Shown piece by piece: positions 1 to 64,000 of a stretch of DNA of 64,000 nt (position 1 is the stretch's first letter; every line of letters starts with the position of its first letter). The notes under the pieces were generated by a model that was given only the letters and a program-made list of their open reading frames with translations, was not told the origin of the DNA and did no database searches. Position numbers and translations under genes: made by a program. The DNA is taken from contig NZ_JADEXQ010000004.1 of assembly GCF_015207035.1 (NCBI RefSeq), positions 1 to 64,000 of the forward strand, given 5' to 3'. The stretch comes from Romeriopsis navalis LEGE 11480 (GTDB lineage Bacteria > Cyanobacteriota > Cyanobacteriia > Leptolyngbyales > Leptolyngbyaceae).

Positions 1-1173
1 GATCAAAAGCGGGGTCTGCGATCGGCGGTAATTTATGCGATGTTTGTGCCGGACAGCTTTGTGCCGCAAACCCGCAGTGAAGTGAATCCGTCCACTGCCG
101 CGATTCCGAGTTTACTCCGTGCGATCGAACCGCGCCCCAGCGATCGGCTAGAGCTGATTTTCATTACCGCTAATGGCAAGTTGAGCCGTCGATCGACGCC
201 TTATCGCCGCCAGGAAATTGCGCAGCAGATCGGTTATTTCTGGTTAACTAACTCGGATATCCAGAATCCCCAAAGTTTTGACCAATTTAGTCGTGAGTTG
301 CAGCAGTGGCTGTTTGCCCCGATTCAAGCCGAATTACAAGCTGCCAAAATTAATGGCTTGATGTACGTCTTGGATCAGGGGTTACGATCATTACCCCTGG
401 CGTCTATGCATAACGGTCAAACATCCTTGTTGCAAGACTATACCGTGAGCGTGATTCCGAGTCTGGGCATGCTCGATCGACGCCAAACGCCGCTGCAAAA
501 TCAGACGACTTTAGCGATGGGGGCTTCCAAATTTCAGCAGTTGGTGCCGTTACCGGCCGTGCCGCAGGAGTTGAAAATGATTCAGCAGCAAGGCTTTTCG
601 GGACAACATTTCCTGAATGAATCGTTTACGTTGGCGAATGTGGTGCAGCAGAAACGCCAGAAACGACCGGGAATTTTGCACTTGGCGACCCATGCAGATT
701 TCAATATTGGCCAGCCGCAGAACTCATTTATTCAACTTTGGGATCAACGCCTGACCTTGGATCAAATTGATCGTCTCAAACTACGTGATACCGACTTGGA
801 ACTTCTGATCTTAAGTGCTTGTAATACAGCTACGGGTGATCCAGTGGCTGAATTGGGGTTTACGGGCATGGCTTCACTGTTTGGTGTACGTACTGCCCTA
901 GGGAGCCTGTGGTCGATCTCGGACTTGGGGACGTTTGCCTTTATGAGCGAATTTTATGGTCACCTGGCTCAGTCACCGTCCCGCGTTGATGCATTGCGAC
1001 AGGCACAATTGGCAATGCGTCAAGGAAAAGTGCGGACTGACAACGGTAAACTGGTGACAAGTCAAGGTAAGCGGCTGGATTTGCCAGAATTTCTCGATGC
1101 TAGCCTTCGCGATGGCGATTTTTCGCATCCCTATTACTGGTCGGGCTTTACGATGGTCGGTAATCCTTGGTAA
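1..1173 (+). CDS. CHAT-domain exoprotein, C-terminal part (5' end outside window)
   Basis: The reading frame is open from base 1, so this is the 3' part of a longer gene; the ATG at 40 is internal, because the codons before it match the paralogue at 1404-7649. About 390 codons are visible and all belong to a CHAT domain, the caspase-like family related to separases and HetF. The probable catalytic pair is the His in ILHLATHAD (codon 231 of the visible frame) and the Cys in LILSACNTATGD (codon 274). The end, YYWSGFTMVGNPW, is typical of cyanobacterial CHAT proteins. The downstream neighbour carries a closely similar CHAT domain, which points to tandem duplication. If the missing N-terminus resembles that neighbour it would be a two-partner-secretion adhesin; this cannot be seen here. 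Confidence 0.9.
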   Translation, partial: DQKRGLRSAVIYAMFVPDSFVPQTRSEVNPSTAAIPSLLRAIEPRPSDRLELIFITANGKLSRRSTPYRRQEIAQQIGYFWLTNSDIQNPQSFDQFSRELQQWLFAPIQAELQAAKINGLMYVLDQGLRSLPLASMHNGQTSLLQDYTVSVIPSLGMLDRRQTPLQNQTTLAMGASKFQQLVPLPAVPQELKMIQQQGFSGQHFLNESFTLANVVQQKRQKRPGILHLATHADFNIGQPQNSFIQLWDQRLTLDQIDRLKLRDTDLELLILSACNTATGDPVAELGFTGMASLFGVRTALGSLWSISDLGTFAFMSEFYGHLAQSPSRVDALRQAQLAMRQGKVRTDNGKLVTSQGKRLDLPEFLDASLRDGDFSHPYYWSGFTMVGNPW

Positions 1174-1403
1174 GGCGAGTCAGCCGCGCATGTCGGGTAG
1201 CGGATGATTTACGAAAAAATTATCATCCTAATTTCGTGATCCGCCATTTTTTGGGCAGACTAAAACTGACTACGTATGTCAGGTGGATGCAAGACGGGGT
1301 GGGTGATCTACGTGATTGCTCGGAGTTCTTGCGCAGAGCATTTGCCAGTTTGCTAGAAGTTCATTGCTTCTAGTAAGGGTCTATACCTGGCAGTAGCTGT
1401 TTT

Positions 1404-4400
1404 ATGAATCGTTCCCGTTTTTTGCTCGCGCTTATGGCATGGAGCGTCTATGCCGCATCGTTCAATCCATCGGTTTTCGCGCAGCCGATCGTCCCAACAA
1501 CCACTGATACAGTCGTCTCGCCAGTTGATGCCACACAGCAACAATGGCTGATTCAAGGTGGCACCCAGGCGGGTGGTAATCTGTTTCATCAATTTCAAAC
1601 GTTTGGCTTGGACAAGGGCCAAACGGCTACCTTTCGGTCGAATACCACGGTTAATAATATTTTTGGCCGGGTCAATGGTGGCCAGCCCTCGCTGATTAAC
1701 GGGGCGCTACAAGTCAGCGGCGGTAACTCGAATTTATTTTTGATTAACCCCGCTGGGGTGATTTTTGGCCGGGATGCACGATTAGATTTGCCCGGTGCGT
1801 TTAGTGCAACGACAGCGGATGCCTTAGAGTTTGGCAATCAAGGTTGGTTCAATGGTCAGGCGGCAAATCAGTATGGCAATCTCACAGGTGATGTGACGGG
1901 CTATGCTTGGCTCAATCCCAATCCTGGCGCAGTGGTGAATGCTGGTCAGTTGGCGGTGGGGGCGGGCCAGTCCGTGATGCTCAGTGGTGGGCAGGTGATT
2001 AATACGGGCACGATCACTGCGCCTGGTGGTCAGGTAACAATTGCGGCGGTGCCTGGTGAGCGGGTTGTGCGGGTGACTCAGGATAATCAGGTTCTGAGTC
2101 TTGATTTGCCGCTGGTGAGTGATGCGGATTTGGCGGAATTACCCGTGCCAGCTGCAAATCAACGGTTGCCACAATTATTGGCGGGCCGTGAGGTGGCGGA
2201 AGCGACTGGTCTGACGATCGAAAATGGCCAGGTGCGTTTGAGTGCGGGGAAGGCCCCGATCACGGTGGCTGATGGGCAGGCGATCGTGGCCGGTGAACTG
2301 TCTGTTGCTGCGAGTTTGCCGATTGCGGCGGCACCACAAATTGATATTACGGGTGAGCGGATTGATTTGCAGGCCGCAAATTTGAACGCTTCGACGGTCC
2401 AAGGTGGGGGCCAGATTCGGGTGGGCGGTGAGTTCCAGGGACAAGGCGACTTGCCGACGGCTCAGCAAGTCAATGTGGATGCGAGTAGTCGGTTGCAGGC
2501 GGATGCGACCGTGCAAGGTAATGGCGGGCGGGTGATTGTCTGGTCCGATGGCACAACACAATTTGCGGGTGAGGCGACGGCCAAAGGGGGCGCTCAAGGT
2601 GGGAATGGTGGTTTGGTCGAAACATCGGGTCAGCAACAGCTGACGATCGACCCCACAGCCAAAGTGACAACGACGGCGGCTCAAGGTGAAACGGGCGAAT
2701 GGTTACTCGATCCAGCGGATCTCACCGTCGTGGCGGCGGGTGGAACTGCTGCAGTGGTGGGTGGAACGAATTCTCCAACGGCGGCCAGCACGATCGATCG
2801 CGCAACCTTGGAGACTGCCCTCGACGGGACGAACGTGCAACTCCAAGCGACCAACTCGATTACGGTGGGCACAACCGTTGATACAACGGCTAATGCTGCG
2901 GGTGGCAACCTGGAACTCAATGCCCCAACACTAAATCTGAATCAGCGAATCACGCTGCGGACCGGTAGTAACCTCACGGGGACAGCCACGACGGTGAATG
3001 TGGGGGCCAATGGTGGAGTCCAGAATGGCGTCGATGCAGCGGCCGCTGGGGGAACCGTGAATCTGGCGGCAGCGACTTACCGTGAAGGTCAGGTGGTGAC
3101 GATTGATAAATCCCTCACCTTGCAGGGGCAAGGGGCGGGCAATACGATTATCAGTGGGGATGTGGATAGTAATGGTGTGGGTGACTCACGCGGCGTCGAA
3201 ACGCGGGGATCTGGGAACAATATCACCCTACAGCAACTGACGATCGCCGATGCGATGGCCCCTGATACTGGCGGCACTACCGATAATGGTGGAGGCTTGC
3301 AGAACCTCGGTGCGACCGTACAAATCGCCGATGCCGAGTTTCGGAATAATCGCACAATTGATCCGTCTGGTGATGGTGGTGCAATCCATAACCGATCGGG
3401 TTCGATCGCCATTGTCCGGACCCAATTTAATAACAATCAAGCGGCACAGGATGGGGGGGCGATCGATATCGAGCGTGGTTCCGTCACCGTTGCGGATAGC
3501 TTCTTTACGCAAAACCAAGCAGCTAACACGGGCGGCGGGATCGATATTGATCCAAATGGCACAGTTTCGATTGTCAATACCGATTTTGTGAATAATTCCG
3601 CGCTGAATGATGGTGGGGCGATCTTTAATGAAGGGACGGCCACGATCGATACAGCCTCATTTCGATCGAATACGGCGACTGATGATGGTGGGGCGATCAC
3701 CAGTCGCTTCGCTAACAGCCAGCTCATCATTACCGGCAGTAGCTTCGATAGTAATAGCGCCCAAGATAATGGTGGCGGTCTTTACTTGGATGTGCCCGCT
3801 GGAGGTGTACTCTCGCTGAGCCAAAACTCATTTCTGAATAATAGTAGCGGTGCATCGGGCGGCGGTTTATTTAAGACGAATTCGGCTGACTTGACCATCG
3901 CGAATACGTTGTTCGAGCGTAACACTGCTACGGAGCATGGTGGCGGTTTGTTGGTTGGCGGTGGTGGCTTGAGCACGCTCACCGATAGCAATGTTCTGCA
4001 AAATACGGCCGGCATCGATGGGGGTGGTATTCGCTTAAACGGTAGCAATCTGGCAATCAACAATAGCCGGATTCTGACGAATCAAGCCCAATTTGGGGGG
4101 GGCTTAGAGCTGAGTCTTGGGAGTACGGCCCAGGTGAACGATAGTCTGTTTCAAGGCAATACTAGCTCGTCCAATGGTGGGGCGATTCAGATTGATGATA
4201 CTTCGACTGCAACGGTGACCAATAATAGTCGTCTACTGAATAATCAAGCGAATGGTCAAGGTGGAGCCATCGCTGTCAACGGTAGTTTGAGTCTTGATAC
4301 TGTTCTGCTTCAAGGCAATACTGCAGCAGGCGCTGGCGGTGGGCTTTTCTTGGGTGGCACGGGGGGGACTGTTTCAATTCGTTCCACAACAGTTAACGCT

Positions 4401-7400
4401 AATACCTCTCTGGGTGGCCCCGGCGGTGGCTTGAGTCATCAAGGGGGACAAACGACGACCATCGTCGATAGCCTGTTTAACTCGAATGTGGCGTCAGGCA
4501 ATCGGAACGGTGGCGCCTTAGATTTATTCCCTACCGTAGGCGGAACGACAGTCCAGATTGAGAATACGACCCTCTCCAGTAATCGCGGTGGCAATTTCGG
4601 GGGGGCGCTTTCCCAGGCCGGAACGGTGCAGACAACGCTCAATAATGTCACAGTGGCGAATAATACTGCCAGCACTGGTGGTGGTCTAGCTAATGTCTTC
4701 GGCGCTAGTTTGACGGTGCAAAATACCATTGTGGCTGGAAACACTGCCGCGAATGATGCCGATATCGCTGGCTCAATCACGAGCCTGGGCAATAATCTGG
4801 TGCAAAACCGGGCAACGAGCACGGGCTATGTGAGTGCTGATTTGGCCGATGGCACAGACCCGCTCCTGCTATCCTTAGCCAATAACGGCGGCTTGACGCT
4901 GACCCATGCGGTACGGGCCAATAGCTTAGCGGTCAATGGTGGGAATGCGAGTGCCACCGCGGCGGATCAGCGGGGTTTGGCGGCTATTGGTCAACGCGAT
5001 ATCGGGGCCTACGAGTTAGATAATAATCTCACCTTCGTCGTCACGGGTAGTGGCCAAACCCAGACAGTCAATCAGACCTTTGCTAACCCGGTTGGGGTGA
5101 CTGTGACGGATTCCTTGGGGGCGGTGGTTGCCGGTTTAGACATTGCTGTGACGGCTTCTACGACTGGCGCAAGTGCGGGTCTTGGCACATTGCAAACGGA
5201 TAGTAGTGGGGTTGCTTCAACAACTGCTACGGCCAATACAGTTGCTGGGAGCTATACCGTGAACTTGGGCATTGCGAGCAATGCATCCATTGGCTCGGTT
5301 TCCCTAACGAATACCCCTGATGTGCCTAACCAGATTGCGGTACTGAACGGCAACAACCAGAGCACAGTGGTGAACACGGCGTTTGCGAATCCGCTACAGT
5401 TCGCAGTGACCGATCAGTTTGGCAATCCGATTCCCTTTGAGTCGGTCGGCATCAGTGTTCCGGGTAGCGGTGCGAGTGCTACTGCCGCCAATGGTTTTGA
5501 TCTCAATGCGCTGCTCTTCGTGACTGATAATTCAGGGCAAGCGACCGTCAACCTCGATGCCAATACAATTGCTGGTAGCTATACGGTTGGGCTGACGTCT
5601 GGAAGCCTTAGCAACAATACAACGCTCACCAATCTGCCTGATGTCCCGGATCAGCTAGTGGTGAATAATGGCGACAATCAGAGTAGCGTTGTAAATACTG
5701 CCTTTGCAAATCCGCTTCAGGTGACGGTGACGGATCAGTTCGGAAACGCGGTGCCCGGCGCGACGGTTAATGTTAACCTGCCGGGCACTGGGGCCAGTGC
5801 CAATGCCGGCGCAATCGCTTTAACTACCGATGGGTTGGGGCAGGCCACTACCGCTCTAACGGCGAATACCGTTGCCGGTAATTATCCTGTGGGATTGACC
5901 GCGGGGAGCGCCAACAATAGTTTGAATCTCACCAACCTCCCGGATGCCCCAGCGCAGTTAAACTTGCTCAATGGGAATGGTCAGAGCACCCTCGTGAATA
6001 CTGCATTTGCGGAGGATCTGCTGGTTCAGGTAACGGATCAATATGGGAATTTACTGCCTGATGTAACCGTGACTTTCACGGCGCCTGCTACCGGCTCGAG
6101 CACCACAGTGACGAGTTTCTCGATGCAAACGAATGCTGCGGGTCAGGGTCAAGCGGCGATCGTCGCTAATGGCGTGGCGGGTACGTATCAGCTCTTGGCG
6201 ACATCTGGACCGCTGACTCAAGTGGTGAGTCTTGAAAACCAGTCCGAACCGGTGGAGCCATCTCCCGGACCAGGGATTCCACCATTGCCAACCAACCCCC
6301 CACTCACGAACGGGAATCCCGGCAATACCAATAATCAACCGATTATCTCGACTTTTCCATCGAATGCGATCGACGTTGTTGACGCTGATTTTAGCGCGGA
6401 CTACGTGAGGCAATTTGGTAACTCAGTCAAAACCCAAAAAGTTACTGGGGCGAATATTCAAAATCTCCTCGCGGATCTCGATCGCCAACGTGGGATTCGA
6501 ACCGCCGTGATCTATGCCATGTTTGTGCCGGACGTCTTTACGCCCCAAACGGAGGCTGTTTCAGTCGCAAATGCCACCAAAATTCCGACGCTGCTGCGGG
6601 CGGTTGAGCCCCGCGATGATGATCGCTTGGAGTTGATCTTCATTACTGCAAATGGCAAACTCCAGCGGCGATCGACCCCCTATCGTCGCCGGGAAGTCGC
6701 TGAAAAACTGTCATATTTTTGGTTGAGCAACTCGGATGTAGAAAATGCTGAAAGCTTTGATCAATTTGGTCAGCTATTTCAGCAGTGGTTGTTTGCCCCG
6801 ATTCAGACCGAGCTGGAAGCCGCCAAGATTAATGGCCTGATGTACGTGCTTGATCAGGGGTTGCGATCGATTCCATTGGCGGCAATGCGAACGCCACAGA
6901 GTAGTGTGCTGGAGCAATATACGGTGAGCGCTATTCCCAGCTTAGGGATGCTCGATCGGCGGCAGACAATTTTGCAGAATCAAACGATTTTGGCAACGGG
7001 GGCATCAGAGTTTGACAAGCTTGTAGCGCTACCCGCTGTGCCCGCTGAATTAGCGATGATTCAGCAGCAGGGATTTCGGGGGACGACGTTGTTGAATGAG
7101 CAATTTACGTTGGATAATGTGGTCCGGCAACGACGGCAGCAGCGACCGGGGATTTTGCATTTGGCGACCCATGCGGACTTCAATTCCGGGGCACCGAGCA
7201 ATTCATTTATTCAATTTTGGGATCAGAAATTGACCTTGGATCAAATCGCGCGTCTGGATTTGCGGGATGCGGACTTAGAATTGCTGATTTTAAGTGCTTG
7301 TAATACGGCTGCCGGGAATGACACAGCGGAACTTGGGTTTACCGGGATGGCGTCGCTGTTTGGTGTCCGAACAGCGTTAGGGAGTTTATGGGCTGTCTCC

Positions 7401-7649
7401 GACCTCGGGACCTTTGCCTTTATGAGTGAGTTTTATGGCCAGTTGGCCGCGACGCCATCGCGGGCAGAGGCCTTGCGGAAGACCCAGTTGGCGATGCAGC
7501 AGGGTAAGGTGCGGATTGAGCAGGGCGCATTGATCACAACCGGACAGATTTTAGATTTGCCGTTAGCCTTGCAAGCCGCAACGCAAGATGGCAACTTTGC
7601 CCATCCTTACTACTGGTCGGGCTTCACAATGGTGGGTAACCCTTGGTAG
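1404..7649 (+). CDS. Giant exported TPS adhesin with C-terminal CHAT domain
   Basis: A 2081-residue protein. Residues 1-26 are a signal peptide with likely cleavage after FA in NPSVFA. A filamentous-haemagglutinin-type secretion domain follows (about 30-165), with the motif NLFLINPAGVIFG, then more beta-helix to about 430. Residues about 540-1190 are polymorphic-outer-membrane-like repeats with recurring NGGAI/NGGGL motifs. About 1210-1620 hold four or five Ig-like (Big_1-like) repeats, each with a TVTDQFGNxxP-type motif, followed by a Pro/Asn-rich linker. The CHAT domain spans about 1650-2081, with probable catalytic His1923 (ILHLATHAD) and Cys1966 (LSACNTAAG). The secretion domain implies export by a TpsB/Omp85 partner, which is not in the window. 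A caspase-like domain on a secreted adhesin suggests processing of itself or of partners, but activity is not demonstrated. Confidence 0.93.
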   Translation: MNRSRFLLALMAWSVYAASFNPSVFAQPIVPTTTDTVVSPVDATQQQWLIQGGTQAGGNLFHQFQTFGLDKGQTATFRSNTTVNNIFGRVNGGQPSLINGALQVSGGNSNLFLINPAGVIFGRDARLDLPGAFSATTADALEFGNQGWFNGQAANQYGNLTGDVTGYAWLNPNPGAVVNAGQLAVGAGQSVMLSGGQVINTGTITAPGGQVTIAAVPGERVVRVTQDNQVLSLDLPLVSDADLAELPVPAANQRLPQLLAGREVAEATGLTIENGQVRLSAGKAPITVADGQAIVAGELSVAASLPIAAAPQIDITGERIDLQAANLNASTVQGGGQIRVGGEFQGQGDLPTAQQVNVDASSRLQADATVQGNGGRVIVWSDGTTQFAGEATAKGGAQGGNGGLVETSGQQQLTIDPTAKVTTTAAQGETGEWLLDPADLTVVAAGGTAAVVGGTNSPTAASTIDRATLETALDGTNVQLQATNSITVGTTVDTTANAAGGNLELNAPTLNLNQRITLRTGSNLTGTATTVNVGANGGVQNGVDAAAAGGTVNLAAATYREGQVVTIDKSLTLQGQGAGNTIISGDVDSNGVGDSRGVETRGSGNNITLQQLTIADAMAPDTGGTTDNGGGLQNLGATVQIADAEFRNNRTIDPSGDGGAIHNRSGSIAIVRTQFNNNQAAQDGGAIDIERGSVTVADSFFTQNQAANTGGGIDIDPNGTVSIVNTDFVNNSALNDGGAIFNEGTATIDTASFRSNTATDDGGAITSRFANSQLIITGSSFDSNSAQDNGGGLYLDVPAGGVLSLSQNSFLNNSSGASGGGLFKTNSADLTIANTLFERNTATEHGGGLLVGGGGLSTLTDSNVLQNTAGIDGGGIRLNGSNLAINNSRILTNQAQFGGGLELSLGSTAQVNDSLFQGNTSSSNGGAIQIDDTSTATVTNNSRLLNNQANGQGGAIAVNGSLSLDTVLLQGNTAAGAGGGLFLGGTGGTVSIRSTTVNANTSLGGPGGGLSHQGGQTTTIVDSLFNSNVASGNRNGGALDLFPTVGGTTVQIENTTLSSNRGGNFGGALSQAGTVQTTLNNVTVANNTASTGGGLANVFGASLTVQNTIVAGNTAANDADIAGSITSLGNNLVQNRATSTGYVSADLADGTDPLLLSLANNGGLTLTHAVRANSLAVNGGNASATAADQRGLAAIGQRDIGAYELDNNLTFVVTGSGQTQTVNQTFANPVGVTVTDSLGAVVAGLDIAVTASTTGASAGLGTLQTDSSGVASTTATANTVAGSYTVNLGIASNASIGSVSLTNTPDVPNQIAVLNGNNQSTVVNTAFANPLQFAVTDQFGNPIPFESVGISVPGSGASATAANGFDLNALLFVTDNSGQATVNLDANTIAGSYTVGLTSGSLSNNTTLTNLPDVPDQLVVNNGDNQSSVVNTAFANPLQVTVTDQFGNAVPGATVNVNLPGTGASANAGAIALTTDGLGQATTALTANTVAGNYPVGLTAGSANNSLNLTNLPDAPAQLNLLNGNGQSTLVNTAFAEDLLVQVTDQYGNLLPDVTVTFTAPATGSSTTVTSFSMQTNAAGQGQAAIVANGVAGTYQLLATSGPLTQVVSLENQSEPVEPSPGPGIPPLPTNPPLTNGNPGNTNNQPIISTFPSNAIDVVDADFSADYVRQFGNSVKTQKVTGANIQNLLADLDRQRGIRTAVIYAMFVPDVFTPQTEAVSVANATKIPTLLRAVEPRDDDRLELIFITANGKLQRRSTPYRRREVAEKLSYFWLSNSDVENAESFDQFGQLFQQWLFAPIQTELEAAKINGLMYVLDQGLRSIPLAAMRTPQSSVLEQYTVSAIPSLGMLDRRQTILQNQTILATGASEFDKLVALPAVPAELAMIQQQGFRGTTLLNEQFTLDNVVRQRRQQRPGILHLATHADFNSGAPSNSFIQFWDQKLTLDQIARLDLRDADLELLILSACNTAAGNDTAELGFTGMASLFGVRTALGSLWAVSDLGTFAFMSEFYGQLAATPSRAEALRKTQLAMQQGKVRIEQGALITTGQILDLPLALQAATQDGNFAHPYYWSGFTMVGNPW

Positions 7650-7659
7650 ATTCCGGATT

Positions 7660-7688
7660 GGCTTAGCGTTGCGGTTGCTAAGCCTTTT
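7660..7688 (+). terminator. Rho-independent terminator after the CHAT adhesin gene
   Basis: An 8-bp perfect stem, GGCTTAGC / GCTAAGCC, encloses a 9-nt loop and is followed by TTTTGT. It begins 11 bases after the adhesin stop codon. Confidence 0.8.
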
Positions 7689-7736
7689 GTCTATGCGATC
7701 GCGTGACCAATTACACTAACGTAATTTATTCAACGT

Positions 7737-9248
7737 TTATTTCATGTCGTAACCAAACAAATTGGGGTCAACTTCCCCCATTTGTAAATCATCCAAACCG
7801 TATTCAGCCCAGCGGCGACTGACCAAATCGGCGGTGTCGGGATCGGCCGTTAATTCATCATTCCAATGGCGATCGGTTTCGGGATACACCTTCGTGGTGG
7901 CGTCGATTCCCATCTTGCTGCCCAGTCCGGCTTTTTCGGTCGCGAAGTCCAGCCCATCAAAGGGATTATCCGGCAGGATGAAGACATCGCGCACCGGATC
8001 AACTTTGGAAGTAATCGCCCAGACAACCGCGCGCGCGTCCCGAATATTGATCTCTTTATCGACGACAATCACGAACTTGGTATAGCTAAACTGTGGCAAG
8101 GCACTCCAAAATGCCAATGCCGCCCGCCGTGCATGACCCGGATATGACTTGTCGATCGAAATCACGGCGGCTTTGTAGGACAGTGCTTCCATCGGTAGGA
8201 AGAAGTCGATAATCTCTGGCACTTGCTGCCGCAAAATCGGCGTGTAAATCCGGTTAAGGGCGATCGCCATCATCGCGTCTTCCTTGGGCGGACGGCCACT
8301 GAAGGTCGTCATATAGATCGGATTTTTGCGATGCGTAACGCAATTGAAGCGAATTAATGGCGCATTGTCATTGGAGGGGCCATAGTAGCCCATGTGATCC
8401 CCAGCGGGGCCGTCGGTTGCGGTTTCCCCTGGTGTGATCGTCCCTTCTAAGACAAATTCTGCATCTGCTGGCACTTCGAGATCCACGGTTTTGCACTTGG
8501 CTAGGTTGATGCCCTTACCGCCGTAGAGTCCGGCAAATAACCACTCTGACATGTCAATCGGCAGCGGTGTGGCCGCTGCCATAATGACTAACGGATCGAC
8601 GCCAACGGCGACGGCCACATCAAGTTTTTCGCCGCGTTCCGCCGCTTTGCGCAAGTGGCGGGTGGAACCGCGAACCGACAGCCACTGCACCGTCATGGTG
8701 TTGTTCGATTGCAGTTGCAGCCGGTAGACGCCGACATTGGGAATTTTGGTTTCGGGATCTTTGGTGATCATCAAGCCCAAGGTGAGCACCTTGCCCGCAT
8801 CACCCGGATAGACCTGCAGCATCGGAATTTTGGTCAGATCAACATCATCGCCCTTGATCACGATTTGCTGGCAGGCTGGGAATAGATCCCGATCGGGTTT
8901 TGCCTTCACCACATCAAACAGCACTTTGCCGAGATCGATCGCCTGCTTAATTTTCTTGGGTGGGCGTGGTTGATACAGAATCGCCAACTTCTTGCCTAAG
9001 TCCTCCAGCTCCTCGGGCTGTTCCATATTCATTGCCCAAGTCACCCGCTCCACGGTGCCCATTACATTGACGGCAACGGGATAGTCCGACCCTTTGACGT
9101 TCTCAAATAACAGTGCCGGTCCTCCCGACTGCAACATGCGCGTGGCGATTTCGGAGATTTCCAACTCGGGATCCACCAAGGCTTTAATCCGGCGTAATTT
9201 GCCCCGCTGTTCTAACTGTTGGATAAAGCCGCGTAAATCTCTTGGCAT
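7737..9248 (-). CDS. UbiD-family (de)carboxylase
   Basis: A 503-residue homologue of UbiD-type 3-octaprenyl-4-hydroxybenzoate decarboxylases, which use prenylated FMN to decarboxylate aromatic or unsaturated acids. The start MPRDLRGFIQQLE is the family N-terminus; an upstream in-frame ATG at 9287 would add 13 unlikely residues. Typical stretches include GPALLFENVKG, the PIDMSEWLFAG region and the EFVLEG...DGPAGDHMGYY block that contributes to the active site. In cyanobacteria this family is expected to act in plastoquinone-ring biosynthesis, or on an unknown aromatic substrate. No ubiX-like flavin prenyltransferase lies in the window. The S4-protein gene lies 98 bases upstream on the same strand and may be co-transcribed. 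The reaction on the native substrate is an inference. Confidence 0.93.
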   Translation of the reverse strand: MPRDLRGFIQQLEQRGKLRRIKALVDPELEISEIATRMLQSGGPALLFENVKGSDYPVAVNVMGTVERVTWAMNMEQPEELEDLGKKLAILYQPRPPKKIKQAIDLGKVLFDVVKAKPDRDLFPACQQIVIKGDDVDLTKIPMLQVYPGDAGKVLTLGLMITKDPETKIPNVGVYRLQLQSNNTMTVQWLSVRGSTRHLRKAAERGEKLDVAVAVGVDPLVIMAAATPLPIDMSEWLFAGLYGGKGINLAKCKTVDLEVPADAEFVLEGTITPGETATDGPAGDHMGYYGPSNDNAPLIRFNCVTHRKNPIYMTTFSGRPPKEDAMMAIALNRIYTPILRQQVPEIIDFFLPMEALSYKAAVISIDKSYPGHARRAALAFWSALPQFSYTKFVIVVDKEINIRDARAVVWAITSKVDPVRDVFILPDNPFDGLDFATEKAGLGSKMGIDATTKVYPETDRHWNDELTADPDTADLVSRRWAEYGLDDLQMGEVDPNLFGYDMK

Positions 9249-9346
9249 AGCAATCTGGGTGGGAAACTGTAACGAAGTGTAAAGCACTCTTCGTTTCTAT
9301 TATCAGTCACCTGGGCCGCTCTGGGGCATGATTGCCCAAAAAACTG

Positions 9347-9562
9347 TTAATCCTCAAAACTGACGGTGTAGCTCTGGCCGTCGATGATCACTTGATCGCC
9401 GGCAATGAGTTTGCGGCCGCGCCGCGATTCGATCGCGCCGTTGACTTGGACTTCCCCGGACTGGATCAAGATCTTTGCCTGACCGCCTGTCTCGACTGCC
9501 CCGGCGAGCTTTAGAAACTGATCGAGTTTGATGTACTCTTCTGTGACTGCCTGATTATCCAT
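9347..9562 (-). CDS. Small S4-domain RNA-binding protein (YbcJ/YaaA type)
   Basis: A 71-residue protein, essentially one S4 domain: IKLDQFLKLAGAVETGG, then AKILIQSGEVQVNG and a basic RRGRKL turn, as in small YbcJ/YaaA-type proteins that bind structured RNA. I chose MDNQAVTEEY as the start because the family begins just before the S4 core; the longer frame from 9607 would run into the divergent gene at 9583. With this start the two divergent genes are separated by only 20 bases and must share a very compact promoter region. It lies directly upstream of the UbiD gene. The RNA target is unknown. Confidence 0.85.
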   Translation of the reverse strand: MDNQAVTEEYIKLDQFLKLAGAVETGGQAKILIQSGEVQVNGAIESRRGRKLIAGDQVIIDGQSYTVSFED

Positions 9563-9582
9563 AAGCTCTGGGTGATACACCA

Positions 9583-11295
9583 ATGTCGAATGCGTTGCCA
9601 CCATCATTATTGCAAACCCTGGCTCAAGTCTTGGCGCAGCTGGATGGCCAAAGTTATCGCAATTACCGTCAGATTAAGGGTCGGCATGAATTTAATGGGT
9701 GTACGCTGCACTTCGATCGGATTCAGTCAGACCCCTATGCGCCGCCGAGCCAATGTCGGGTGATTGTGCCCCAGACCGTGGCCCAGTTTGACCCAGCGTT
9801 GTATCAGGGGCGGATTCGGGCAATGGCGTTGCGGGACTATTTGACTCGGCAGTTTGATCAGGCAATTCAGGCCGTGGGGCAACCAAAAGCACTGCAGATT
9901 TTGCGTCCTGGGCAAGTGATCTTGGAGCGTAGCTGTTGCTGGATTGATGCCACTCAGGTTGAAGTGCGATTTCGCCTGAATTTGCCCGCCGTAGGGCGTC
10001 GAATCGCAGGTAAGCAAGCGGTCAAACTAATTTGCCAACAATTCCCTGAAGTGGTGGCACAGTCGCTGATTGCCACTGCTTTCGATCCAGCTGCAGTCGC
10101 GCAGCATGTGGAAACTGCCGAAAATGCTGATTATTTGCGATCGCAACTACAGCCACAGGGTTTGATTGCTTTTGTCGCGGATGATGCGGTTTTGGCCCGG
10201 CGCAGTGGGATTGACGATCGTCCAGACCCGCAGGCCATTGCTTTTCGATCCCCCGATTCCCTGCGCGTCCAGTTGCAACTTGCGGATCAGTCGGCCATTT
10301 CTGGTATGGGGATTCCGGCGGGGATTACCTTGATTGTGGGGGGCGGCTATCATGGTAAATCGACTTTACTGCGGGCGATTGAGCGCGGAATTTATAATCA
10401 TATCCCGGGTGATGGTCGGGAGTATGTCGTGACGGCCCCAACGGCGGTCAAAATTCGAGCGGAAGATGGTCGCTGTATCCATGATGCGGATTTATCCGCG
10501 TTGATCAATCACTTACCCTTGGGCCGATCAAGCACTAAGTTCTCGACGGAAAATGCCAGTGGCAGTACCTCCCAGGCCGCCAATATGGTGGAATCGGTGG
10601 CGGCGGGAGCGCAGGTTTTATTGTTGGATGAAGATACCTGTGCCACGAATTTGATGGTGCGTGATGCCCGGATGCAGCGGTTGATTGCGCCCGAACATGA
10701 GCCAATTACGCCGTTGATCGATCAGGTGCAGCCGTTGCAGCAGCAATACGGGGTATCGACGATTATGGTGATGGGTGGCTGTGGGGATTATTTAGCGGTG
10801 GCCGATCGCGTGATTGCGATGCAGGAATTTTTGCCCCGTGATGTGACTGAGTTAGCGCAGGCAATTGTCCAAGATTGTCCCAACCCACGTGCGATCGCCG
10901 CCAGTCAGATATTCGGCCCCTTGCCCCAGCGGCAAATTGATTGCCGCTTACTGACACCCACGCATCCGACGAAGCCCCACCGAGGCAAGATTCAAGCGGA
11001 TCAAAAAATTCAGTTTTATCAGCAGGAAGTGGATTTAGGTTTAGTCGAGCAGTTAGTCGAATCTGGCCAGTTGAAAACATTAGCCGCGATCATCGTGGCG
11101 ATCCATCAAGGTTGGTTTGAGACGCAAATCACGACACAAACACCGGATTTATCACAGTTATTGCAAGTGTTTGAGCAGTTATTCGAGAATGCTCAGGGGC
11201 TCGATCAGCTGACCCAGGAACGATCGGGCGATTTGGTCCAAGTGCGGGTGATCGAACTGGCGGCGGCACTCAATCGGTTGCGCGATCGCCGCTAA
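9583..11295 (+). CDS. Predicted ATPase of the ABC class (PF09818-type)
   Basis: A 570-residue protein matching the family known as predicted ATPase of the ABC class. The Walker A motif is in IVGGGYHGKSTLL (about residues 250-262), the signature-like GSTSQAANMVESVAAGA follows, and the Walker B region is VLLLDEDTCATNLMV. There is no transmembrane segment, so this is a soluble ATPase and not a transporter subunit. The N-terminal part (about 1-235) is family-specific and the C-terminal third is helical. The role is not established for the family. It is divergent from the S4 gene, 20 bases away, and the next plus-strand gene begins only after a 380-base gap containing hairpins, so it is probably monocistronic. 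Confidence 0.9.
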   Translation: MSNALPPSLLQTLAQVLAQLDGQSYRNYRQIKGRHEFNGCTLHFDRIQSDPYAPPSQCRVIVPQTVAQFDPALYQGRIRAMALRDYLTRQFDQAIQAVGQPKALQILRPGQVILERSCCWIDATQVEVRFRLNLPAVGRRIAGKQAVKLICQQFPEVVAQSLIATAFDPAAVAQHVETAENADYLRSQLQPQGLIAFVADDAVLARRSGIDDRPDPQAIAFRSPDSLRVQLQLADQSAISGMGIPAGITLIVGGGYHGKSTLLRAIERGIYNHIPGDGREYVVTAPTAVKIRAEDGRCIHDADLSALINHLPLGRSSTKFSTENASGSTSQAANMVESVAAGAQVLLLDEDTCATNLMVRDARMQRLIAPEHEPITPLIDQVQPLQQQYGVSTIMVMGGCGDYLAVADRVIAMQEFLPRDVTELAQAIVQDCPNPRAIAASQIFGPLPQRQIDCRLLTPTHPTKPHRGKIQADQKIQFYQQEVDLGLVEQLVESGQLKTLAAIIVAIHQGWFETQITTQTPDLSQLLQVFEQLFENAQGLDQLTQERSGDLVQVRVIELAAALNRLRDRR

Positions 11296-11405
11296 ATTTG
11301 TGATGCCCCAAATACGATAAAAATATGAAGCATCCGGATCAATTTTGCGGCAGAATAGTAAAGAATTTGTTAAATCACCATCATGGATCGCCCGTTAGAC
11401 TAACG

Positions 11406-11443
11406 TAGTTGTAATACTCTTTCGATAAAAAGTATTACAACTA
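11406..11443. repeat. Perfect 13-bp inverted repeat
   Basis: TAGTTGTAATACT and its exact reverse complement AGTATTACAACTA flank a 12-base spacer. It could be an operator, an RNA hairpin or the trace of a small mobile repeat; no T run follows on either strand. Confidence 0.8.
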
Positions 11444-11579
11444 GTTGCGATTAGGTCAACTTATCTAATGCATCCTGAACGATTGTGTCGAATTGGTGGG
11501 AGTAGTGGCTGAGATGCATTGGTCAAGGTGATTCAGGTGCTTCTAAAGAAAACGCGGAGGTTTTGTGTGATTGACTGGC

Positions 11580-11635
11580 AACCTAACTTATAACGAAGAA
11601 TTCACTTCTTTTTTAATCGTTGTTTTAGTTAGGTT
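11580..11635 (+). promoter_or_regulatory. Long imperfect hairpin upstream of the 11675 gene
   Basis: AACCTAACT...AACGA pairs with TCGTT...AGTTAGGTT over about 14 base pairs with a small bulge, and AGAA/TTCT can pair inside the loop. It is T-rich on the plus strand (TTTTTT in the loop) and ends 39 bases before the next ATG. It could be a leader structure or a delayed terminator of the ATPase gene. Confidence 0.5.
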
Positions 11636-11674
11636 TTCAATTGTTTGAAACGATTTGAGGACAGTTAGCGAACG

Positions 11675-12082
11675 ATGTCATATTCCTCTGAACGCTTACA
11701 GAAAATTGCTCATCCGACCGTTGGTAATGCAAGTTGGTATCTCAATGTCAGTGCAGGTTGGCCCACCGATCCAGCGGCTAATCCCTGGCGCAATTCGGCG
11801 TATATCGTGGAGCCGCCGCGGCAGTTTCCGCGACCCATTTGGGATCACGCGGGACCCTTGGCCGCGATTCCAGGGCGTGATTTATCGGAAATGCAGGATT
11901 GGTTTGAACGGGGGGATATGCCGGAACTCGCCGAAGATGTGAATCACCTCCTTGAGCGCTTGTTTCCGGAGCCGGCTTGGGATGATGATTCCTGGGCTTT
12001 TTTGCAAGAATGTGAAGCCGCGACGGCAGCCCCAGATGCAGTCGCGGGGATTGGGCATCGGTTTGATGCGTATATTGAATAA
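11675..12082 (+). CDS. Hypothetical protein, 135 residues, acidic
   Basis: I do not recognise a family. The protein is soluble-looking, with no signal peptide or membrane segment. It is rich in Trp and Pro in its first half (ASWYLNVSAGWPTD, YIVEPPRQFPRPIWDHAG) and acidic in the second (FERGDMPELAEDVNHLLERLFPEPAWDDDSW). Codon use resembles the neighbouring genes, which supports a real gene. It is isolated: the upstream gap contains two hairpins and a palindromic motif, and the downstream gap two more hairpins. Function unknown. Confidence 0.65.
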   Translation: MSYSSERLQKIAHPTVGNASWYLNVSAGWPTDPAANPWRNSAYIVEPPRQFPRPIWDHAGPLAAIPGRDLSEMQDWFERGDMPELAEDVNHLLERLFPEPAWDDDSWAFLQECEAATAAPDAVAGIGHRFDAYIE

Positions 12083-12140
12083 ATTGCGCTGCTGGTTAGC
12101 GATCGTTTAGTTCGTCGATTGGATGCGTTTGAATCCGCAG

Positions 12141-12224
12141 CATCCCCAGTACCGCATTGATGCAATGCGGTCACACTGTGATACTTCAGTCGCATCGGTT
12201 TTGAAATGCCGATGCGACTGAAGT
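12141..12224. repeat. Two adjacent strong hairpins between convergent genes
   Basis: First hairpin: ACCGCATT / AATGCGGT with a 5-base loop. Second (12183-12224): ACTTCAGTCGCATCGG and its perfect complement CCGATGCGACTGAAGT, 16 bp, around a 10-base loop. They lie between a plus-strand and a minus-strand gene, where a bidirectional terminator is expected, but no convincing T run follows on either strand. Confidence 0.75.
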
Positions 12225-12267
12225 TGTCATGACTTTAAGTGTTAGTGGACGTCCTCTGGGTTTAGCA

Positions 12268-12483
12268 TCAAGCCGAAATGTGGGTAACGCCTTTCAACGA
12301 TCGGCGGCGCTTTAGATCGGATTTGAAGGCACGGCTACCATGCCCATCGGAGGTATTGCTATGGCTCACTAGCATCGTGCCACCTTCTGTATGTCGCCAT
12401 AACTCATGGCTACTGCGCTTGCAGGATTTCATCAATTCCCAGCCATGGGAAACTAGGAGTCTCTTTTTTTCGTGATACTTCAT
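12268..12483 (-). CDS. HicA/YcfA-like small protein, orphan
   Basis: A 71-residue basic protein whose layout resembles the HicA dsRBD-like fold: a GWEL segment near the N-terminus, SSHELWRH where HicA has GSHHxFxH, GGTMLVSH as the next strand, then a helix in HGSRAFKSDLKRRRSL. HicA toxins are mRNA interferases neutralised by a HicB antitoxin encoded alongside. No hicB-like gene adjoins here: the 5' neighbour is a divergent membrane-protein gene and the 3' side is a hairpin-rich gap. It may be a solitary or domesticated HicA-like protein. The assignment rests on motif order only, so it is tentative. Confidence 0.55.
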   Translation of the reverse strand: MKYHEKKRLLVSHGWELMKSCKRSSHELWRHTEGGTMLVSHSNTSDGHGSRAFKSDLKRRRSLKGVTHISA

Positions 12484-12709
12484 CGGATCGCCTCAGAGTC
12501 ACGTTCCGATCATAATGGGCTGATTTAGAACCGACATTTACGGTTATCTCTACCCGGAAAATAATCCGAACTGAGGTGCCGAAAATCTCTTTGGGCAGGC
12601 TTCGCTCATGGTCCTGTGTCAGTTGTGACGGGGGAGGCTATAGTTAGTTGATAGATGATTAGCTGCTGAGCCCCGTGGCTTTTCTTTAGTTGAACGAGTA
12701 ACGAGTTGC

Positions 12710-13495
12710 ATGAGTGATGCGCCCTCTTCCCGGTCATCGGCTGATTCAGATGACTGGACTATTTCTGACGAACCGCCAGCCACTGATGAAGCGGCGGGTT
12801 GGATCGATGATATTGTGCCGGATGTTTCGGCCTTCCAGCCTGCGCCCGATCGTCCGCGCGCCCAGCGACAGGTTGATCCAAATAGTCCGATTGTCATGGT
12901 CGAGACGGCTTTCTTAGCCAGCGCTTCCAGTCTGATTTGGTTTATCAATTCCTATTTCCCGATCGGGCCGATTCTACAAGTTTTCTTCCCAATTCCGATT
13001 GCGCTGATCTATTTGCGTTGGGGCCGGCGGCCGGCGTGGATGACCGCCTTAATCGCGACCTTATTACTGACAATTTTGGTCGGACCCACCCGGAGTATTC
13101 TCTTTTTAATCCCCTATGGTTTCTTAGGGGTATTACTCGGGGTGATGTGGTACCGCCGGGCCAGTTGGGGGATGTCAATTTTTCTGGGGACCTTGCTCCT
13201 GACCGTTGGCTCTTTTTTTCGATTATGGTTGCTATCAATTTTGCTGGGGCAAGATATGTGGCAATATTCCACCGTGCAGGTCACGGGTTTTCTTGATTGG
13301 GGGTTCGATCGGCTGAATATTTTGCAGCAGCCTAATCTGGCCTTAGTGCAGGCAATTGCGGCGGCTTTGATCGTATTGCGGAATTTGGTTTATCTGTTTG
13401 TCGTGCATGTGGTTTCCTGGTTTCTCTGCGATCGTTTGGGCAATCCGATTCCCCGCCCACCCCGTTGGGTCAGAGTGTTATTTGAGTTGGAGTGA
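12710..13495 (+). CDS. DUF2232-type integral membrane protein
   Basis: A 261-residue protein with an acidic, disordered N-terminus (about 1-60, rich in Ser/Asp) and then about six hydrophobic segments between 65 and 250. The start of the membrane part, IVMVETAFLASASSLIWFINSYFPIGP, and the LIYLRWGRRPAWM loop are typical of the cyanobacterial DUF2232 family. Molecular function is unknown; the family resembles small-molecule or ECF-type membrane components. Its TGA overlaps the start of the CobT-like gene (GTG at 13492 or ATG at 13495), so the two are translationally coupled. That pairing suggests, by inference only, a link with corrinoid or nucleotide metabolism. Confidence 0.85.
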   Translation: MSDAPSSRSSADSDDWTISDEPPATDEAAGWIDDIVPDVSAFQPAPDRPRAQRQVDPNSPIVMVETAFLASASSLIWFINSYFPIGPILQVFFPIPIALIYLRWGRRPAWMTALIATLLLTILVGPTRSILFLIPYGFLGVLLGVMWYRRASWGMSIFLGTLLLTVGSFFRLWLLSILLGQDMWQYSTVQVTGFLDWGFDRLNILQQPNLALVQAIAAALIVLRNLVYLFVVHVVSWFLCDRLGNPIPRPPRWVRVLFELE

Positions 13496-14643
13496 TGATT
13501 CGGGCCTATACGGAACCAGCGATCGCGGCGGCTTGGCTGCAGCGATATCGGGGGGCGTCCCCGATCTTTGGCTGTGTGCTGGGTTTTACTGAGACGGCTT
13601 TAATTCCGGGAATTTCGGCGGCTGGAGTAACGCCGGCGGATCGCCGGTTGACGGCGTTAGCAGATGCCGAATTTTTATATAACGGCGTGACGAATACAGC
13701 GCCAACTTACCCTTTGCCACCCTTGCAAGCGGGTGCTTCCCCCACCCTGATTTCCCGGGCAATTGTGGAGCGATTGGCCTTGCCGATCTGTTTATTCGAT
13801 GCCGGGTTGATGCGTCCGCCCAACGTACCGCATCATCATTTAGACGGCCAAGTTGCGGCTTGTGTAAGCACGGGGCAAGCGATGACGATCGATCGCGTCC
13901 AGCACCTATTTCTCGAAGGGGTATATTGGGGCCAACAGCTTGGTCAGCAACTGTCGCAGCAGTCGCAACCGGGTTATTTAGTGATTGGTGAATGTGTTGT
14001 GGGCGGTACAACAACGGCCCAAGCCCTGCTAACCGGACTGGGAATTGATGCGGCGCAGCGGGTCAATAGCAGTCATCCCACCTGCAATCATCACCAAAAG
14101 CAAAAGCTAGTGGCGCAAGGCTTAGCTCGATCGGGTTTAGTGTTACCTCCAGCCGCAAAATTCCTGGATTATTTAGTATTGGTTGCAGCAATTGGTGATC
14201 CAATGCAGCCAGTGGTAGCTGGTATGTTGCTCACAGCGAGTCGTTACTGTGGTGTGATGTTAGCCGGTGGCACTCAAATGTTAGCGGTATATGCGTTGGC
14301 GCAAGCCTTGGCCGCAGCATCCCCGCCAATTGACTGGCGACCCGAGCAAGTTGTGGTGGGGACGACACGGTGGGTGGCGGAAGACCCGACTGGCGATACG
14401 ATCGCCCTGGCCCAAGCGATTGGTCCTGTGCCCCTGCTCGCGACACAATTGGACTTTAGTCATGCTTGTTTCCCGATGCTACAAGCCTACGAACAAGGGT
14501 TTGTAAAAGAAGGTGTGGGTGCCGGGGGACTTGCCATCGCGGCAAGTTTAACGGCCGGTTGGACCCAGACACAACTATTGCGCGCGATCGAAGAATTATG
14601 CGATCGCGCGCAAACAGCTGAAGGCCCAGCTGAAGGCGCATAA
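13495..14643 (+). CDS. cobT: CobT-like nicotinate-nucleotide phosphoribosyltransferase
   Basis: About 382 residues, matching the long cyanobacterial/archaeal form of nicotinate-nucleotide:base phosphoribosyltransferase, the enzyme that makes the alpha-ribazole phosphate of the cobalamin lower ligand. Recognisable parts are the FGCVLGFTETALIPGIS start, LVIGECVVGGTTTAQALLTG and the glycine-rich VMLAGGTQMLAVYALA stretch. The start is ATG 13495 or GTG 13492; both overlap the stop of the DUF2232 gene. Many cyanobacteria make pseudocobalamin, so the base used here is uncertain. The window also encodes a B12-dependent ribonucleotide reductase, an obvious consumer of the cofactor. Family assignment is firm; substrate is inferred. 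Confidence 0.85.
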   Translation: MIRAYTEPAIAAAWLQRYRGASPIFGCVLGFTETALIPGISAAGVTPADRRLTALADAEFLYNGVTNTAPTYPLPPLQAGASPTLISRAIVERLALPICLFDAGLMRPPNVPHHHLDGQVAACVSTGQAMTIDRVQHLFLEGVYWGQQLGQQLSQQSQPGYLVIGECVVGGTTTAQALLTGLGIDAAQRVNSSHPTCNHHQKQKLVAQGLARSGLVLPPAAKFLDYLVLVAAIGDPMQPVVAGMLLTASRYCGVMLAGGTQMLAVYALAQALAAASPPIDWRPEQVVVGTTRWVAEDPTGDTIALAQAIGPVPLLATQLDFSHACFPMLQAYEQGFVKEGVGAGGLAIAASLTAGWTQTQLLRAIEELCDRAQTAEGPAEGA

Positions 14644-14924
14644 ATTAATTAAGCGCCTGATGACTCAGTCCTTAATTCACGGTTGATTAATTCAATTGTG
14701 ATGCAAATGCTGTGGGCTAGTTTGAATTGCCTTGAAGCGAATCATGCGGCCCCATACTTTCCTCACTGTCGGGGATGACGCATGATTGATTTCCAGCCGG
14801 TGATGCGGAGTACAGCGTTGCGAAATTTGGGATAGGGTTAAAAGCAGTCTAAATTAGCCGTTGCGATTGGCCACAAGCGCAATTGATACGACGCGACTGT
14901 GGCAAGTCTTGTGACGTATTGCAA

Positions 14925-15308
14925 TTAAGACATGCGCTTCGAAAGCAGTTGTTCTTCGAGTGCGGCGATCCGATTGTAAGCGGCTGTCAGCTGGGCTGTC
15001 AGACGTTGAATCTGGAGCTCGGGAGACATGACTTTTTCCGAATGCGACATACCTAAATCAGTATCGTCATCTTCGAGCAAGATATCCTTGCTTTCCATCA
15101 TCATCTCGCGATAGCTATCGCCACCACTGCTACTCCGAACGCTGCGCCCAATCAAATCCGGGCTTGGTACGGTCATCGACTGATGACGCTCTTCCAATAA
15201 ACTGGCAACGTACTTAGTGAGTTGCTCAATCGATTGGTTGAGGGTATCAATTTGTTGATCTAAGTGATTAATTTGAGTTTGCAATGCGGTCATTCCCTCA
15301 ACCCCCAT
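14925..15308 (-). CDS. Hypothetical coiled-coil protein
   Basis: A protein of about 127 residues with two predicted coiled coils: the N-terminal heptad-like LQTQINHLDQQIDTLNQSI and the C-terminal LQIQRLTAQLTAAYNRI. Between them is an acidic, Ser-rich linker containing MMMESKDILLEDDDTDLG. There is no signal peptide or membrane segment. Starts at 15329, 15308 (MGVEGMTAL) or 15293 (MTALQTQ) are possible and no Shine-Dalgarno sequence decides; I list the middle one. The gene lies about 150 bases upstream of riboflavin synthase in the map and on the same strand, but that gene is transcribed towards it, so co-transcription is possible. Function unknown. Confidence 0.65.
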   Translation of the reverse strand: MGVEGMTALQTQINHLDQQIDTLNQSIEQLTKYVASLLEERHQSMTVPSPDLIGRSVRSSSGGDSYREMMMESKDILLEDDDTDLGMSHSEKVMSPELQIQRLTAQLTAAYNRIAALEEQLLSKRMS

Positions 15309-15456
15309 AAAGTGGTCTTTCACCCACACATCATAGGCATCGTTCTTCTATGGCTAAGGTTATTTATGAATCATTTAAGAGTTGTCCAGAAAATTTTACA
15401 AACTGATACAAACTATTCTGACCGGTTAAATTTGGCTCAAATCGGTTGCGTGAACC

Positions 15457-16113
15457 CTATAGGTAACCATGTTCTGCGAGGAAATTAGGGGTGATGTCAT
15501 GATTTGCGTGGGGCGATCGCATGAACTTCTCGACATATTTACCCAGAATATCCCCTTCTAGGTTAACTGGATTTCCCGGTCGTAAATAATACAGATTAGT
15601 CTCCGCATACGTATGGGGAATCACCGCCACCATGAACCAGTTGCCCTGATCGTTGCAATCAGCGACGGTCAAGCTAATGCCGTTAATCGCGATACTCCCT
15701 TTGCTGAGGATATAACGGGCAACTTGCGAGCTGTCGGTGGTGAAGGTGAGTTCCCAAGAGCTGGCGGTTTGGGTCGTGGATTTCAGGTGTCCCAGGCCAT
15801 CCACATGGCCGGTGACGAAGTGGCCACCGAGTTTGCTGCCGACCCGCAAGGATGTTTCTAAGTTGACCGCTTTGGCACTTGTGCGGGCTGTGGCTAAGGT
15901 CGATCGCTGTAACGTTTCTGGTGAAATATCGGCGACAAAGCCATTGCCCAAAATTTCTGTCACGGTGAGGCAGACGCCATCGACGGCGACGCTATCGCCA
16001 ATTTCCAGGCCGGATAGGATTAGCTGCTTGCTCGCTTCCGGACATTCGACTTGCACATGTTCTGGGTCAAGTAGCGTTAGTTGTCCAACAGTTTGAATCA
16101 GGCCTGTAAACAT
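15457..16113 (-). CDS. ribE: Riboflavin synthase alpha chain
   Basis: A 218-residue protein of normal length for the enzyme, which converts two 6,7-dimethyl-8-ribityllumazine molecules to riboflavin and a pyrimidinedione. The N-terminus MFTGLIQTVGQL is diagnostic. The two lumazine-binding barrels are visible as internal repeats: DSVAVDGVCLTVTEI and GGHFVTGHVDG in the first, GSIAINGISLTVADC and HTYAETNL in the second. The gene appears alone; no other rib gene lies nearby, as is common in cyanobacteria. No FMN riboswitch was recognised in the upstream gap. Confidence is high. Confidence 0.96.
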   Translation of the reverse strand: MFTGLIQTVGQLTLLDPEHVQVECPEASKQLILSGLEIGDSVAVDGVCLTVTEILGNGFVADISPETLQRSTLATARTSAKAVNLETSLRVGSKLGGHFVTGHVDGLGHLKSTTQTASSWELTFTTDSSQVARYILSKGSIAINGISLTVADCNDQGNWFMVAVIPHTYAETNLYYLRPGNPVNLEGDILGKYVEKFMRSPHANHDITPNFLAEHGYL

Positions 16114-16530
16114 CGCGGTCAGTAGCTCAGCTAAAACGATCAGTTCTAGCTTAACTAAACAAGGTGTCTCTAGGCTTACGACTCACGATAGAGATGGCCC
16201 GTGATCATCAACTATTTCTGTCGATCGTCCTGGGGTAGCGGTTGGCAAAGATGCTGATACACTAAAATAAATTGGGTGCTTCATCCATTCTTGGGCACCA
16301 ATTACCGCTGTTGGTGATTTGATTTTAGTTTTGTCCCGATCGAATTGGCCTTTGGGCCGAGTGATAGCAGTTTTAGCAATGGTTTTAGTGCATCAGCGAT
16401 ACGTTTGAATATAAATTTCCCTATTTTAACTCGATTGTTTGAACTGCATGTTTACGCGAATACCGGATAACCTGCTCAACTGGTAGCAATTTCTGGCTGA
16501 TTGATGATCAGCGCTTTTGAGGCGAGACTT
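16114..16530. other. Divergent intergenic region, no gene seen
   Basis: These 417 bases separate riboflavin synthase (minus) from the BFN gene (plus) and must hold both promoters. I see no convincing riboswitch, tRNA or operator. There is only a weak imperfect hairpin around TTGGGTGC / GGCACCAA near 16272-16301. Confidence 0.6.
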
Positions 16531-17040
16531 ATGATCGAAATGAAAGTTGCCGGTATCGGCCTTGATCCAGGCACCCGCAGCTCTGTGCTTTTGCTCAAAG
16601 ATAGTAATGGGCGGCGTGCCTTGCCAATTTATATTGGCCCGGAGCAGGCCAATGCGATTGGGAGTGTCTTAGAAAATAAAGTACCGCCGCGGCCCAGTAC
16701 CCATGATATTTTTACGAATCTGCTGGATGCTTGGGCCTTGTGTTTGGATAAGGTGATTATCCATACGCTGAAGGACAATACTTTTTATGCTTCTCTTGTT
16801 GTGTTGCAGGGTGAGCAACAGCGGGAAATTGATGCCCGGCCCAGTGATGCGATCGCCCTTGCGGTGCGAGCGAATTGCGCAATTTGGGTCGTTGAGGAAG
16901 TTGTCGCCAATGCCTCGATTCCGGTTGACCGTGATGCCGATGAGGCCGAACAACGCGCCTTTCGGGAATTTGTGGCCGGTTTGAATCCGAAGGATCTAGT
17001 CGAGCAAGCGCAGTCGAAAGGCCATCAGGATTTTGCCTAA
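16531..17040 (+). CDS. Bifunctional nuclease family (BFN/DUF151) protein
   Basis: A 169-residue protein of the DUF151 family, named after a plant nuclease with DNase and RNase activity. The core is EMKVAGIGLDPGTRSSVLLL, ALPIYIGPEQANAI and the helix-turn RPSDAIALAVRANCAIWV; the C-terminal acidic helix contains RDADEAEQRAFREF. I prefer the ATG at 16531 (MIEMKVAGI) over the one at 16501 because the family starts just before the first strand. Most bacterial members are annotated only by domain, and their nuclease activity is largely untested. The stop codon lies inside the first unit of a short tandem repeat. Confidence 0.88.
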   Translation: MIEMKVAGIGLDPGTRSSVLLLKDSNGRRALPIYIGPEQANAIGSVLENKVPPRPSTHDIFTNLLDAWALCLDKVIIHTLKDNTFYASLVVLQGEQQREIDARPSDAIALAVRANCAIWVVEEVVANASIPVDRDADEAEQRAFREFVAGLNPKDLVEQAQSKGHQDFA

Positions 17041-17108
17041 CCAAGATTGAGTCTTACTCGGATTTGAGTCTAACCAGGATTGAGCCTAACTAGTATGTTG
17101 CCTAAGCG
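17035..17108. repeat. Four imperfect 16-17-base tandem repeats
   Basis: Units begin at 17035, 17051, 17068 and 17084, approximating GYCTAACYAGGATTGA, with a partial fifth unit. The first includes the TAA stop of the BFN gene. Probably recent replication slippage; no function is evident. Confidence 0.7.
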
Positions 17109-17128
17109 ATGGCGGGCAGATTGAGTGC

Positions 17129-18253
17129 ATGCAATATCGGCGATTTGGGCGAACGGAATGGCCGCTGTCAGTCCTTTCTTTGGGGACAATGCGGAGTTTG
17201 GCGACGGCGGATGTGTTGCAGGCAACTTTAGCGGCGGCGATCGCCGGCGGAATCAATCATATTGAGACGGCCCAAGGCTATGGTGCGAGTGAGCGTTACC
17301 TCGGACAAGTTTTTCAACAGGGAATTGATCGGCGATCGCTCTATCTCACAACGAAGGTGCAACCGTTACCGGATGCGGCCAGCATGACGGCGGCGATCGC
17401 CCAATCCTTAGATCGATTGCAGGTAGACTACCTCGATGGCTTAGCGATTCACGGCATCAATACCTGGAACCATGTGGAACTGATTCGACAGCCGCATGGT
17501 TGTATGGCGGCAGTACGGCAAGCGATCGCCGATGGTTGGGTGCGGCAGGTCGGATTTTCGACCCATGGTGCATTGGATGTCATTGAGGCGACGATCGCCA
17601 CAGCCCAGTTTGCGTTTGTGAATCTCCACTATGGGGTATTTTTTCAGCGGAATGCCGCGGCGATCGCCGCCGCGCAAGCCCAAGATATGGGGGTGTTCAT
17701 CATTTCCCCGGCCGATAAAGCTGGGATGCTCTACACCCCGCCCCCGGAATTAATTGAACTCTGTCAACCGTTATCGCCATTGGCCGTGAACTATCGTTGG
17801 TTGCTCAGTGATCCGCGGATTACGACCTTGAGTGTCGGTCCAGCGGTCCCGAATGAACTGCAACCAGGGTTAGCGCTGGCCAATGATGTGGGGCCACTGA
17901 ATGCGCTGGAGCAGAGGATTTTGCAGCGACTCGTGCAAGTCGAAACTGAACAGTTGGGCCGGACGCAATGCCATCAATGCCATGCCTGTTTGCCTTGCCC
18001 GGAGCAGATTAACATTCCTGAGATTTTGCGGTTGCGGAATTTGGCCGTTGCCTATGGCATGCAGCAGTTTGGCGAATATCGCTATGGCATGTTTGAGCGA
18101 GCAGGGCATTGGTTTCCAGGGCAAAAGGGAAATCGCTGTACGGATTGTGGAGACTGTTTGCCACGTTGTCCGACGCAGTTAGCGATTCCTGATCTACTAC
18201 GTGATACCCATCAGCGACTCAATGGTCAACCGCGGCGACGCCTGTGGGAATGA
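17129..18253 (+). CDS. Aldo/keto reductase with C-terminal 2x4Fe-4S ferredoxin module
   Basis: A 374-residue fusion. Residues 1 to about 270 form an aldo/keto-reductase TIM barrel (MQYRRFGRTEWPLSVLSLG start, GINHIETAQGYGASE with the catalytic Asp/Tyr region altered to Glu-Thr...Tyr, LTTKVQP). Residues about 275-370 carry two cysteine clusters, CHQCHACLPCPEQINIP and CTDCGDCLPRCPTQLAIP, typical of 4Fe-4S ferredoxin-like sites. This arrangement is known in a widespread family of predicted oxidoreductases whose substrate is unknown. Electron transfer between the clusters and a nicotinamide or other substrate is inferred. It stands 88 bases downstream of the BFN gene and may share its transcript. 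Confidence 0.9.
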   Translation: MQYRRFGRTEWPLSVLSLGTMRSLATADVLQATLAAAIAGGINHIETAQGYGASERYLGQVFQQGIDRRSLYLTTKVQPLPDAASMTAAIAQSLDRLQVDYLDGLAIHGINTWNHVELIRQPHGCMAAVRQAIADGWVRQVGFSTHGALDVIEATIATAQFAFVNLHYGVFFQRNAAAIAAAQAQDMGVFIISPADKAGMLYTPPPELIELCQPLSPLAVNYRWLLSDPRITTLSVGPAVPNELQPGLALANDVGPLNALEQRILQRLVQVETEQLGRTQCHQCHACLPCPEQINIPEILRLRNLAVAYGMQQFGEYRYGMFERAGHWFPGQKGNRCTDCGDCLPRCPTQLAIPDLLRDTHQRLNGQPRRRLWE

Positions 18254-18324
18254 TCTCGGTTCGGTATGATGAAGCAAATATTGAGAGATTAGAGGCGGGG
18301 TTTATTGTGTTGGGGCGAGCAATC

Positions 18325-19074
18325 ATGCCGAATTGGGTTGGGAAAAAATTACGATTCCGTTTTGGTTGGTTGCTCCTCACGATCGTGCTTGGTGTCGAGC
18401 CAATCGGCGTGCAAGCGGCCTCCCCCACGATTGACCCCGCTGTGCCGAATACTGCTGTGCCACCGGCCCCAGCCGTGGTGCGCCCTACGGCGGAGCCAGA
18501 ACATGGCCAGTCGGGGATTGATTTGCCCCAGGTGGTCATTCTGGAACAGCCGCAGGTGAAGATTGATATTCAGCAGTTTCGTCGGGGTCAGTGCGCCAAT
18601 GGGACGCGGGGCACGAGCGAACGCAGCATTAACTTAGCTGGGACGACGATTCCCAGTCTTTGGTGGACGCGCGATTTGGTGTTGGCTAAAAAGCAATTTA
18701 ATCCCAAATTGATTGAAGGGTGGCTGGTTTGTGCCGCCGGTGTCCAAAATGCCGAGGCGCGGGTCTGTGCGATCTCTCCGGTCCGACCGGGACGGGTGGA
18801 AATGTTAGTCAATACGCAGCTCTGGACGGTTTTGGATTATCTCAGTCGCTACGAGTTTCTCTATCGCTTTGGTTCGGCCACCACTGAATGTGGGTATAAC
18901 ATTCATATTTTTAATACGGATGCTGTGCTGATGGCCGATTACATCTGCGATTACCAGTCCGATCGCCCAAACCATGATTGTCGGTTGCGACCGGATCTCT
19001 CGGGCCGCAGCGGACTTAAGCGGGGACCGACTGACGTATTTTCTGCCACAGATTACCGTATTGAGCTGCGCTAG
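18325..19074 (+). CDS. Exported hypothetical protein
   Basis: About 249 residues. The start MPNWVGKKLRF is chosen because it gives a good signal peptide (hydrophobic GWLLLTIVLGVEPIGVQA, cleavage probably after VQA); an earlier in-frame ATG at 18244 would bury it. After a Pro/Ala-rich spacer comes a domain of about 170 residues with several cysteines (RGQCANGTRG, WLVCAAGVQ, RVCAISP, TTECGYNI, YICDYQ), likely disulfide-bonded in the periplasm. I recognise no family. Its last 59 bases overlap the 3' end of the convergent solute-binding-protein gene. Confidence 0.7.
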   Translation: MPNWVGKKLRFRFGWLLLTIVLGVEPIGVQAASPTIDPAVPNTAVPPAPAVVRPTAEPEHGQSGIDLPQVVILEQPQVKIDIQQFRRGQCANGTRGTSERSINLAGTTIPSLWWTRDLVLAKKQFNPKLIEGWLVCAAGVQNAEARVCAISPVRPGRVEMLVNTQLWTVLDYLSRYEFLYRFGSATTECGYNIHIFNTDAVLMADYICDYQSDRPNHDCRLRPDLSGRSGLKRGPTDVFSATDYRIELR

Positions 19075-20245
19075 CGGGGTCCAGTTGGGCTAAGGGCTCA
19101 CATTTGGCCCAGACATCGGCGGGCAGGTTGAGCAGTGGATTTTGCTGTTTTGCCGTGGCACTGGCAGCAATTTCTAAACCCTTGACTGGTGTGCCGCCCC
19201 GACTCAATAGGGCCAGTTTTGCCGCAAATTCTGGTTCCCAAAAGGCATTAATCCAGTCATTGTATTGACGATCGCTGCGGATTTTGCCGCGTTTTGGACG
19301 TACCCACATATCGGCCCATAGCGTGGTACCGGATTGGGGCACGACGACCGCAAGGTCCGATCGTGTTCGCAGTTGTTCCAACAACTCTGATGAGGCCCCG
19401 ACGGCCATCCAGGTATGCCCCAGGATTAATGGTTGGAGATAGGTATCGCTACTGTAGAACTTTGCCTGTTGCTGCAACTGTTGGAGGGTGGGTTCGAGGG
19501 TTTTGATTTGATCGAGATCGGTGGGCTGGTTCGTCTTGGCATCGCGATAGGATTGGCCCAGGTACTTTAATGCTAGTCCGATCACCGCTTGGGGACTGTC
19601 CGGCAGTGATAAGCGGCCTTGGAGCCTGGCATCGAACAGATCACCCCAGTCCGTGGGGGGAGGAATGTTCTGTTCTGCAAGCAAATCCTTGCGATAGGCA
19701 ATCACGGTGGCACCCCAACGATAGGGCGCGGCCCAAATTTTTCCATCGGGACGGATTTGCCCCTGGGAATTGCGTTGAGCCAATCGTTGCCAGATCGGGT
19801 CAACATTTTCCCAGTGACTCCAAGCGGTGGCATCGAGCGGTTCAATCAGCCCTTGCTTAATCGCGATCGCCAGCCAATAGTCGCCCTGGGTGACTAAATC
19901 AGCGACGTTATCGATCGTATTTGCCGGTGGATTCCAGGGGAGCTTGAATTTGGGCAGCCAGGAGTTGTCCGGGGGGAGCTTGTCTTGGGCGGCCTGCTGC
20001 CAGGTTTGCAGTTGTTGGAAAATTTCGGCCAGCTGACTACTTTGGCTATAGTCGAGCTGTGATGCTTCGGCATCGTTGACTTGTTTGCGAAACTGATTGA
20101 CTAGCTGGGGGGGCACTGATTTTTTTAGGCCAATGACCCTGGGTACTTTGGCGCCGGTAGCCTGGCAGCCAGTGAGGGCAAGGCTTGAGAGACTGAGACT
20201 GCCCAAACCCAGTCCCATACGTAGCACCGATCGCCGATTCATCAT
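19016..20245 (-). CDS. Solute-binding lipoprotein, PotD/extracellular solute-binding type
   Basis: A 409-residue periplasmic binding protein. The N-terminus has twin arginine-like RRS and the lipobox LALTGC (acylation at the Cys of GCQATG), so it is probably membrane-anchored. The body resembles spermidine/putrescine- or iron-type binding proteins of class II: VADLVTQGDYWLAIAIKQG, KIWAAPYRWGATVIAYRKD, WGDLFDARLQGRLSLPDSP and GASSELLEQL. No ABC permease or ATPase gene is nearby, so the substrate cannot be inferred from context. Its ATG overlaps the stop of the CpcS-like gene by 4 bases (ATGA), indicating translational coupling. The 3' end overlaps the convergent exported protein by 59 bases. 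Confidence 0.85.
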   Translation of the reverse strand: MMNRRSVLRMGLGLGSLSLSSLALTGCQATGAKVPRVIGLKKSVPPQLVNQFRKQVNDAEASQLDYSQSSQLAEIFQQLQTWQQAAQDKLPPDNSWLPKFKLPWNPPANTIDNVADLVTQGDYWLAIAIKQGLIEPLDATAWSHWENVDPIWQRLAQRNSQGQIRPDGKIWAAPYRWGATVIAYRKDLLAEQNIPPPTDWGDLFDARLQGRLSLPDSPQAVIGLALKYLGQSYRDAKTNQPTDLDQIKTLEPTLQQLQQQAKFYSSDTYLQPLILGHTWMAVGASSELLEQLRTRSDLAVVVPQSGTTLWADMWVRPKRGKIRSDRQYNDWINAFWEPEFAAKLALLSRGGTPVKGLEIAASATAKQQNPLLNLPADVWAKCEPLAQLDPASAAQYGNLWQKIRQSVPA

Positions 20246-20862
20246 GATTGTTTCCGCTCCAAACCAAAGCCGGTCAAGGTAATGATGCTGGGGGGAGATT
20301 GGTCGATCGGTCGTTGGTAGGTGACGATCGTCCGGAGTCGGGTATCGGGTGAAATAATTCGCATCTGATCGACGGAAACGGAACGGGAATAAACCGTGGT
20401 CATTTCGAGGGTGCCGCGGCTGGGTTGGTAGGTAAAGCGTCCAGCAATCGCCCCCGATTCAGAATAACCTTCATCTCGTAAATAATAACCCCGCTGAATT
20501 TCTGGATCTGTCGTCGGTATTTCAGCCGCGATCGGCGTTGGAATGGTATTCGGAATTTTGACGTGGGGCATCATATCGTCCAAGACAAATAACGCCTTTA
20601 AGCTCATCGCCTTGCGTTCACCGGTTTCGGAGACGGTATCAAAGGCGATGGTAAAGCCGGGACAGTCAGCTTCATGCGCTGCACTGATTGCCCCTTCCGG
20701 GAGCGCCATGGCAACAATCCGGCGCTTTTCCAGCGCGGATAACCGATCGACTTGGTATTCGGTATGCGACCGTTCGACTTCACCACTGGGTAAGTAATGG
20801 TAAGTCCGTTCGATCGTCCAAAAGCCATTGCAAATGTCGAAAAATTCTTGAAAAGTCAGCAT
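20242..20862 (-). CDS. CpcS/CpeS-family bilin lyase-like protein
   Basis: A 206-residue protein resembling the CpcS/CpeS chromophore lyases, lipocalin-like beta barrels that attach phycocyanobilin to phycobiliprotein cysteines. Matching parts are FQEFFDICNGFWTIERTYHYL, the GYYLRDEGYSESGAIAGRFTY segment and the late MRIISPDTRLRTIVTYQRP, close to the family signature SPNLRLRTS. I chose MLTFQEFF as the start; the longer frame to 20934 adds an unrelated leader. The family has several types and I cannot say which phycobiliprotein is served. It is coupled to a solute-binding lipoprotein gene, an unusual partner. Confidence 0.8.
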   Translation of the reverse strand: MLTFQEFFDICNGFWTIERTYHYLPSGEVERSHTEYQVDRLSALEKRRIVAMALPEGAISAAHEADCPGFTIAFDTVSETGERKAMSLKALFVLDDMMPHVKIPNTIPTPIAAEIPTTDPEIQRGYYLRDEGYSESGAIAGRFTYQPSRGTLEMTTVYSRSVSVDQMRIISPDTRLRTIVTYQRPIDQSPPSIITLTGFGLERKQS

Positions 20863-21487
20863 GAAAAACCTTGGTTCTGAGCCCCCGTCATTCTGGGGAA
20901 ACGATTGTTCTGAGCAACTTCCTGCTGCCGCCATCGTCGCAGTACCGCGTGGTTCCGGTTGCGAGTCGAGGAATCCTGGTTCAGCAAGCGGTGCGGCACA
21001 ACTCGATGGCCTTTAGCATTTTACTTCAAGGTTCGGTTGTCGGCTGGGTTTGGCTGGAGTGATGTGGGGTGGCTTGGACTAGACCAATCTTGATTTGCTG
21101 GAGCGGCTTCAATTGGTGGGGTAAGGGATAACTGACCCCCGACGCTTAAGGCGCTGCGGCAACTTCATTAGAAAACTTAGTAATGTGTTACGATCGTTGC
21201 TAAAGCTTGAGTTGAAATTTGAATCTCAATTAGGTCTCGAGATTTACGCTACGAACATCCCAAGACTTAGGCTTGCCCACAAGAATTTTCGTTAGTTGGA
21301 TTGGCCAAGATCCGTGTTTTTGGGCACCAGCTTTGATTTTATTGAGTGTTTAGTTTTGGTCTGCCGATTTGAGTCAGGCCAATCTATGGTGTTTGCTGAT
21401 TGATCAAATTATCAATCCCAAGCGTGGCTGCGTATTGTGCCAGCGCCATGCGAGTTTTTTGCGTACTAATTGAGAGAAATTCATCCT
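20863..21487. other. Divergent intergenic region, no gene seen
   Basis: About 625 bases lie between the bilin-lyase-like gene (minus) and the DUF1611 gene (plus). Short open frames exist (for example 20871-21062 plus), but none shows a recognisable protein or ribosome-binding site. No tRNA, terminator or clear operator was found. Confidence 0.55.
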
Positions 21488-22678
21488 ATGGCGTTTATTC
21501 AAAAGACGGCGTTAGTTTACTGTGATGATCAATTTGGCTTAGTTGATGGCAAGACAGCCGACGGCTTAGTGCGGTATTCCGATAACTATCGCATTGTGGG
21601 CGTTATTGATCGCTCACTAGCCGGACAAGACGCGGGGGAAGTGTTGGGTGAAAAGCGCAATGGTATTCCGATTTTTGCGGATTTAGCGACCGCCTTGAGT
21701 CAGCTTGCTGTCAAGCCGGAGTATTACATTTACGGCAAAGCGACCTTGGACGCATATATTTCACCGACTGAGCGATTGTTAATTTTGGAAGCGATCCAAA
21801 GTGGCCTGAATATTATTAATGGTCTGCACCAATTCTTTTCTGATGATCACGAATTTGTCGCGATGGCGGCACAATACGAGGTGCAAATTCAAGACATTCG
21901 AAAACCGCCGCAGTTACAAGATCTGCACGTGTTTACGGGGCAAATAGCCCGTGTGAATGTGCCCGTTGTGGCCGTTCTGGGGACGGATTGTGCTTGCGGC
22001 AAAATGACGACGGCAGTCGCGTTGAATCAAGCCTTAAATCGTTTGGGATTAAAGTCCGTCATGGTCGCGACGGGGCAAACCGGTTTAATGCAGGGAGCGC
22101 AGCATGGGGCGTCGATCGACGCTCTCGTCTCGCAATTTGTGATTGGTGAAATTGAACATGCTGTAGTCCAGGCGTTTGAGCAGGATCGTCCGGATATTAT
22201 TTTAGTCGAAGGTCAAAGTGCAGTAAGTCATCCGGCTTTTATGAGTTCGGTGGGGATCTTGAAGGGTAGTTTGCCCGATGCCGTGATTTTGCAACATCCG
22301 CCGGCTCGTCAATACCGCTGTGACTTTCCCACTTTGCCGATGCCGACGCTGACGAGTGAAATTCAGCTGATTGAGGCAATTGCCCAAACTACGGTTATGG
22401 CAATTACCTTAAGCCACGAAAATCTGAGTGGTGTGGCAGTTCAAGAATATATCACGGCCTATGAGCGGGATTTGCAGTTGCCAACGACTGATGTTTTACG
22501 CGATGGCTGCGACAAGTTGATTCGGACGTTGGGGCTTAAATTTCCGGCGCTTGGTCAAAAGCTCAAACTGCAAAGTCCGAGTCGAATCTTAAATAAGCCG
22601 GCGTTGGCTGCGGCTTTAGATGCGGACCAGTTCCCCGCTTGTAGTGTCGTTGCGTCACCTCGGCAGCCGCGATATTGA
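21488..22678 (+). CDS. DUF1611 family P-loop protein (DgcN-like)
   Basis: A 396-residue protein of the DUF1611 family. The N-terminal domain (about 1-140) has a Rossmann-like layout (VGVIDRSLAGQDAG, IPIFADLATAL). The C-terminal domain opens with an atypical P-loop, VLGTDCACGKMTTAVAL (about 160-176), and continues with ILVEGQSAVSHPAFMSSV. One member, DgcN, has been described as a D-glutamate N-acetyltransferase. I chose MAFIQKTALVYC as the start. The stop overlaps the ATG of an alanine/ornithine racemase homologue in TGATG, so the two proteins are made together, consistent with D-amino-acid or related metabolism. The exact reaction here is inferred. Confidence 0.87.
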   Translation: MAFIQKTALVYCDDQFGLVDGKTADGLVRYSDNYRIVGVIDRSLAGQDAGEVLGEKRNGIPIFADLATALSQLAVKPEYYIYGKATLDAYISPTERLLILEAIQSGLNIINGLHQFFSDDHEFVAMAAQYEVQIQDIRKPPQLQDLHVFTGQIARVNVPVVAVLGTDCACGKMTTAVALNQALNRLGLKSVMVATGQTGLMQGAQHGASIDALVSQFVIGEIEHAVVQAFEQDRPDIILVEGQSAVSHPAFMSSVGILKGSLPDAVILQHPPARQYRCDFPTLPMPTLTSEIQLIEAIAQTTVMAITLSHENLSGVAVQEYITAYERDLQLPTTDVLRDGCDKLIRTLGLKFPALGQKLKLQSPSRILNKPALAAALDADQFPACSVVASPRQPRY

Positions 22679-23754
22679 TGAAATCATACATCCCCAGAAT
22701 TGAAATTTCCCTTGCCCAAATTCAGCAGAATGCGCACTTCCTCTCCGAGCTATATGGGCAAAAGGGAATTTCTTTAATGGGTGTTTCTAAGTCCACCTTG
22801 GGTGATCCCGCGATCGCCCAGGCGATGATGCGTGGTGGTGTGAAATATATTGCGGATTCGCGGCTGGAAAATATCCAGAGAATGCAACAGGCCGGTGTGA
22901 ATACGCAGTTTGTGTTGTTGCGGACAGCCTTAAGCCAGGCGGAATGGGTGGCTGGCAATGTGGATATTAGCTTGAATACGGAGTTTGCGACAGTGCAGGC
23001 ATTGTCGCAAGCGGCGGCGATGTGGGGGAAAGTCCATCACATTATTTTAATGGTGGAATTGGGGGATTTGCGGGAGGGCATTCTGCCGTCGGATTTAGGG
23101 CAATTTGTCCAGGCCACGCTACGGCTATCCCATATCAAGATTGTGGGTATCGGATGTAATTTGGCTTGCTTTGGTGGCGTTAAGCCAGATAATCAGAAGA
23201 TGCAAATTTTGTCGGAATTGGTGGCGGCGATCGAAGAATCCTGCCAAATTGACTTGCCAATTGTTTCCGGCGGTAATTCTGCCAATCACGAATGGTATGC
23301 CGCCGCACGGCAGGTTGGACGCATTAACAATTTGCGGCTGGGAGAAGCGATTTTGCTGGGCTGTGAAACGGTTAATCGTCAGCCGATCGATGGATTACAT
23401 ACGAGTGCCTTTCAGCTCATCGCCGAAGTGATTGAGTCGAAGGACAAGCCATCGATGCCCACTGGAGAGATTTGTCAGGATGCATTTGGGCATGTACCAC
23501 AGTTTGTCGATCGTGGTATCCGTCGCCGTGTGATTATTGGGATAGGACGGCAGGATATGCTGATTTCTGGCTTAAAACCAGATTCTGACGTGGAAATTCT
23601 CGGTGCCAGCAGTGATCATGTCGTTTTAGATAGCCAGAATCAGGCATTGATGGTGGGTAGTGAAGTGAATTTCAACCTTGATTACGGTGGTTTGTTGGCG
23701 GCAATGACTTCGCCATTTATCAAAAAAAAGTTTATTGATTGTCCCGTATTTTAG
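22678..23754 (+). CDS. PLP-dependent alanine/ornithine racemase-family protein
   Basis: About 358 residues with the fold-type III PLP barrel of the alanine/ornithine racemase family. MGVSKSTLGDP carries the PLP-binding Lys (about residue 40), followed by GGVKYIADSRLENIQRM, DISLNTEF, the characteristic MVELGDLREGI and SGGNSANHEWY. Family members racemise amino acids such as ornithine. The ATG overlaps the upstream DUF1611 stop, so the genes form an operon ended by the strong terminator at 23772-23813. Together they look like a racemase plus a modifying enzyme for a D-amino acid; the substrate is unknown. Confidence 0.88.
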   Translation: MKSYIPRIEISLAQIQQNAHFLSELYGQKGISLMGVSKSTLGDPAIAQAMMRGGVKYIADSRLENIQRMQQAGVNTQFVLLRTALSQAEWVAGNVDISLNTEFATVQALSQAAAMWGKVHHIILMVELGDLREGILPSDLGQFVQATLRLSHIKIVGIGCNLACFGGVKPDNQKMQILSELVAAIEESCQIDLPIVSGGNSANHEWYAAARQVGRINNLRLGEAILLGCETVNRQPIDGLHTSAFQLIAEVIESKDKPSMPTGEICQDAFGHVPQFVDRGIRRRVIIGIGRQDMLISGLKPDSDVEILGASSDHVVLDSQNQALMVGSEVNFNLDYGGLLAAMTSPFIKKKFIDCPVF

Positions 23755-23771
23755 GTTGCTTGCATCGCTGC

Positions 23772-23813
23772 AAACATAAAAGCCCCTCAGTAATTTGAGG
23801 GGCTTTTATGTTT
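23772..23813. terminator. Bidirectional Rho-independent terminator
   Basis: A perfect 18-bp stem (AAACATAAAAGCCCCTCA and its complement) around a 6-base loop. The GC core is flanked by A and T runs, so it works on both strands between the convergent racemase and desaturase genes. Confidence 0.95.
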
Positions 23814-23857
23814 GTTTGATCCTGAATTGGTGATGACCTGAGCCAGAGGAGAATTCC

Positions 23858-24661
23858 CTAGGATTTCACTTTTGTAGCCAAGCCGACGCCTTGCATCAGG
23901 CGAATGGTTTGCCAAACCAAGTCAATTTCCCACCATTTTTGGCCGTAGCGGGCGGAGGATTGTTGGGCATGGTGATTGTTATGCCAACCTTCGCCGAAGG
24001 TTAATAGCGCCACCCACCAGCAGTTGGTTGAGCGATCGCCGGTATTGTGACTTTGGTAGCCAAACTTATGGCAAACGCTATTGACAAAGCAAGTGCTGTG
24101 AAAGCCGACAAACAAGCGAACAAAGATCCCCCAGACGACAAACGGCCAACCGCCGATCGCATAGAGTAAGACGCCCAGTACCGCCTGCATCGGGATGTAG
24201 TAATTGTGGCAAAACTGATAAAACGGATCATCCGCGATGTCTTTGGTAAACCGGGCGCGCTGGCTTTGGACCGGTACCGTGTGCATTAGCCAGCTAATGT
24301 GGCTCCACCATAGACCTTGGGTTGAATCGTGCGGATCAAGTGGCTGGTCGGTATGTAGGTGGTGGAGGCGGTGGTAGCCGACCCAGCCGAGTACAGCGCC
24401 TTGTCCGGCGAGAGTTCCGCAAAGAATGAAAAAGTATTCCAGCCAGCGGGGGACTTGGAAGCTGCGATGACTGGCTAAACGATGAAAGCCGAGGGAAATC
24501 CCGAGCCCGATCGTAATTGCATGCAATAGCACTGCTACCCCAACAGCGGCCCAGCTAAAGTTACCGGGTAATAGCCCAAGTAGTGCTAGGAGGTGCAAGA
24601 CCGCAGTTGAAGTAATAATTTCCCAGCGGGGACGGGGTAATTCAGTAATCGTAGCGGTCAT
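23858..24661 (-). CDS. desC: Acyl-lipid/acyl-CoA delta-9-type fatty acid desaturase
   Basis: A 267-residue membrane di-iron desaturase. The three histidine boxes are intact: HRLASH (about residues 60-65), HRLHH (about 97-101) and HNNHH (about 228-232). Hydrophobic pairs around residues 20-55 and 155-190 give the usual four transmembrane helices. This layout is that of cyanobacterial DesC, which puts the first double bond into stearoyl chains of membrane lipids and is needed for low-temperature growth; the exact regiospecificity is inferred from the family. It shares a bidirectional terminator with the racemase gene. The next gene upstream encodes an RRM protein of the cold-induced type. Confidence 0.9.
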   Translation of the reverse strand: MTATITELPRPRWEIITSTAVLHLLALLGLLPGNFSWAAVGVAVLLHAITIGLGISLGFHRLASHRSFQVPRWLEYFFILCGTLAGQGAVLGWVGYHRLHHLHTDQPLDPHDSTQGLWWSHISWLMHTVPVQSQRARFTKDIADDPFYQFCHNYYIPMQAVLGVLLYAIGGWPFVVWGIFVRLFVGFHSTCFVNSVCHKFGYQSHNTGDRSTNCWWVALLTFGEGWHNNHHAQQSSARYGQKWWEIDLVWQTIRLMQGVGLATKVKS

Positions 24662-25010
24662 TAAAATTCCTCAACGGTGGGACATCAGTTGCGCCGCCTC
24701 ATGTCCGGATCGTCAGCTTGATGCAAGTGATGACGGGACGTGAGTTTGATGGCGACGGATGATCGTGGCAGATGTTTTGAACGGGGTCAATGCTGTTTTA
24801 GAACAGCACCGGAGATAAAAGTTCCCCAGCGACAATATAAGCCAATTGGCCCCAGATGCAAACTCAGCCCAGCCTAAAACAACGGCCCAAGCACGAATGC
24901 CTGAGCCGTTTTGCGAGCGATAAAACTAAATTACGAGCCGTGGGTAATGACTGTAACTCGAGCAAATCGCATTGAGCAAGCATCGATAACGCTTGATTGG
25001 TCTGTTGGTT
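24662..25010. other. Intergenic region: desaturase promoter and RRM-gene terminator
   Basis: No gene is seen in these 349 bases. They contain the upstream region of the desaturase gene and the probable terminator of the RRM gene at 24875-24912. Confidence 0.6.
24875..24912 (-). terminator. Probable terminator of the RRM-protein gene
   Basis: On the minus strand AACGGC pairs with GCCGTT and an inner GCA-TTCG-TGC stem closes the loop; TGTTTTAGG follows. It lies about 100 bases after the RRM stop codon. Confidence 0.65.
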
Positions 25011-25292
25011 TTAGAAACCACCACGACGGCCACCACCACCACCGCGATCTTCGCGAGGGCGAGCTTTATTGACCTTCATATCGCGGCCCATCCATTCCGC
25101 GCCATCCAATGCTTCAATGGCTGCTGTTTCCTCAGCATCCGAACTCATTTCGACGAAACCAAAACCGCGCATGCGACCTGTTTCGCGATCAGTTGGAAGC
25201 TGAACTCGCTTCACTGAACCATACTCAGCGAAGACTTCAGTTAAATCAGCTTCTGTAGCCTCATAGGAGAGGTTACCTACATAGATCGACAT
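25011..25292 (-). CDS. RRM RNA-binding protein with glycine-rich tail (Rbp type)
   Basis: A 93-residue protein with one RNA recognition motif. RNP2 is IYVGNL at the N-terminus and RNP1 is RGFGFVEM around residues 40-47; a short glycine/arginine tail (RGGGGGRRGGF) ends it. This is the cyanobacterial Rbp family, related to plant glycine-rich RNA-binding proteins, several members of which are cold-induced or help localise mRNAs to thylakoids. I chose MSIYVGNLSYEA; the frame extends 46 codons upstream but that part is leader. The 5' region contains a 10-bp hairpin (25410-25436) that may belong to a long untranslated leader, as is usual for these genes. Confidence 0.93.
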   Translation of the reverse strand: MSIYVGNLSYEATEADLTEVFAEYGSVKRVQLPTDRETGRMRGFGFVEMSSDAEETAAIEALDGAEWMGRDMKVNKARPREDRGGGGGRRGGF

Positions 25293-25409
25293 AGATTGTT
25301 CCCAAAATTTAAGAAGTGGAGAGAGCCAAATTTCGGAGAAAAGTCTGTCAATGGAATAACGTGAAAACCCGTTGATACTAGAAACAAATTGCTGCAACCG
25401 ATATTTAAT

Positions 25410-25436
25410 TCTCGGGTGTAATTCTAACACCTGAGA
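25410..25436 (-). promoter_or_regulatory. Hairpin in the upstream region of the RRM gene
   Basis: TCTCGGGTGT and ACACCTGAGA pair over 10 positions, one of them a wobble, around a 7-base loop, 118 bases upstream of the start codon. It may form in a 5' leader or act as an operator. Confidence 0.4.
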
Positions 25437-25630
25437 AAAGTTTTCGGTGAATTGTCGTGAGTAATTCGATCGAAAAACGCAATTTTAGTGATTTTCATTA
25501 CATAATTGCGCGAAATTTGGACGCTTGCCGTTCCCGTCAATGGTTTGGCGGGAAACGACAAAAGCGCAAACGGGGCTTAGGGCTTTGCGCTTTTGCCTCG
25601 CCGGTGGGCGTGGTTGTGTGAACATGCCGC

Positions 25631-27196
25631 CTATTTTGTCGGCGGTGTGATCGGGCGGATTGGCTGGATTGTTTGGCCTAAACCTTGAGCCACAGATTTT
25701 TGCTGCTGCTGCGCAATTTGTAGAGATTGGACGAGCTGTGCCATTGAACTTTTGAGATTAGGGCTGGCATCTTGGGCAACCCAAGTCCCATCTGGCAGCA
25801 TTTGACGCAGTTCAAAATGCAGGTGGGGACCGGTGGAGGCACCAGTGCTGCCTACCCGACCAATTACGGTGCCTTGTTGCACGGCATCACCGGGACGCAC
25901 AAAGATCTCCGACATGTGAGCATAGAGGGTTTGACGGATGCCATTGTCATGCTCGATCGCGACGCTAATCCCATAGCCACCCATGCGATCGGCCAGGATC
26001 ACGCGTCCGCCCAATGCGGCCATCACGGGTGTGCCCATGGGGGCGCCGATGTCGGTGCCTGTATGTAGCCGTTGGGCTTTGGTAATCGGGTGAATCCGCC
26101 ATCCAAATAAAGATGTAATCGGTGCCGGAATGGCGACCGGAAAGATCATCCGCACTTTCTCTAGGCCCGGAATCGCAGGGAGCTGGAGTTTCGAATTGAA
26201 ATAGGGCTTGACTGCGGTGGAATTTAACCCAATGCCTGCACTACTGAGGTTAATTGGGCCAACCCGCACGGGGGCTGCCGCTGGTTTGGTCATAACGCGG
26301 CGCGCATTAATGTTGGCTTTGACCACCGGAATGTGTCCAACTGCCTGCGGCTGTCGTGGCGTAATGAGCTTGGTGCGAGATGTTGCTCTGGAATTTGGTT
26401 GCTTTGCCTGCTGCAGTTTAACCGGCGCGGCGGTAACGGCCGTCTTAATGATGGTTTTCGCTGGCTTAGGTTGAGCTTTGACAACTGTCTTAGCGGGTTT
26501 TGCGATCGGCTGCTGCACGATTGGGGCTACTTGCGGCGGGAGTGGTGTGTCGGTGCTGATGGGTGCGCAGGTGCTGCTAGGTTGCCCTGAAACAATGGTG
26601 GTTGAGCAACCAGACTGGTGATCTGAGATGATGACTTCGGTTGGTGCAACGTCATTTTGGCCGGGACTCGCCGGCGTCGCGGCCTTCGGCGGCAAGAGGT
26701 CCGCCGCACGATGGGAGGGTTTAACGGCGGTTGGTGGTGCCGCTGTTTTGGCGACGACCGGTGTTTGAGCGGCTACTGGTGCTTGAGCGGTTGGTGTCGC
26801 GGCGGGCACGTTTGCCGTTGTCCGCACGGGCGCTGCTGCAGACGCGGCGGAAGTGGTGATCGGTGCTGCAACGACTGGCGCGGGTGAGGGGGTTGCCGCA
26901 ATGGTTGCCGCTGGCACTTCTAGCGCGGCGGGTCGAGCTGCAGGAATCTCGGGTTGAACAATGCGCTCCGGTGCTGTGACCGCGGCCACCGTCGCTGGCA
27001 ATTTCTGGCTGCGACGACTATCCGGACTGGAATTTTCTGGCTCAGTTGGGACGACCGTCTGAGCATTCGCAATGGTTTGGCTGTAAGCCAATGAGCTGCT
27101 CAAAATGCCTAAACCGCTTAAGCAACAGCCGAGTCGGTTGAGTAGTTGTGAACTGGTGAGCTTAGACGATTGAGGCACAGCATTCCGACGAGGCAT
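25631..27196 (-). CDS. Exported M23-family peptidoglycan endopeptidase
   Basis: About 521 residues. The start MPRRNAVPQ is preferred; its first 50 residues make a signal sequence (LGCCLSGLGILSSSLAYSQTIANAQ). A long Ala/Pro/Thr-rich low-complexity region (about 55-340) probably spans the wall. The C-terminal peptidase M23 (LytM) domain has the zinc ligands in RLHTGTDIGAPMGTP (HxxxD) and in GPHLHFELR (HxH), so it should be catalytically competent. Such enzymes cut cross-links between peptidoglycan stem peptides during growth or division. It is a single gene; its own promoter lies in the region up to 27352. Confidence 0.9.
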   Translation of the reverse strand: MPRRNAVPQSSKLTSSQLLNRLGCCLSGLGILSSSLAYSQTIANAQTVVPTEPENSSPDSRRSQKLPATVAAVTAPERIVQPEIPAARPAALEVPAATIAATPSPAPVVAAPITTSAASAAAPVRTTANVPAATPTAQAPVAAQTPVVAKTAAPPTAVKPSHRAADLLPPKAATPASPGQNDVAPTEVIISDHQSGCSTTIVSGQPSSTCAPISTDTPLPPQVAPIVQQPIAKPAKTVVKAQPKPAKTIIKTAVTAAPVKLQQAKQPNSRATSRTKLITPRQPQAVGHIPVVKANINARRVMTKPAAAPVRVGPINLSSAGIGLNSTAVKPYFNSKLQLPAIPGLEKVRMIFPVAIPAPITSLFGWRIHPITKAQRLHTGTDIGAPMGTPVMAALGGRVILADRMGGYGISVAIEHDNGIRQTLYAHMSEIFVRPGDAVQQGTVIGRVGSTGASTGPHLHFELRQMLPDGTWVAQDASPNLKSSMAQLVQSLQIAQQQQKSVAQGLGQTIQPIRPITPPTK

Positions 27197-27367
27197 TTCT
27201 AACTCCGTGAAAGGGTTAAGGGCTGGAGGCAAAAGGGTGGGTAGTTCGCGTTCAGTATATTCTTTGTAATAATTATTACTGGTATCCCCGTAGCATTGTA
27301 CCTGTCCAGAGATAGAGACTTTCATAAAATTTTTGTCAGGTTTAACACGCAAACTATGGGGTTATTG

Positions 27368-27604
27368 CTAAGTTTCCGGAAGAAATCTCCGCAATTCCAC
27401 ATAGTCGATCATAACTCCGCTTTCTGTATACGCTGGGTGCATCAGCCAAACCGGATTTTTTCGTGATGAATAGTAATTGTTTCGAAATTTTCTTTTATCA
27501 ACCCATCGATCGCGCTGGTTTATCACCGTTTGGTCGGCGCGGCGCGCTACCATAGCTAAGGTTTCTGCCTGATTCTGGCGGTAATTCATCCCTTGAGACG
27601 ACAA
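27368..27604 (-). CDS. Hypothetical small protein
   Basis: A 78-residue frame in the gap between the M23 gene and the divergent PgeF-type gene. The protein is basic in the middle (RDRWVDKRKFRNNYYSSRKN) and ends in a plausible folded segment (VWLMHPAYTESGVMIDYVELRRF). No signal peptide or known motif is present. It is listed because it fills the gap without overlap and its composition looks like coding sequence, but it could be chance. Confidence 0.4.
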   Translation of the reverse strand: MSSQGMNYRQNQAETLAMVARRADQTVINQRDRWVDKRKFRNNYYSSRKNPVWLMHPAYTESGVMIDYVELRRFLPET

Positions 27605-27630
27605 ACCCTTAGATCGGAGTAGTGTGGTTT

Positions 27631-28416
27631 ATGGCGAGCTGGCAATGGCAAACGGTTGGCGAACGACCTTATCTGACCTGTGCTTTGTTGGCGGATTGGC
27701 AACATGGTTTTTTTACACAGCAGTTTGCCCCCTTGAATCCGTTTGAGATTACTGCGATGCTGTATCCCCAGGCGGCAGCCTATCGCGCGAAGCAGGTGCA
27801 TGGCAACTTAGTATTGTGCCCCTCAAGTCTGCCGTTGCCGGTGAATAATGACAACTTAATGGATGGGGATGGCATGATGTCGGAGGCGTCGCAGCAAGCC
27901 GTTTGGGTTTGCACTGCGGACTGTACACCTGTGCTGATTGGGGATGTGGCGACGGGGCAGGTGGCGGCAGTACATGCGGGTTGGCGCGGTACGGCCCAGA
28001 AGATCGTGCCTGTCGCGATCGCCCAGATGCAGGCACAAGGTTCGCAATTAGCGGATTTGCGCGTGGCGATGGGGCCGGCAATTTTAGGTTCTGCCTATCA
28101 AGTTGATCATGCCGTGGCGATTGCGACGGCCGCTACGATCATGCCCAATGGATTAGATTTGTCCCCAGAAACGGTCATTCAGCAACTATTGGCGCTGGAT
28201 AATTCGCCAGTCCAGCCTGATCCATTGGCGGGCAAGGTGCGTTTAGATGTGCGTCAGGTCAATCGTCTCCAGCTTGAACAGTTAGGTTTGACTGCAGAGC
28301 AAGTGGCCATTGCACCGCACTGTACGAATGCAGACCCAGTGAATTTCTTTTCCCACCGCCGTGCCCCGCTCCGCAAAGCGCAGTGGTCGGGGATTGTGAG
28401 CAAAACGGTGGCATAA
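27631..28416 (+). CDS. pgeF: PgeF/YfiH family (multicopper polyphenol oxidase / purine phosphorylase fold)
   Basis: About 261 residues of the DUF152/laccase-domain family. The metal-site motifs are KQVHGNLV, DGMMSE, CTADCTPVLIGD, AVHAGWRGTAQKIV and the late CTNADPVNFFSHRR. Members have been described both as purine nucleoside phosphorylases/adenosine deaminases and, in E. coli, as PgeF, which edits peptidoglycan by removing misincorporated L-serine. The start is ATG 27631, or GTG 27622 with three more residues. It is convergent with nblS across a perfect hairpin terminator. Family is sure; the reaction is not. Confidence 0.9.
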   Translation: MASWQWQTVGERPYLTCALLADWQHGFFTQQFAPLNPFEITAMLYPQAAAYRAKQVHGNLVLCPSSLPLPVNNDNLMDGDGMMSEASQQAVWVCTADCTPVLIGDVATGQVAAVHAGWRGTAQKIVPVAIAQMQAQGSQLADLRVAMGPAILGSAYQVDHAVAIATAATIMPNGLDLSPETVIQQLLALDNSPVQPDPLAGKVRLDVRQVNRLQLEQLGLTAEQVAIAPHCTNADPVNFFSHRRAPLRKAQWSGIVSKTVA

Positions 28417-28436
28417 CTTTATGCTTTTGGGCGGAT

Positions 28437-28469
28437 ATACACTCCGCAATGCCTGATTGCGGAGTGTAT
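28437..28469. terminator. Bidirectional hairpin terminator between pgeF and nblS
   Basis: A perfect 14-bp stem, ATACACTCCGCAAT and its complement, around a 5-base loop. It lies between the two convergent stop codons and ends 4 bases from the nblS stop. T runs are poor. Confidence 0.75.
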
Positions 28470-28472
28470 CGC

Positions 28473-30470
28473 TTAGTTCGTCGATGCGATGTGGCTGGCG
28501 GAAACCGCAGGCTCGCTGGTGGTGCCGTTGGTGGAATGATTCGGAGCTAATTCGTCTAGGCTCATATTGCCGATAACGGTAGCTGGGTGGAAGACTTTTA
28601 AGTCAAACCAGAAGGTGGTGCCGGTGCCCACTTCGCTGACTAAGCTGGCTTGGGTGCCATGCTTCTCGAGAATGTTGCGGACGATCGATAGTCCTAATCC
28701 GGTGCCTTCTAAGGTGTGGACCCGATTTTCCGCTCGGAAAAATCGTTCGAACACGCCAACTTGATCTTCAACGTCAATCCCAAGGCCCGTATCCGCGATT
28801 TCGACCCGAACCATTTGCGCCTGCTCATCTAAATCGCATTCATCTAGGCAATAAGCCCGAATTGCGACGGTGCCTTCATGTGTGAACTTCAAGGCATTGC
28901 CGATTAGGTTAGCGAGGACTTGCAAGAGTAAATCGTAGTTGCCCCAAATCGTCGGCAATCCGGGGGCAATTTCTTGGCGCAGCGTAATACCTTTGTCTTT
29001 GGCGTTGAGCTGGTAGGTGCGTAAAGTTTGATCAACTGCTTGATGCAGATCAACCGCATCGAAGGCATAAGCCTTGCCCGATTCGAGTCGGGATAGGTCG
29101 AGCACATCATTCACTAAGCGCGTCAGGCGATCAGTCTCGCGGTTGGCGGTTTCTAGAAATTCCCGTTGTTGCTCCGGTTCCAGCGCATCGCCATATTCGT
29201 AGAGCGTTTCAATAAACGATTTGATATTGAATAAGGGGGTGCGTAATTCGTGGGAAACGTTACTAATAAATTGGCTCTTGGCTTCATTCAGTTCGGCTTC
29301 GCGGGTAATATCTTGAATCGTCAAGGCGATGCCCTTGGCATTTTCGCGGGCGGTATCGAGGACGCTGTTGAGCAGAATGCGGATGGTGCGTTTAACCGGG
29401 TCCTTCAGGACAATCTGGAATTCGGCGCTTTTGGTAGTATCCCCACTGGCCATTTTCTGTAGCGGCTTTGTGATTGCTTCTTTAACCACAGCGGGAAAAC
29501 AGTCGAGGGCATTCTCCCCTGCTAGGACTTGGTTTTCCCAGGCAAAAATCCGGCGGGCGGTAGAATTGGCTAAAACGACATGAAATTCTGGATCAAGCAG
29601 CACGGCCCCATCGGCGATCGTCGAAACGAGGGTATCGAGCTTGGCTTTCTCGGCTGTCAGCTCTTCAATATTTTGTTCTTCATAGCGTTCTAGCTTCTCT
29701 GCCATGGTGTTGAAGCCCGACATCAAACCTTTGAACTCGCCACTGAGCGGTGAATCAACCCGTTGTTTAAAGTTGCCCTGGGCAATATTTTCGACCCCAT
29801 TGACCAGTTCTTTAATTGGTTTGGTGACGGTCAGGGCATTAAATACAGCGCCTAAAATCACCATCACCCAAATGGAGACAAACACCGCTGTTGTGACATC
29901 ACGGGTGAGGTTGGAGGACGAAATTGTTGCGGGGTTGGGATTGGTGCCGATCGCCAGCACGCCGAGATAGTTGCCACCATCGCTGAGGGGGACAAAGACA
30001 TCCGTGACCACACCATTGGGGGTGAGATGCTGGCGCATCATGGGATCGTCGGGGCGATCGGCAAAATTACTAGGGAGCTGAATCCGCCGTTGAATACTCA
30101 GGGAAGACTTGACTTCGGAGTCCGAAAACGGAATGCCGAACAGAATTTTGCCCTCGGGGTCAGCATAGATAATGTAGCGGACGCTGGCGGTGCCACTGTA
30201 GAACCGATGGGAAAATCGGGCGACCTCAGTCAAATTGTTCTCGGCAATCATCGGGGTGACATTGGCCGCGAGCAATAACCCAAGATCGCGCCCAAATCTT
30301 GTATCGTTCAACCGGGCATCGGCCTGAATCGTATTCACGGCCCAAAAGGTCAGACCACTCATGACCACAGACACGACAAGCGTTGCGATTGCCATCAGCC
30401 GCGTCTGAAGATTAAAGTCGGCCCACCAGCGTTCTAACAGGTCGCGTAGAGTTTTAAAGATAGTGACCAC
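28473..30470 (-). CDS. nblS: Sensor histidine kinase NblS (Hik33/DspA)
   Basis: About 665 residues from the GTG at 30470 (VTIFKTLRDLLERWW); a TTG at 30512 is also possible. Order: transmembrane helix (about 23-45), periplasmic sensor region, second transmembrane helix (about 190-215), HAMP (TVTKPIKELVNGVENIAQGNF), PAS domain with VSTIADGAVLLDP, HisKA with FISNVSHELRTPLFNIKSF (phospho-His near 405) and HATPase with GNALKF, DTGLGI and GTGLGLSIV. Length and the ERWWADFNLQTRL and HisKA segments match NblS/Hik33, the conserved cyanobacterial kinase that controls high-light, cold, nutrient and phycobilisome-degradation responses, normally through RpaB. The partner regulator is not in the window. 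Confidence 0.93.
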   Translation of the reverse strand: MVTIFKTLRDLLERWWADFNLQTRLMAIATLVVSVVMSGLTFWAVNTIQADARLNDTRFGRDLGLLLAANVTPMIAENNLTEVARFSHRFYSGTASVRYIIYADPEGKILFGIPFSDSEVKSSLSIQRRIQLPSNFADRPDDPMMRQHLTPNGVVTDVFVPLSDGGNYLGVLAIGTNPNPATISSSNLTRDVTTAVFVSIWVMVILGAVFNALTVTKPIKELVNGVENIAQGNFKQRVDSPLSGEFKGLMSGFNTMAEKLERYEEQNIEELTAEKAKLDTLVSTIADGAVLLDPEFHVVLANSTARRIFAWENQVLAGENALDCFPAVVKEAITKPLQKMASGDTTKSAEFQIVLKDPVKRTIRILLNSVLDTARENAKGIALTIQDITREAELNEAKSQFISNVSHELRTPLFNIKSFIETLYEYGDALEPEQQREFLETANRETDRLTRLVNDVLDLSRLESGKAYAFDAVDLHQAVDQTLRTYQLNAKDKGITLRQEIAPGLPTIWGNYDLLLQVLANLIGNALKFTHEGTVAIRAYCLDECDLDEQAQMVRVEIADTGLGIDVEDQVGVFERFFRAENRVHTLEGTGLGLSIVRNILEKHGTQASLVSEVGTGTTFWFDLKVFHPATVIGNMSLDELAPNHSTNGTTSEPAVSASHIASTN

Positions 30471-30591
30471 GGGCGTGATTTCAGCTTGTTCTAAAGCAAA
30501 TTGACGGTGCAACCAGCATTTTCTATTCCTTCTAGGATACAGCCAAACTCCCCAGAACCCCTAATGCCCAGTCGGGGTTCGCGCCCAGAAA

Positions 30592-30629
30592 AGCCCCATT
30601 GATCAACGACGATTGTGATCAACGGGGCT
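30592..30629 (-). terminator. Rho-independent terminator of the 30708 gene
   Basis: On the minus strand AGCCCCGTTGATCA pairs with TGATCAATGGGGCT (14 positions, one wobble) and is followed by TTTTCT. It lies between the end of the giant sugar-dehydrogenase gene and nblS. Confidence 0.88.
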
Positions 30630-30707
30630 ACGGATGGCCTCAAATTTGGCGGTGCAAACTGGTCTTGCCGCCGGTGAGGTTAGCTGGCGGATGGTTTGAC
30701 CGATGGA

Positions 30708-33700
30708 CTAGCGCCGTTGATTTGGGCCATAGAATAGTCCCGCATCAAACTTTTGGGTTGCGGCTTTCAATAAGGCCGGGGCATTTGCCCCATTTCCACT
30801 GGCTGGCTGCCAACGGCCAATGCTGCCAGTGCCCGTTTGTCCGCCGATCGGTGCGCCGAGGCTAACGTAGTAGAGACTGTCATCCGGGCCAACGGCCAGG
30901 TTGACGACGCCAAACAAGTTGTCGGCGAACAGCTGTGACCCGGAGACTTGCCCGGTTTGATCAAAGAACAGCGTATTGACCGTGCCGCGACTGGCGTTGG
31001 CATAAAACAGCGCGTTGTCATAGAAGGCCGGGAAGCTGTTTCCTGTATAGAACTCACCCATGATGATTGCGTCCCCACCGGGATTCTGATGGCGAATGGC
31101 AAATAGAGGGTCTTCCTCGTTAATCGCCGTGCTCCCGGAATAGAAGGGTCTGACCCCAGAGAGGCTTTGATAATCCGGCGTTCTGATGCTCGTGGGATTG
31201 CCACTGCCATTCAGACCGCCTTCGTAGGCAGGCCACCCGAAGTTTTTGCCGCGTCCGGTATTCACTTCTTCCCAACTAAACCAGCCGACATCGCCAATTA
31301 CGGGCAGGTTGGTTTTGGGATCAAAGGTAAAGCGGAAAGGATTGCGCACACCCAGGTTGAATACCTTCGATCGGTTGCTATTCAGATTGCGGTTGTATTT
31401 ACTGTCAAAAGGCGAACCGGTGTTGACGTTGTAGAAGGGATTGTCGGTCAAACCCTGACCGGTATCAGGATCGATCCGCAGGATTTTGCCTGATAGGTTA
31501 TCAATATCCTGGACGCGCACTGTGCGGGGGTCCGCAAAGTTGTAGGAAGTGCCATCGCCGATACTCACATACAGCTTGCCGTCGGCCCCAAATTGCACCG
31601 CTCCCACACTGTGGGATTCGCTATCACCGGCGATATAGTCCTGGATGCTTTCGGCGGTGTTGTTGCCACTGCTGTTGCGCACAAACCCTGACGCTGGAAT
31701 ATTGGCATTGGCGGGGCGGGTGCTATTCGAGTCAAAGCCCCGTGTATTGGCAAAGGTACTGCGTTTACCCAGTAAGACTCTACTGGAACCGGATTTGGCC
31801 CGCCATTGGCCCCCGACAAACTCCGCTTCAACCCGAATTAGGCGCCCCGGACGATTACCGGGTTTATCGCGCCCACCGAAGGTCGGGTTATAGCCCGGAC
31901 GATTGGTTTGACCGGCTTCTGCTGGATCGTAGGTATAGAGTAAGTAAACAAAGGGCCGGCTGCCGTTGAATTCGGGATCGAGGGTCATGCCCAGCAAGCC
32001 CCGATCGCGCACCCCATTCACCTGCGATCGCAGGTCAATAAACGGTGAGGACTGGAGTTGATTGTTGTTGGCATTGGCCACTTTGACCAGACCATTTTGT
32101 TCGGCAATGAACATAAATTGGCCGTTGGGAGTCCAGTCGATCGCCGTCGGTGTGGTGAGGCCGCTGATTAAGGTTTGACGATTAAAGTTGCCGGGATCGT
32201 TATCCAGAATATTCAGAACAGCATTTTTCTGATTTCCCAAGCTGCCCCCCGTGGGGTTGCTCAGCACTAAGTTGACCGTTTCGTTGCGTTCCCCCAGCGT
32301 GTCATTAGTGACGCGGACATTGAAGGTTTTGCGGGTTTGACCCGCGGCAAATTGTAGGGTGCCACTGGTTGCTGTATAGTCGCTACCGGCGGTGGCGCTG
32401 CCATTGCGGGTGCGATAGCGGACGGTGGCGCTGCTGCTGGTGCTACCGCTGCGCTCCACGGCGATCGTGGCCTGACCGCCATCTTCTTTGAGGCTGTAGG
32501 CGGCTTCGCTAAAAGCAAACTGCGACTGGGCCGCATCGTCATCGAGGATTGTGACACCAACAGTGCGTTTGGTGCCTAAGGCCGCTCCGGTCGCACTGAG
32601 AATCGCAAAACTAAAGGACTCCGTGGACTCGGCAATGTTGTCGTTGACGATCGGAATCGCCACATTTTTACTAGTTTGGCCATCATTGAAGGTCAATGTA
32701 CCGGTGCGGTTAGTGAAGTCACTGCCTCGCTTGGCCGTGTCTTCGTTGGTAATATATTCCACCGTGGCGACGCCGTCGCTGCCATTCACCCGATTGACCC
32801 GCACGGTCGCCGTGCCAGCATCTTCCCGTACGGTGACGCCGGTCGTATCGACTTCAAACACACCGGAATTATTACTACCGCCTCCGGCATATTGGAAATA
32901 GCCGTTGGCATGGAGAATCTCACTGCGGCGGAAGCCGGGTGTGATGCCATCGGCGGGTTTCCAGGTGCCCGTGGAAAAGACGTTCGCGGCTTCAGTCTGG
33001 TAGGTGGTGCCATCGACTTTAACGAAGTCCACCACAAGGTTGGTATCAATGCCATTGGCTGGATCGTAACGGTCATTCAGGAAATTTACCCGGACTTGGT
33101 CGGCTGTGACATTGCCGTTGGCCTGATAGCGAAAAGTTTTGAAGCTTTTGGTGGCTGCAAAGCTAGAAACCGTATTGCCAGCAATTTCGAGGGTGAACTG
33201 TTCGGTGCCTTCATCGCCGCGCGCCCGGATTTCGACAATGTCGCCGTTGCCATTGCCGGCGCTAGCAAACTGAAAATAACCATTGGAGTGGAGGATTTCG
33301 CTCTGACGGAACCCTGGAACTACGCCATCGCTGGGTTTCCAAGTGCCAGTTGAGAAGACTGTATCGGACTCCGTTTGATAGGTGGTGTTGCCCACCTTAA
33401 TTCGATCGACCCGGAGGTTGCGATCGATGCCATTTGCCGGGTCGTATAGGTCATTGCTAAAAGCGACTCGGATGCGGCCTGGATCAACATTTGCCCCATT
33501 GTAGGTATAGGCCTGGAATTGCCGATTGTTAAAGTTACCGCCAATGTTGTTCCACGTTTGGACGGTTTGACCGTCAATCTGGAGCTGCATCTGCTCCGCG
33601 TTGGTTGCCCCCGCCGCGTAAACCGTGATCGGCAAAATGTCGCTGTATGCCGCTTGGATTTCTGGGCTAAATGGAATCGTCGCCTCGATCGTGCCAGTTG

Positions 33701-34202
33701 CCGTTTCCAGTATCCAGTCACCCCCGAGGGCGGCATTACCGGTCAGATCGGTGGAGGCCGCGATATCGGCCTGAGTGAGTTGGCTCAGTTGATTGATAAA
33801 CGATAGACCGGTGCTGCTGCCAGCGATATTGCAGCCGTAGAGCAAAATATCGGCATCATCGCTGAGAAATTCTCCCCAACTCTGGAACTGGTTCTCGTAT
33901 TGCGCCAGGTTATCCGCATCGATACGGCTACTGCCGAGCTGTAGTCCACCGGCTGTGCCGTGAGATACGAGGTGAATTGCGCCAATGTCCTGGCGGCTCG
34001 CGAGGGCTTCTGTAATCTGGGTGATGCCATCACGGTGTTGATCGAGTAAAACGACCTCGGCACTCGCAACTGAAGCGGCAAGATTCTGGTAAGCGTTGAG
34101 GGCCGTATCGATAAAAACGAGTTGTGTATCACCATTGAGGCTGAATGTGCTGCTCGATCGCCTTGGATCAAGGGCAGATTGGGGATCAGAAAGAAACTGC
34201 AT
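30708..34202 (-). CDS. DUF4347 - carbohydrate-binding - Calx-beta - PQQ sugar dehydrogenase-like exoprotein
   Basis: A 1164-residue multidomain protein. Residues 1-190 are DUF4347, with AIHLVSHGTAG (His81) and ILLYGCNIAGS (Cys124). About 192-445 hold two copies of a Ca-dependent, xylan-binding-type module, each containing NDxYDPANGID and VFSTGTWKP. Two Calx-beta repeats follow (about 450-665), each ending in VTILDDD or LNILDND. The last 490 residues are a six-bladed soluble glucose dehydrogenase-type propeller, with LTTPTAIDWTPNGQFMFIAEQ, ESHSVGAVQFGADGKLYVSIGDG and NPFRFTFDPKTNLPVIGDVGW. Such propellers use PQQ to oxidise sugars. DUF4347 proteins are usually exported giants; no classical signal peptide is seen. 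A close paralogue is at 34913-40015. Confidence 0.9.
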   Translation of the reverse strand: MQFLSDPQSALDPRRSSSTFSLNGDTQLVFIDTALNAYQNLAASVASAEVVLLDQHRDGITQITEALASRQDIGAIHLVSHGTAGGLQLGSSRIDADNLAQYENQFQSWGEFLSDDADILLYGCNIAGSSTGLSFINQLSQLTQADIAASTDLTGNAALGGDWILETATGTIEATIPFSPEIQAAYSDILPITVYAAGATNAEQMQLQIDGQTVQTWNNIGGNFNNRQFQAYTYNGANVDPGRIRVAFSNDLYDPANGIDRNLRVDRIKVGNTTYQTESDTVFSTGTWKPSDGVVPGFRQSEILHSNGYFQFASAGNGNGDIVEIRARGDEGTEQFTLEIAGNTVSSFAATKSFKTFRYQANGNVTADQVRVNFLNDRYDPANGIDTNLVVDFVKVDGTTYQTEAANVFSTGTWKPADGITPGFRRSEILHANGYFQYAGGGSNNSGVFEVDTTGVTVREDAGTATVRVNRVNGSDGVATVEYITNEDTAKRGSDFTNRTGTLTFNDGQTSKNVAIPIVNDNIAESTESFSFAILSATGAALGTKRTVGVTILDDDAAQSQFAFSEAAYSLKEDGGQATIAVERSGSTSSSATVRYRTRNGSATAGSDYTATSGTLQFAAGQTRKTFNVRVTNDTLGERNETVNLVLSNPTGGSLGNQKNAVLNILDNDPGNFNRQTLISGLTTPTAIDWTPNGQFMFIAEQNGLVKVANANNNQLQSSPFIDLRSQVNGVRDRGLLGMTLDPEFNGSRPFVYLLYTYDPAEAGQTNRPGYNPTFGGRDKPGNRPGRLIRVEAEFVGGQWRAKSGSSRVLLGKRSTFANTRGFDSNSTRPANANIPASGFVRNSSGNNTAESIQDYIAGDSESHSVGAVQFGADGKLYVSIGDGTSYNFADPRTVRVQDIDNLSGKILRIDPDTGQGLTDNPFYNVNTGSPFDSKYNRNLNSNRSKVFNLGVRNPFRFTFDPKTNLPVIGDVGWFSWEEVNTGRGKNFGWPAYEGGLNGSGNPTSIRTPDYQSLSGVRPFYSGSTAINEEDPLFAIRHQNPGGDAIIMGEFYTGNSFPAFYDNALFYANASRGTVNTLFFDQTGQVSGSQLFADNLFGVVNLAVGPDDSLYYVSLGAPIGGQTGTGSIGRWQPASGNGANAPALLKAATQKFDAGLFYGPNQRR

Positions 34203-34515
34203 AGGTGCGATACCTGCGGAAATGTCGATGGATCTAAGTCATGCCGGATGGCTGCATGTGTTGCTTGAATGAATGTGTTGATTCACGAGCGTTTGATCGA
34301 TCTGCCACAGCTGTTCTGGTGGTCTTGAGCGATCAATGGCTTGGATTGATGTGATGAGGCCGCAACCAGAAATGGCGGCGCCGACTACATCGATTACTTT
34401 TGCTGGGTTGGGATTACAGTGTTGGTGAAGCGAGATAAATTGCGGGATTAGCCACAAAATTTGCCAAATCATAGTTGAGGCTGTAGGAAACCTAGCATTT
34501 TTGTCATTTTGCTTA

Positions 34516-34535
34516 CCTCAGTCCTGTGAGAGATT
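34516..34535 (-). promoter_or_regulatory. 20-base element shared by both DUF4347 genes (copy 1)
   Basis: CCTCAGTCCTGTGAGAGATT on the plus strand, 314 bases upstream of the 34202 start codon. The same 20 bases with one change occur at 40098-40117, 83 bases upstream of the paralogue. Confidence 0.55.
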
Positions 34536-34823
34536 GCTGATCCGCTACATTGCTCCTGGGGATCGCAGTGCAAACACCACACTTTGCTGTGACTGAATCC
34601 AGCGGGAGCTAGATGTGATGGGGCAGTTGCCCAATTTTGCTCATCCGGAGGATAGAGCGATAAATCACCGGGAATCTATCTCCGACGATGGCGCTATGTC
34701 CTTGGGGCGATTGCCATCCCACTCTGTATAGAGTGGTTTCCTGTTGTTGCTCTTTCTCCAGCCTGATGGCGGTGCCGCCCGTAGCGTGGGTGAATTTGTC
34801 TGGCAAAGTAAATCCCCTCGCGC

Positions 34824-34856
34824 CACGGGCGGTGCCGGGATCAACGAGGGGATGCA
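34824..34856 (-). terminator. Possible terminator of the 34913-40015 gene
   Basis: On the minus strand ATCCCCTCG pairs with CGAGGGGAT around a GC-rich loop and TTACTTT follows. It is about 55 bases past the stop codon; the long loop makes it uncertain. Confidence 0.45.
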
Positions 34857-34912
34857 TGGATTTTAGTTTAAGGATTGAGTGGTCAGCTGAAACTAGCTGC
34901 CACTAGCTGCCA

Positions 34913-37900
34913 CTATTGCACCGGTGATTGAATGGTTTGGGAAAAGAGTCCTGGCACAAATTGGGTCGGGTTATTTCCCTGCCCCGAACGGTTAATTGGG
35001 GCGTTCGGACCGTTGCCCGTGGTGGGCACCCACCGGCCAATGCTGCCTGTACCCGTGGTGCCACCGATCGGCACACCTAAGTTGACATAATACAGACTGC
35101 CATCCGGCCCCGTTTCCAATTCGGTAATCCCGAAGAGGTTATCGGCAAATAACTGTGTGCCGGAAACTTGACCTGTCTGGTCGAAGAAGACGGTGTTAAC
35201 CGTGCCACGACTGGCATTGGTGTAGAACAATGCATTGTCGTAGAACACCGGGAAGGTATTGCCGGTATAGAAGTCACCCATGATCACTGCATCACCACCA
35301 CCGGACTGATGCTCAAAGGCAAACAGCGGTGTTTGAGCGGTAATCGTCTGACTGCCACCCGGGTAGAATGGTGTCACCTGTGGGAGGTTCTGATAGTTTG
35401 CGGTTCGGAGGTTAATTGGATTGCCGAGACTATCTAATCCCCCTTCGTAGGCGGGCCAGCCGAAGTTTTTGCCTGCACCCGTATTAATCTCTTCCCAGTT
35501 AAACCAACCGACATCGCCAATCACGGGGAGATTGGTCGTAGGGTCGAAGGTAAAGCGGAACGGATTGCGTAGACCCAGGTTAAATACCTTCGATCGATTA
35601 CTGGTGGGGTCATTATTAAACTGGGTGTCAAACGGTGAACCGGTGGTGACGTTGTAGAACGGATTATCGGCGAGGCCGTTCCCCGTATCGGGGTCAATCC
35701 GCAGCATTTTGCCCGAAAGGTTGTCAATATCCTGGACCCGCACCGTGCGCGGATCGGCGAAGTTATAGGATGTCCCATCGCCGATCGTCACGTACAGTTT
35801 GCCATCTGCCCCAAATTGCACCGAGCCGACACTATGGGATTCACTATCGCCAGCGAGATAGTCTTGAATGCTTTCAGCCGTGTTGTTGCCGTTGGTATCC
35901 CGGACAAAACCGGAGGCAGGAATGTTGGCGTTGGCTGGTAGGGTGCTGTTGGCGTCAAAGCCACGAGTATTGGCAAAGTTGCTGTTCTTGCCCAGCAGAA
36001 TAATTTCTGAACCGGCTTTGACTTGATAATTGCCGTTCACCAATTCAGCTTCTACCCGAATCAGCCGGGCCGGACGATTGCCGGCTTTATCCTGCCCCCC
36101 AAAAGTCGGATTGTAGCCCGGACGTGTGGGGTCAGCCGCCTCGGGCGGATCGTAGGTAAACAGCAAGTAGACATAGGGGCGACTACCATTAAAATCTGGG
36201 TCCAGGGTCATACCCAGGAGACCGCGATCTCGCACGCCATTGACTTGACTACGCAGGTCAATAAATGGAGTTGACTGTAATACCCCAGTTGCGGCATCGG
36301 CAACTTTGACTAAGCCATTTTGCTCAGAAATAAATAGGGTTTGACCATCCGGGGTCCATTCCAGTGCTGTCGGGGTCGTTAAGCCCGTAATCAAAGCCTC
36401 GCGGTTAAAGCTACCAGGATCATTATCGAGGATGTTGAATATGGCTGTGGACTGAGCGCCGATCGTGCCGCCGATCGGATTGCTCAGTTGTAGATTGACA
36501 CTTTCGTTGCGTTCTCCATCGACATCATTAATGACGTTGATATTGAAGATTTTGCTGGTTTCACCATTGGCAAAGTTGAGGGTGCCAGTGGTGGCTGTAT
36601 AGTCGCTGCCTGCGGTAGCAGTACCATCACTCGTGGCATAGTTAACGCTAGCACTGCCGTTGGTGTTACCGCTGCGGGTGACGGTAATCGCAGCTTGACC
36701 ACCGTCTTCTTTGAGTTCGTAGGCTGATTGACTAAAGGTAAAACTGGAATTGGCGGCATCGTTATCGAGGATATTGACACTCACAGTTCGCTTTGTGCCT
36801 AAGGCCGCTCCCGTTGCACCGAGAATTGCAAAACCGAAGGATTCCGTTGGTTCAACGATCGTATCTTCCAGAATCGTAATGTCCACCGTTTTGCTGGTTT
36901 CACCATCCGCGAAGGTGAGCGTGCCGGTTTGGTAGGTAAAGTCGACATCGCGCGTGGCGGTATCTTCATTTGTGACGTAGTCGACCGTTGCCACTCCACT
37001 ACTACCATTGACACGATTTACGGTGACTGTGGCTGTCGCATCACCTTCACTTACCGTCACCCCGGTCACATCGACTTCAAATACACCCGGTAAGCCGCTA
37101 CCACCAGTACTAAAGAGTTGACTCTGGGGAATAATTTGGCTGATTTGGCTGGCACTGCTCCAACCGAGTTGGGCCACGGCCCCACCGCCGTTTTCGTAGT
37201 ACTCCATGCGAATGTCGTACTTTTCCCCAGCTTGTAGGGCGATCGGGGTGCCGTTAACCAAGGTTGGACCTTGGTCTTGGAATTGATCAATCACCGGTTG
37301 ACCATTGACGAACAGTCGCACGCCATCATCGGTGGTGGTGAAGAAGGTGTAGGTCTCGTCGTAGATCGCTTGAACTTGGCCGGTCCAGACCACCGAGAAG
37401 GTATTTACGCCAATGCCACTGGCCGGTGAGCCACTGCCCCAGTTGAAGTCCACGGTTGAGTCAACGCGGGATAAGACTTCGTTGGTGAAATCAATATTGT
37501 TGTAATACGTGCCGGTTAAACCATCCCCGTTACCGGTTGGCGCATCGTCATCCAGAATGCTGATTGTTGTGCTGCTGTTGGTGCCTAATGTTGTGCCGGC
37601 TGTGGGATTGCTCAGCGCGAGGCTAAAGGTTTCGGTCGGTTCGATTACCGTATCGTTCAGAATCGGAATGCTGACTGTGGCGCTGGTGTCACCGGCGGCA
37701 AAATTCAGAGTGCCATTACTGCCGGTGAAGTCACTACCGGCGGTGGCGGTGCCCGCCGTGGTGGCGTAGTCGACGCTCGCGGCGGTAGAACTGTCACCCG
37801 TCCGATTCACGGTAACCGTGACCGCGCCAGCTGTCTCACTGATGGAAACGGTGGGCTCGGCGACACCAAAGCTGCTACTACCGCTATCACTAAATAATCT

Positions 37901-40015
37901 GACCTGCGGCACAATTTGCCGATTTTGGCTGGCGCTCTCCCAACCGAGCTGGGCTACGGCGCCCCCGCCATTTTCGAAGTATTCCATGCGAATGTCATAC
38001 TTCTGATCGGCGACGAGGACGATCGGTGTGCCATTGACTGTCGTTGGTGCTTGATCTTGGAATTGATTAATGACCTGCTGGCCATCGATAAATAGCTTGA
38101 CGCCATCATCGGTGGTGGTGAAGAAAGTGTAGGCTTCGCTATAGATCGGCTGCACTTGGCCGGTCCAAACCACGGAGAAGGTATCGTTGCCGATATTGCT
38201 GGCGGGTGAGCCGGTGCCCCAATCAAAACTGACGGTGTTGTCAACTCGTGACAGCACTTCATTTGTGAAATTGATGTTGTCGTAATAGGTGCCTGTCAAA
38301 CCGTCACCACTGCCGGTGGGTGGTGGTGGCGGTGGTGGTGCCGCACCAGCGTAGAGCTGACTGGTGGGAACGACTTGCCGGGCTTGGCTGGCGCTCGACC
38401 ATTCCAATTTGGCATCGGCACCGCCGCCGTTTTCGTAATATTCCAGCACAATGTCGTATTTTTGGTCAGCCGCGAGGGTAATGCTCCCAGTGCTCGTGGT
38501 ACTCGCCTGGTCAACAAACTGATCAACAATTAAATTGCCATTGATCCGCAGCCGCACCCCATCATCAGTGGTGGTGTAGAAGGTGTAGGTCTCGTTATAT
38601 TGGGCCTCAATTTCACCGCTCCAACGAACGGAGAAGGTGTCATTGCCAATCACGGGGTCGGGCGAGCCAGTGCCCCAATTGAAATTGACGGTGCTGTCGG
38701 TACGAATTAGCTGGCTATTGGTGAAGTTGAGGTCGTCGAAATATTCCCCGAGCAGGCCGGTGCCGGTGCCCGGATTGCCGCCACCAGTAATCGGTGTGGC
38801 ATTGGTATCGAGTTCCCAGTTCTGAATTTCTTGAATATTGCGCAGACCGCCAGTACCGCCGGTAAAGCCAAAGTAAGCCTTTGAGCCCACTGTGGCCGCA
38901 AGATCGATCGTCTCCGAGAGTAGAGCCGTGGCGGGCTTGGTGTTGCCGGTGGCGAGGTAAACATCCAGTTGATTTGTTGCCCCGTCGTAGTCGACCCAAG
39001 CGTTAATCGCGCTGCCGCTATTGAGATCAATACTGGTACTGGCATTGCTGAGTCCAGTGGTGCTGCCATTCACCAGCAGCGACAGGTGATTATTGTTCGG
39101 ATCGCTGCTGCCGTTGTCATAGGTGTCAAACTCGATCGCGATGCTATTGCCAATTCCGGCATAGCCCACCGAGCCACCGCTACTTCCCAAGGCGGCGGCA
39201 CCATTGCTGTCGTTCTGGATCACGAAGGTAAAGCCATCGGCACCCGCTGTCCCATCACTGCCGCTGAGCCGGAATTGGAATTGGGTGTTAAAGCTGGTGC
39301 TGCCGTTGATTTCGAAGGCCGTGTTATAAAACGCGCTACCCGCTTGGTTATTCTCATTGGGCGTCAGGCGTAGTCGGTTACCCGCTTGGGAGGCATTGCC
39401 GTTGGTCTGAATCCCAGCGATGCTATTGAAATTATCGTAGTCAAATCCCGCAAATACACCTTGATAACTGCCCTGAATAGACTGGCTGAGGGCTAAGGTT
39501 GCGTCGATCGCCCCAGTTGATACTTCTAACTCCCAGTCACCCCCCAGTTGCGCATTACCGGTTAAATCGGTTGATGCGGCAATGTCGGCACCGGTGAGTT
39601 GACTCAGTTGATCGATAAAGTCCCTGCCCGCTGCTGCAACATCGCAGCCGTAGAGCAAGATATCGGCGTCATCCGTCAGGGCTTGTTCCCAAGACTGGAG
39701 TTGAGCGGCGTATTGATTCAGGCGGTTGGCACTGAGCTGACTATTGCCCAGTTGTAATGCGCCAGCGGTGCCGTGGGAGATCAGATGAATTGCCCCAATA
39801 TCGCGACGATCGGCAAGGGCCGTCGTAATCTGTTCAATCCCATCCTCGTTGTGATCGAGCAGCACAACTTCTGCCCCAACCACCGATGCGGCTAAACTTT
39901 GGTAAGCATTCAAATTTGTGTCGATAAACACAAGTGATTGAGGGTTGATTGTCCCCAGGGCGGCGGATGAGGCGGCGGCCTCTAGGGAAAGTTGGGAGTC
40001 AGGAAAAACTTGCAT
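34913..40015 (-). CDS. DUF4347 - lectin - PA14x3 - Calx-beta - PQQ sugar dehydrogenase-like giant exoprotein
   Basis: A 1700-residue paralogue of the neighbour. Order: DUF4347 (1-190; AIHLISHGTAG with His81, ILLYGCDVAAAG with Cys124); an L-type-lectin-like domain (about 190-405; DGFTFVIQND, VDYDGATNQLDVYL); PA14 (about 415-560, 570-710 and 820-965; each with TYTFFTTTDDGVRLFVNG-like strands); Calx-beta (about 715-815, 970-1080, 1085-1185); and the soluble glucose dehydrogenase-type propeller (about 1190-1670; ESHSVGSVQFGADGKLYVTIGDG). A Pro run in the first PA14 linker comes from GGT-type repeats near 38321-38345. Lectin and PA14 modules suggest binding to extracellular polysaccharide, with oxidation by the propeller if PQQ is present. 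Function is inferred. Confidence 0.92.
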   Translation of the reverse strand: MQVFPDSQLSLEAAASSAALGTINPQSLVFIDTNLNAYQSLAASVVGAEVVLLDHNEDGIEQITTALADRRDIGAIHLISHGTAGALQLGNSQLSANRLNQYAAQLQSWEQALTDDADILLYGCDVAAAGRDFIDQLSQLTGADIAASTDLTGNAQLGGDWELEVSTGAIDATLALSQSIQGSYQGVFAGFDYDNFNSIAGIQTNGNASQAGNRLRLTPNENNQAGSAFYNTAFEINGSTSFNTQFQFRLSGSDGTAGADGFTFVIQNDSNGAAALGSSGGSVGYAGIGNSIAIEFDTYDNGSSDPNNNHLSLLVNGSTTGLSNASTSIDLNSGSAINAWVDYDGATNQLDVYLATGNTKPATALLSETIDLAATVGSKAYFGFTGGTGGLRNIQEIQNWELDTNATPITGGGNPGTGTGLLGEYFDDLNFTNSQLIRTDSTVNFNWGTGSPDPVIGNDTFSVRWSGEIEAQYNETYTFYTTTDDGVRLRINGNLIVDQFVDQASTTSTGSITLAADQKYDIVLEYYENGGGADAKLEWSSASQARQVVPTSQLYAGAAPPPPPPPTGSGDGLTGTYYDNINFTNEVLSRVDNTVSFDWGTGSPASNIGNDTFSVVWTGQVQPIYSEAYTFFTTTDDGVKLFIDGQQVINQFQDQAPTTVNGTPIVLVADQKYDIRMEYFENGGGAVAQLGWESASQNRQIVPQVRLFSDSGSSSFGVAEPTVSISETAGAVTVTVNRTGDSSTAASVDYATTAGTATAGSDFTGSNGTLNFAAGDTSATVSIPILNDTVIEPTETFSLALSNPTAGTTLGTNSSTTISILDDDAPTGNGDGLTGTYYNNIDFTNEVLSRVDSTVDFNWGSGSPASGIGVNTFSVVWTGQVQAIYDETYTFFTTTDDGVRLFVNGQPVIDQFQDQGPTLVNGTPIALQAGEKYDIRMEYYENGGGAVAQLGWSSASQISQIIPQSQLFSTGGSGLPGVFEVDVTGVTVSEGDATATVTVNRVNGSSGVATVDYVTNEDTATRDVDFTYQTGTLTFADGETSKTVDITILEDTIVEPTESFGFAILGATGAALGTKRTVSVNILDNDAANSSFTFSQSAYELKEDGGQAAITVTRSGNTNGSASVNYATSDGTATAGSDYTATTGTLNFANGETSKIFNINVINDVDGERNESVNLQLSNPIGGTIGAQSTAIFNILDNDPGSFNREALITGLTTPTALEWTPDGQTLFISEQNGLVKVADAATGVLQSTPFIDLRSQVNGVRDRGLLGMTLDPDFNGSRPYVYLLFTYDPPEAADPTRPGYNPTFGGQDKAGNRPARLIRVEAELVNGNYQVKAGSEIILLGKNSNFANTRGFDANSTLPANANIPASGFVRDTNGNNTAESIQDYLAGDSESHSVGSVQFGADGKLYVTIGDGTSYNFADPRTVRVQDIDNLSGKMLRIDPDTGNGLADNPFYNVTTGSPFDTQFNNDPTSNRSKVFNLGLRNPFRFTFDPTTNLPVIGDVGWFNWEEINTGAGKNFGWPAYEGGLDSLGNPINLRTANYQNLPQVTPFYPGGSQTITAQTPLFAFEHQSGGGDAVIMGDFYTGNTFPVFYDNALFYTNASRGTVNTVFFDQTGQVSGTQLFADNLFGITELETGPDGSLYYVNLGVPIGGTTGTGSIGRWVPTTGNGPNAPINRSGQGNNPTQFVPGLFSQTIQSPVQ

Positions 40016-40097
40016 AGGTGCGACATCTTACAAAATGTGGATGATCAAGCGCGATCGGGTATATTTACCGACGCTATCACCCGCGTATTTGGCCTGA

Positions 40098-40117
40098 CCT
40101 CATTCCTGTGAGAGATT
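40098..40117 (-). promoter_or_regulatory. 20-base element shared by both DUF4347 genes (copy 2)
   Basis: CCTCATTCCTGTGAGAGATT, 19 of 20 bases identical to 34516-34535, 83 bases upstream of the 40015 start codon. It could be an operator or promoter part, or simply conserved from the gene duplication. Confidence 0.55.
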
Positions 40118-40603
40118 CCGCCTGACTTGTGCGCTTCATCAACAGTGCGACAAAATTAATTGCTGGATTTGAATAAAGCCTTTCTTGCGCTAGATGTTTA
40201 TCCTGTCTTTAGAGTCGTCCGATCAGTCGTGGGAGAGAGTGGATAATTATTGCCGCTCCCTCTTGTGGTTTGTCTAAGCCTTATTAGGGATTGGTGATGC
40301 TGGGTGTAATGGTGCGGCTCTATCGTGGGCCATCTACCCTAAGACTGAGGACTTTCCCGGTTTAACTGGTGAAATATAATTAAGTTTGATGTGCCTGCCC
40401 CTAAATCGGCGATCGCTTTAGTTGTGTCGATCGTTATTGAGTGTTGACACGATCGAGAAGATTTGCGGCAAAATCCGTGCCATCATCTGGGACTAAAATT
40501 GTGGATTGTGCTCAGTCCCGCATGGCGATATTCCCTCAAATTCAGGTAGGTCAAGGGATCGAAAATGCGCAACTCAGGATGTAACTTAAATCACCACCAA
40601 AAA

Positions 40604-40617
40604 AGTACTTGTGTACT
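40604..40617 (+). promoter_or_regulatory. Putative LexA (SOS) box upstream of nrdJ
   Basis: AGTACTTGTGTACT fits the published cyanobacterial LexA-box consensus RGTACNNNDGTWCB at every defined position. It is 102 bases upstream of the nrdJ start. A second partial half-site, TTGTGTACTCA, lies 37 bases further down. Binding is inferred from sequence only. Confidence 0.65.
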
Positions 40618-40718
40618 CACCCTCTATTGGTTAAGATCGTGTATATTGTGTACTCATCCAACCCGGCCACTAAATGTGGTGGCTTTATTGAAACCACTAT
40701 GTAGGGGACTTACGTCAC

Positions 40719-43058
40719 ATGGTTCAAGACATTGAGCGGGTGCGCCCGATCAGCAGCATTAACGACAGTGCTTCCGTTACAGCCGGTAAGCTATTCAACG
40801 GCCAATTCCCGGCCACCGCACCAGCGGCTAATCCGGTGTTTTACCGCACCTATAGCCGTAAGCTCAGTGAGACGCGCCGCGAGTCCTGGGATCAAGTTTG
40901 CGAGCGGACGCTGAAGGCGTTGGTTGAACTGGGTAAGCTCTCGACCGCCGAAGCTGAATTAGTCGCGCGTGAGCAGCGTCAACTCCGGTGTTTGCCTTCA
41001 GGCCGTTGGCTATGGGTGGGCGGCACGGATTGGATTACCCGCCAAGAAAATTTTTCCGGTGCTTATAACTGTACCAGCACGAATGTCATCGACTGGGAAG
41101 CCCTAGCATTGATGATGGATTTGGCGATGATGGGGGCTGGAACGGGCGCGATCATTGAACCAAAGTACACCAATCGGCTGCCGGCGATTCGCAATAAGCT
41201 GGTGGTCAGCGTCACGGAAGAAATTGGCACGATGCCAGCGGACAAGCGCGTGGAAAAAACCACGGTCCGCAAGACTGGCGACCAAGTCACGATCACCGTG
41301 GGGGATTGCCGTCGCGGTTGGGTTGATTCCTATCTGGGCCTGCTAGAAATTTCCTCTGATGAAGCCTTCCAGGGTGATGTGGTTGTTTCGGTGGACTTAA
41401 GCAATGTGCGTCCTGCGGGTGAAAAGCTCAAGGGGTTTGGTGGCGTGGCCAACCCAATCAAGCTGCCGCTACTTTACGAGCGTTGCGCCAATATTTTGAA
41501 TAAGGCGGTGGGCCGTCAGCTCACGTCGATCGAATGTTGTTTGCTAATCGATGAAGCGGCAGCCTGTGTGGTAGCCGGTAATATTCGCCGGAGTGCGGGT
41601 ATGCGCCAAGGCTCCAGCGACGACACCGAATTCGCGACGGCGAAGGATAATTTGTGGTCCCAGGGGGAAGATGGTAATTGGCGGATTGACCCAGAGCGCG
41701 ACGCGCTCCGGATGGCAAACCACACGCGAGTTTTCCATCACAAGCCATCGGCCCAGGAATGTAAGGATGCGGTGCAGAAGCAGTTTTACTCTGGCGAGGG
41801 GGCAATTCAGTATGCGCCGGAAGCGATCGCCCGCTCTAATGCTGACTTGCTCAATACCCGTGAATTGCAGATCCAGTTCATTCAGGCTTATGAGACTGGT
41901 GCGGGCATGGACTTCTTGCAAAACCTTTCCCCAGAGATGCCGGCGGATGAATTAGAGCATCGGTTAGGGCGTTATGGTCTCAACCCCTGTGGTGAAATCC
42001 TCGGTGAAGATTTCCACTGCAACCTGTCGGAGATTCATCTGAATCAAATCGATCCGCAGGATTTCCAAGCGCAGGAAGATGCGTTTAGAGCGGGTGGTCT
42101 GGCAGTGGCCTCTTTGCTTAACCATCAATTTATCGAACCGCGCTATCAGCGATCGCGGCAACTCGACCCGATCGTTGGTGTGTCATTTACCGGCTTCTTT
42201 GATTTCTGCGTCAATGCGTTTGGCGTTGAATGGCTGAAGTGGTGGGAAGCGGGCCGGCCGGATACGGTTTCTGGGTTGGAGTTTAAGCAGAAAGAGCAGG
42301 CCTACCTCAGTCGTTGGAAGCAGATTGTGCACGATACGGTGGCAGACTACTGCAAGCGCCATGGTTTACATTGTCCTAACCGTTGCACCACGGTGCAGCC
42401 AGCCGGGACAAAGTCGTTGCTCACGGGTGCCAGTTCGGGTTGGCATCCGCCCAAGGCGCAACGGTTTATTCGTCGGATTACGTTCGGTAAAAATGATCCT
42501 GTGGCCCTGGCTTGCCGCGATTTTGGTTACAGCATTGTGCCGTCTCAGTCGGATAAAGACGATGATGGTAACTTGCTGAACGATCCGTTTGACCCGCGTT
42601 GTACCGAGTGGTTGGTCGAACTGCCGGTTGAAGTGCCCTGGGCGAATTTGCCGGGTGCGGACCAAATTGCGATCGAGCAGTTCTCGGCGTTAGCGCAGTT
42701 TGATTTCTATATGCAGGTTCAAAAGTTCTATACGGCGCACAATACGAGTGCGACGATCGAACTGCGAGAAGACGAAGTGGATGGCTTGTCAGATCGGATT
42801 ACCGCGGCCGTGATGAATGATGAAGGTTATATCAGTGCGGCCCTCTTGGCACGTTTCGATGCTCCATTCCCGCGTCTGCCTTTCGAGAAAATCGACCATG
42901 CGACTTATCTGAAATTGCAGCAGGAAGTCTCAGAGCGGCGTCTCACAGATGACTTCTATAGTGCCCTCAGTCGATATGACTCCGGTGAAATCATTGCCGA
43001 AGGTCCAGCCGGTTGCGATAGCGACAAATGTATGTTGCCCGAGAAAAAGGGTGGTTAG
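40719..43058 (+). CDS. nrdJ: Adenosylcobalamin-dependent (class II) ribonucleoside-triphosphate reductase
   Basis: A 779-residue monomeric class II ribonucleotide reductase of the Lactobacillus leichmannii type, which makes deoxyribonucleotides with a B12-derived radical. The cysteine set is complete: the substrate-reducing pair in GAYNCTST and in GEDFHCNLSE, the thiyl-radical Cys in NPCGEI (11 residues before the latter, as in the Lactobacillus enzyme) and the C-terminal shuttle pair CDSDKC. The radical-site Glu of NPCGE is present. No intein interrupts it, although cyanobacterial RNRs often carry one. The upstream region has a LexA-box match, and a terminator follows at 43071-43100. The CobT-like gene at 13495 fits the B12 need. 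Confidence 0.96.
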   Translation: MVQDIERVRPISSINDSASVTAGKLFNGQFPATAPAANPVFYRTYSRKLSETRRESWDQVCERTLKALVELGKLSTAEAELVAREQRQLRCLPSGRWLWVGGTDWITRQENFSGAYNCTSTNVIDWEALALMMDLAMMGAGTGAIIEPKYTNRLPAIRNKLVVSVTEEIGTMPADKRVEKTTVRKTGDQVTITVGDCRRGWVDSYLGLLEISSDEAFQGDVVVSVDLSNVRPAGEKLKGFGGVANPIKLPLLYERCANILNKAVGRQLTSIECCLLIDEAAACVVAGNIRRSAGMRQGSSDDTEFATAKDNLWSQGEDGNWRIDPERDALRMANHTRVFHHKPSAQECKDAVQKQFYSGEGAIQYAPEAIARSNADLLNTRELQIQFIQAYETGAGMDFLQNLSPEMPADELEHRLGRYGLNPCGEILGEDFHCNLSEIHLNQIDPQDFQAQEDAFRAGGLAVASLLNHQFIEPRYQRSRQLDPIVGVSFTGFFDFCVNAFGVEWLKWWEAGRPDTVSGLEFKQKEQAYLSRWKQIVHDTVADYCKRHGLHCPNRCTTVQPAGTKSLLTGASSGWHPPKAQRFIRRITFGKNDPVALACRDFGYSIVPSQSDKDDDGNLLNDPFDPRCTEWLVELPVEVPWANLPGADQIAIEQFSALAQFDFYMQVQKFYTAHNTSATIELREDEVDGLSDRITAAVMNDEGYISAALLARFDAPFPRLPFEKIDHATYLKLQQEVSERRLTDDFYSALSRYDSGEIIAEGPAGCDSDKCMLPEKKGG

Positions 43059-43070
43059 ACGCCCTTAAGC

Positions 43071-43100
43071 GAGGCAGTTCCATTTAATTGGAATTGCCTC
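43071..43100 (+). terminator. Terminator of nrdJ
   Basis: GAGGCAGTTCCA pairs with TGGAATTGCCTC (12 positions, one wobble) around a 6-base loop, followed by ATATTTGG. It starts 13 bases after the stop codon. Confidence 0.75.
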
Positions 43101-43253
43101 ATATTTGGTTGTGTTGGTCAGCGGATGGGATGTTTATCCTGTCCGCTATTTTTTGCGGGACACCTGATTAGTGGCACACCTATTACCTGAGCATCACTGA
43201 TTGCCGGTGTGCTGAGCAATAGAGTGGGTTAAGTGGGCTAAACTGGTGCGCGA

Positions 43254-43838
43254 TTAAATCTTGAACATTTGGCTGGCTAAGCGTCGTTCGGCAGGACTGT
43301 TAATCGGTTTGGTCGGCTCGTCGCGATCGAAGTGATTCATTTCGTCGAGATGTGCGACGCCTTGAACCACCATTACCGTGCATGGGGCATGTTGCAAGAC
43401 GTATTGGGTCACACTGCTATTGCCCACCGATCGTAAGCCGTGATTTTCGCGATGGCCGATGACAATTAAATCCGCGTCCCAACGTTGAGCCGTTTCACAA
43501 ATCCAGAGACCCGGATTGCCTGATTGGCAGTTCACTTGGGTGGGGATGCCCTTGGCGAGGGCCTGTTGGCAATACATTTCGAGCCAACTGTGCGCCTTGC
43601 GTTTATCGCGTTCGAGTCGTTCCTTATGCTGTCGCGATATGATGTTCATCATGTCGCGGGCATCCTTGGTATGACTGCTACTGCTGATGTTGAGTGGAGA
43701 ATAGCTGGGATCCCGCTTTAACGTATGGATAATTGTCATGGCAGTACTGTGGCGCCGGGTTTGTTCCAATGCCCGCGCAAAGACAGCCGAGTCTTTGAAC
43801 GATTGATCTAAACCAACGACGATTTTTTTGTAGGTCAT
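43254..43838 (-). CDS. Universal stress protein (UspA family)
   Basis: A 194-residue Usp-fold protein. The N-terminal strand YKKIVVGLDQS and the nucleotide-loop region ADLIVIGHRENHGLRSVGNSSVTQYVLQHA...TVMVVQ follow the family's G-x2-G-x9-G-S pattern, with the second glycine altered, so ATP binding is probable but not assured. A charged insert (about 45-85, HTKDARDMMNIISRQHKERLERDKRKAH) is longer than usual, and an extra 30-residue tail follows the last strand. A perfect palindrome, CCTCACTGGTGAGG, sits 10 bases upstream of the start, just before the ribosome-binding site. Confidence 0.88.
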   Translation of the reverse strand: MTYKKIVVGLDQSFKDSAVFARALEQTRRHSTAMTIIHTLKRDPSYSPLNISSSSHTKDARDMMNIISRQHKERLERDKRKAHSWLEMYCQQALAKGIPTQVNCQSGNPGLWICETAQRWDADLIVIGHRENHGLRSVGNSSVTQYVLQHAPCTVMVVQGVAHLDEMNHFDRDEPTKPINSPAERRLASQMFKI

Positions 43839-44240
43839 AAAGCCTTACCTCACTGGTGAGGGAATAACATGGGTCACTGAAGCGATTGTCAAATAAGTCG
43901 TTAAGGTTGATCGCACGGTTACGACATCATCGAAGTGAGTAGGGATGTCGTAAATGTGAATAAAATTTCGTGGCAGACGCTACTGTCAGGGGATTTTAGC
44001 CGGGTAATCAAAACTTACTTAATACGACCATTCTAGGGGATGAGGGGTCACACCACCTGTGCCGATCGTTACGACATAACCTAAGTCTATAATTCGCAAG
44101 CTATGTTCATGTTTGCTCACTGAAGGTGATGCTCGATTACCCCAGGGGAACGGTTTGTTTGGGGTGTTCCAAAGCGGCCAAAATATTGGTTAGTCCAATC
44201 ATTCAGAGGGCGATCATGTGGATGCTATTGCCGCTTCAAT
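43839..44240. other. Gap without a gene; palindrome near the Usp start
   Basis: About 400 bases between two minus-strand genes. Only the palindrome CCTCACTGGTGAGG (43848-43861) stands out. No promoter, terminator or RNA gene was recognised with confidence. Confidence 0.5.
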
Positions 44241-45905
44241 TTAGTTGGCTATATCCGTAGCCGCAAACTCGAGGCAATAGCCATCGGGGGTTACTTGCAG
44301 TTGGAATAGGGGTGAATCCTGATTGTTGCAGCGTTGGTTGCGATAAAACTGACAGCTTAAGCAATTGCGGGATAATTGACTAGCACCGGCATTGTTGCTT
44401 GTTAATTCTGTGGGTGCCATGCCGCGAATGATTAGTTGTTGATCTTGCCAGTAAGCCTCCACTACACCCGTATCGGCAAAACTTTTCCAGCGTGGGTCGA
44501 GGGTAAAGTCGATCGGCAGTGAAATCAAGATTTCGGTGGTGGTTTCGGCGACTTCTCCGGCATAGCGGGTTTCGGGTAAGTTCGTATCCACGATCGCACT
44601 CTCGGCAACCGGAAGCTCAACCAGGGTACCGGGTTGAGGCATATGAATTTTGTAACGACTACTGAGTTCGTCTAAATGGGCGAAGTCAGCCAGGGTGTCG
44701 GAGGCTCCGTGGACAAACAGCACATGCTGCGGCCGGAGACTATGAATCAGTTGCAGCGTGGTATTGCCATCGCTATGTTCGGAGAGCCAGTAGGTTTCCG
44801 CTGTGACGATCGCCTCGGATGGATCGGTGGCAGTCGGGGCGTGACTTTTCCACTCCACAGTGCTCGTTGTCGCTTCTGGAAATAACACCAGCCACTGGCC
44901 ATGATGACAAAAATGACTCAAATCTGTGTGGGCATCGGTGAGTACGATACAAGGCTCGGTCTGGTGCGGGGGCTGTCCGCGCTGTACCCGTGGTTGGACC
45001 TTCTCATCCCAAAATAAGGGTTGTGTCTGAGCAAAGTTTTGAACGGCGATCGGGAGTTGGGAGATTAAATCGAGATAGGCATCGCATCCCATCGCAATTA
45101 GGCCCTGCACCCAAATATCCAAATTGCGGCCACTGAAAAGATAGTGACTGCGGAGTAAAAATAGGAGTTCTTGCCCGAGCCCGATCGTGGGTACGGGCAG
45201 CAAAATTGATTGCTGATCATGCAGCGCTTGGGCAATGCGCTCCATCAATCGATTTTCTTGCTGCCGCCGATGGGGATGTCTTTGGGTACCGTAACTGCCT
45301 TCCAAAATCAAGACATCTGGCATTAAACCGCGAATTTCCTCTAGCCGGAGTCCAGTGGCTAAGCGGGTATTGGATAGATAAAAATCGCCGCTATAGAATA
45401 CCCGCATAACCCGCTCCGAATGCGGTTCGCGGTAGCTTAAGAGAATTGCTGCGGCCCCGGGTAGATGGCCGGCGGGAATAAATTCAATGGTCAGGCGATC
45501 GAAGATTTCGATCGGTGATCGCCATGGCAAAGCCTGGCAAAGCGTATTTTGAACGGTTTGCTCCGGCCAATTTAGCGGCAGTAAATGGGCCGTGATGTGG
45601 CTGGCATAAATTGGAATATGGGGAAAAGTTTGGTGTAGTGCCAATAGGCCATAGGCATGGTCCGTATGGGCATGGCTACAAATCACGCAGTCAATTTGGG
45701 GGGCTGCGACTGACATAACGGTGCTGGGTGCAATCCCGGTGAGCGGGCTAGCGGAGGCAGCGGTCGTAATTGGATTGTCGATCAGCGAGGCCAAATTTTT
45801 CAGCCCACAATCCAGCAGAATCCGATAATTGTCTATTTCTAATCTTAGACAAACACCTTCATCTGCATGACCAACACCGTAGGCATAGCAAGCCAAATGG
45901 GTCAC
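44241..45905 (-). CDS. MBL-fold hydrolase (RNase J/CPSF-like) with C-terminal four-cysteine motif
   Basis: A 554-residue protein. The metallo-beta-lactamase domain carries the zinc motif CSHAHTDHAYG (HxHxDH, about residue 75), then GHLPGAAAILLSY and FYSGDF, as in the beta-CASP exonuclease/endonuclease group; VLILEGSYGTQRHPHR and QSILLPVPTIGLGQELL support that. The C-terminal 45 residues hold C-x2-C-x7-C-x17-C (NCLSCQFYRNQRC...GYCLEF), a probable zinc or Fe-S site not part of the standard MBL/beta-CASP core. RNA processing is the likely role, but the substrate is unknown. The neighbours are the stress protein and the 40-residue membrane protein. Confidence 0.87.
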   Translation of the reverse strand: MTHLACYAYGVGHADEGVCLRLEIDNYRILLDCGLKNLASLIDNPITTAASASPLTGIAPSTVMSVAAPQIDCVICSHAHTDHAYGLLALHQTFPHIPIYASHITAHLLPLNWPEQTVQNTLCQALPWRSPIEIFDRLTIEFIPAGHLPGAAAILLSYREPHSERVMRVFYSGDFYLSNTRLATGLRLEEIRGLMPDVLILEGSYGTQRHPHRRQQENRLMERIAQALHDQQSILLPVPTIGLGQELLFLLRSHYLFSGRNLDIWVQGLIAMGCDAYLDLISQLPIAVQNFAQTQPLFWDEKVQPRVQRGQPPHQTEPCIVLTDAHTDLSHFCHHGQWLVLFPEATTSTVEWKSHAPTATDPSEAIVTAETYWLSEHSDGNTTLQLIHSLRPQHVLFVHGASDTLADFAHLDELSSRYKIHMPQPGTLVELPVAESAIVDTNLPETRYAGEVAETTTEILISLPIDFTLDPRWKSFADTGVVEAYWQDQQLIIRGMAPTELTSNNAGASQLSRNCLSCQFYRNQRCNNQDSPLFQLQVTPDGYCLEFAATDIAN

Positions 45906-45992
45906 AGTAAAATCGTCAACTTCATCCTATTCTAACGGGCTACAAAACCAACCACGTTTCTAGTCTAAGAGATTTCGATGGGTCCGGATAGT

Positions 45993-46115
45993 TTAGTGTG
46001 CGGAGCCATTACCGTGGTAGTTGTCACTATCGTAGAAACCGTTCTTGGTGCCGAAGAAGAGGCAAGCGGCGCTAAAGACAACGGATAAAACAACGAGAAC
46101 TAGCTTAATGTCCAT
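45993..46115 (-). CDS. 40-residue single-pass membrane protein, possibly NdhP
   Basis: The frame extends further upstream, but the credible start is MDIKLVLVVLSVVFSAACLF, giving 40 residues: one transmembrane helix (about 3-21) and the conserved-looking tail GTKNGFYDSDNYHGNGSAH. Small proteins of this shape are typical of cyanobacterial thylakoid complexes. The tail recalls, from memory, the NDH-1 subunit NdhP; I cannot verify that by alignment. The start has no obvious Shine-Dalgarno sequence. Confidence 0.6.
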   Translation of the reverse strand: MDIKLVLVVLSVVFSAACLFFGTKNGFYDSDNYHGNGSAH

Positions 46116-46270
46116 AGCGATTTGAGAAAGAGTTTTGAGTAACTTGAACGATCCTAACGAATTTTTTGGGTTGGATGCGCGATCGCAACGTTTGTTGACA
46201 GATGAATTTACTCCCCGTGGCGATTCGCCCAAGCTAGAGTGAAGATGGCTTATTCGATTGTGTTTGGGGC

Positions 46271-46942
46271 ATGGTGAATCCGTTAGATTTGGGGCCGATC
46301 GATCACACACTAGCGCTGCAGCATTTGCAACGGGCGGATCCAAAGTTAGCGCAATTGATCCAGCGCTTTGGACCCTGTGAATTGGGGCAATCGCCAGTGC
46401 GTGATTCGGTCTTGTCGGCCCTAGTGAAGTCGATTATTTTCCAGCGTATTTCAATCAAAGCGGCCAATACGGTCTATCAGCGATTTCTCGCGCTGTATCC
46501 CGGGGGATTTCCGGCGGCGACGCTAATTTTACAAACGGCTGATGCTGATTTACGGGCGATCGGTCTGCCGCCAGCCAAAGTTAGCTATCTCAAGGACTTG
46601 GCCCAGCATGTGCTCGATGGATTGCCGGCAATGTCGCAGCTAGTGGCGCTGAGCGATGCCGAAATTATTCGCATACTGACCCAAATCAAGGGAATTGGCG
46701 AATGGAGTGTTCAAATGTTGCTGATGTTTCAGCTCCAGCGGTGGGATGTGATGCCCTACGGTGATGTGGGCCTCCAACTGGCGATGCGGGATCTATACCA
46801 ACTATCCGATACTCCCAAAAAAGTGACAATGCAACCAATCACTGCATCGTGGCGACCGTATCGCACGATCGGCTGCTGGTATCTCTGGCGTAACCGAGAT
46901 GCGGCGAGCCAAGCGATTTTGGCGGCGTTTGAGCGGCAGTAG
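46271..46942 (+). CDS. DNA-3-methyladenine glycosylase II family (AlkA-like, HhH-GPD)
   Basis: A 223-residue base-excision-repair glycosylase. The helix-hairpin-helix is LTQIKGIGEWSVQMLLMF (about 137-154) and the catalytic Asp follows in MPYGDVGLQLA (about 165-170), where relatives have PxxDxG. The N-terminal AlkA-specific barrel is missing, so it belongs to the short AlkA/MAG group. These enzymes remove N3-methyladenine and related alkylated bases from DNA. It is a single gene, divergent from the small membrane protein. The catalytic residue is present, so activity is likely. Confidence 0.9.
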   Translation: MVNPLDLGPIDHTLALQHLQRADPKLAQLIQRFGPCELGQSPVRDSVLSALVKSIIFQRISIKAANTVYQRFLALYPGGFPAATLILQTADADLRAIGLPPAKVSYLKDLAQHVLDGLPAMSQLVALSDAEIIRILTQIKGIGEWSVQMLLMFQLQRWDVMPYGDVGLQLAMRDLYQLSDTPKKVTMQPITASWRPYRTIGCWYLWRNRDAASQAILAAFERQ

Positions 46943-47069
46943 CCAAATTATGCCGGCAGGCGCTAGGTTAGCAAATCACTATATATTGGTCTGCTCTGTG
47001 TGGTTCGCACCGTGTTTGCTTGTGTGGTTTACACAATGTCGGCCCGTGGTGATCACCTGACCAATGCAC

Positions 47070-47729
47070 CTAGAAAACCAGCTCTTCCTTGCCATCTGTG
47101 AAGCGGACAGAGTTGATCTTGAGGTTGGGGTTACTCGTCAGGGTTTTTTGCATACTGCCGAGTAGCGATCGTTGTTCACAGGTTGACATGGCGGTAAAGG
47201 GGCGTTTGGCATCGGGGGGCAAGCGTAGGTCAATGGTGGCTGTGCCATTGTTGACCCGAATGCGGTAGTTCTCAATTTTGAAATCCGGGCCATTGCTATT
47301 TGCGATGACTTTGCCAACGACCTCGTTGGGGGCATCATTTTGGGGCACAGTCACTTTTTGGGCCACGAAGTCTTCACATTGGTTATCCAGCCGGTAGACC
47401 GTAATTTCTTGCTGACTGCTGCTTGCCGCGATTTGCTTCACGGGTGATGTTTGCGGTGCTGGGGCTGGGGATTTGGTGGCCGGAATGCTCTGGTTTGGTG
47501 CGGTATTGCCGGGAGCTTTGGCTTGAGTCGTCGGTGACTTTTCTGACTTCGGACTGGCCGACTCCCGAGGCTGAGGCGAACTCGATGGACTGGCTACGAC
47601 GCCAGGACTCGCCGGTGCGCTGGCCGTCTCGTTACTCGACTCAGTGTTGGTATTGGGGGGGGCAGAACCGCAGGCAGTGATACTGAGGAGCATCACGCTG
47701 GTGATCGACCATTGAAGGAGTTGTTTCAT
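47070..47729 (-). CDS. GerMN-domain lipoprotein
   Basis: A 219-residue lipoprotein with lipobox SITAC (acylated Cys about residue 20). A Ser/Pro/Ala/Thr-rich linker spans about 22-105. The C-terminal GerMN (sporulation/spore germination) domain begins at QEITVYRLDNQCED and includes VIANSNGPDFKIENYRIRVNNGTATIDLRLPP. Such domains occur on periplasmic wall-associated lipoproteins across bacteria; here they cannot relate to sporulation. Role unknown. The gene is divergent from mgtE and separated by about 260 bases. Confidence 0.85.
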   Translation of the reverse strand: MKQLLQWSITSVMLLSITACGSAPPNTNTESSNETASAPASPGVVASPSSSPQPRESASPKSEKSPTTQAKAPGNTAPNQSIPATKSPAPAPQTSPVKQIAASSSQQEITVYRLDNQCEDFVAQKVTVPQNDAPNEVVGKVIANSNGPDFKIENYRIRVNNGTATIDLRLPPDAKRPFTAMSTCEQRSLLGSMQKTLTSNPNLKINSVRFTDGKEELVF

Positions 47730-47941
47730 GGCTAACTATCTAACCTCAAAGATCAGTTTATCTAACTACAAAAGATCGAGATTTGATTTCTCGATTATGC
47801 CGATTTTAATTGTGGATTGGTGTATTCCGAAGTAGCATAGTCTCAGCGGTATGCCTGATTAAATATACCGATGTTCTTTTTTGCGTAATCCCCAATGGAC
47901 CACCATAGTCCATCACCTCATCGTTGTTACCTCCGATAGCG

Positions 47942-47966
47942 GCCGGGAACTGCTAGTTCTCCCGGC
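47942..47966 (+). promoter_or_regulatory. Strong hairpin in the mgtE leader
   Basis: GCCGGGA pairs with TCCCGGC and ACT with AGT inside. It ends 22 bases before the mgtE ATG, just upstream of the ribosome-binding site GGAG (47979-47982). It does not match an M-box magnesium riboswitch, but could affect translation. Confidence 0.5.
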
Positions 47967-47988
47967 GCGTGGGAGATAGGAGTTTGGT

Positions 47989-49344
47989 ATGTTGACACAG
48001 ACAGGGCTAATCTCGCTAGCCGAGGTTACAGATTTAAATCAGCTCAAGTTAGAGCTGAGCGAAGTGCCAGCAATTGATGTTGGTGATTATATTGAAGACT
48101 TGCCGGAGGAACGCCGGGCGATCGCGTTTCGTCTGTTGAATAAAGGTAAGGCGACGGAAGTATTCGAATATCTTGAGCCAGACGTTCGCGAAGCCTTGAT
48201 TGGTTCCCTGAACGATGGTCAAGTACATCAGCTAATTGAAGAAATGAGTCCGGACGATCGGGCGGAGCTATTTGATGAATTGCCAGCAGGGGTGGTGCGG
48301 CGGCTGATTCAGGGGTTGAGCCTGGCGGAGCGTCACGCCACCGCGATGATTTTGGGGTATCCCGAAGGCACCGCTGGTCGTGTCATGACCACCGAATATG
48401 TGCGCTTGCAGGAGGGGTTGACGGTGCTCCAGGCGCTCGAAAAAATTCGGCGACTGGACCGTGATAAGGAAACCATCTACTACGCCTACGTTACGGACAA
48501 TAACCGTAAATTGCGGAGTGTGGTATCGCTGCGTCAATTGTTGTTTTCGCTGCCAGATGCCCAAATTCAAGATATTGCTAGCGATCGGCTCATCCGGGTG
48601 CGCACCGATACGCCCCAGGAAGAAGCGGCCCAGGTGATGATGCGCTATGACTTGATTGCGGTGCCGGTGGTCGATAGCGAAGATCGTCTGGTGGGGATTG
48701 TCACCATTGATGACATGGTGGATGTCCTGGAAGAGGAGGCCACCGAGGATATTCAAAAGATTGCCGGTGTGACAGGGGGCGATGAATCGTCGCTGTCACC
48801 CCCATTGCAAAAGCTGCGGAATCGTTTGCCCTGGCTCTTGGGGATTATGGGGTTATATATTGGTGCGTCGAGTTCTATTTCACCGTTTCAGAGCACGATC
48901 GCCAAAGTGCCAGTGTTGGCTGTGGTGATGCCGTTGTTTTCCAATACTGGTGGTACGGTGGGCATTCAGGCCTTGACAGTGACAATTCGATCGCTGGGCG
49001 TGGGGGAAGTGACACCCGAAGATACCTGGGAGATTTTGAAGCGTGAGTTGCAAGCGGGTCTGGGTACGGCTTTTTCCCTGGGTGGGACGATGGTCTTACT
49101 CTCATTGATTTGGACAAAACCGGAGGAGCGTTGGGTGGCTTTGGTTGCCGGGGTCGTGATGTCGATTAATTCGCTGGTGGCTGTGACCTTGGGGACCTTG
49201 CTACCGATCGGTCTCAAACGGCTTAATCTTGACCCGGCGTTGGTCAGTGGGCCGCTGGTCACAACGATGCTCGACACGATCGGGTTTATCTTGTTTCTGA
49301 CGATGATTACCGTCAGTTTGAATATTTTGGGTGCGCCGGTGTAG
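47989..49344 (+). CDS. mgtE: Magnesium transporter MgtE
   Basis: A 451-residue MgtE channel. The cytosolic N domain (about 25-130) contains EYLEPDVREALIGSLNDGQVHQLIEEMSPDDRAELFDELP-type helical repeats. Two CBS domains follow (about 135-255), including GRVMTTEYVRL and LVGIVTIDDMVDVLEEE. The pore domain of five helices (about 280-450) includes the selectivity-loop part NTGGTVGIQAL. In the family the cytosolic part senses Mg2+ and gates the channel. The start is backed by GGAG 7 bases upstream. Confidence is high. Confidence 0.96.
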   Translation: MLTQTGLISLAEVTDLNQLKLELSEVPAIDVGDYIEDLPEERRAIAFRLLNKGKATEVFEYLEPDVREALIGSLNDGQVHQLIEEMSPDDRAELFDELPAGVVRRLIQGLSLAERHATAMILGYPEGTAGRVMTTEYVRLQEGLTVLQALEKIRRLDRDKETIYYAYVTDNNRKLRSVVSLRQLLFSLPDAQIQDIASDRLIRVRTDTPQEEAAQVMMRYDLIAVPVVDSEDRLVGIVTIDDMVDVLEEEATEDIQKIAGVTGGDESSLSPPLQKLRNRLPWLLGIMGLYIGASSSISPFQSTIAKVPVLAVVMPLFSNTGGTVGIQALTVTIRSLGVGEVTPEDTWEILKRELQAGLGTAFSLGGTMVLLSLIWTKPEERWVALVAGVVMSINSLVAVTLGTLLPIGLKRLNLDPALVSGPLVTTMLDTIGFILFLTMITVSLNILGAPV

Positions 49345-49364
49345 CTTGCAAATTCTAGAGTTGG

Positions 49365-49655
49365 CTAATTTAGCTGTATCAGTTTGATGCGGATGCAGGG
49401 TGTTAGCGCATGATTCAGACTCATTTGTTCACCGGAAGCACGTTTGACGATGACGGAGCCACGGGCAGTCACGCTCATGATTTGAATAAGTTCACCCAGC
49501 ACGATTCCCGATCGGCATAATTCGCGATCCTCCAAGCTGACGACATGTCCCATCATGCCAACGTTTGTCTGTTGGAGGGAGAGCTCTTGGGCTGTCAGTT
49601 GCGATCTGTCAGACGCGACATCCGTCATTGACTGTACTGGATGATGATTTCCCAT
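49365..49655 (-). CDS. FeoA-like small protein
   Basis: A 96-residue protein. After about 30 variable residues it has an SH3-like FeoA layout: GMMGHVVSLEDRELCRSGIV, LGELIQIMS, RGSVIVKRASGEQMSLNHAL and a last strand CIRIKLI. FeoA proteins assist the ferrous iron transporter FeoB, but no feoB is nearby, so this is a solitary member. It lies head to head with the futA-like gene at 50084 across a 428-base gap, near other iron-linked genes, consistent with iron regulation. The family match is by pattern and moderate. Confidence 0.65.
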   Translation of the reverse strand: MGNHHPVQSMTDVASDRSQLTAQELSLQQTNVGMMGHVVSLEDRELCRSGIVLGELIQIMSVTARGSVIVKRASGEQMSLNHALTPCIRIKLIQLN

Positions 49656-50083
49656 ATCTCACCTTGTTGGGGCTGCGAGTTGTCTGATCGGCCAACGATT
49701 TGTCCGGTCAATTAATTGATTTAGAGTCGCAGCTTCCACTATAAACTATTGCTATCTATTCTGATAAATTTGGTTCGAGAAATCAAATAGAAAATCAATA
49801 TGCGAAGGCTAATGTCATATGCCTCGAGGCAGTTTATTCGATGGCATTTGTATAGATAGTATGCAATAGAGCTATTTGGATTGATTTAAAGCAGATGTAT
49901 AGATTCATTAGAATCATTAGAATTGCAAAGTTATCTCAATAAATGACTTTACAGGAAGTGGCCTCGCGATCTATGCTTTTTTTAATTTATTGATAATTAG
50001 TTTCAATTGATTTGAAACGTCACGGTTCGGCTACTACGCAGTACTGGGTCGTTTGGGTATTCGACGCTTAAGGTTTTAATGCA
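49656..50083. promoter_or_regulatory. Divergent upstream region with candidate Fur-like and palindromic sites
   Basis: No gene is visible. CATTAGAATCATTAGAAT (49906-49923) is a perfect 9-base tandem repeat with Fur-like hexamers. TTGATAATTAGTTTCAATTG (49990-50009) is similarly A/T-rich, and GTTTCAATTGATTTGAAAC (50000-50018) is a 7-5-7 perfect palindrome, 65 bases before the futA ATG. Regulation by Fur is suggested, not shown. Confidence 0.45.
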
Positions 50084-51142
50084 ATGGGAATTACGAGACG
50101 AACGTTTTTGACGTCAGGTGCTGCCTTTAGTGCGGTGGCGGCCCATGAGTTGATGGGTTCGCGGCTTGGTTTTGCACGTGATAAGGTTGTTAACCTTTAT
50201 TCCGCACGTCACTATCCATCTGATGCCAAGATCTACGATGGCTTCTTCAAGCAGACTGGGATTAAGGTCAATCTGGTTGAATCCAAGTCGAAAAATCTCA
50301 TTGAGCGAATTAAGAGTGAAGGCAGCAATAGCCCGGCAGATGTCCTGATCACGGTCGATGCTGGGAACCTCTGGAAAGCCGAGGAAGCGGGATTGATGCA
50401 GTCGATCGACTCTGACGTGTTGAAGGATAAAATTCCCGAATCACTGAGATCGTCGAACGGCACTTGGTATGGTTTCACCAAACGTGCGCGCATCCTGATC
50501 TACAACAAGTCCAGTTTCGATCCGACGTCGATCGAAAGTTACGAAGATTTGGCCGAGAGTCGGATGAAGGGCAAAATTCTCATTCGCTCCTCTAGCAATA
50601 TTTATAACCAGTCCCTGATTGGCTCAATTCTCGCGGCCCATGGGGAAAAGGATACTGAGGCGTGGCTCAAAGGCTTCGTCGATAATTTTGCCCGCAAGCC
50701 GCAGGGCAATGACACGGCCCAAATTCGTGCAGTGGCAGCGGGACTGGGGGATGTGGCCATTGCCAACAGTTACTATGTTGCACGTCTGGCTCGCTCGAAA
50801 AAGCGCAAGGACCGCGAAGTCTATAAGCGCATCGGGATTATTTTCCCGAACCAAAAGGGTGAGCATAATCGTGGCACCCATGTGAATATCAGCGGGGCTG
50901 CCGTTGCCAAGAATTCCCCGAACAAGGAAGCGGCGATTCAGTTCTTGGAGTATCTCACTACGCTCGAAGCTCAGGAAATCTTTGCTAATAGCAACAATGA
51001 ATATCCCGTCATCCCGGGTGCCGAGAAAAACTCCGTGCTGAAGGGTTTTGGTTCGTTTAAGCAAGATAAGCTCAATGCCGAAGTCTTCGCTTCTAACAAT
51101 CAAAAAGCCTTGATGCTGATGGACCGCGTTGGTTGGAAATAA
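50084..51142 (+). CDS. futA: Ferric-iron-binding protein FutA/IdiA type
   Basis: A 352-residue periplasmic Fe3+-binding protein. The N-terminus has a twin-arginine signal (TRRTFLTSGAAFSAVAAHELMG). The body matches FutA/IdiA: VVNLYSARHYPSDAKIYDGF (iron-site His/Tyr), ADVLITVDAGNLWKAEEAGL, IRAVAAGLGDVAIANSYYVARL with the tandem Tyr ligands and GIIFPNQKGEHNRGTHVNISG. In cyanobacteria these proteins feed a FutB/FutC ABC importer and protect photosystem II under iron limitation. The importer subunits are not here. A terminator follows at 51189-51229. Confidence 0.93.
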   Translation: MGITRRTFLTSGAAFSAVAAHELMGSRLGFARDKVVNLYSARHYPSDAKIYDGFFKQTGIKVNLVESKSKNLIERIKSEGSNSPADVLITVDAGNLWKAEEAGLMQSIDSDVLKDKIPESLRSSNGTWYGFTKRARILIYNKSSFDPTSIESYEDLAESRMKGKILIRSSSNIYNQSLIGSILAAHGEKDTEAWLKGFVDNFARKPQGNDTAQIRAVAAGLGDVAIANSYYVARLARSKKRKDREVYKRIGIIFPNQKGEHNRGTHVNISGAAVAKNSPNKEAAIQFLEYLTTLEAQEIFANSNNEYPVIPGAEKNSVLKGFGSFKQDKLNAEVFASNNQKALMLMDRVGWK

Positions 51143-51188
51143 ACCCACCAGGCGGTCAAACGACTCCTAATTTTGATTACCTCACAGT

Positions 51189-51229
51189 AATAAAGACGAT
51201 TTGATGGTTTGAGTCCCCATCAAGTCGCC
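51189..51229 (+). terminator. Terminator of the futA-like gene
   Basis: GACGATTTGATGG pairs with CCATCAAGTCGCC with small imperfections, followed by TTTTTCTT. It lies about 50 bases after the stop codon. Confidence 0.85.
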
Positions 51230-51287
51230 TTTTTCTTGGCCAAATTTTACGCGTTAGCGGCATTCCTGCATCACGCGTTATGGTCTA

Positions 51288-52052
51288 CTAAGTTGCAGCC
51301 AATTGGTTAATGGCGGTCTCTAATGCTTCACGGGTTTCGATCCTTTGGGGCAATTGATAGTAGCGATCGATAAAGGTTTGGTTGGGGCCAGTCAGCGATA
51401 CGCGATACCAATATTCATCCTTGTCTTTAAGATTGACAAACTCCCAGCCGAGCAAAGATTCCGTCTCTTCATCGCGAATCTCTTCGATTTCGCCTTTGGC
51501 TTGGGATGCCACTTTCTGGCGGAAGTCTTGAGCGGTAAATCCTGGTGGCGCTTGGGTACAGTTATTTCCACAAGGTTCCCCACCGGCTTGATTTAGCACA
51601 AACCCACCTGTCGTTGAGGGTGATGGACTGGGTGTGGGCGATGGACTCAGGGGCGTTGATGGACTCGGGTTAGGAGCGAGGCTGGGCGATGGACTCGGGC
51701 TAGGTGCGGATGATGGATTCGGTGATGGCTGGACCATGGGGACCTGGGGCACGATCGGGGTCGATCTAACGGTCGGAATCGGTGGGCTAATTTGCCGTTG
51801 AATTAACCGGGATTGTGGCGTTGGCCCGAGCGACTTGGGGGCGATCGGCACTTGAGGCGATGGCTTTAACTTAGGTTGTGGCGTCGGTGTTGGCGTTGGT
51901 GTCGGTAGCGATGATATGCGGACTGATTTTGGCGCAGTTTTGGGTTTGGACTGGGTTGCGGGCAACGGTAACAGCATTAAACCAGCATGAACTGCCGCTG
52001 CGACAAGCATCGCTACCTTGAAATTCAAATAGCTGACTAAAAAGTTAGGCAT
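51288..52052 (-). CDS. TonB-like proline-rich membrane-anchored protein
   Basis: About 254 residues. A short N-terminal anchor (FKVAMLVAAAVHAGLMLLPLP, about 10-31) is followed by a long Pro/Ser/Thr-rich spacer (about 35-150, with PTPTPTP and SPSPSPS repeats) and a C-terminal domain of about 100 residues (TAQDFRQKVASQAKGEIEEI, LGWEFVNLKDKDEYWYRVSLTG). The topology is that of TonB: inner-membrane anchor, periplasm-spanning stalk and small end domain, though the end domain lacks clear TonB motifs. It lies between the ferric-binding protein and the porin. Function in iron or envelope transport is inferred. Confidence 0.65.
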   Translation of the reverse strand: MPNFLVSYLNFKVAMLVAAAVHAGLMLLPLPATQSKPKTAPKSVRISSLPTPTPTPTPQPKLKPSPQVPIAPKSLGPTPQSRLIQRQISPPIPTVRSTPIVPQVPMVQPSPNPSSAPSPSPSPSLAPNPSPSTPLSPSPTPSPSPSTTGGFVLNQAGGEPCGNNCTQAPPGFTAQDFRQKVASQAKGEIEEIRDEETESLLGWEFVNLKDKDEYWYRVSLTGPNQTFIDRYYQLPQRIETREALETAINQLAAT

Positions 52053-52134
52053 CACGAATCAGATCAGTCATACATTGAACAGTACTTGAGGCTTAAAACC
52101 TTGTCTCAAAATATCTATTTCCAAAACAGTTTAA

Positions 52135-52190
52135 GGGTGAGCTTTCGGGTGCAATTTTCAGTCAAATAACTGAACCCCAAAAGCCCACCC
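52135..52190 (-). terminator. Large hairpin, probable porin-gene terminator
   Basis: On the minus strand GGGTGGGCTTTTGGGGT pairs with ACCCGAAAGCTCACCC (small bulges), with an inner TTCAG/CTGAA stem; TTAAACTGTTTTGG follows. It lies about 55 bases past the porin stop. Confidence 0.7.
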
Positions 52191-52243
52191 CGTAGATTGA
52201 CTAATCGATTCAACTCAAGGTTGATTCAATTAATCGAATACAA

Positions 52244-53839
52244 CTAGAACTTGAAGGTCGTCCGAATCGTACCGACAAAGATTGTGTCGTTACTGTTGTT
52301 ATGCTCTGGGTTGAAGATTACTGCCAAACCAGGGGTAATCAAGATTTTCTTGTTCAGCTTGTACTTATAGAAAGCTTCCAAGTGATAGGAAGTATCGTTA
52401 TCACCGTTATTAACCGGGCGAACGAGACCACCACCAGTACTAGTAACTTTCGGCGGCATACCAAACATTAAACCGAGCGTGTTACCCTTCGAACCAAAGT
52501 CATTCGCGGCCAGCCATGCCATCCAGTTCGTGACTGTCGCTTCGCCAGTTCCACCAACGACCTGATCAGCTAGCTGTACGCCGTACCAACCACCGACTTC
52601 AAGCTGCTTGTTCAGCTTATAACGTGCCTGGGCCGCAATTTCATTCGTCCGAGTGGCCGAGCCATTACCAAATGGCCGACGAGCAAAGCCACTACCCATG
52701 CTGGCAGTAACATTCACATCACCAGCCTGGTAGTAAGCATGACCATAGCTCACACCCACTGTCAGATTTTTAATTGGCTTCGCAACGAGCTGCACAATGG
52801 CCTTATTGCTACCGTCGAACAGACCTTGCTTATCAACCGGCAGGTTGCTGGAACGATCGGTGATATAACCCGCTTCCAAGCTAAACATCTTATTGAACTT
52901 GTAGCGAGCACTGATGCCTGCCCCACCTGTACCACCGGGACGAATATTGGGGGTGAACCGGCCATAACGCGTAATCGCACCACTACCACTACTGCCAAAC
53001 GGCGTCACACGTGTGACATAGCCATTATGGAAAGAAGCCGAAGCCGCATCAACCTGGATTTTCAAGCGCTCGCCAACCGGGAAACGATAGTACAGCTTCG
53101 ACACAGTCACGTTATTACCGCTGTCACCATCAAAGCCCAAACGTGTCATGTTGGTCCCGGATGCACCACTAAAGGAGGGTGTATTACGGGCTTGCAAACG
53201 CACACGCAGGCGATCCTTACCGGTAAAGCTCGATTCGAGGTTTAAGCGAGCGCGATTGGTAAAGATCGTCTGATCATCCAGATCAGCCCCAGAGCCATCG
53301 GCTCTTTCATCCCCCAACAAACCGGAAATCGCAAACAGGACTTCGCCCTTGAGCTTGGTGGTCGTAGAGAATTGCTGCTTTTCGAGGGTGGCAGTTTTGG
53401 CTTCCACGGCATCAACCCGACCCCGCAGGGTGGCCAACTCTGCAGCGAAGTCTTCTTGGAGCTTTTGTAGAGTGGCTAAATCTTGCTTCGAGGCCATATC
53501 ATTGGTCGCGGCCGCGATTAATTCATTGACCCGATCCATACAAGCATTGAGGCCAGCGGCAAACTCATAACGCGTCATTGCCCGGTTGCCACGGTAGGTC
53601 TTATCCGGATAACCCGCGATACAACCGTAGCGTTCAACAAGCGACTGCAATGCTTGGAAAGCCCAATCTGTCGGGCGAACATCCGAAAGCTGTGAAACGG
53701 ATGTGACTGAAGCCATTGATTCAGCCGGCTGATCTAATTCCGCTACTGTCAGCTCAGTCGCTTGAGCATTGGGGGCGATTAAAGCCACAGCAGTCAGGGT
53801 CGGCGCAACGAGTGCCCACTTCAAAATCGAATAATTCAT
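52244..53839 (-). CDS. SLH-OprB-type outer membrane porin
   Basis: A 531-residue porin. Signal peptide 1-27 (cleavage after AQA). An SLH domain follows (about 45-115; LSDVRPTDWAFQALQSLVERYGCIAGYPD, RYEFAAGLNACMDRV), then a coiled coil (about 115-160) and a C-terminal beta-barrel of the OprB-related cyanobacterial family with alternating hydrophobic strands ending in TIRTTFKF (terminal Phe). The SLH domain binds peptidoglycan-linked polysaccharide, anchoring the outer membrane. Relatives are abundant in cyanobacteria, and some are annotated as iron-uptake porins. The neighbours (futA, a TonB-like gene) fit that. The upstream region is A/T-rich. Confidence 0.92.
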   Translation of the reverse strand: MNYSILKWALVAPTLTAVALIAPNAQATELTVAELDQPAESMASVTSVSQLSDVRPTDWAFQALQSLVERYGCIAGYPDKTYRGNRAMTRYEFAAGLNACMDRVNELIAAATNDMASKQDLATLQKLQEDFAAELATLRGRVDAVEAKTATLEKQQFSTTTKLKGEVLFAISGLLGDERADGSGADLDDQTIFTNRARLNLESSFTGKDRLRVRLQARNTPSFSGASGTNMTRLGFDGDSGNNVTVSKLYYRFPVGERLKIQVDAASASFHNGYVTRVTPFGSSGSGAITRYGRFTPNIRPGGTGGAGISARYKFNKMFSLEAGYITDRSSNLPVDKQGLFDGSNKAIVQLVAKPIKNLTVGVSYGHAYYQAGDVNVTASMGSGFARRPFGNGSATRTNEIAAQARYKLNKQLEVGGWYGVQLADQVVGGTGEATVTNWMAWLAANDFGSKGNTLGLMFGMPPKVTSTGGGLVRPVNNGDNDTSYHLEAFYKYKLNKKILITPGLAVIFNPEHNNSNDTIFVGTIRTTFKF

Positions 53840-54462
53840 TTCTAACCTTCACACCAAAAATATGTCTATTTGAACTTTACCTTATTAGAATCTTTTGTCA
53901 ACAAATATATTGCAAGTGATATTTTGTGGGGTAGTGTTTGGCTGTTGCTAGGGCAGACCAAAACGGTGGTAATCCCCAATTCTTCCGTGTTGTGAAACTT
54001 TAAAACTCCCGTTTTGCTTGATTTTTGGCCTTGCTCTCCACTGCTACATTCATCTTGAGCGCAAAGTCAATTAATTGAAATAGGGATTGAAGATGGTTGC
54101 AATAGAGATTAATGAATTAAGAATCTATAGCGGTTGTGCTATGCATAGATTGCCAGTCTAAAGCAAATAGATCCTAGCTGAATATTGTCGGTGCCTTATG
54201 ATGCCCCGCAACCCTGCATATGAGTGTTGCCGTGAGGATCAATTTGGAGTCACGACTAAATTTTGAATACCCGGCATTATCGTTTGGGTGAACTGTTGAG
54301 TCGAATGGTCTGATGATGGTGAAATTACTGAATTGTGTGCTATCGCTGACGATGAGCCACCAAATCACAATATCTAGGTTATAGTGGAGCAGACTAAGGT
54401 TGTTAAAATCACATAGTTTCCCCACGTAGCATATTCACCACTTGGTGCCGTTGCGGGAATAA
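53840..54462. other. Gene-poor stretch upstream of the porin
   Basis: About 620 bases: the porin promoter region, then sequence without a convincing gene. A minus frame of 83 codons (54174-54425) has no recognisable content. It merges into the Uma2 relic that follows. Confidence 0.5.
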
Positions 54463-54675
54463 GTATCATGTGAAGCCATTATCTCGCTAAATAAACCGTC
54501 ACCTCTACAAGTCGTTGGAGTGGCGTGTGAATCGCCAAAATCGACTAAATACTCTGTCTGCTTGGCAGAATATGCGGCATTAGGTATTCCCGAATATTGG
54601 AAAATTAACCCTTTTGAGATACAGCCTTGCGACTGTGTCTTGCTTGAAGGACGGTCAATGCGGCAAATTTGCTGA
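54463..54675 (+). pseudogene. Decayed Uma2-family (DUF820) endonuclease gene
   Basis: In one plus-strand frame (codons from 54463) the translation reads SLNKPSPLQVVGVACESPKS, then TKYSVCLAEYAALGIPEYW and KINPFEIQPCDCVLLEG before a TGA at 54673. It matches the core of Uma2/DUF820 proteins, normally LVVEVVSESTKSTDYRxK, then EYAALGIPEYWIVDP. The frame is stopped upstream (TAA at 54460) with no start, the usual N-terminal half is absent and it stops before the family's C-terminus, so it is a fragment. Uma2 genes are very common in cyanobacteria and their nuclease role is only predicted. Confidence 0.75.
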
Positions 54676-54918
54676 ATATTTTATGGATGCGTTTGTCCAT
54701 AGTATTTCCACTAAGTGTCGTCTACGTCACAGGTTTGTCACCGTTTTGGGTCTTACGATTAGATCTTAGAACCCGCTCTAATTTGATGTGCTCATTTTTG
54801 GGCCATCGAGCTGACCTTAAGCTCCGGCTTAACTAAGGTTAACCATTTCCCCACGACTTCCTGACATTATTTTGTTAGCGTGGGAATAATTAAAATTGAA
54901 TTGTGTGTAAGTTTAACT

Positions 54919-55131
54919 ATGAATATCCATTTGAACCACCAGGAAACTTCCAACTTTACGATGTCATTGTCAGAGTTAGAGGCTGCATTGGACGCCGCCC
55001 TGAATCTTTGCAAGGCAATCTGCCAGCGTAAAGGCATGGAATCGAAAGAATATTTGCGCGCTTGGCGTATGGCAGAAGAAGTGAAAGCGGAAATCATGTC
55101 GCGTTGCTCAAGTCACGTTTGTCCGCTGTAG
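54919..55131 (+). CDS. Hypothetical small protein
   Basis: A 70-residue protein from MNIHLNHQETSN; an ATG at 54880 adds 13 unlikely residues. It is helical, with SLSELEAALDAALNLCKAIC and EYLRAWRMAEEVKAEIM, and four cysteines, two of them close to the C-terminus. The sequence has coding character and ends cleanly before a minus-strand gene. No family is recognised and a role cannot be inferred. Confidence 0.5.
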   Translation: MNIHLNHQETSNFTMSLSELEAALDAALNLCKAICQRKGMESKEYLRAWRMAEEVKAEIMSRCSSHVCPL

Positions 55132-55188
55132 CGTGATTTGAAATGGCGGTTTAATTGGACGCAAATGGTCCAAATCGATGCGGCGGGG

Positions 55189-55632
55189 TTACGAACTGAA
55201 CTGAAATAGTTCTTCCGCCGATCGACCCGCCGTCAACTTATCCCAACCCAGTGTTTGTAAAAAACTATCTGCGTCTGGTGTTTCTACGACATCGACCCCC
55301 CATTCGCCAGTTTGTAATGCGCTGGGATTGGTCGAGGTCGCAGGCGTCGTTTTCAGGCCGCCAAGCGCTAAAACTTTGTAATTAATCGCTTTACCTAATT
55401 GCGCTTCCCGTGACGTTGCTAAGGATTTAACTAAGGCTGCTCCAACGATATTGGCGTCCGCTTCGGTGATGATTTCACAGCGCCAATGTGGATGTTCTAA
55501 AGCCTGGACTTGGCAGGCATGATTCATGGCCGTGCTGAGGTGGGTCTGAAAAATTGTGCAGAACTCAGTGATCGACAGGGCCGGTGCCGCCGTCTCAGGA
55601 ATGCTGTAGTTGTGAGATAAGAGAAAGCGCAT
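55189..55632 (-). CDS. Hypothetical protein, 147 residues
   Basis: I do not recognise the family. The protein is soluble-looking, with a helical N-terminal part (ALSITEFCTIFQTHLSTAMNHACQ), a strand-like core (HWRCEIITEADANIVGAALVKSL) and a C-terminal DSFLQTLGWDKLTAGRSAEELF. There is no signal peptide or membrane segment. It starts with a clear ATG and is divergent from pyrB across about 265 bases. Convergent with the small gene at 54919. Confidence 0.6.
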   Translation of the reverse strand: MRFLLSHNYSIPETAAPALSITEFCTIFQTHLSTAMNHACQVQALEHPHWRCEIITEADANIVGAALVKSLATSREAQLGKAINYKVLALGGLKTTPATSTNPSALQTGEWGVDVVETPDADSFLQTLGWDKLTAGRSAEELFQFSS

Positions 55633-55897
55633 CAGCAGTATTGTGGGGAATCAAGGCCGTTAGCGATGCATAAGTCATGGCGGTGCGGCAATTGGTATAG
55701 GCCATTAGGCACTTATGGCGCAATTCAAGCCTGGCTTAGGATACCATTTCTGCCGCTGCATATTGGGGACTGATGTGACCCGATGCCAAAATTATGATTA
55801 GGCGACTTGCCCAGCACTCAACTCAACGATCGCGCCCCATAATGCGGTATGAATAGATCCGGTGTTTCGTGGCGAAGCTAATTTTCGCCGAAGTTTT

Positions 55898-56887
55898 ATG
55901 CCTTCTTGGTCGCGCCGTCATGTGCTTTCGCTTGCGGACTTTGAGCCGTGGGAATATGACACGATCCTGCAAACTGCAAATAGTTTCCGTGAAGTGCTGT
56001 CGCGGCGCACCAAAAAAGTCCCCACGCTTCAGGGGCAAGTGGTGACAAATCTGTTTTTTGAGCCATCGACCCGCACCCGCAGTAGTTTTGAGTTAGCGGC
56101 CAAACGTTTATCGGCAGATACGTTGAATTTCGCGCCAGGGTCTTCCTCGCTGACGAAAGGCGAAACAATATTAGATACTGCGAAAACTTACTTGGCGATG
56201 GGTACGGATCTGATGGTAATTCGTCATCAAGAATCGGGGGTGCCGCAGGCGATTGCGACGGAAATGGACCGACTTAATTCGGGGGTGGGGGTGTTGAATG
56301 CGGGGGATGGACAGCATGAGCACCCGTCCCAAGCGCTGCTGGATTTATTTACGATTTGTGCCCAGCTGGATGCCAATCAGCCTTGCTTGGAACTTTTGCA
56401 AAATAAAAAGATTGCGATCGTTGGCGATATTTTGCATTCGCGGGTGGCCCGCTCGAATCTCTGGAGTCTGACCGCGAGTGGTGCCGAGGTGCATTTAGCC
56501 GCACCGCCTACCTTACTCCCCCAGGCGTTTGCCGATTATGTCAAAGATACGCCCTTAGAGCGTAAATTATTCGTGCATTGGGAACTCGCGCCAGCGCTCC
56601 AAAATGCTGATTTTGTCATGACCCTGCGGCTGCAAAAAGAACGGATGACGGGCAACTTATTGCCGAGTTTACGGGAGTACCATCAGCAATTTGGGATTAC
56701 CCGCGATCGGTTACAGCAATGTCGGCCCAACGTGAAGATCATGCATCCGGGGCCGACCAATCGTGGTGTTGAAATTACCTCGGACGTGATGGATGACCCT
56801 GAGATGAGTTTAATTGCTGAGCAAGTTACGAGTGGAGTGGCTGTGCGAATGGCCTTGCTTTATTTGATGGGTGGGGCAAAATCCTGA
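55898..56887 (+). CDS. pyrB: Aspartate carbamoyltransferase catalytic subunit
   Basis: A 329-residue enzyme that makes N-carbamoyl-aspartate, the first committed step of pyrimidine synthesis. Carbamoyl-phosphate site [13 protein letters not shown] (about 55-67), [15 protein letters not shown] and the late [10 protein letters not shown] are all intact. I chose the ATG at 55898 ([15 protein letters not shown]); a GTG at 55862 would add 12 residues of leader. No pyrI regulatory subunit is adjacent, as is normal for cyanobacteria. The MASE1 kinase gene begins 140 bases downstream. Confidence 0.96.
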
Positions 56888-57027
56888 TCACCCCACCCAA
56901 ATTCTTTGCCGAATTTCCTGGGCCCGCTCAAAGGAATGTGGCACTGTGATGACAGTTGATTCAAGGTATTGCCAGAAAATCGAGCGTGCCTGTCACTTGT
57001 GTGCTGTATTGCCAGTTGTGTATTGCC

Positions 57028-59376
57028 ATGTCTTTCCGCAAATTTTGGTCACTACATAATCTTCCGCATTGGCAGGAGATTAAGTGTTTTTATCCTCTGC
57101 AATCAAGATCCTGGCGGTGCGCGAGCGTCGCTTTGACCAGTTTGGTCTACTTTTGCTTAGGCCAATTTACTTTCCAGGTTTTAGATCTGCCGGGAGCTGC
57201 CCCCTTTGCGATCTTTCCCCCGGTCGGAGTCGGTCTCGCCCTGGTGATGTTATTTGGATGGACGGCGGTGATTGGGGTGGCCCTGGGCGCCATGATGTTG
57301 GCGGTACTCCTCAAAGCCCCGGCCTTGATTGTGATCGGGGCGGGACTGCGCAGTGGCATGATGGCCTGGTTTGTGGGTTACTTGCTGCAATGGCTACAGG
57401 TGGATTTTGGTCTGCGGCGATTACGTGATGTGTGGCAACTGATTCTGCTGATCTTTCCTGGCGCGATCGCGTTGAATGCTTCACTGGCCTGTTTGCTCGA
57501 TATCGGGGCCTATACAGCTTGGGAGAATCTTCCCAAGACTTGGCGCACCCTATTCATTGCCGACTTGTCCAGTGTATTGATGATTACCCCTTTTCTGGTA
57601 CTGGTAATCCCACCGCTGTGCTCTCTGAATCATCGGCGTAAGGTGAATGCCCTGTGGCAATCTTGGTGGCGGCAGCGATCGCAGGCTCTCGAAGGTCTGA
57701 TATGGCTCGCCTTTACCATCAGTATTGAGCTCCGACACGTTGATAGTGCGCCGGACGTCATGCTCCTAGAAGCGCTGCCGTTCTTGAGTTTGGCTTGGGC
57801 CGCTGCTCGGTTTGGCATTATCACCACGGTTTGCGCCAGTTTTTGGATTAATAGCATTGAAATTGCCCATGTCTTGCAAGGCTATGGCATTTTTGTCCTG
57901 CAATCTAATCAGGATACGAATGTTGCATTACTGATGTTGCAGACATTCATTGTGGTGATTGTGTTCATGGGCTTGAGCTTAGCGGCCACGACTGAAGAAC
58001 GGCATGAATTACTTAATTCGCTACTTCAAGAGCAACAGTTCGATCGGGTCATGGTGAATTTGGCCCAGCGGGTGCGGAATAGTCTCGATTTGAGCGACAT
58101 TATGCAGACTACCGTGCAGGAGATCTATGCCGCATTGAAGGTCGATCGCGCCTATTTATTACAACGCATGTTGGATGGCAGCTATACCGTCACGACGGAA
58201 TCCCACGGTTTGAAATGGCCTTCTTGTATGGGGAATACAATACCCACGGCAACGGCCCAGCAGTTTGAAGTGCTGTATCGCGATAAAGGCACCGAAATCA
58301 CCGATGATTTGCGGCAGGCCGCGGGAATACATCCATTAACCCGACAACTGTGCGCCGAATATCAAGTCCAATCCCGTGTGGCTGTGCCGGTTTTGGTCGA
58401 CGGTGATGCCTATGCATTGCTCACTGTGCATCAATGTTCGGCTCCCCGTCACTGGAGTCATCAAGAGATTAACTTTTTGGAGCAGGTGGTTTTGTTGTTA
58501 GGTGCGTCGCTGCATCAAGGTATCTTGTATCAGCGAGAACGTCACTTGGTGAGTGAACTGGATCAACAAGTGCAAGCCCGAACCCAGGAATTGCAGCGTA
58601 GTTTAGTCGCCCAGGAAAAACTGAATGAAGGTCAAGCCCGCTTGTTACATGCTGTAAGCCATGATTTGCGCACCCCGATCGTTGGGAGTTTGTTGGTGTT
58701 GCGCCAGATGTTGAAGCGTGACGAGGGTAAAAATAAAACGGTTCTACAGCGGTTGCAGGAGAGTGGTGAACGCCAACTGACCCTAATTCAATCCCTGCTA
58801 GAAGACTATCGGGCGGAAGATGCGACCTTGCGTTTTCACTTTAAATTGATCGATTATGCCGAATTTGTCCAGGCGACGTTACGGACGCTATCCCCGATTC
58901 TAAAGGAATATGAGGCGACGGTCAAAGTTGATATTCCGGCGCAACTTCCCGAAGTTCAGGCGGATCCAGTGCATTTGCAGCGCGTACTTGAGAACTTGAT
59001 CACGAATGCACTCAAACATAATCAGCCTGGTTTGACCTTGCAGCTCAATGCCTGTGTGGTGAACGAAGCCACGATCGACTATCTGCGTTGTGAGGTGGTT
59101 GATGATGGCGTCGGCATTCCCCCCGATGTGGCACAGCAATTATTCTCGCGCCCCTATCTCCGTTCTTCTGATGGCTCATCCCGTACGGGGATTGGGTTGG
59201 GCTTGTACTTGTGCTATCAGATCGTGATTGCCCATGGTGGCCGGTTAGTTGTAGAACCGTTCAAATTTGGCGTGAAATTTGTTTTTACGATTCCGATTGC
59301 GGTGCTGCCGATCGCCCCAACTATGCTCCCCTCAAATAATCTTGCGCTTGATTATACTGATCGCCCCAGCAATTGA
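57028..59376 (+). CDS. MASE1-GAF sensor histidine kinase
   Basis: About 782 residues; I chose MSFRKFWSLHN as the start over an upstream TTG (56956). Order: MASE1 membrane sensor domain (about 35-320, eight or so helices; APFAIFPPVGVGLALVMLFGW is typical), GAF domain (about 355-500; ALKVDRAYLLQRM, RVAVPVLVDGDAYALLTVH), coiled coil, HisKA (LLHAVSHDLRTPIVG, phospho-His about 542) and HATPase (NLITNALKH, DDGVGIPPD, GIGLGLYLC). Receiver and regulator partners are not nearby, so it is an orphan kinase with unknown signal. Confidence 0.92.
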   Translation: MSFRKFWSLHNLPHWQEIKCFYPLQSRSWRCASVALTSLVYFCLGQFTFQVLDLPGAAPFAIFPPVGVGLALVMLFGWTAVIGVALGAMMLAVLLKAPALIVIGAGLRSGMMAWFVGYLLQWLQVDFGLRRLRDVWQLILLIFPGAIALNASLACLLDIGAYTAWENLPKTWRTLFIADLSSVLMITPFLVLVIPPLCSLNHRRKVNALWQSWWRQRSQALEGLIWLAFTISIELRHVDSAPDVMLLEALPFLSLAWAAARFGIITTVCASFWINSIEIAHVLQGYGIFVLQSNQDTNVALLMLQTFIVVIVFMGLSLAATTEERHELLNSLLQEQQFDRVMVNLAQRVRNSLDLSDIMQTTVQEIYAALKVDRAYLLQRMLDGSYTVTTESHGLKWPSCMGNTIPTATAQQFEVLYRDKGTEITDDLRQAAGIHPLTRQLCAEYQVQSRVAVPVLVDGDAYALLTVHQCSAPRHWSHQEINFLEQVVLLLGASLHQGILYQRERHLVSELDQQVQARTQELQRSLVAQEKLNEGQARLLHAVSHDLRTPIVGSLLVLRQMLKRDEGKNKTVLQRLQESGERQLTLIQSLLEDYRAEDATLRFHFKLIDYAEFVQATLRTLSPILKEYEATVKVDIPAQLPEVQADPVHLQRVLENLITNALKHNQPGLTLQLNACVVNEATIDYLRCEVVDDGVGIPPDVAQQLFSRPYLRSSDGSSRTGIGLGLYLCYQIVIAHGGRLVVEPFKFGVKFVFTIPIAVLPIAPTMLPSNNLALDYTDRPSN

Positions 59377-59400
59377 AATCGCCTCAGTAGTCGAATCAGC

Positions 59401-59442
59401 CTAAGCAATCATATCTTCGAGCTAAACAATCATGTCTTCGAG
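59401..59442. repeat. 21-base tandem duplication at the acyltransferase 3' end
   Basis: CTAAGCAATCATATCTTCGAG (59401-59421) is followed by the same 21 bases with two changes (59422-59442), the second copy encoding the last six residues and stop. The first copy would encode LEDMIA plus stop. Confidence 0.85.
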
Positions 59443-60792
59443 TATGGTTTGTAATTCTTGCGTCAGGGTTTCAACGGATTGTTTGGCCTGGCGACGATTG
59501 GTCTGATATTGGGCTAGGCGATCGCTGACTATAATCGGGTCGCCAATGGTGACCGTAGCCGTTTGTTGGCCAATTTTGGGGCGTTTGAGTGAACTGCTTT
59601 CGCCGCCGAGCCGGGCGACGGTTTCCCAAGTAATACTCATGGTTTCAGCAAAGCGCTCGATCGTCGGTTTTTCCCGCACGTAGCTGCCAGTGACGGAGAC
59701 AAAGCGTTCCACTAAGCGCATATGCCATAGGTGCATTTCCGATTCGGTCGCCACCCGATCTGCTAAGCTGCGCTCGATGACTGAGAGATGATCCAAGTCC
59801 ACATCCTGGCGATAAATATTGTCCCAAGCACATTGTTCCAAACGGCGACAGCGATCGGTCATAGACCCTTTCGGCGTGACATTGAAGTAGGCTTCAGGCA
59901 CACTGAGCGCAGTTTGGAGCAGTTGCTGTAGGCGTTGGGCAAACTGTTGACTGGGCGGTAGTGCGGGATCGATGGTTGCGAGTTTGAGATGATAGAACTG
60001 ACTGTAATGTTGCTCCATCAAATGCAGAATTTGTTCGCCGAGTTGAGCGAGGCGAGCATACATCAACGGTTGCTCGACCTTTCCCTGGTCCGGTGACACA
60101 ATGCCGACTTGTGCTTCGAGGTCAGTCAGGAGGGCTTCAATATTAGGCCAAGCATCATGTTGATATTTGTATTGCAAGCCGATCGGAATAATCACGACTT
60201 GCTCGCTCCGCTGGGCTTTGGCTAAGTCTTCGGCACACCAAAATGCCAGTTGAGCAATTCCTGGTTCAAGCGGGGCAACGATTTCACTATGGCCATTGGT
60301 GGCACCTTCGGGTGCGGCCATAAAGGGTAATTGGCCATTCAACAACAAATTGCGAGCTGACTTCAGTCCGGCCCGATCGAGCTTACCGCGCATAATCGAG
60401 GTGCCTCCGAGGCGTGAGAACAACCAGCCCATGATTTCTCCGGCCCACAGTGGGACGCCACGATCGTACATAAAATGGCTATGGATCGGTGTTCTGAGTT
60501 TAATGCCTAAATCTTTTGCGGCTGGGGGCATAAGCTGACTGAAGAGATAGCCGAGGGCCAGTGGATCATTCACACTGGGATGCCGAAAGGCTAAAACCAA
60601 GCGAATTTTGCCTGCTTCAAACTGTTCATAGGCTTGCACTAATGTCTCGAGGTGTTTGGCTTCCACCTGCTGTAAGTCAGTGGTTTGACGCATCCAAAAC
60701 GGCACGGCCCAATGGACTGCACGCGTCACTGTGGCATTGTAATCAGGGGCGATAAAGCCCAGTGCTGGTTGTGCTTCCCGAATTGTGACCAC
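59422..60792 (-). CDS. PlsC-like acyltransferase family protein
   Basis: About 456 residues from a GTG at 60792 (VTIREAQPALGFIAPDYN); an ATG at 60891 adds a basic leader without family character. The acyltransferase domain holds the catalytic RHPSVND (HX4D), then GGTSIMRGKLDRAGL and the FMAAPEGATNGHSE motif, as in glycerolipid acyltransferases. The C-terminal half (about 250-456) is a helical extension with LDHLSVIERSLADRVATESEMHLWHMRLVERF-like content. The likely role is transfer of acyl chains to a glycerol phosphate or related lipid. A 21-base tandem duplication follows directly. Confidence 0.85.
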   Translation of the reverse strand: MVTIREAQPALGFIAPDYNATVTRAVHWAVPFWMRQTTDLQQVEAKHLETLVQAYEQFEAGKIRLVLAFRHPSVNDPLALGYLFSQLMPPAAKDLGIKLRTPIHSHFMYDRGVPLWAGEIMGWLFSRLGGTSIMRGKLDRAGLKSARNLLLNGQLPFMAAPEGATNGHSEIVAPLEPGIAQLAFWCAEDLAKAQRSEQVVIIPIGLQYKYQHDAWPNIEALLTDLEAQVGIVSPDQGKVEQPLMYARLAQLGEQILHLMEQHYSQFYHLKLATIDPALPPSQQFAQRLQQLLQTALSVPEAYFNVTPKGSMTDRCRRLEQCAWDNIYRQDVDLDHLSVIERSLADRVATESEMHLWHMRLVERFVSVTGSYVREKPTIERFAETMSITWETVARLGGESSSLKRPKIGQQTATVTIGDPIIVSDRLAQYQTNRRQAKQSVETLTQELQTILEDMIV

Positions 60793-60950
60793 TAGCGCTT
60801 GTCTCCAAAATCCGACTGCATTATATCGGCAATTATGGTGACTGTAGCGCCGACCAATGATCAATCCACGACCGCGAGCGCCAGTTCGCAAACTGTTTGG
60901 CTCAATCTTGTCGTAATTGACTCGAAGGAATGGCCCGAAATATAACGGTC

Positions 60951-61310
60951 CTAAATTTCGCCTAATTCAATCACGTTATCATCGGGGTCTCGCACAAAAA
61001 CGGCCGGGCGACCCGAGCCACTGACTTGAAAATTTTGACCCGCTGCCGTTAGTCGCTGTTTAACGGCGGCAATATCGCTCACGGAGAAGGCTAAATGCCG
61101 ATTTCTACCCCAGCGCTCCTGATTTTTACTGGGTGGATTTTCGGGGGCAACGAGCAAATGCAGTTGATAATCGCCGATTTGGTACCAAATTCCCGGAAAT
61201 TTCAGATCGCGCTCTGCCTTTTGTAGCCCCAGTATATCGCTATAGAAATGTTCGGCTTTGGCGAGATCTGTGACATTCAGGGCCGTGTGGAGGAAATGGT
61301 TAATTTGCAT
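60951..61310 (-). CDS. VOC/glyoxalase-family protein
   Basis: A 119-residue single-module vicinal-oxygen-chelate protein: MQINHFLHTALNVTDLAKAEHFYSDI, then DYQLHLLVAP, RHLAFSVSDIAAVKQRL and the final FVRDPDDNVIELGE. Metal-binding His/Glu positions of the fold are present (H in the first strand, H in HLAF, E in IELGE). VOC proteins include glyoxalases, dioxygenases and resistance proteins; the substrate is unknown. It is 27 bases upstream of the TPR gene's stop codon side and transcribed in the same direction, so the two may be co-transcribed. Confidence 0.88.
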   Translation of the reverse strand: MQINHFLHTALNVTDLAKAEHFYSDILGLQKAERDLKFPGIWYQIGDYQLHLLVAPENPPSKNQERWGRNRHLAFSVSDIAAVKQRLTAAGQNFQVSGSGRPAVFVRDPDDNVIELGEI

Positions 61311-61337
61311 GGCATTGCAGATGCAGAACTGGGGAAT

Positions 61338-62207
61338 TTAGGAAGGTTGATCGAGCCGATCGAGCCATTGCTGGGCCAAGGTGAAGCCCGTTTGGTTCCG
61401 TTGGAGTTTGTAGAGTTTTTGCGCCGCTTGGAGGGACTTGCGGGCTTGTTTAAGCTGCTGCTGGCGGTAGTGACCCAGGCCGATCGCGTAATGTGCGTTG
61501 GCGTAGTTGGGGTTGGCTTGAAGGGCGCGTTGGAGCACGGTGATTGCCGCTGCCAGCTTGTCTTGAGTGAAGTAAATCGTCCCTAAATTGTAGAGCGCTT
61601 CGACGTAGGTAGGACGTAATTCGATCGCCCGCTCAAAGGCTTTGGCCGCCGCTTGTGGTTGCTGCTGCTGTTGATAAACAATTCCCAAGTGATAGAACGC
61701 CTCTGGGGCCTTGGTGGAGAGTTTTGTTGCAGTCTCTAGTGCTTTCGCTGCCTTGTCCCACTGCTGTTGGTATTCGTAGGTGAGGCCGAGGTTGTAATAG
61801 GCCATCCCAGACTGGTCATCGAGTTCGATCGCCCGTTGTAAATAGGCTTGAGCCTGGGGGAAGTTGCCACCCTCTAAGAGTGCCGCGCCTAGATTTGCAT
61901 AGGCTAAGGCCCATTGTGGTTGGGCTCTAACGGTTTGGTAAAATGCTGTGGCGGCGGCTTGTAGCTTGCCTTGCTGTCTCAGCGCAAGGCCGAGATTATA
62001 ATGTGCCGGTGCAAGATTTGGATCCAGGGCAATGGCTTGTTGGAAGCGGGCGATCGCTTGATCAAGTTGTTGTTGTTGGATAAACCCCACACCCTGCTGG
62101 AAAATTTGCTGAGCGGTAAGTTTTGGCTTGGCGGCTGTGGCGGGTAGCAGCAAAAGCTGCGTGGCAATGATGCCGGACGCCCCGATCGTGCTGAAAATTT
62201 TCTTCAT
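61338..62207 (-). CDS. Exported TPR-repeat protein
   Basis: About 289 residues from MKKIFSTIGASGII, with a signal peptide to about 27 (cleavage after ATA). About seven TPR units follow, each 34 residues with the N..GLA/Y..PxLAPAHYNLGLALRQQGKL pattern: PNLAPAHYNLG, PQWALAYANLG, DQSGMAYYNLG, TKAPEAFYHLG, TYVEALYNLG and PNYANAHYAIG are visible repeat cores. TPR proteins scaffold protein complexes; this one is periplasmic or thylakoid-lumenal. Similar TPR proteins aid photosystem assembly or gas-vesicle/pilus systems; no partner is indicated here. Confidence 0.88.
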   Translation of the reverse strand: MKKIFSTIGASGIIATQLLLLPATAAKPKLTAQQIFQQGVGFIQQQQLDQAIARFQQAIALDPNLAPAHYNLGLALRQQGKLQAAATAFYQTVRAQPQWALAYANLGAALLEGGNFPQAQAYLQRAIELDDQSGMAYYNLGLTYEYQQQWDKAAKALETATKLSTKAPEAFYHLGIVYQQQQQPQAAAKAFERAIELRPTYVEALYNLGTIYFTQDKLAAAITVLQRALQANPNYANAHYAIGLGHYRQQQLKQARKSLQAAQKLYKLQRNQTGFTLAQQWLDRLDQPS

Positions 62208-62461
62208 CGTCTGCACTACTGCTGGTGAAGCTACTGCGCGAGGTCGGCTATATGCTAGCAGCAGATTTTCGCAACGTAAGAAAAATGCGATCAGGTTCAG
62301 CCCTAGGGCATAGGTAGTGACTGGCTTCGATGTCGCTTTTAATACAAAAAATGTTCGGCGGCTTCATTCATCACAGCACGATTGATTCAGCCAAAATATG
62401 AATGAATTTATGGATTTGACTTCACCGCAGAATTGAAAAAATCTGACCTTTAAAAAGTAGA

Positions 62462-62530
62462 AATGGCGATCAGTTCAACAAAGAATTGATGAGCTAAAGC
62501 CATCATATTCTTCGCTAGTCGATCGCCATT
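62462..62530. ncRNA. Candidate structured RNA or DNA element (nested hairpin)
   Basis: Outer 10-bp perfect stem: AATGGCGATC (62462-62471) with GATCGCCATT (62521-62530). Inside, AAGAAT-TGATG pairs with CATCA-TATTCTT across a 9-base loop. The two-tier structure lies in a gap without protein genes. No promoter or terminator was established. Confidence 0.35.
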
Positions 62531-62775
62531 AAATGGGAAACACACAACACACGAAATGAGGAAACACACGACTGGTCGCCCTAGCATTATTAGCTTATGA
62601 GCGATGCACCACTTAGTCTTCCACTACTTTAGGGAGTGAATCAATAAATCAGTAAGAGCGCATCTACGGAAACATTTAATTTGGTTTCTCGTCATAACTT
62701 CTGCAATTTCCATGAGGTCTTGATATCGTTCAGCGAAATAACGGAATTACGGTTTATGGTCGGCTACGTAATTTT

Positions 62776-62838
62776 TAGGACTGAGGCGATATTGCACCGA
62801 GTAAGCCTAATGTTCTACCCGTTGAACTACGGAGAGAA
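62776..62838 (-). pseudogene. tRNA-5'-half-like relic
   Basis: On the minus strand the sequence reads CTCTCCGTAGTTCAACGGG then TAGAACATTAGG. It contains an acceptor-like arm, U8-A9 and a D-arm GTTC...GAAC with AACGGGTA loop, as in real tRNAs. TTAGG meets a CCTAA 26 bases later, so no 7-base anticodon loop forms, and no T-arm or CGGAGAG 3' arm follows. A second, weaker TCTCCGTAGCTTG-like copy starts near 62876. Confidence 0.4.
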
Positions 62839-63015
62839 CTCGTGATTTGACCATCCTTACGGACAAGCTACGGAGATAATATTCTCTCCAAGACAATCAA
62901 ATAATTTAGCCGTTTGCCGGATCGCTGGCTCGGCATATCGTCGTTTATGGTTTGCTTGTACTACGATTGAATTGACGGGTGCAGTCCGGACCAGTGTTTA
63001 GAAGGTTGACTCAAG

Positions 63016-63486
63016 ATGTTAGAACCCTCGACACCTCGATCGCTGCATCGGCAAAGGTCGCCCACTGCGCTGTGGCCGTGCTGGAGACAATGGATCGCTG
63101 CACTACTTTTGTGGGGATTGCCGATCGCCTTATTGCTAGGTTTGGGATTTGCCATGAATCCGCCGTCGGGGCAAATCGCCAGAAAAGCGGGGCGGCTCCG
63201 ACAAAATCGCTTGTGTGAACAACTGATTAATGTCCAAGGTCAGGTTACGCAAGGTGTCTTGAATCAGCTGCGGGTTTTGGCTACACCCGCAGCTCACCGC
63301 GATGTCAGCCGTTTGCTGGGGCCGAACTATTGTCAGTTGCCGGCGATTTATGTGCAGGTTGATACACGCGCTGATCGTTATGTGTATCAATTAACCCATG
63401 CGCCACATCGTTGGTTGGTTGTGTTGTATGAGCGCGATCAATATGTTGGATATGCGATTTGGGATGAACCGCGGGCTGATGAGTAA
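63016..63486 (+). CDS. Hypothetical protein with an N-terminal membrane anchor
   Basis: A 156-residue protein. A basic N-terminus is followed by one hydrophobic helix (WIAALLLWGLPIALLLGLGF, about 26-46); the rest looks exported, with VLATPAAHRDVSRLLGPNYCQLP and a beta-rich end (AIYVQVDTRADRYVYQLTHAPHRWLVVLYERDQYVGYAIWDEP). No family is recognised. It precedes the CcdA-type gene on the same strand by about 190 bases, so co-transcription and a role in envelope or cytochrome c maturation are possible but speculative. Confidence 0.6.
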   Translation: MLEPSTPRSLHRQRSPTALWPCWRQWIAALLLWGLPIALLLGLGFAMNPPSGQIARKAGRLRQNRLCEQLINVQGQVTQGVLNQLRVLATPAAHRDVSRLLGPNYCQLPAIYVQVDTRADRYVYQLTHAPHRWLVVLYERDQYVGYAIWDEPRADE

Positions 63487-63674
63487 TTAATTGGTGTCCT
63501 GATCGGGACCATCGGTTGATGCGAATTGTTGATTGACGCTGATCTTGGCTGGAATGCCGGTGCCGTCTTTGAGGTTCGCGAGTGAAAGCGCTGGTCATCG
63601 CCGCACCGTATCGCATCGATATCTGTTGCAAAGTGTAAAGTAGAGAAAGCGAATCACTTTTCACTGGCGCTGTC

Positions 63675-64000
63675 ATGCTTGAAACGATTTCTACCCAACT
63701 TTACCTTTGGAGCCAGTGGGCCAACCAATTGGTCACGGCACAGCTCAGTCATCTGACGATCGTCAGCATCGGAATAATCTTCGTTGCCGGACTGCTGACG
63801 AGTATGACACCTTGTATGCTCTCGATGTTGCCGATTACTGTCGGCTACTTGGGGGCTTACGATGATGACCAAACCCGCATGCAGGGAGCGTTGCAGTCTT
63901 TATGGTTTGCCCTCGGGTTAGCCACCACGCTGGCTGGATTGGGCATTGCCGCATCATCATTGGGCAAGGTCTACGGTCAGATTGGTATTGGCTTGCCGAT
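63675..64000 (+). CDS. ccdA: CcdA-type cytochrome c biogenesis/thiol-disulfide membrane protein (partial)
   Basis: The frame is open from ATG 63675 to the window edge; 108 codons are visible. Translation starts MLETISTQLYLWSQWANQLV, then IIFVAGLLTSMTPCMLSMLPITVGYLG, the first transmembrane helix with the conserved redox Cys in TPCM, followed by a second helix (LQSLWFALGLATTLAGLGIAA). This is the cyanobacterial CcdA/DsbD-transmembrane family, which passes electrons across the membrane to reduce apocytochrome c haem-binding cysteines. The 3' end is outside the window. Confidence 0.9.
   Translation, partial: MLETISTQLYLWSQWANQLVTAQLSHLTIVSIGIIFVAGLLTSMTPCMLSMLPITVGYLGAYDDDQTRMQGALQSLWFALGLATTLAGLGIAASSLGKVYGQIGIGLP

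Follow-up and report, generated by a model that had tools for sequence, protein, structure and literature searches.

DUF4347 is known from PA0256, in which the domain was noted in 2021 (PMC8262886). PA0256 has been described as Tce1, a type VI effector and putative cysteine protease whose activity is only putative; in 2026, its authors proposed a His186/Cys240 dyad and superposed it on TcdB (PMC13323088). Tce2, which is structurally similar to Tce1, requires its cysteine for toxicity to yeast (PMC13323088). The original prediction for the locus described here took DUF4347 to be a domain of unknown function, which is outdated: since 2026, the structure of one DUF4347 protein has been available, together with a proposal for its His/Cys dyad. 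Our reading of the domain as a clan CD peptidase is partly known already, and it extends this recent work rather than being the first of its kind. In the papers searched, we found nothing that links DUF4347 in exoproteins to caspase-like activity.

Clan CD also includes the C80 peptidases, which cut after leucine; the cysteine protease domains of MARTX and clostridial toxins have a basic pocket for inositol hexakisphosphate. Other clan members are ligases or sortase-like (for example, legumain has ligase activity, and PorU is another case).

Two giant exoproteins in tandem

The window (the whole stretch of 64,000 nucleotides that was analysed) contains two genes for giant exoproteins on the minus strand. 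According to the list of open reading frames, protein A has 1,164 amino acids (positions 30708–34202) and protein B has 1,700 amino acids (positions 34913–40015). Pfam places DUF4347 (PF14252) at residues 28–190 of protein A (33633–34121; E = 3e-60) and at residues 28–187 of protein B (39455–39934; E = 2e-59). Both domains were also found by the genome profile scan, and AlphaFold2 models additionally support the one in protein B. The two proteins score 203 and 200.5 bits against the DUF4347 profile, which is above the curated threshold of 24.6 bits.

Downstream of DUF4347, protein A has two CBM60-like domains, two Calx-beta domains, and a glucose/sorbosone dehydrogenase-like propeller. Protein B has a legume-type lectin domain (residues 191–406), three PA14 domains, three Calx-beta domains, and the same type of propeller. 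The proteins thus share the DUF4347 head and the Calx-beta/sugar-dehydrogenase end and differ in the middle (CBM60 versus lectin and PA14), as though a tandem duplication had been followed by a swap of the middle. Contig C5 carries a third paralogue (L136), which combines lectin and PA14 with the dehydrogenase end.

The motif was first read from the sequence as a histidine and a cysteine at the same positions in both proteins, and this is correct: S80-H81-G82 and Y122-G123-C124 occur at identical positions in A and B. The codons for His81, the presumed catalytic base, are at 39773–39775 in protein B and at 33960–33962 in protein A; those for Cys124, the presumed nucleophile, are at 39644–39646 and 33831–33833 (all on the minus strand and placed by residue position). 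Because A and B are tandem paralogues, with 66% identity across the domain, this agreement is weak evidence by itself.

The genome that contains the window encodes phycobilisome proteins, which marks it as cyanobacterial, and has 11 DUF4347 domains by the genome profile scan. It also has 40 matches to CHAT, so clan CD domains are abundant in it. Within the window, a CHAT domain is found at the end of a two-partner-secretion giant (1404–7649, plus strand), and a separate CHAT protein adjoins it (40–1173, plus strand).

Conservation of the histidine and the cysteine

Among the sampled genomes, DUF4347 is present in 43 of 146 from the phylum of the window and in 90 of 349 from a second phylum, which entered the analysis via a Rhizobiales contig (a locus from a single-protein scan). 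We aligned 104 DUF4347 domains from the two phyla; the median frequency of the top residue per column was 0.46. C124 is the most conserved column (104 of 104 domains), and H81 is present in 102 of 104. The invariance expected of a catalytic pair was thus borne out. Also highly conserved are G82 (103/104), W161 and L163 (101/104 each), and D32 (100/104). The two natural losses of H81 (Phe in L021 and Glu in L037) both retain the cysteine. L037 is one of the few DUF4347 domains that lie far from the N-terminus of their own frame. Four residues before H81, at residue 77 (39785–39787 in protein B), His is found in 84 of the 104 domains and Gln in 15.

C124 is the only cysteine in each of the window proteins, so an intramolecular disulfide is impossible. 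Relatives are similarly poor in this residue: in the DNA examined, the regions downstream of DUF4347 have 22 cysteines in 69,840 residues, or 0.3 per 1,000, and in 84 of 93 relatives these regions lack cysteine altogether. For 13 other proteins from the window, the figure is 13.8 per 1,000. An invariant cysteine in an otherwise cysteine-free protein fits a catalytic nucleophile. As judged from these sequences, the conservation of C124 and the scarcity of other cysteines point to catalysis rather than to a disulfide.

Predicted fold and correspondence with Tce1

AlphaFold2 models of the domain had a pLDDT of 90 (with 40 sequences) and 96 (with 103 sequences). In the models, strand 73–79 is followed by H81 and strand 113–122 by C124, which is the order of clan CD. 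For both models, the top PDB match from Foldseek is Tce1 (9qpe chain G; E = 2.2e-5 and 2.7e-5), followed by legumain and caspases (E down to 1.5e-4); the protease domain of TcdA is at rank 32 and 25. The TM-scores are modest (0.57 versus Tce1 and about 0.4 versus legumain), and GDSL-family esterases appear among the lower-ranked matches.

Searching PDB sequences with a single domain sequence (phmmer) gave nothing useful, and the link to Tce1 at the sequence level came via the family profile. The profile places H81 on residue 77 of the Tce1 chain and C124 on residue 131. As the paper on Tce1 resolves residues 110–310, these are His186 and Cys240. By this alignment with a dyad that has been superposed on that of TcdB, H81 and C124 would be expected to lie close in space.

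C80 and CHAT as relatives

Besides DUF4347 itself, Peptidase_C80 is the only Pfam family with matches in many members (24 of 40, best E = 1.9e-5). The C80 cut-off is 23.8 bits. Protein A at full length scores 20.5 bits and the domain of protein B scores 17.4 bits, both below it; the domain of protein A alone reached 25.0 bits in the genome search. We do not file the window proteins as C80 members. By hhalign, the comparison with three cyanobacterial C80-like domains gave a probability of 1.3%, a weak match with only three sequences, and paired the same His and Cys. (One of the three sequences had one altered residue, KAS to KSS, outside the aligned core and motif.) The comparison with 14 CHAT domains from the genome of the window gave a moderate probability of 32% and again paired the same His and Cys; none of the 40 DUF4347 members had a CHAT match in Pfam. 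Among Pfam families, the C80-type cysteine protease domains are the closest to DUF4347.

The DUF4347 domain is very acidic (median net charge of -14) and has no strongly conserved basic columns. As activation by inositol hexakisphosphate involves a basic pocket in the toxin domains, it is unlikely for DUF4347.

Taken together, the models, the profiles, and the conservation make it nearly certain that DUF4347 has the fold and the dyad of a clan CD peptidase. The original prediction of clan CD is backed by the fold, the C80 profile, the conservation, and the correspondence with the dyad of Tce1/PA0256, and the predicted structure that was proposed as its check has the strand order of the clan and matches Tce1, legumain, caspases, and the TcdA protease domain.

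What the domain may do in giant exoproteins

Our best explanation, to which we assign a probability of roughly 0.55, is that DUF4347 is a clan CD protease on a protein that is exported by type I secretion and that it cuts in cis near the boundary of the domain. DUF4347 would be a compact cysteine peptidase with H81 as the base and C124 as the nucleophile, and D32, with which the first strand ends, might be a third catalytic residue. If the giant is exported C-terminus first, then an N-terminal protease would leave the cell last; it would most likely cut near its own C-terminal boundary and thereby free or process the lectin/PA14/dehydrogenase part outside the cell. As for the parts of this explanation, DUF4347 is probably an active peptidase on the exported protein, given its dyad. 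That it processes its own chain, as the original prediction had it, is a little less than an even bet, and a sorting or anchoring role is improbable.

The position of the domain is similar across the family. Counted from the stop codon that precedes it, DUF4347 begins within 60 residues in 50 of 105 cases and within 120 residues in 87 of 105, which implies that the domain is mostly N-terminal, in open frames that reach 14,920 codons. One 4,156-codon open frame in genome G288 has two DUF4347 domains (L075 and L099) that are about 2,700 codons apart. The cargoes vary: lectin, PA14, or CBM60 with a sugar dehydrogenase, a kelch oxidase-like protein, FG-GAP, collagen-like sequence, cadherin, and Ig repeats.

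This variety bears on whether the protease instead acts in trans, with the lectin, CBM, and PA14 domains bringing it to a polysaccharide, a surface, or a competitor, where it would cut foreign or neighbouring surface proteins. The carbohydrate-binding modules of the window proteins are consistent with such a role, and so is the DUF4347 protein Tce1, a putative type VI effector, along with the cysteine-dependent toxicity of Tce2 to yeast (PMC13323088). However, in most members the N-terminal domain is fixed on cargoes that differ greatly, from enzymes to cadherin/Ig adhesins. A common role in processing fits this arrangement better than one particular foreign target would, and we consider action in trans to be unlikely.

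The lone cysteine would also be compatible with a transpeptidase or anchoring enzyme, in which an acyl intermediate on Cys124 would link the exoprotein to a second protein or to a surface molecule, and clan CD has ligases and sortase-like members. Against this, we did not find a conserved acceptor motif or a partner gene, so that a joining reaction seems very unlikely.

For cleavage in cis, the end of the domain offers a candidate site. Leu occupies position 188 in 93 of 104 domains and Phe in 8 of 104, and position 189 is most often Ala; in the window proteins, Pfam starts the next domain at 191–192. In protein B, the tail here reads V187-F188-A189 (39449–39457, minus strand), which lies at the domain boundary and may be the point of cleavage. 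Most endopeptidases refuse Pro at P1', and Pro follows at position 189 in 18 of 103 members (17%), including protein A (IL followed by P), which leaves the cleavage site unsettled. The tail around position 188 may simply be structural. We also considered a cut on the N-terminal side, as in the clostridial toxins; the region ahead of the domain varies in both length and sequence, which makes such a cut less likely.

Type I export is supported for part of the family. Genes of the HlyB/HlyD type adjoin DUF4347 genes in three genomes (G125, G217, and G433), which were chosen for this linkage; among the matches listed, the linkage is not general. Other DUF4347 members have RTX repeats. The window proteins have no match to RTX repeats in Pfam, and the HlyD genes of their genome are on other contigs than the window. 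By analogy to their relatives, the window proteins are likely to be exported by type I secretion. Beside one DUF4347 gene, we noticed a type I secretion ATPase (L138:9657–12674) in which an N-terminal cyclic-nucleotide-binding domain is accompanied by a C39-like domain.

An N-terminal site in likely type I substrates is also what one would expect if DUF4347 were a folded plug or retention module, like that of LapA, that holds the protein back in the type I channel, with catalysis being minor or lost. But a domain that only plugs the channel would have no need for the invariant pair of His (102/104) and Cys (104/104) in proteins otherwise nearly free of cysteine, and we think that this role is hardly probable. 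Nor did we retain the idea that the cyanobacterial proteins are substrates of LapG, as the LapG family (PF06035) was not found in any of the 15 cyanobacterial genomes with DUF4347, including that of the window. It is present in 11 of 19 other genomes with DUF4347. The absence of LapG leaves room for an on-board protease and proves nothing.

Finally, it is extremely improbable that the His and Cys are structural or bind a metal and that the caspase resemblance is a generic Rossmann-like match: the strand order is common to many alpha/beta folds, the TM-scores are modest, and esterases are among the lower matches, but the top matches are clan CD peptidases, the His and Cys fall on the dyad of Tce1, and C80 is the one consistent relative in Pfam.

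If DUF4347 is a working protease, then what has been a widespread "unknown" domain would provide a processing step, open to experiment, in the release or maturation of giant adhesins and surface enzymes by bacteria. This step would extend to cyanobacteria, where LapG was not found in the 15 genomes with DUF4347, and one family would unite a type VI cysteine-protease effector with the heads of exoproteins. A broader proposal is that DUF4347 exoproteins form a large class of type I substrates, whose N-terminal caspase-like protease would excise itself outside the cell, after the leucine at the end of the domain, for release or maturation without LapG; in this full form, we consider the idea doubtful.

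Comparison with known systems

The caspases and legumain (C14 and C13) match DUF4347 in fold, but with a sequence identity of only about 10%. In CHAT (PF12770), the ATHG/SAC pair aligns with SHG/YGC by profile comparison, whereas the CHAT domain is longer (289 positions). The C80 domains of MARTX and the clostridial toxins have the same order of His then Cys and are likewise carried by large exported proteins, but they are internal rather than N-terminal, and DUF4347 scores around or below the C80 cut-off. Like DUF4347, the LapA-type module is an N-terminal part of giant type I secretion substrates; unlike the LapA/LapG system, DUF4347 brings its own dyad. Tce1 (PA0256, PDB 9qpe) differs in context, as it is a stand-alone cargo of Hcp3 with 310 amino acids rather than the N-terminal domain of a giant, and it is only about 20% identical. 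Nevertheless, it is the best match in the PDB by both profile and fold, and its dyad aligns exactly with that of the DUF4347 exoproteins.
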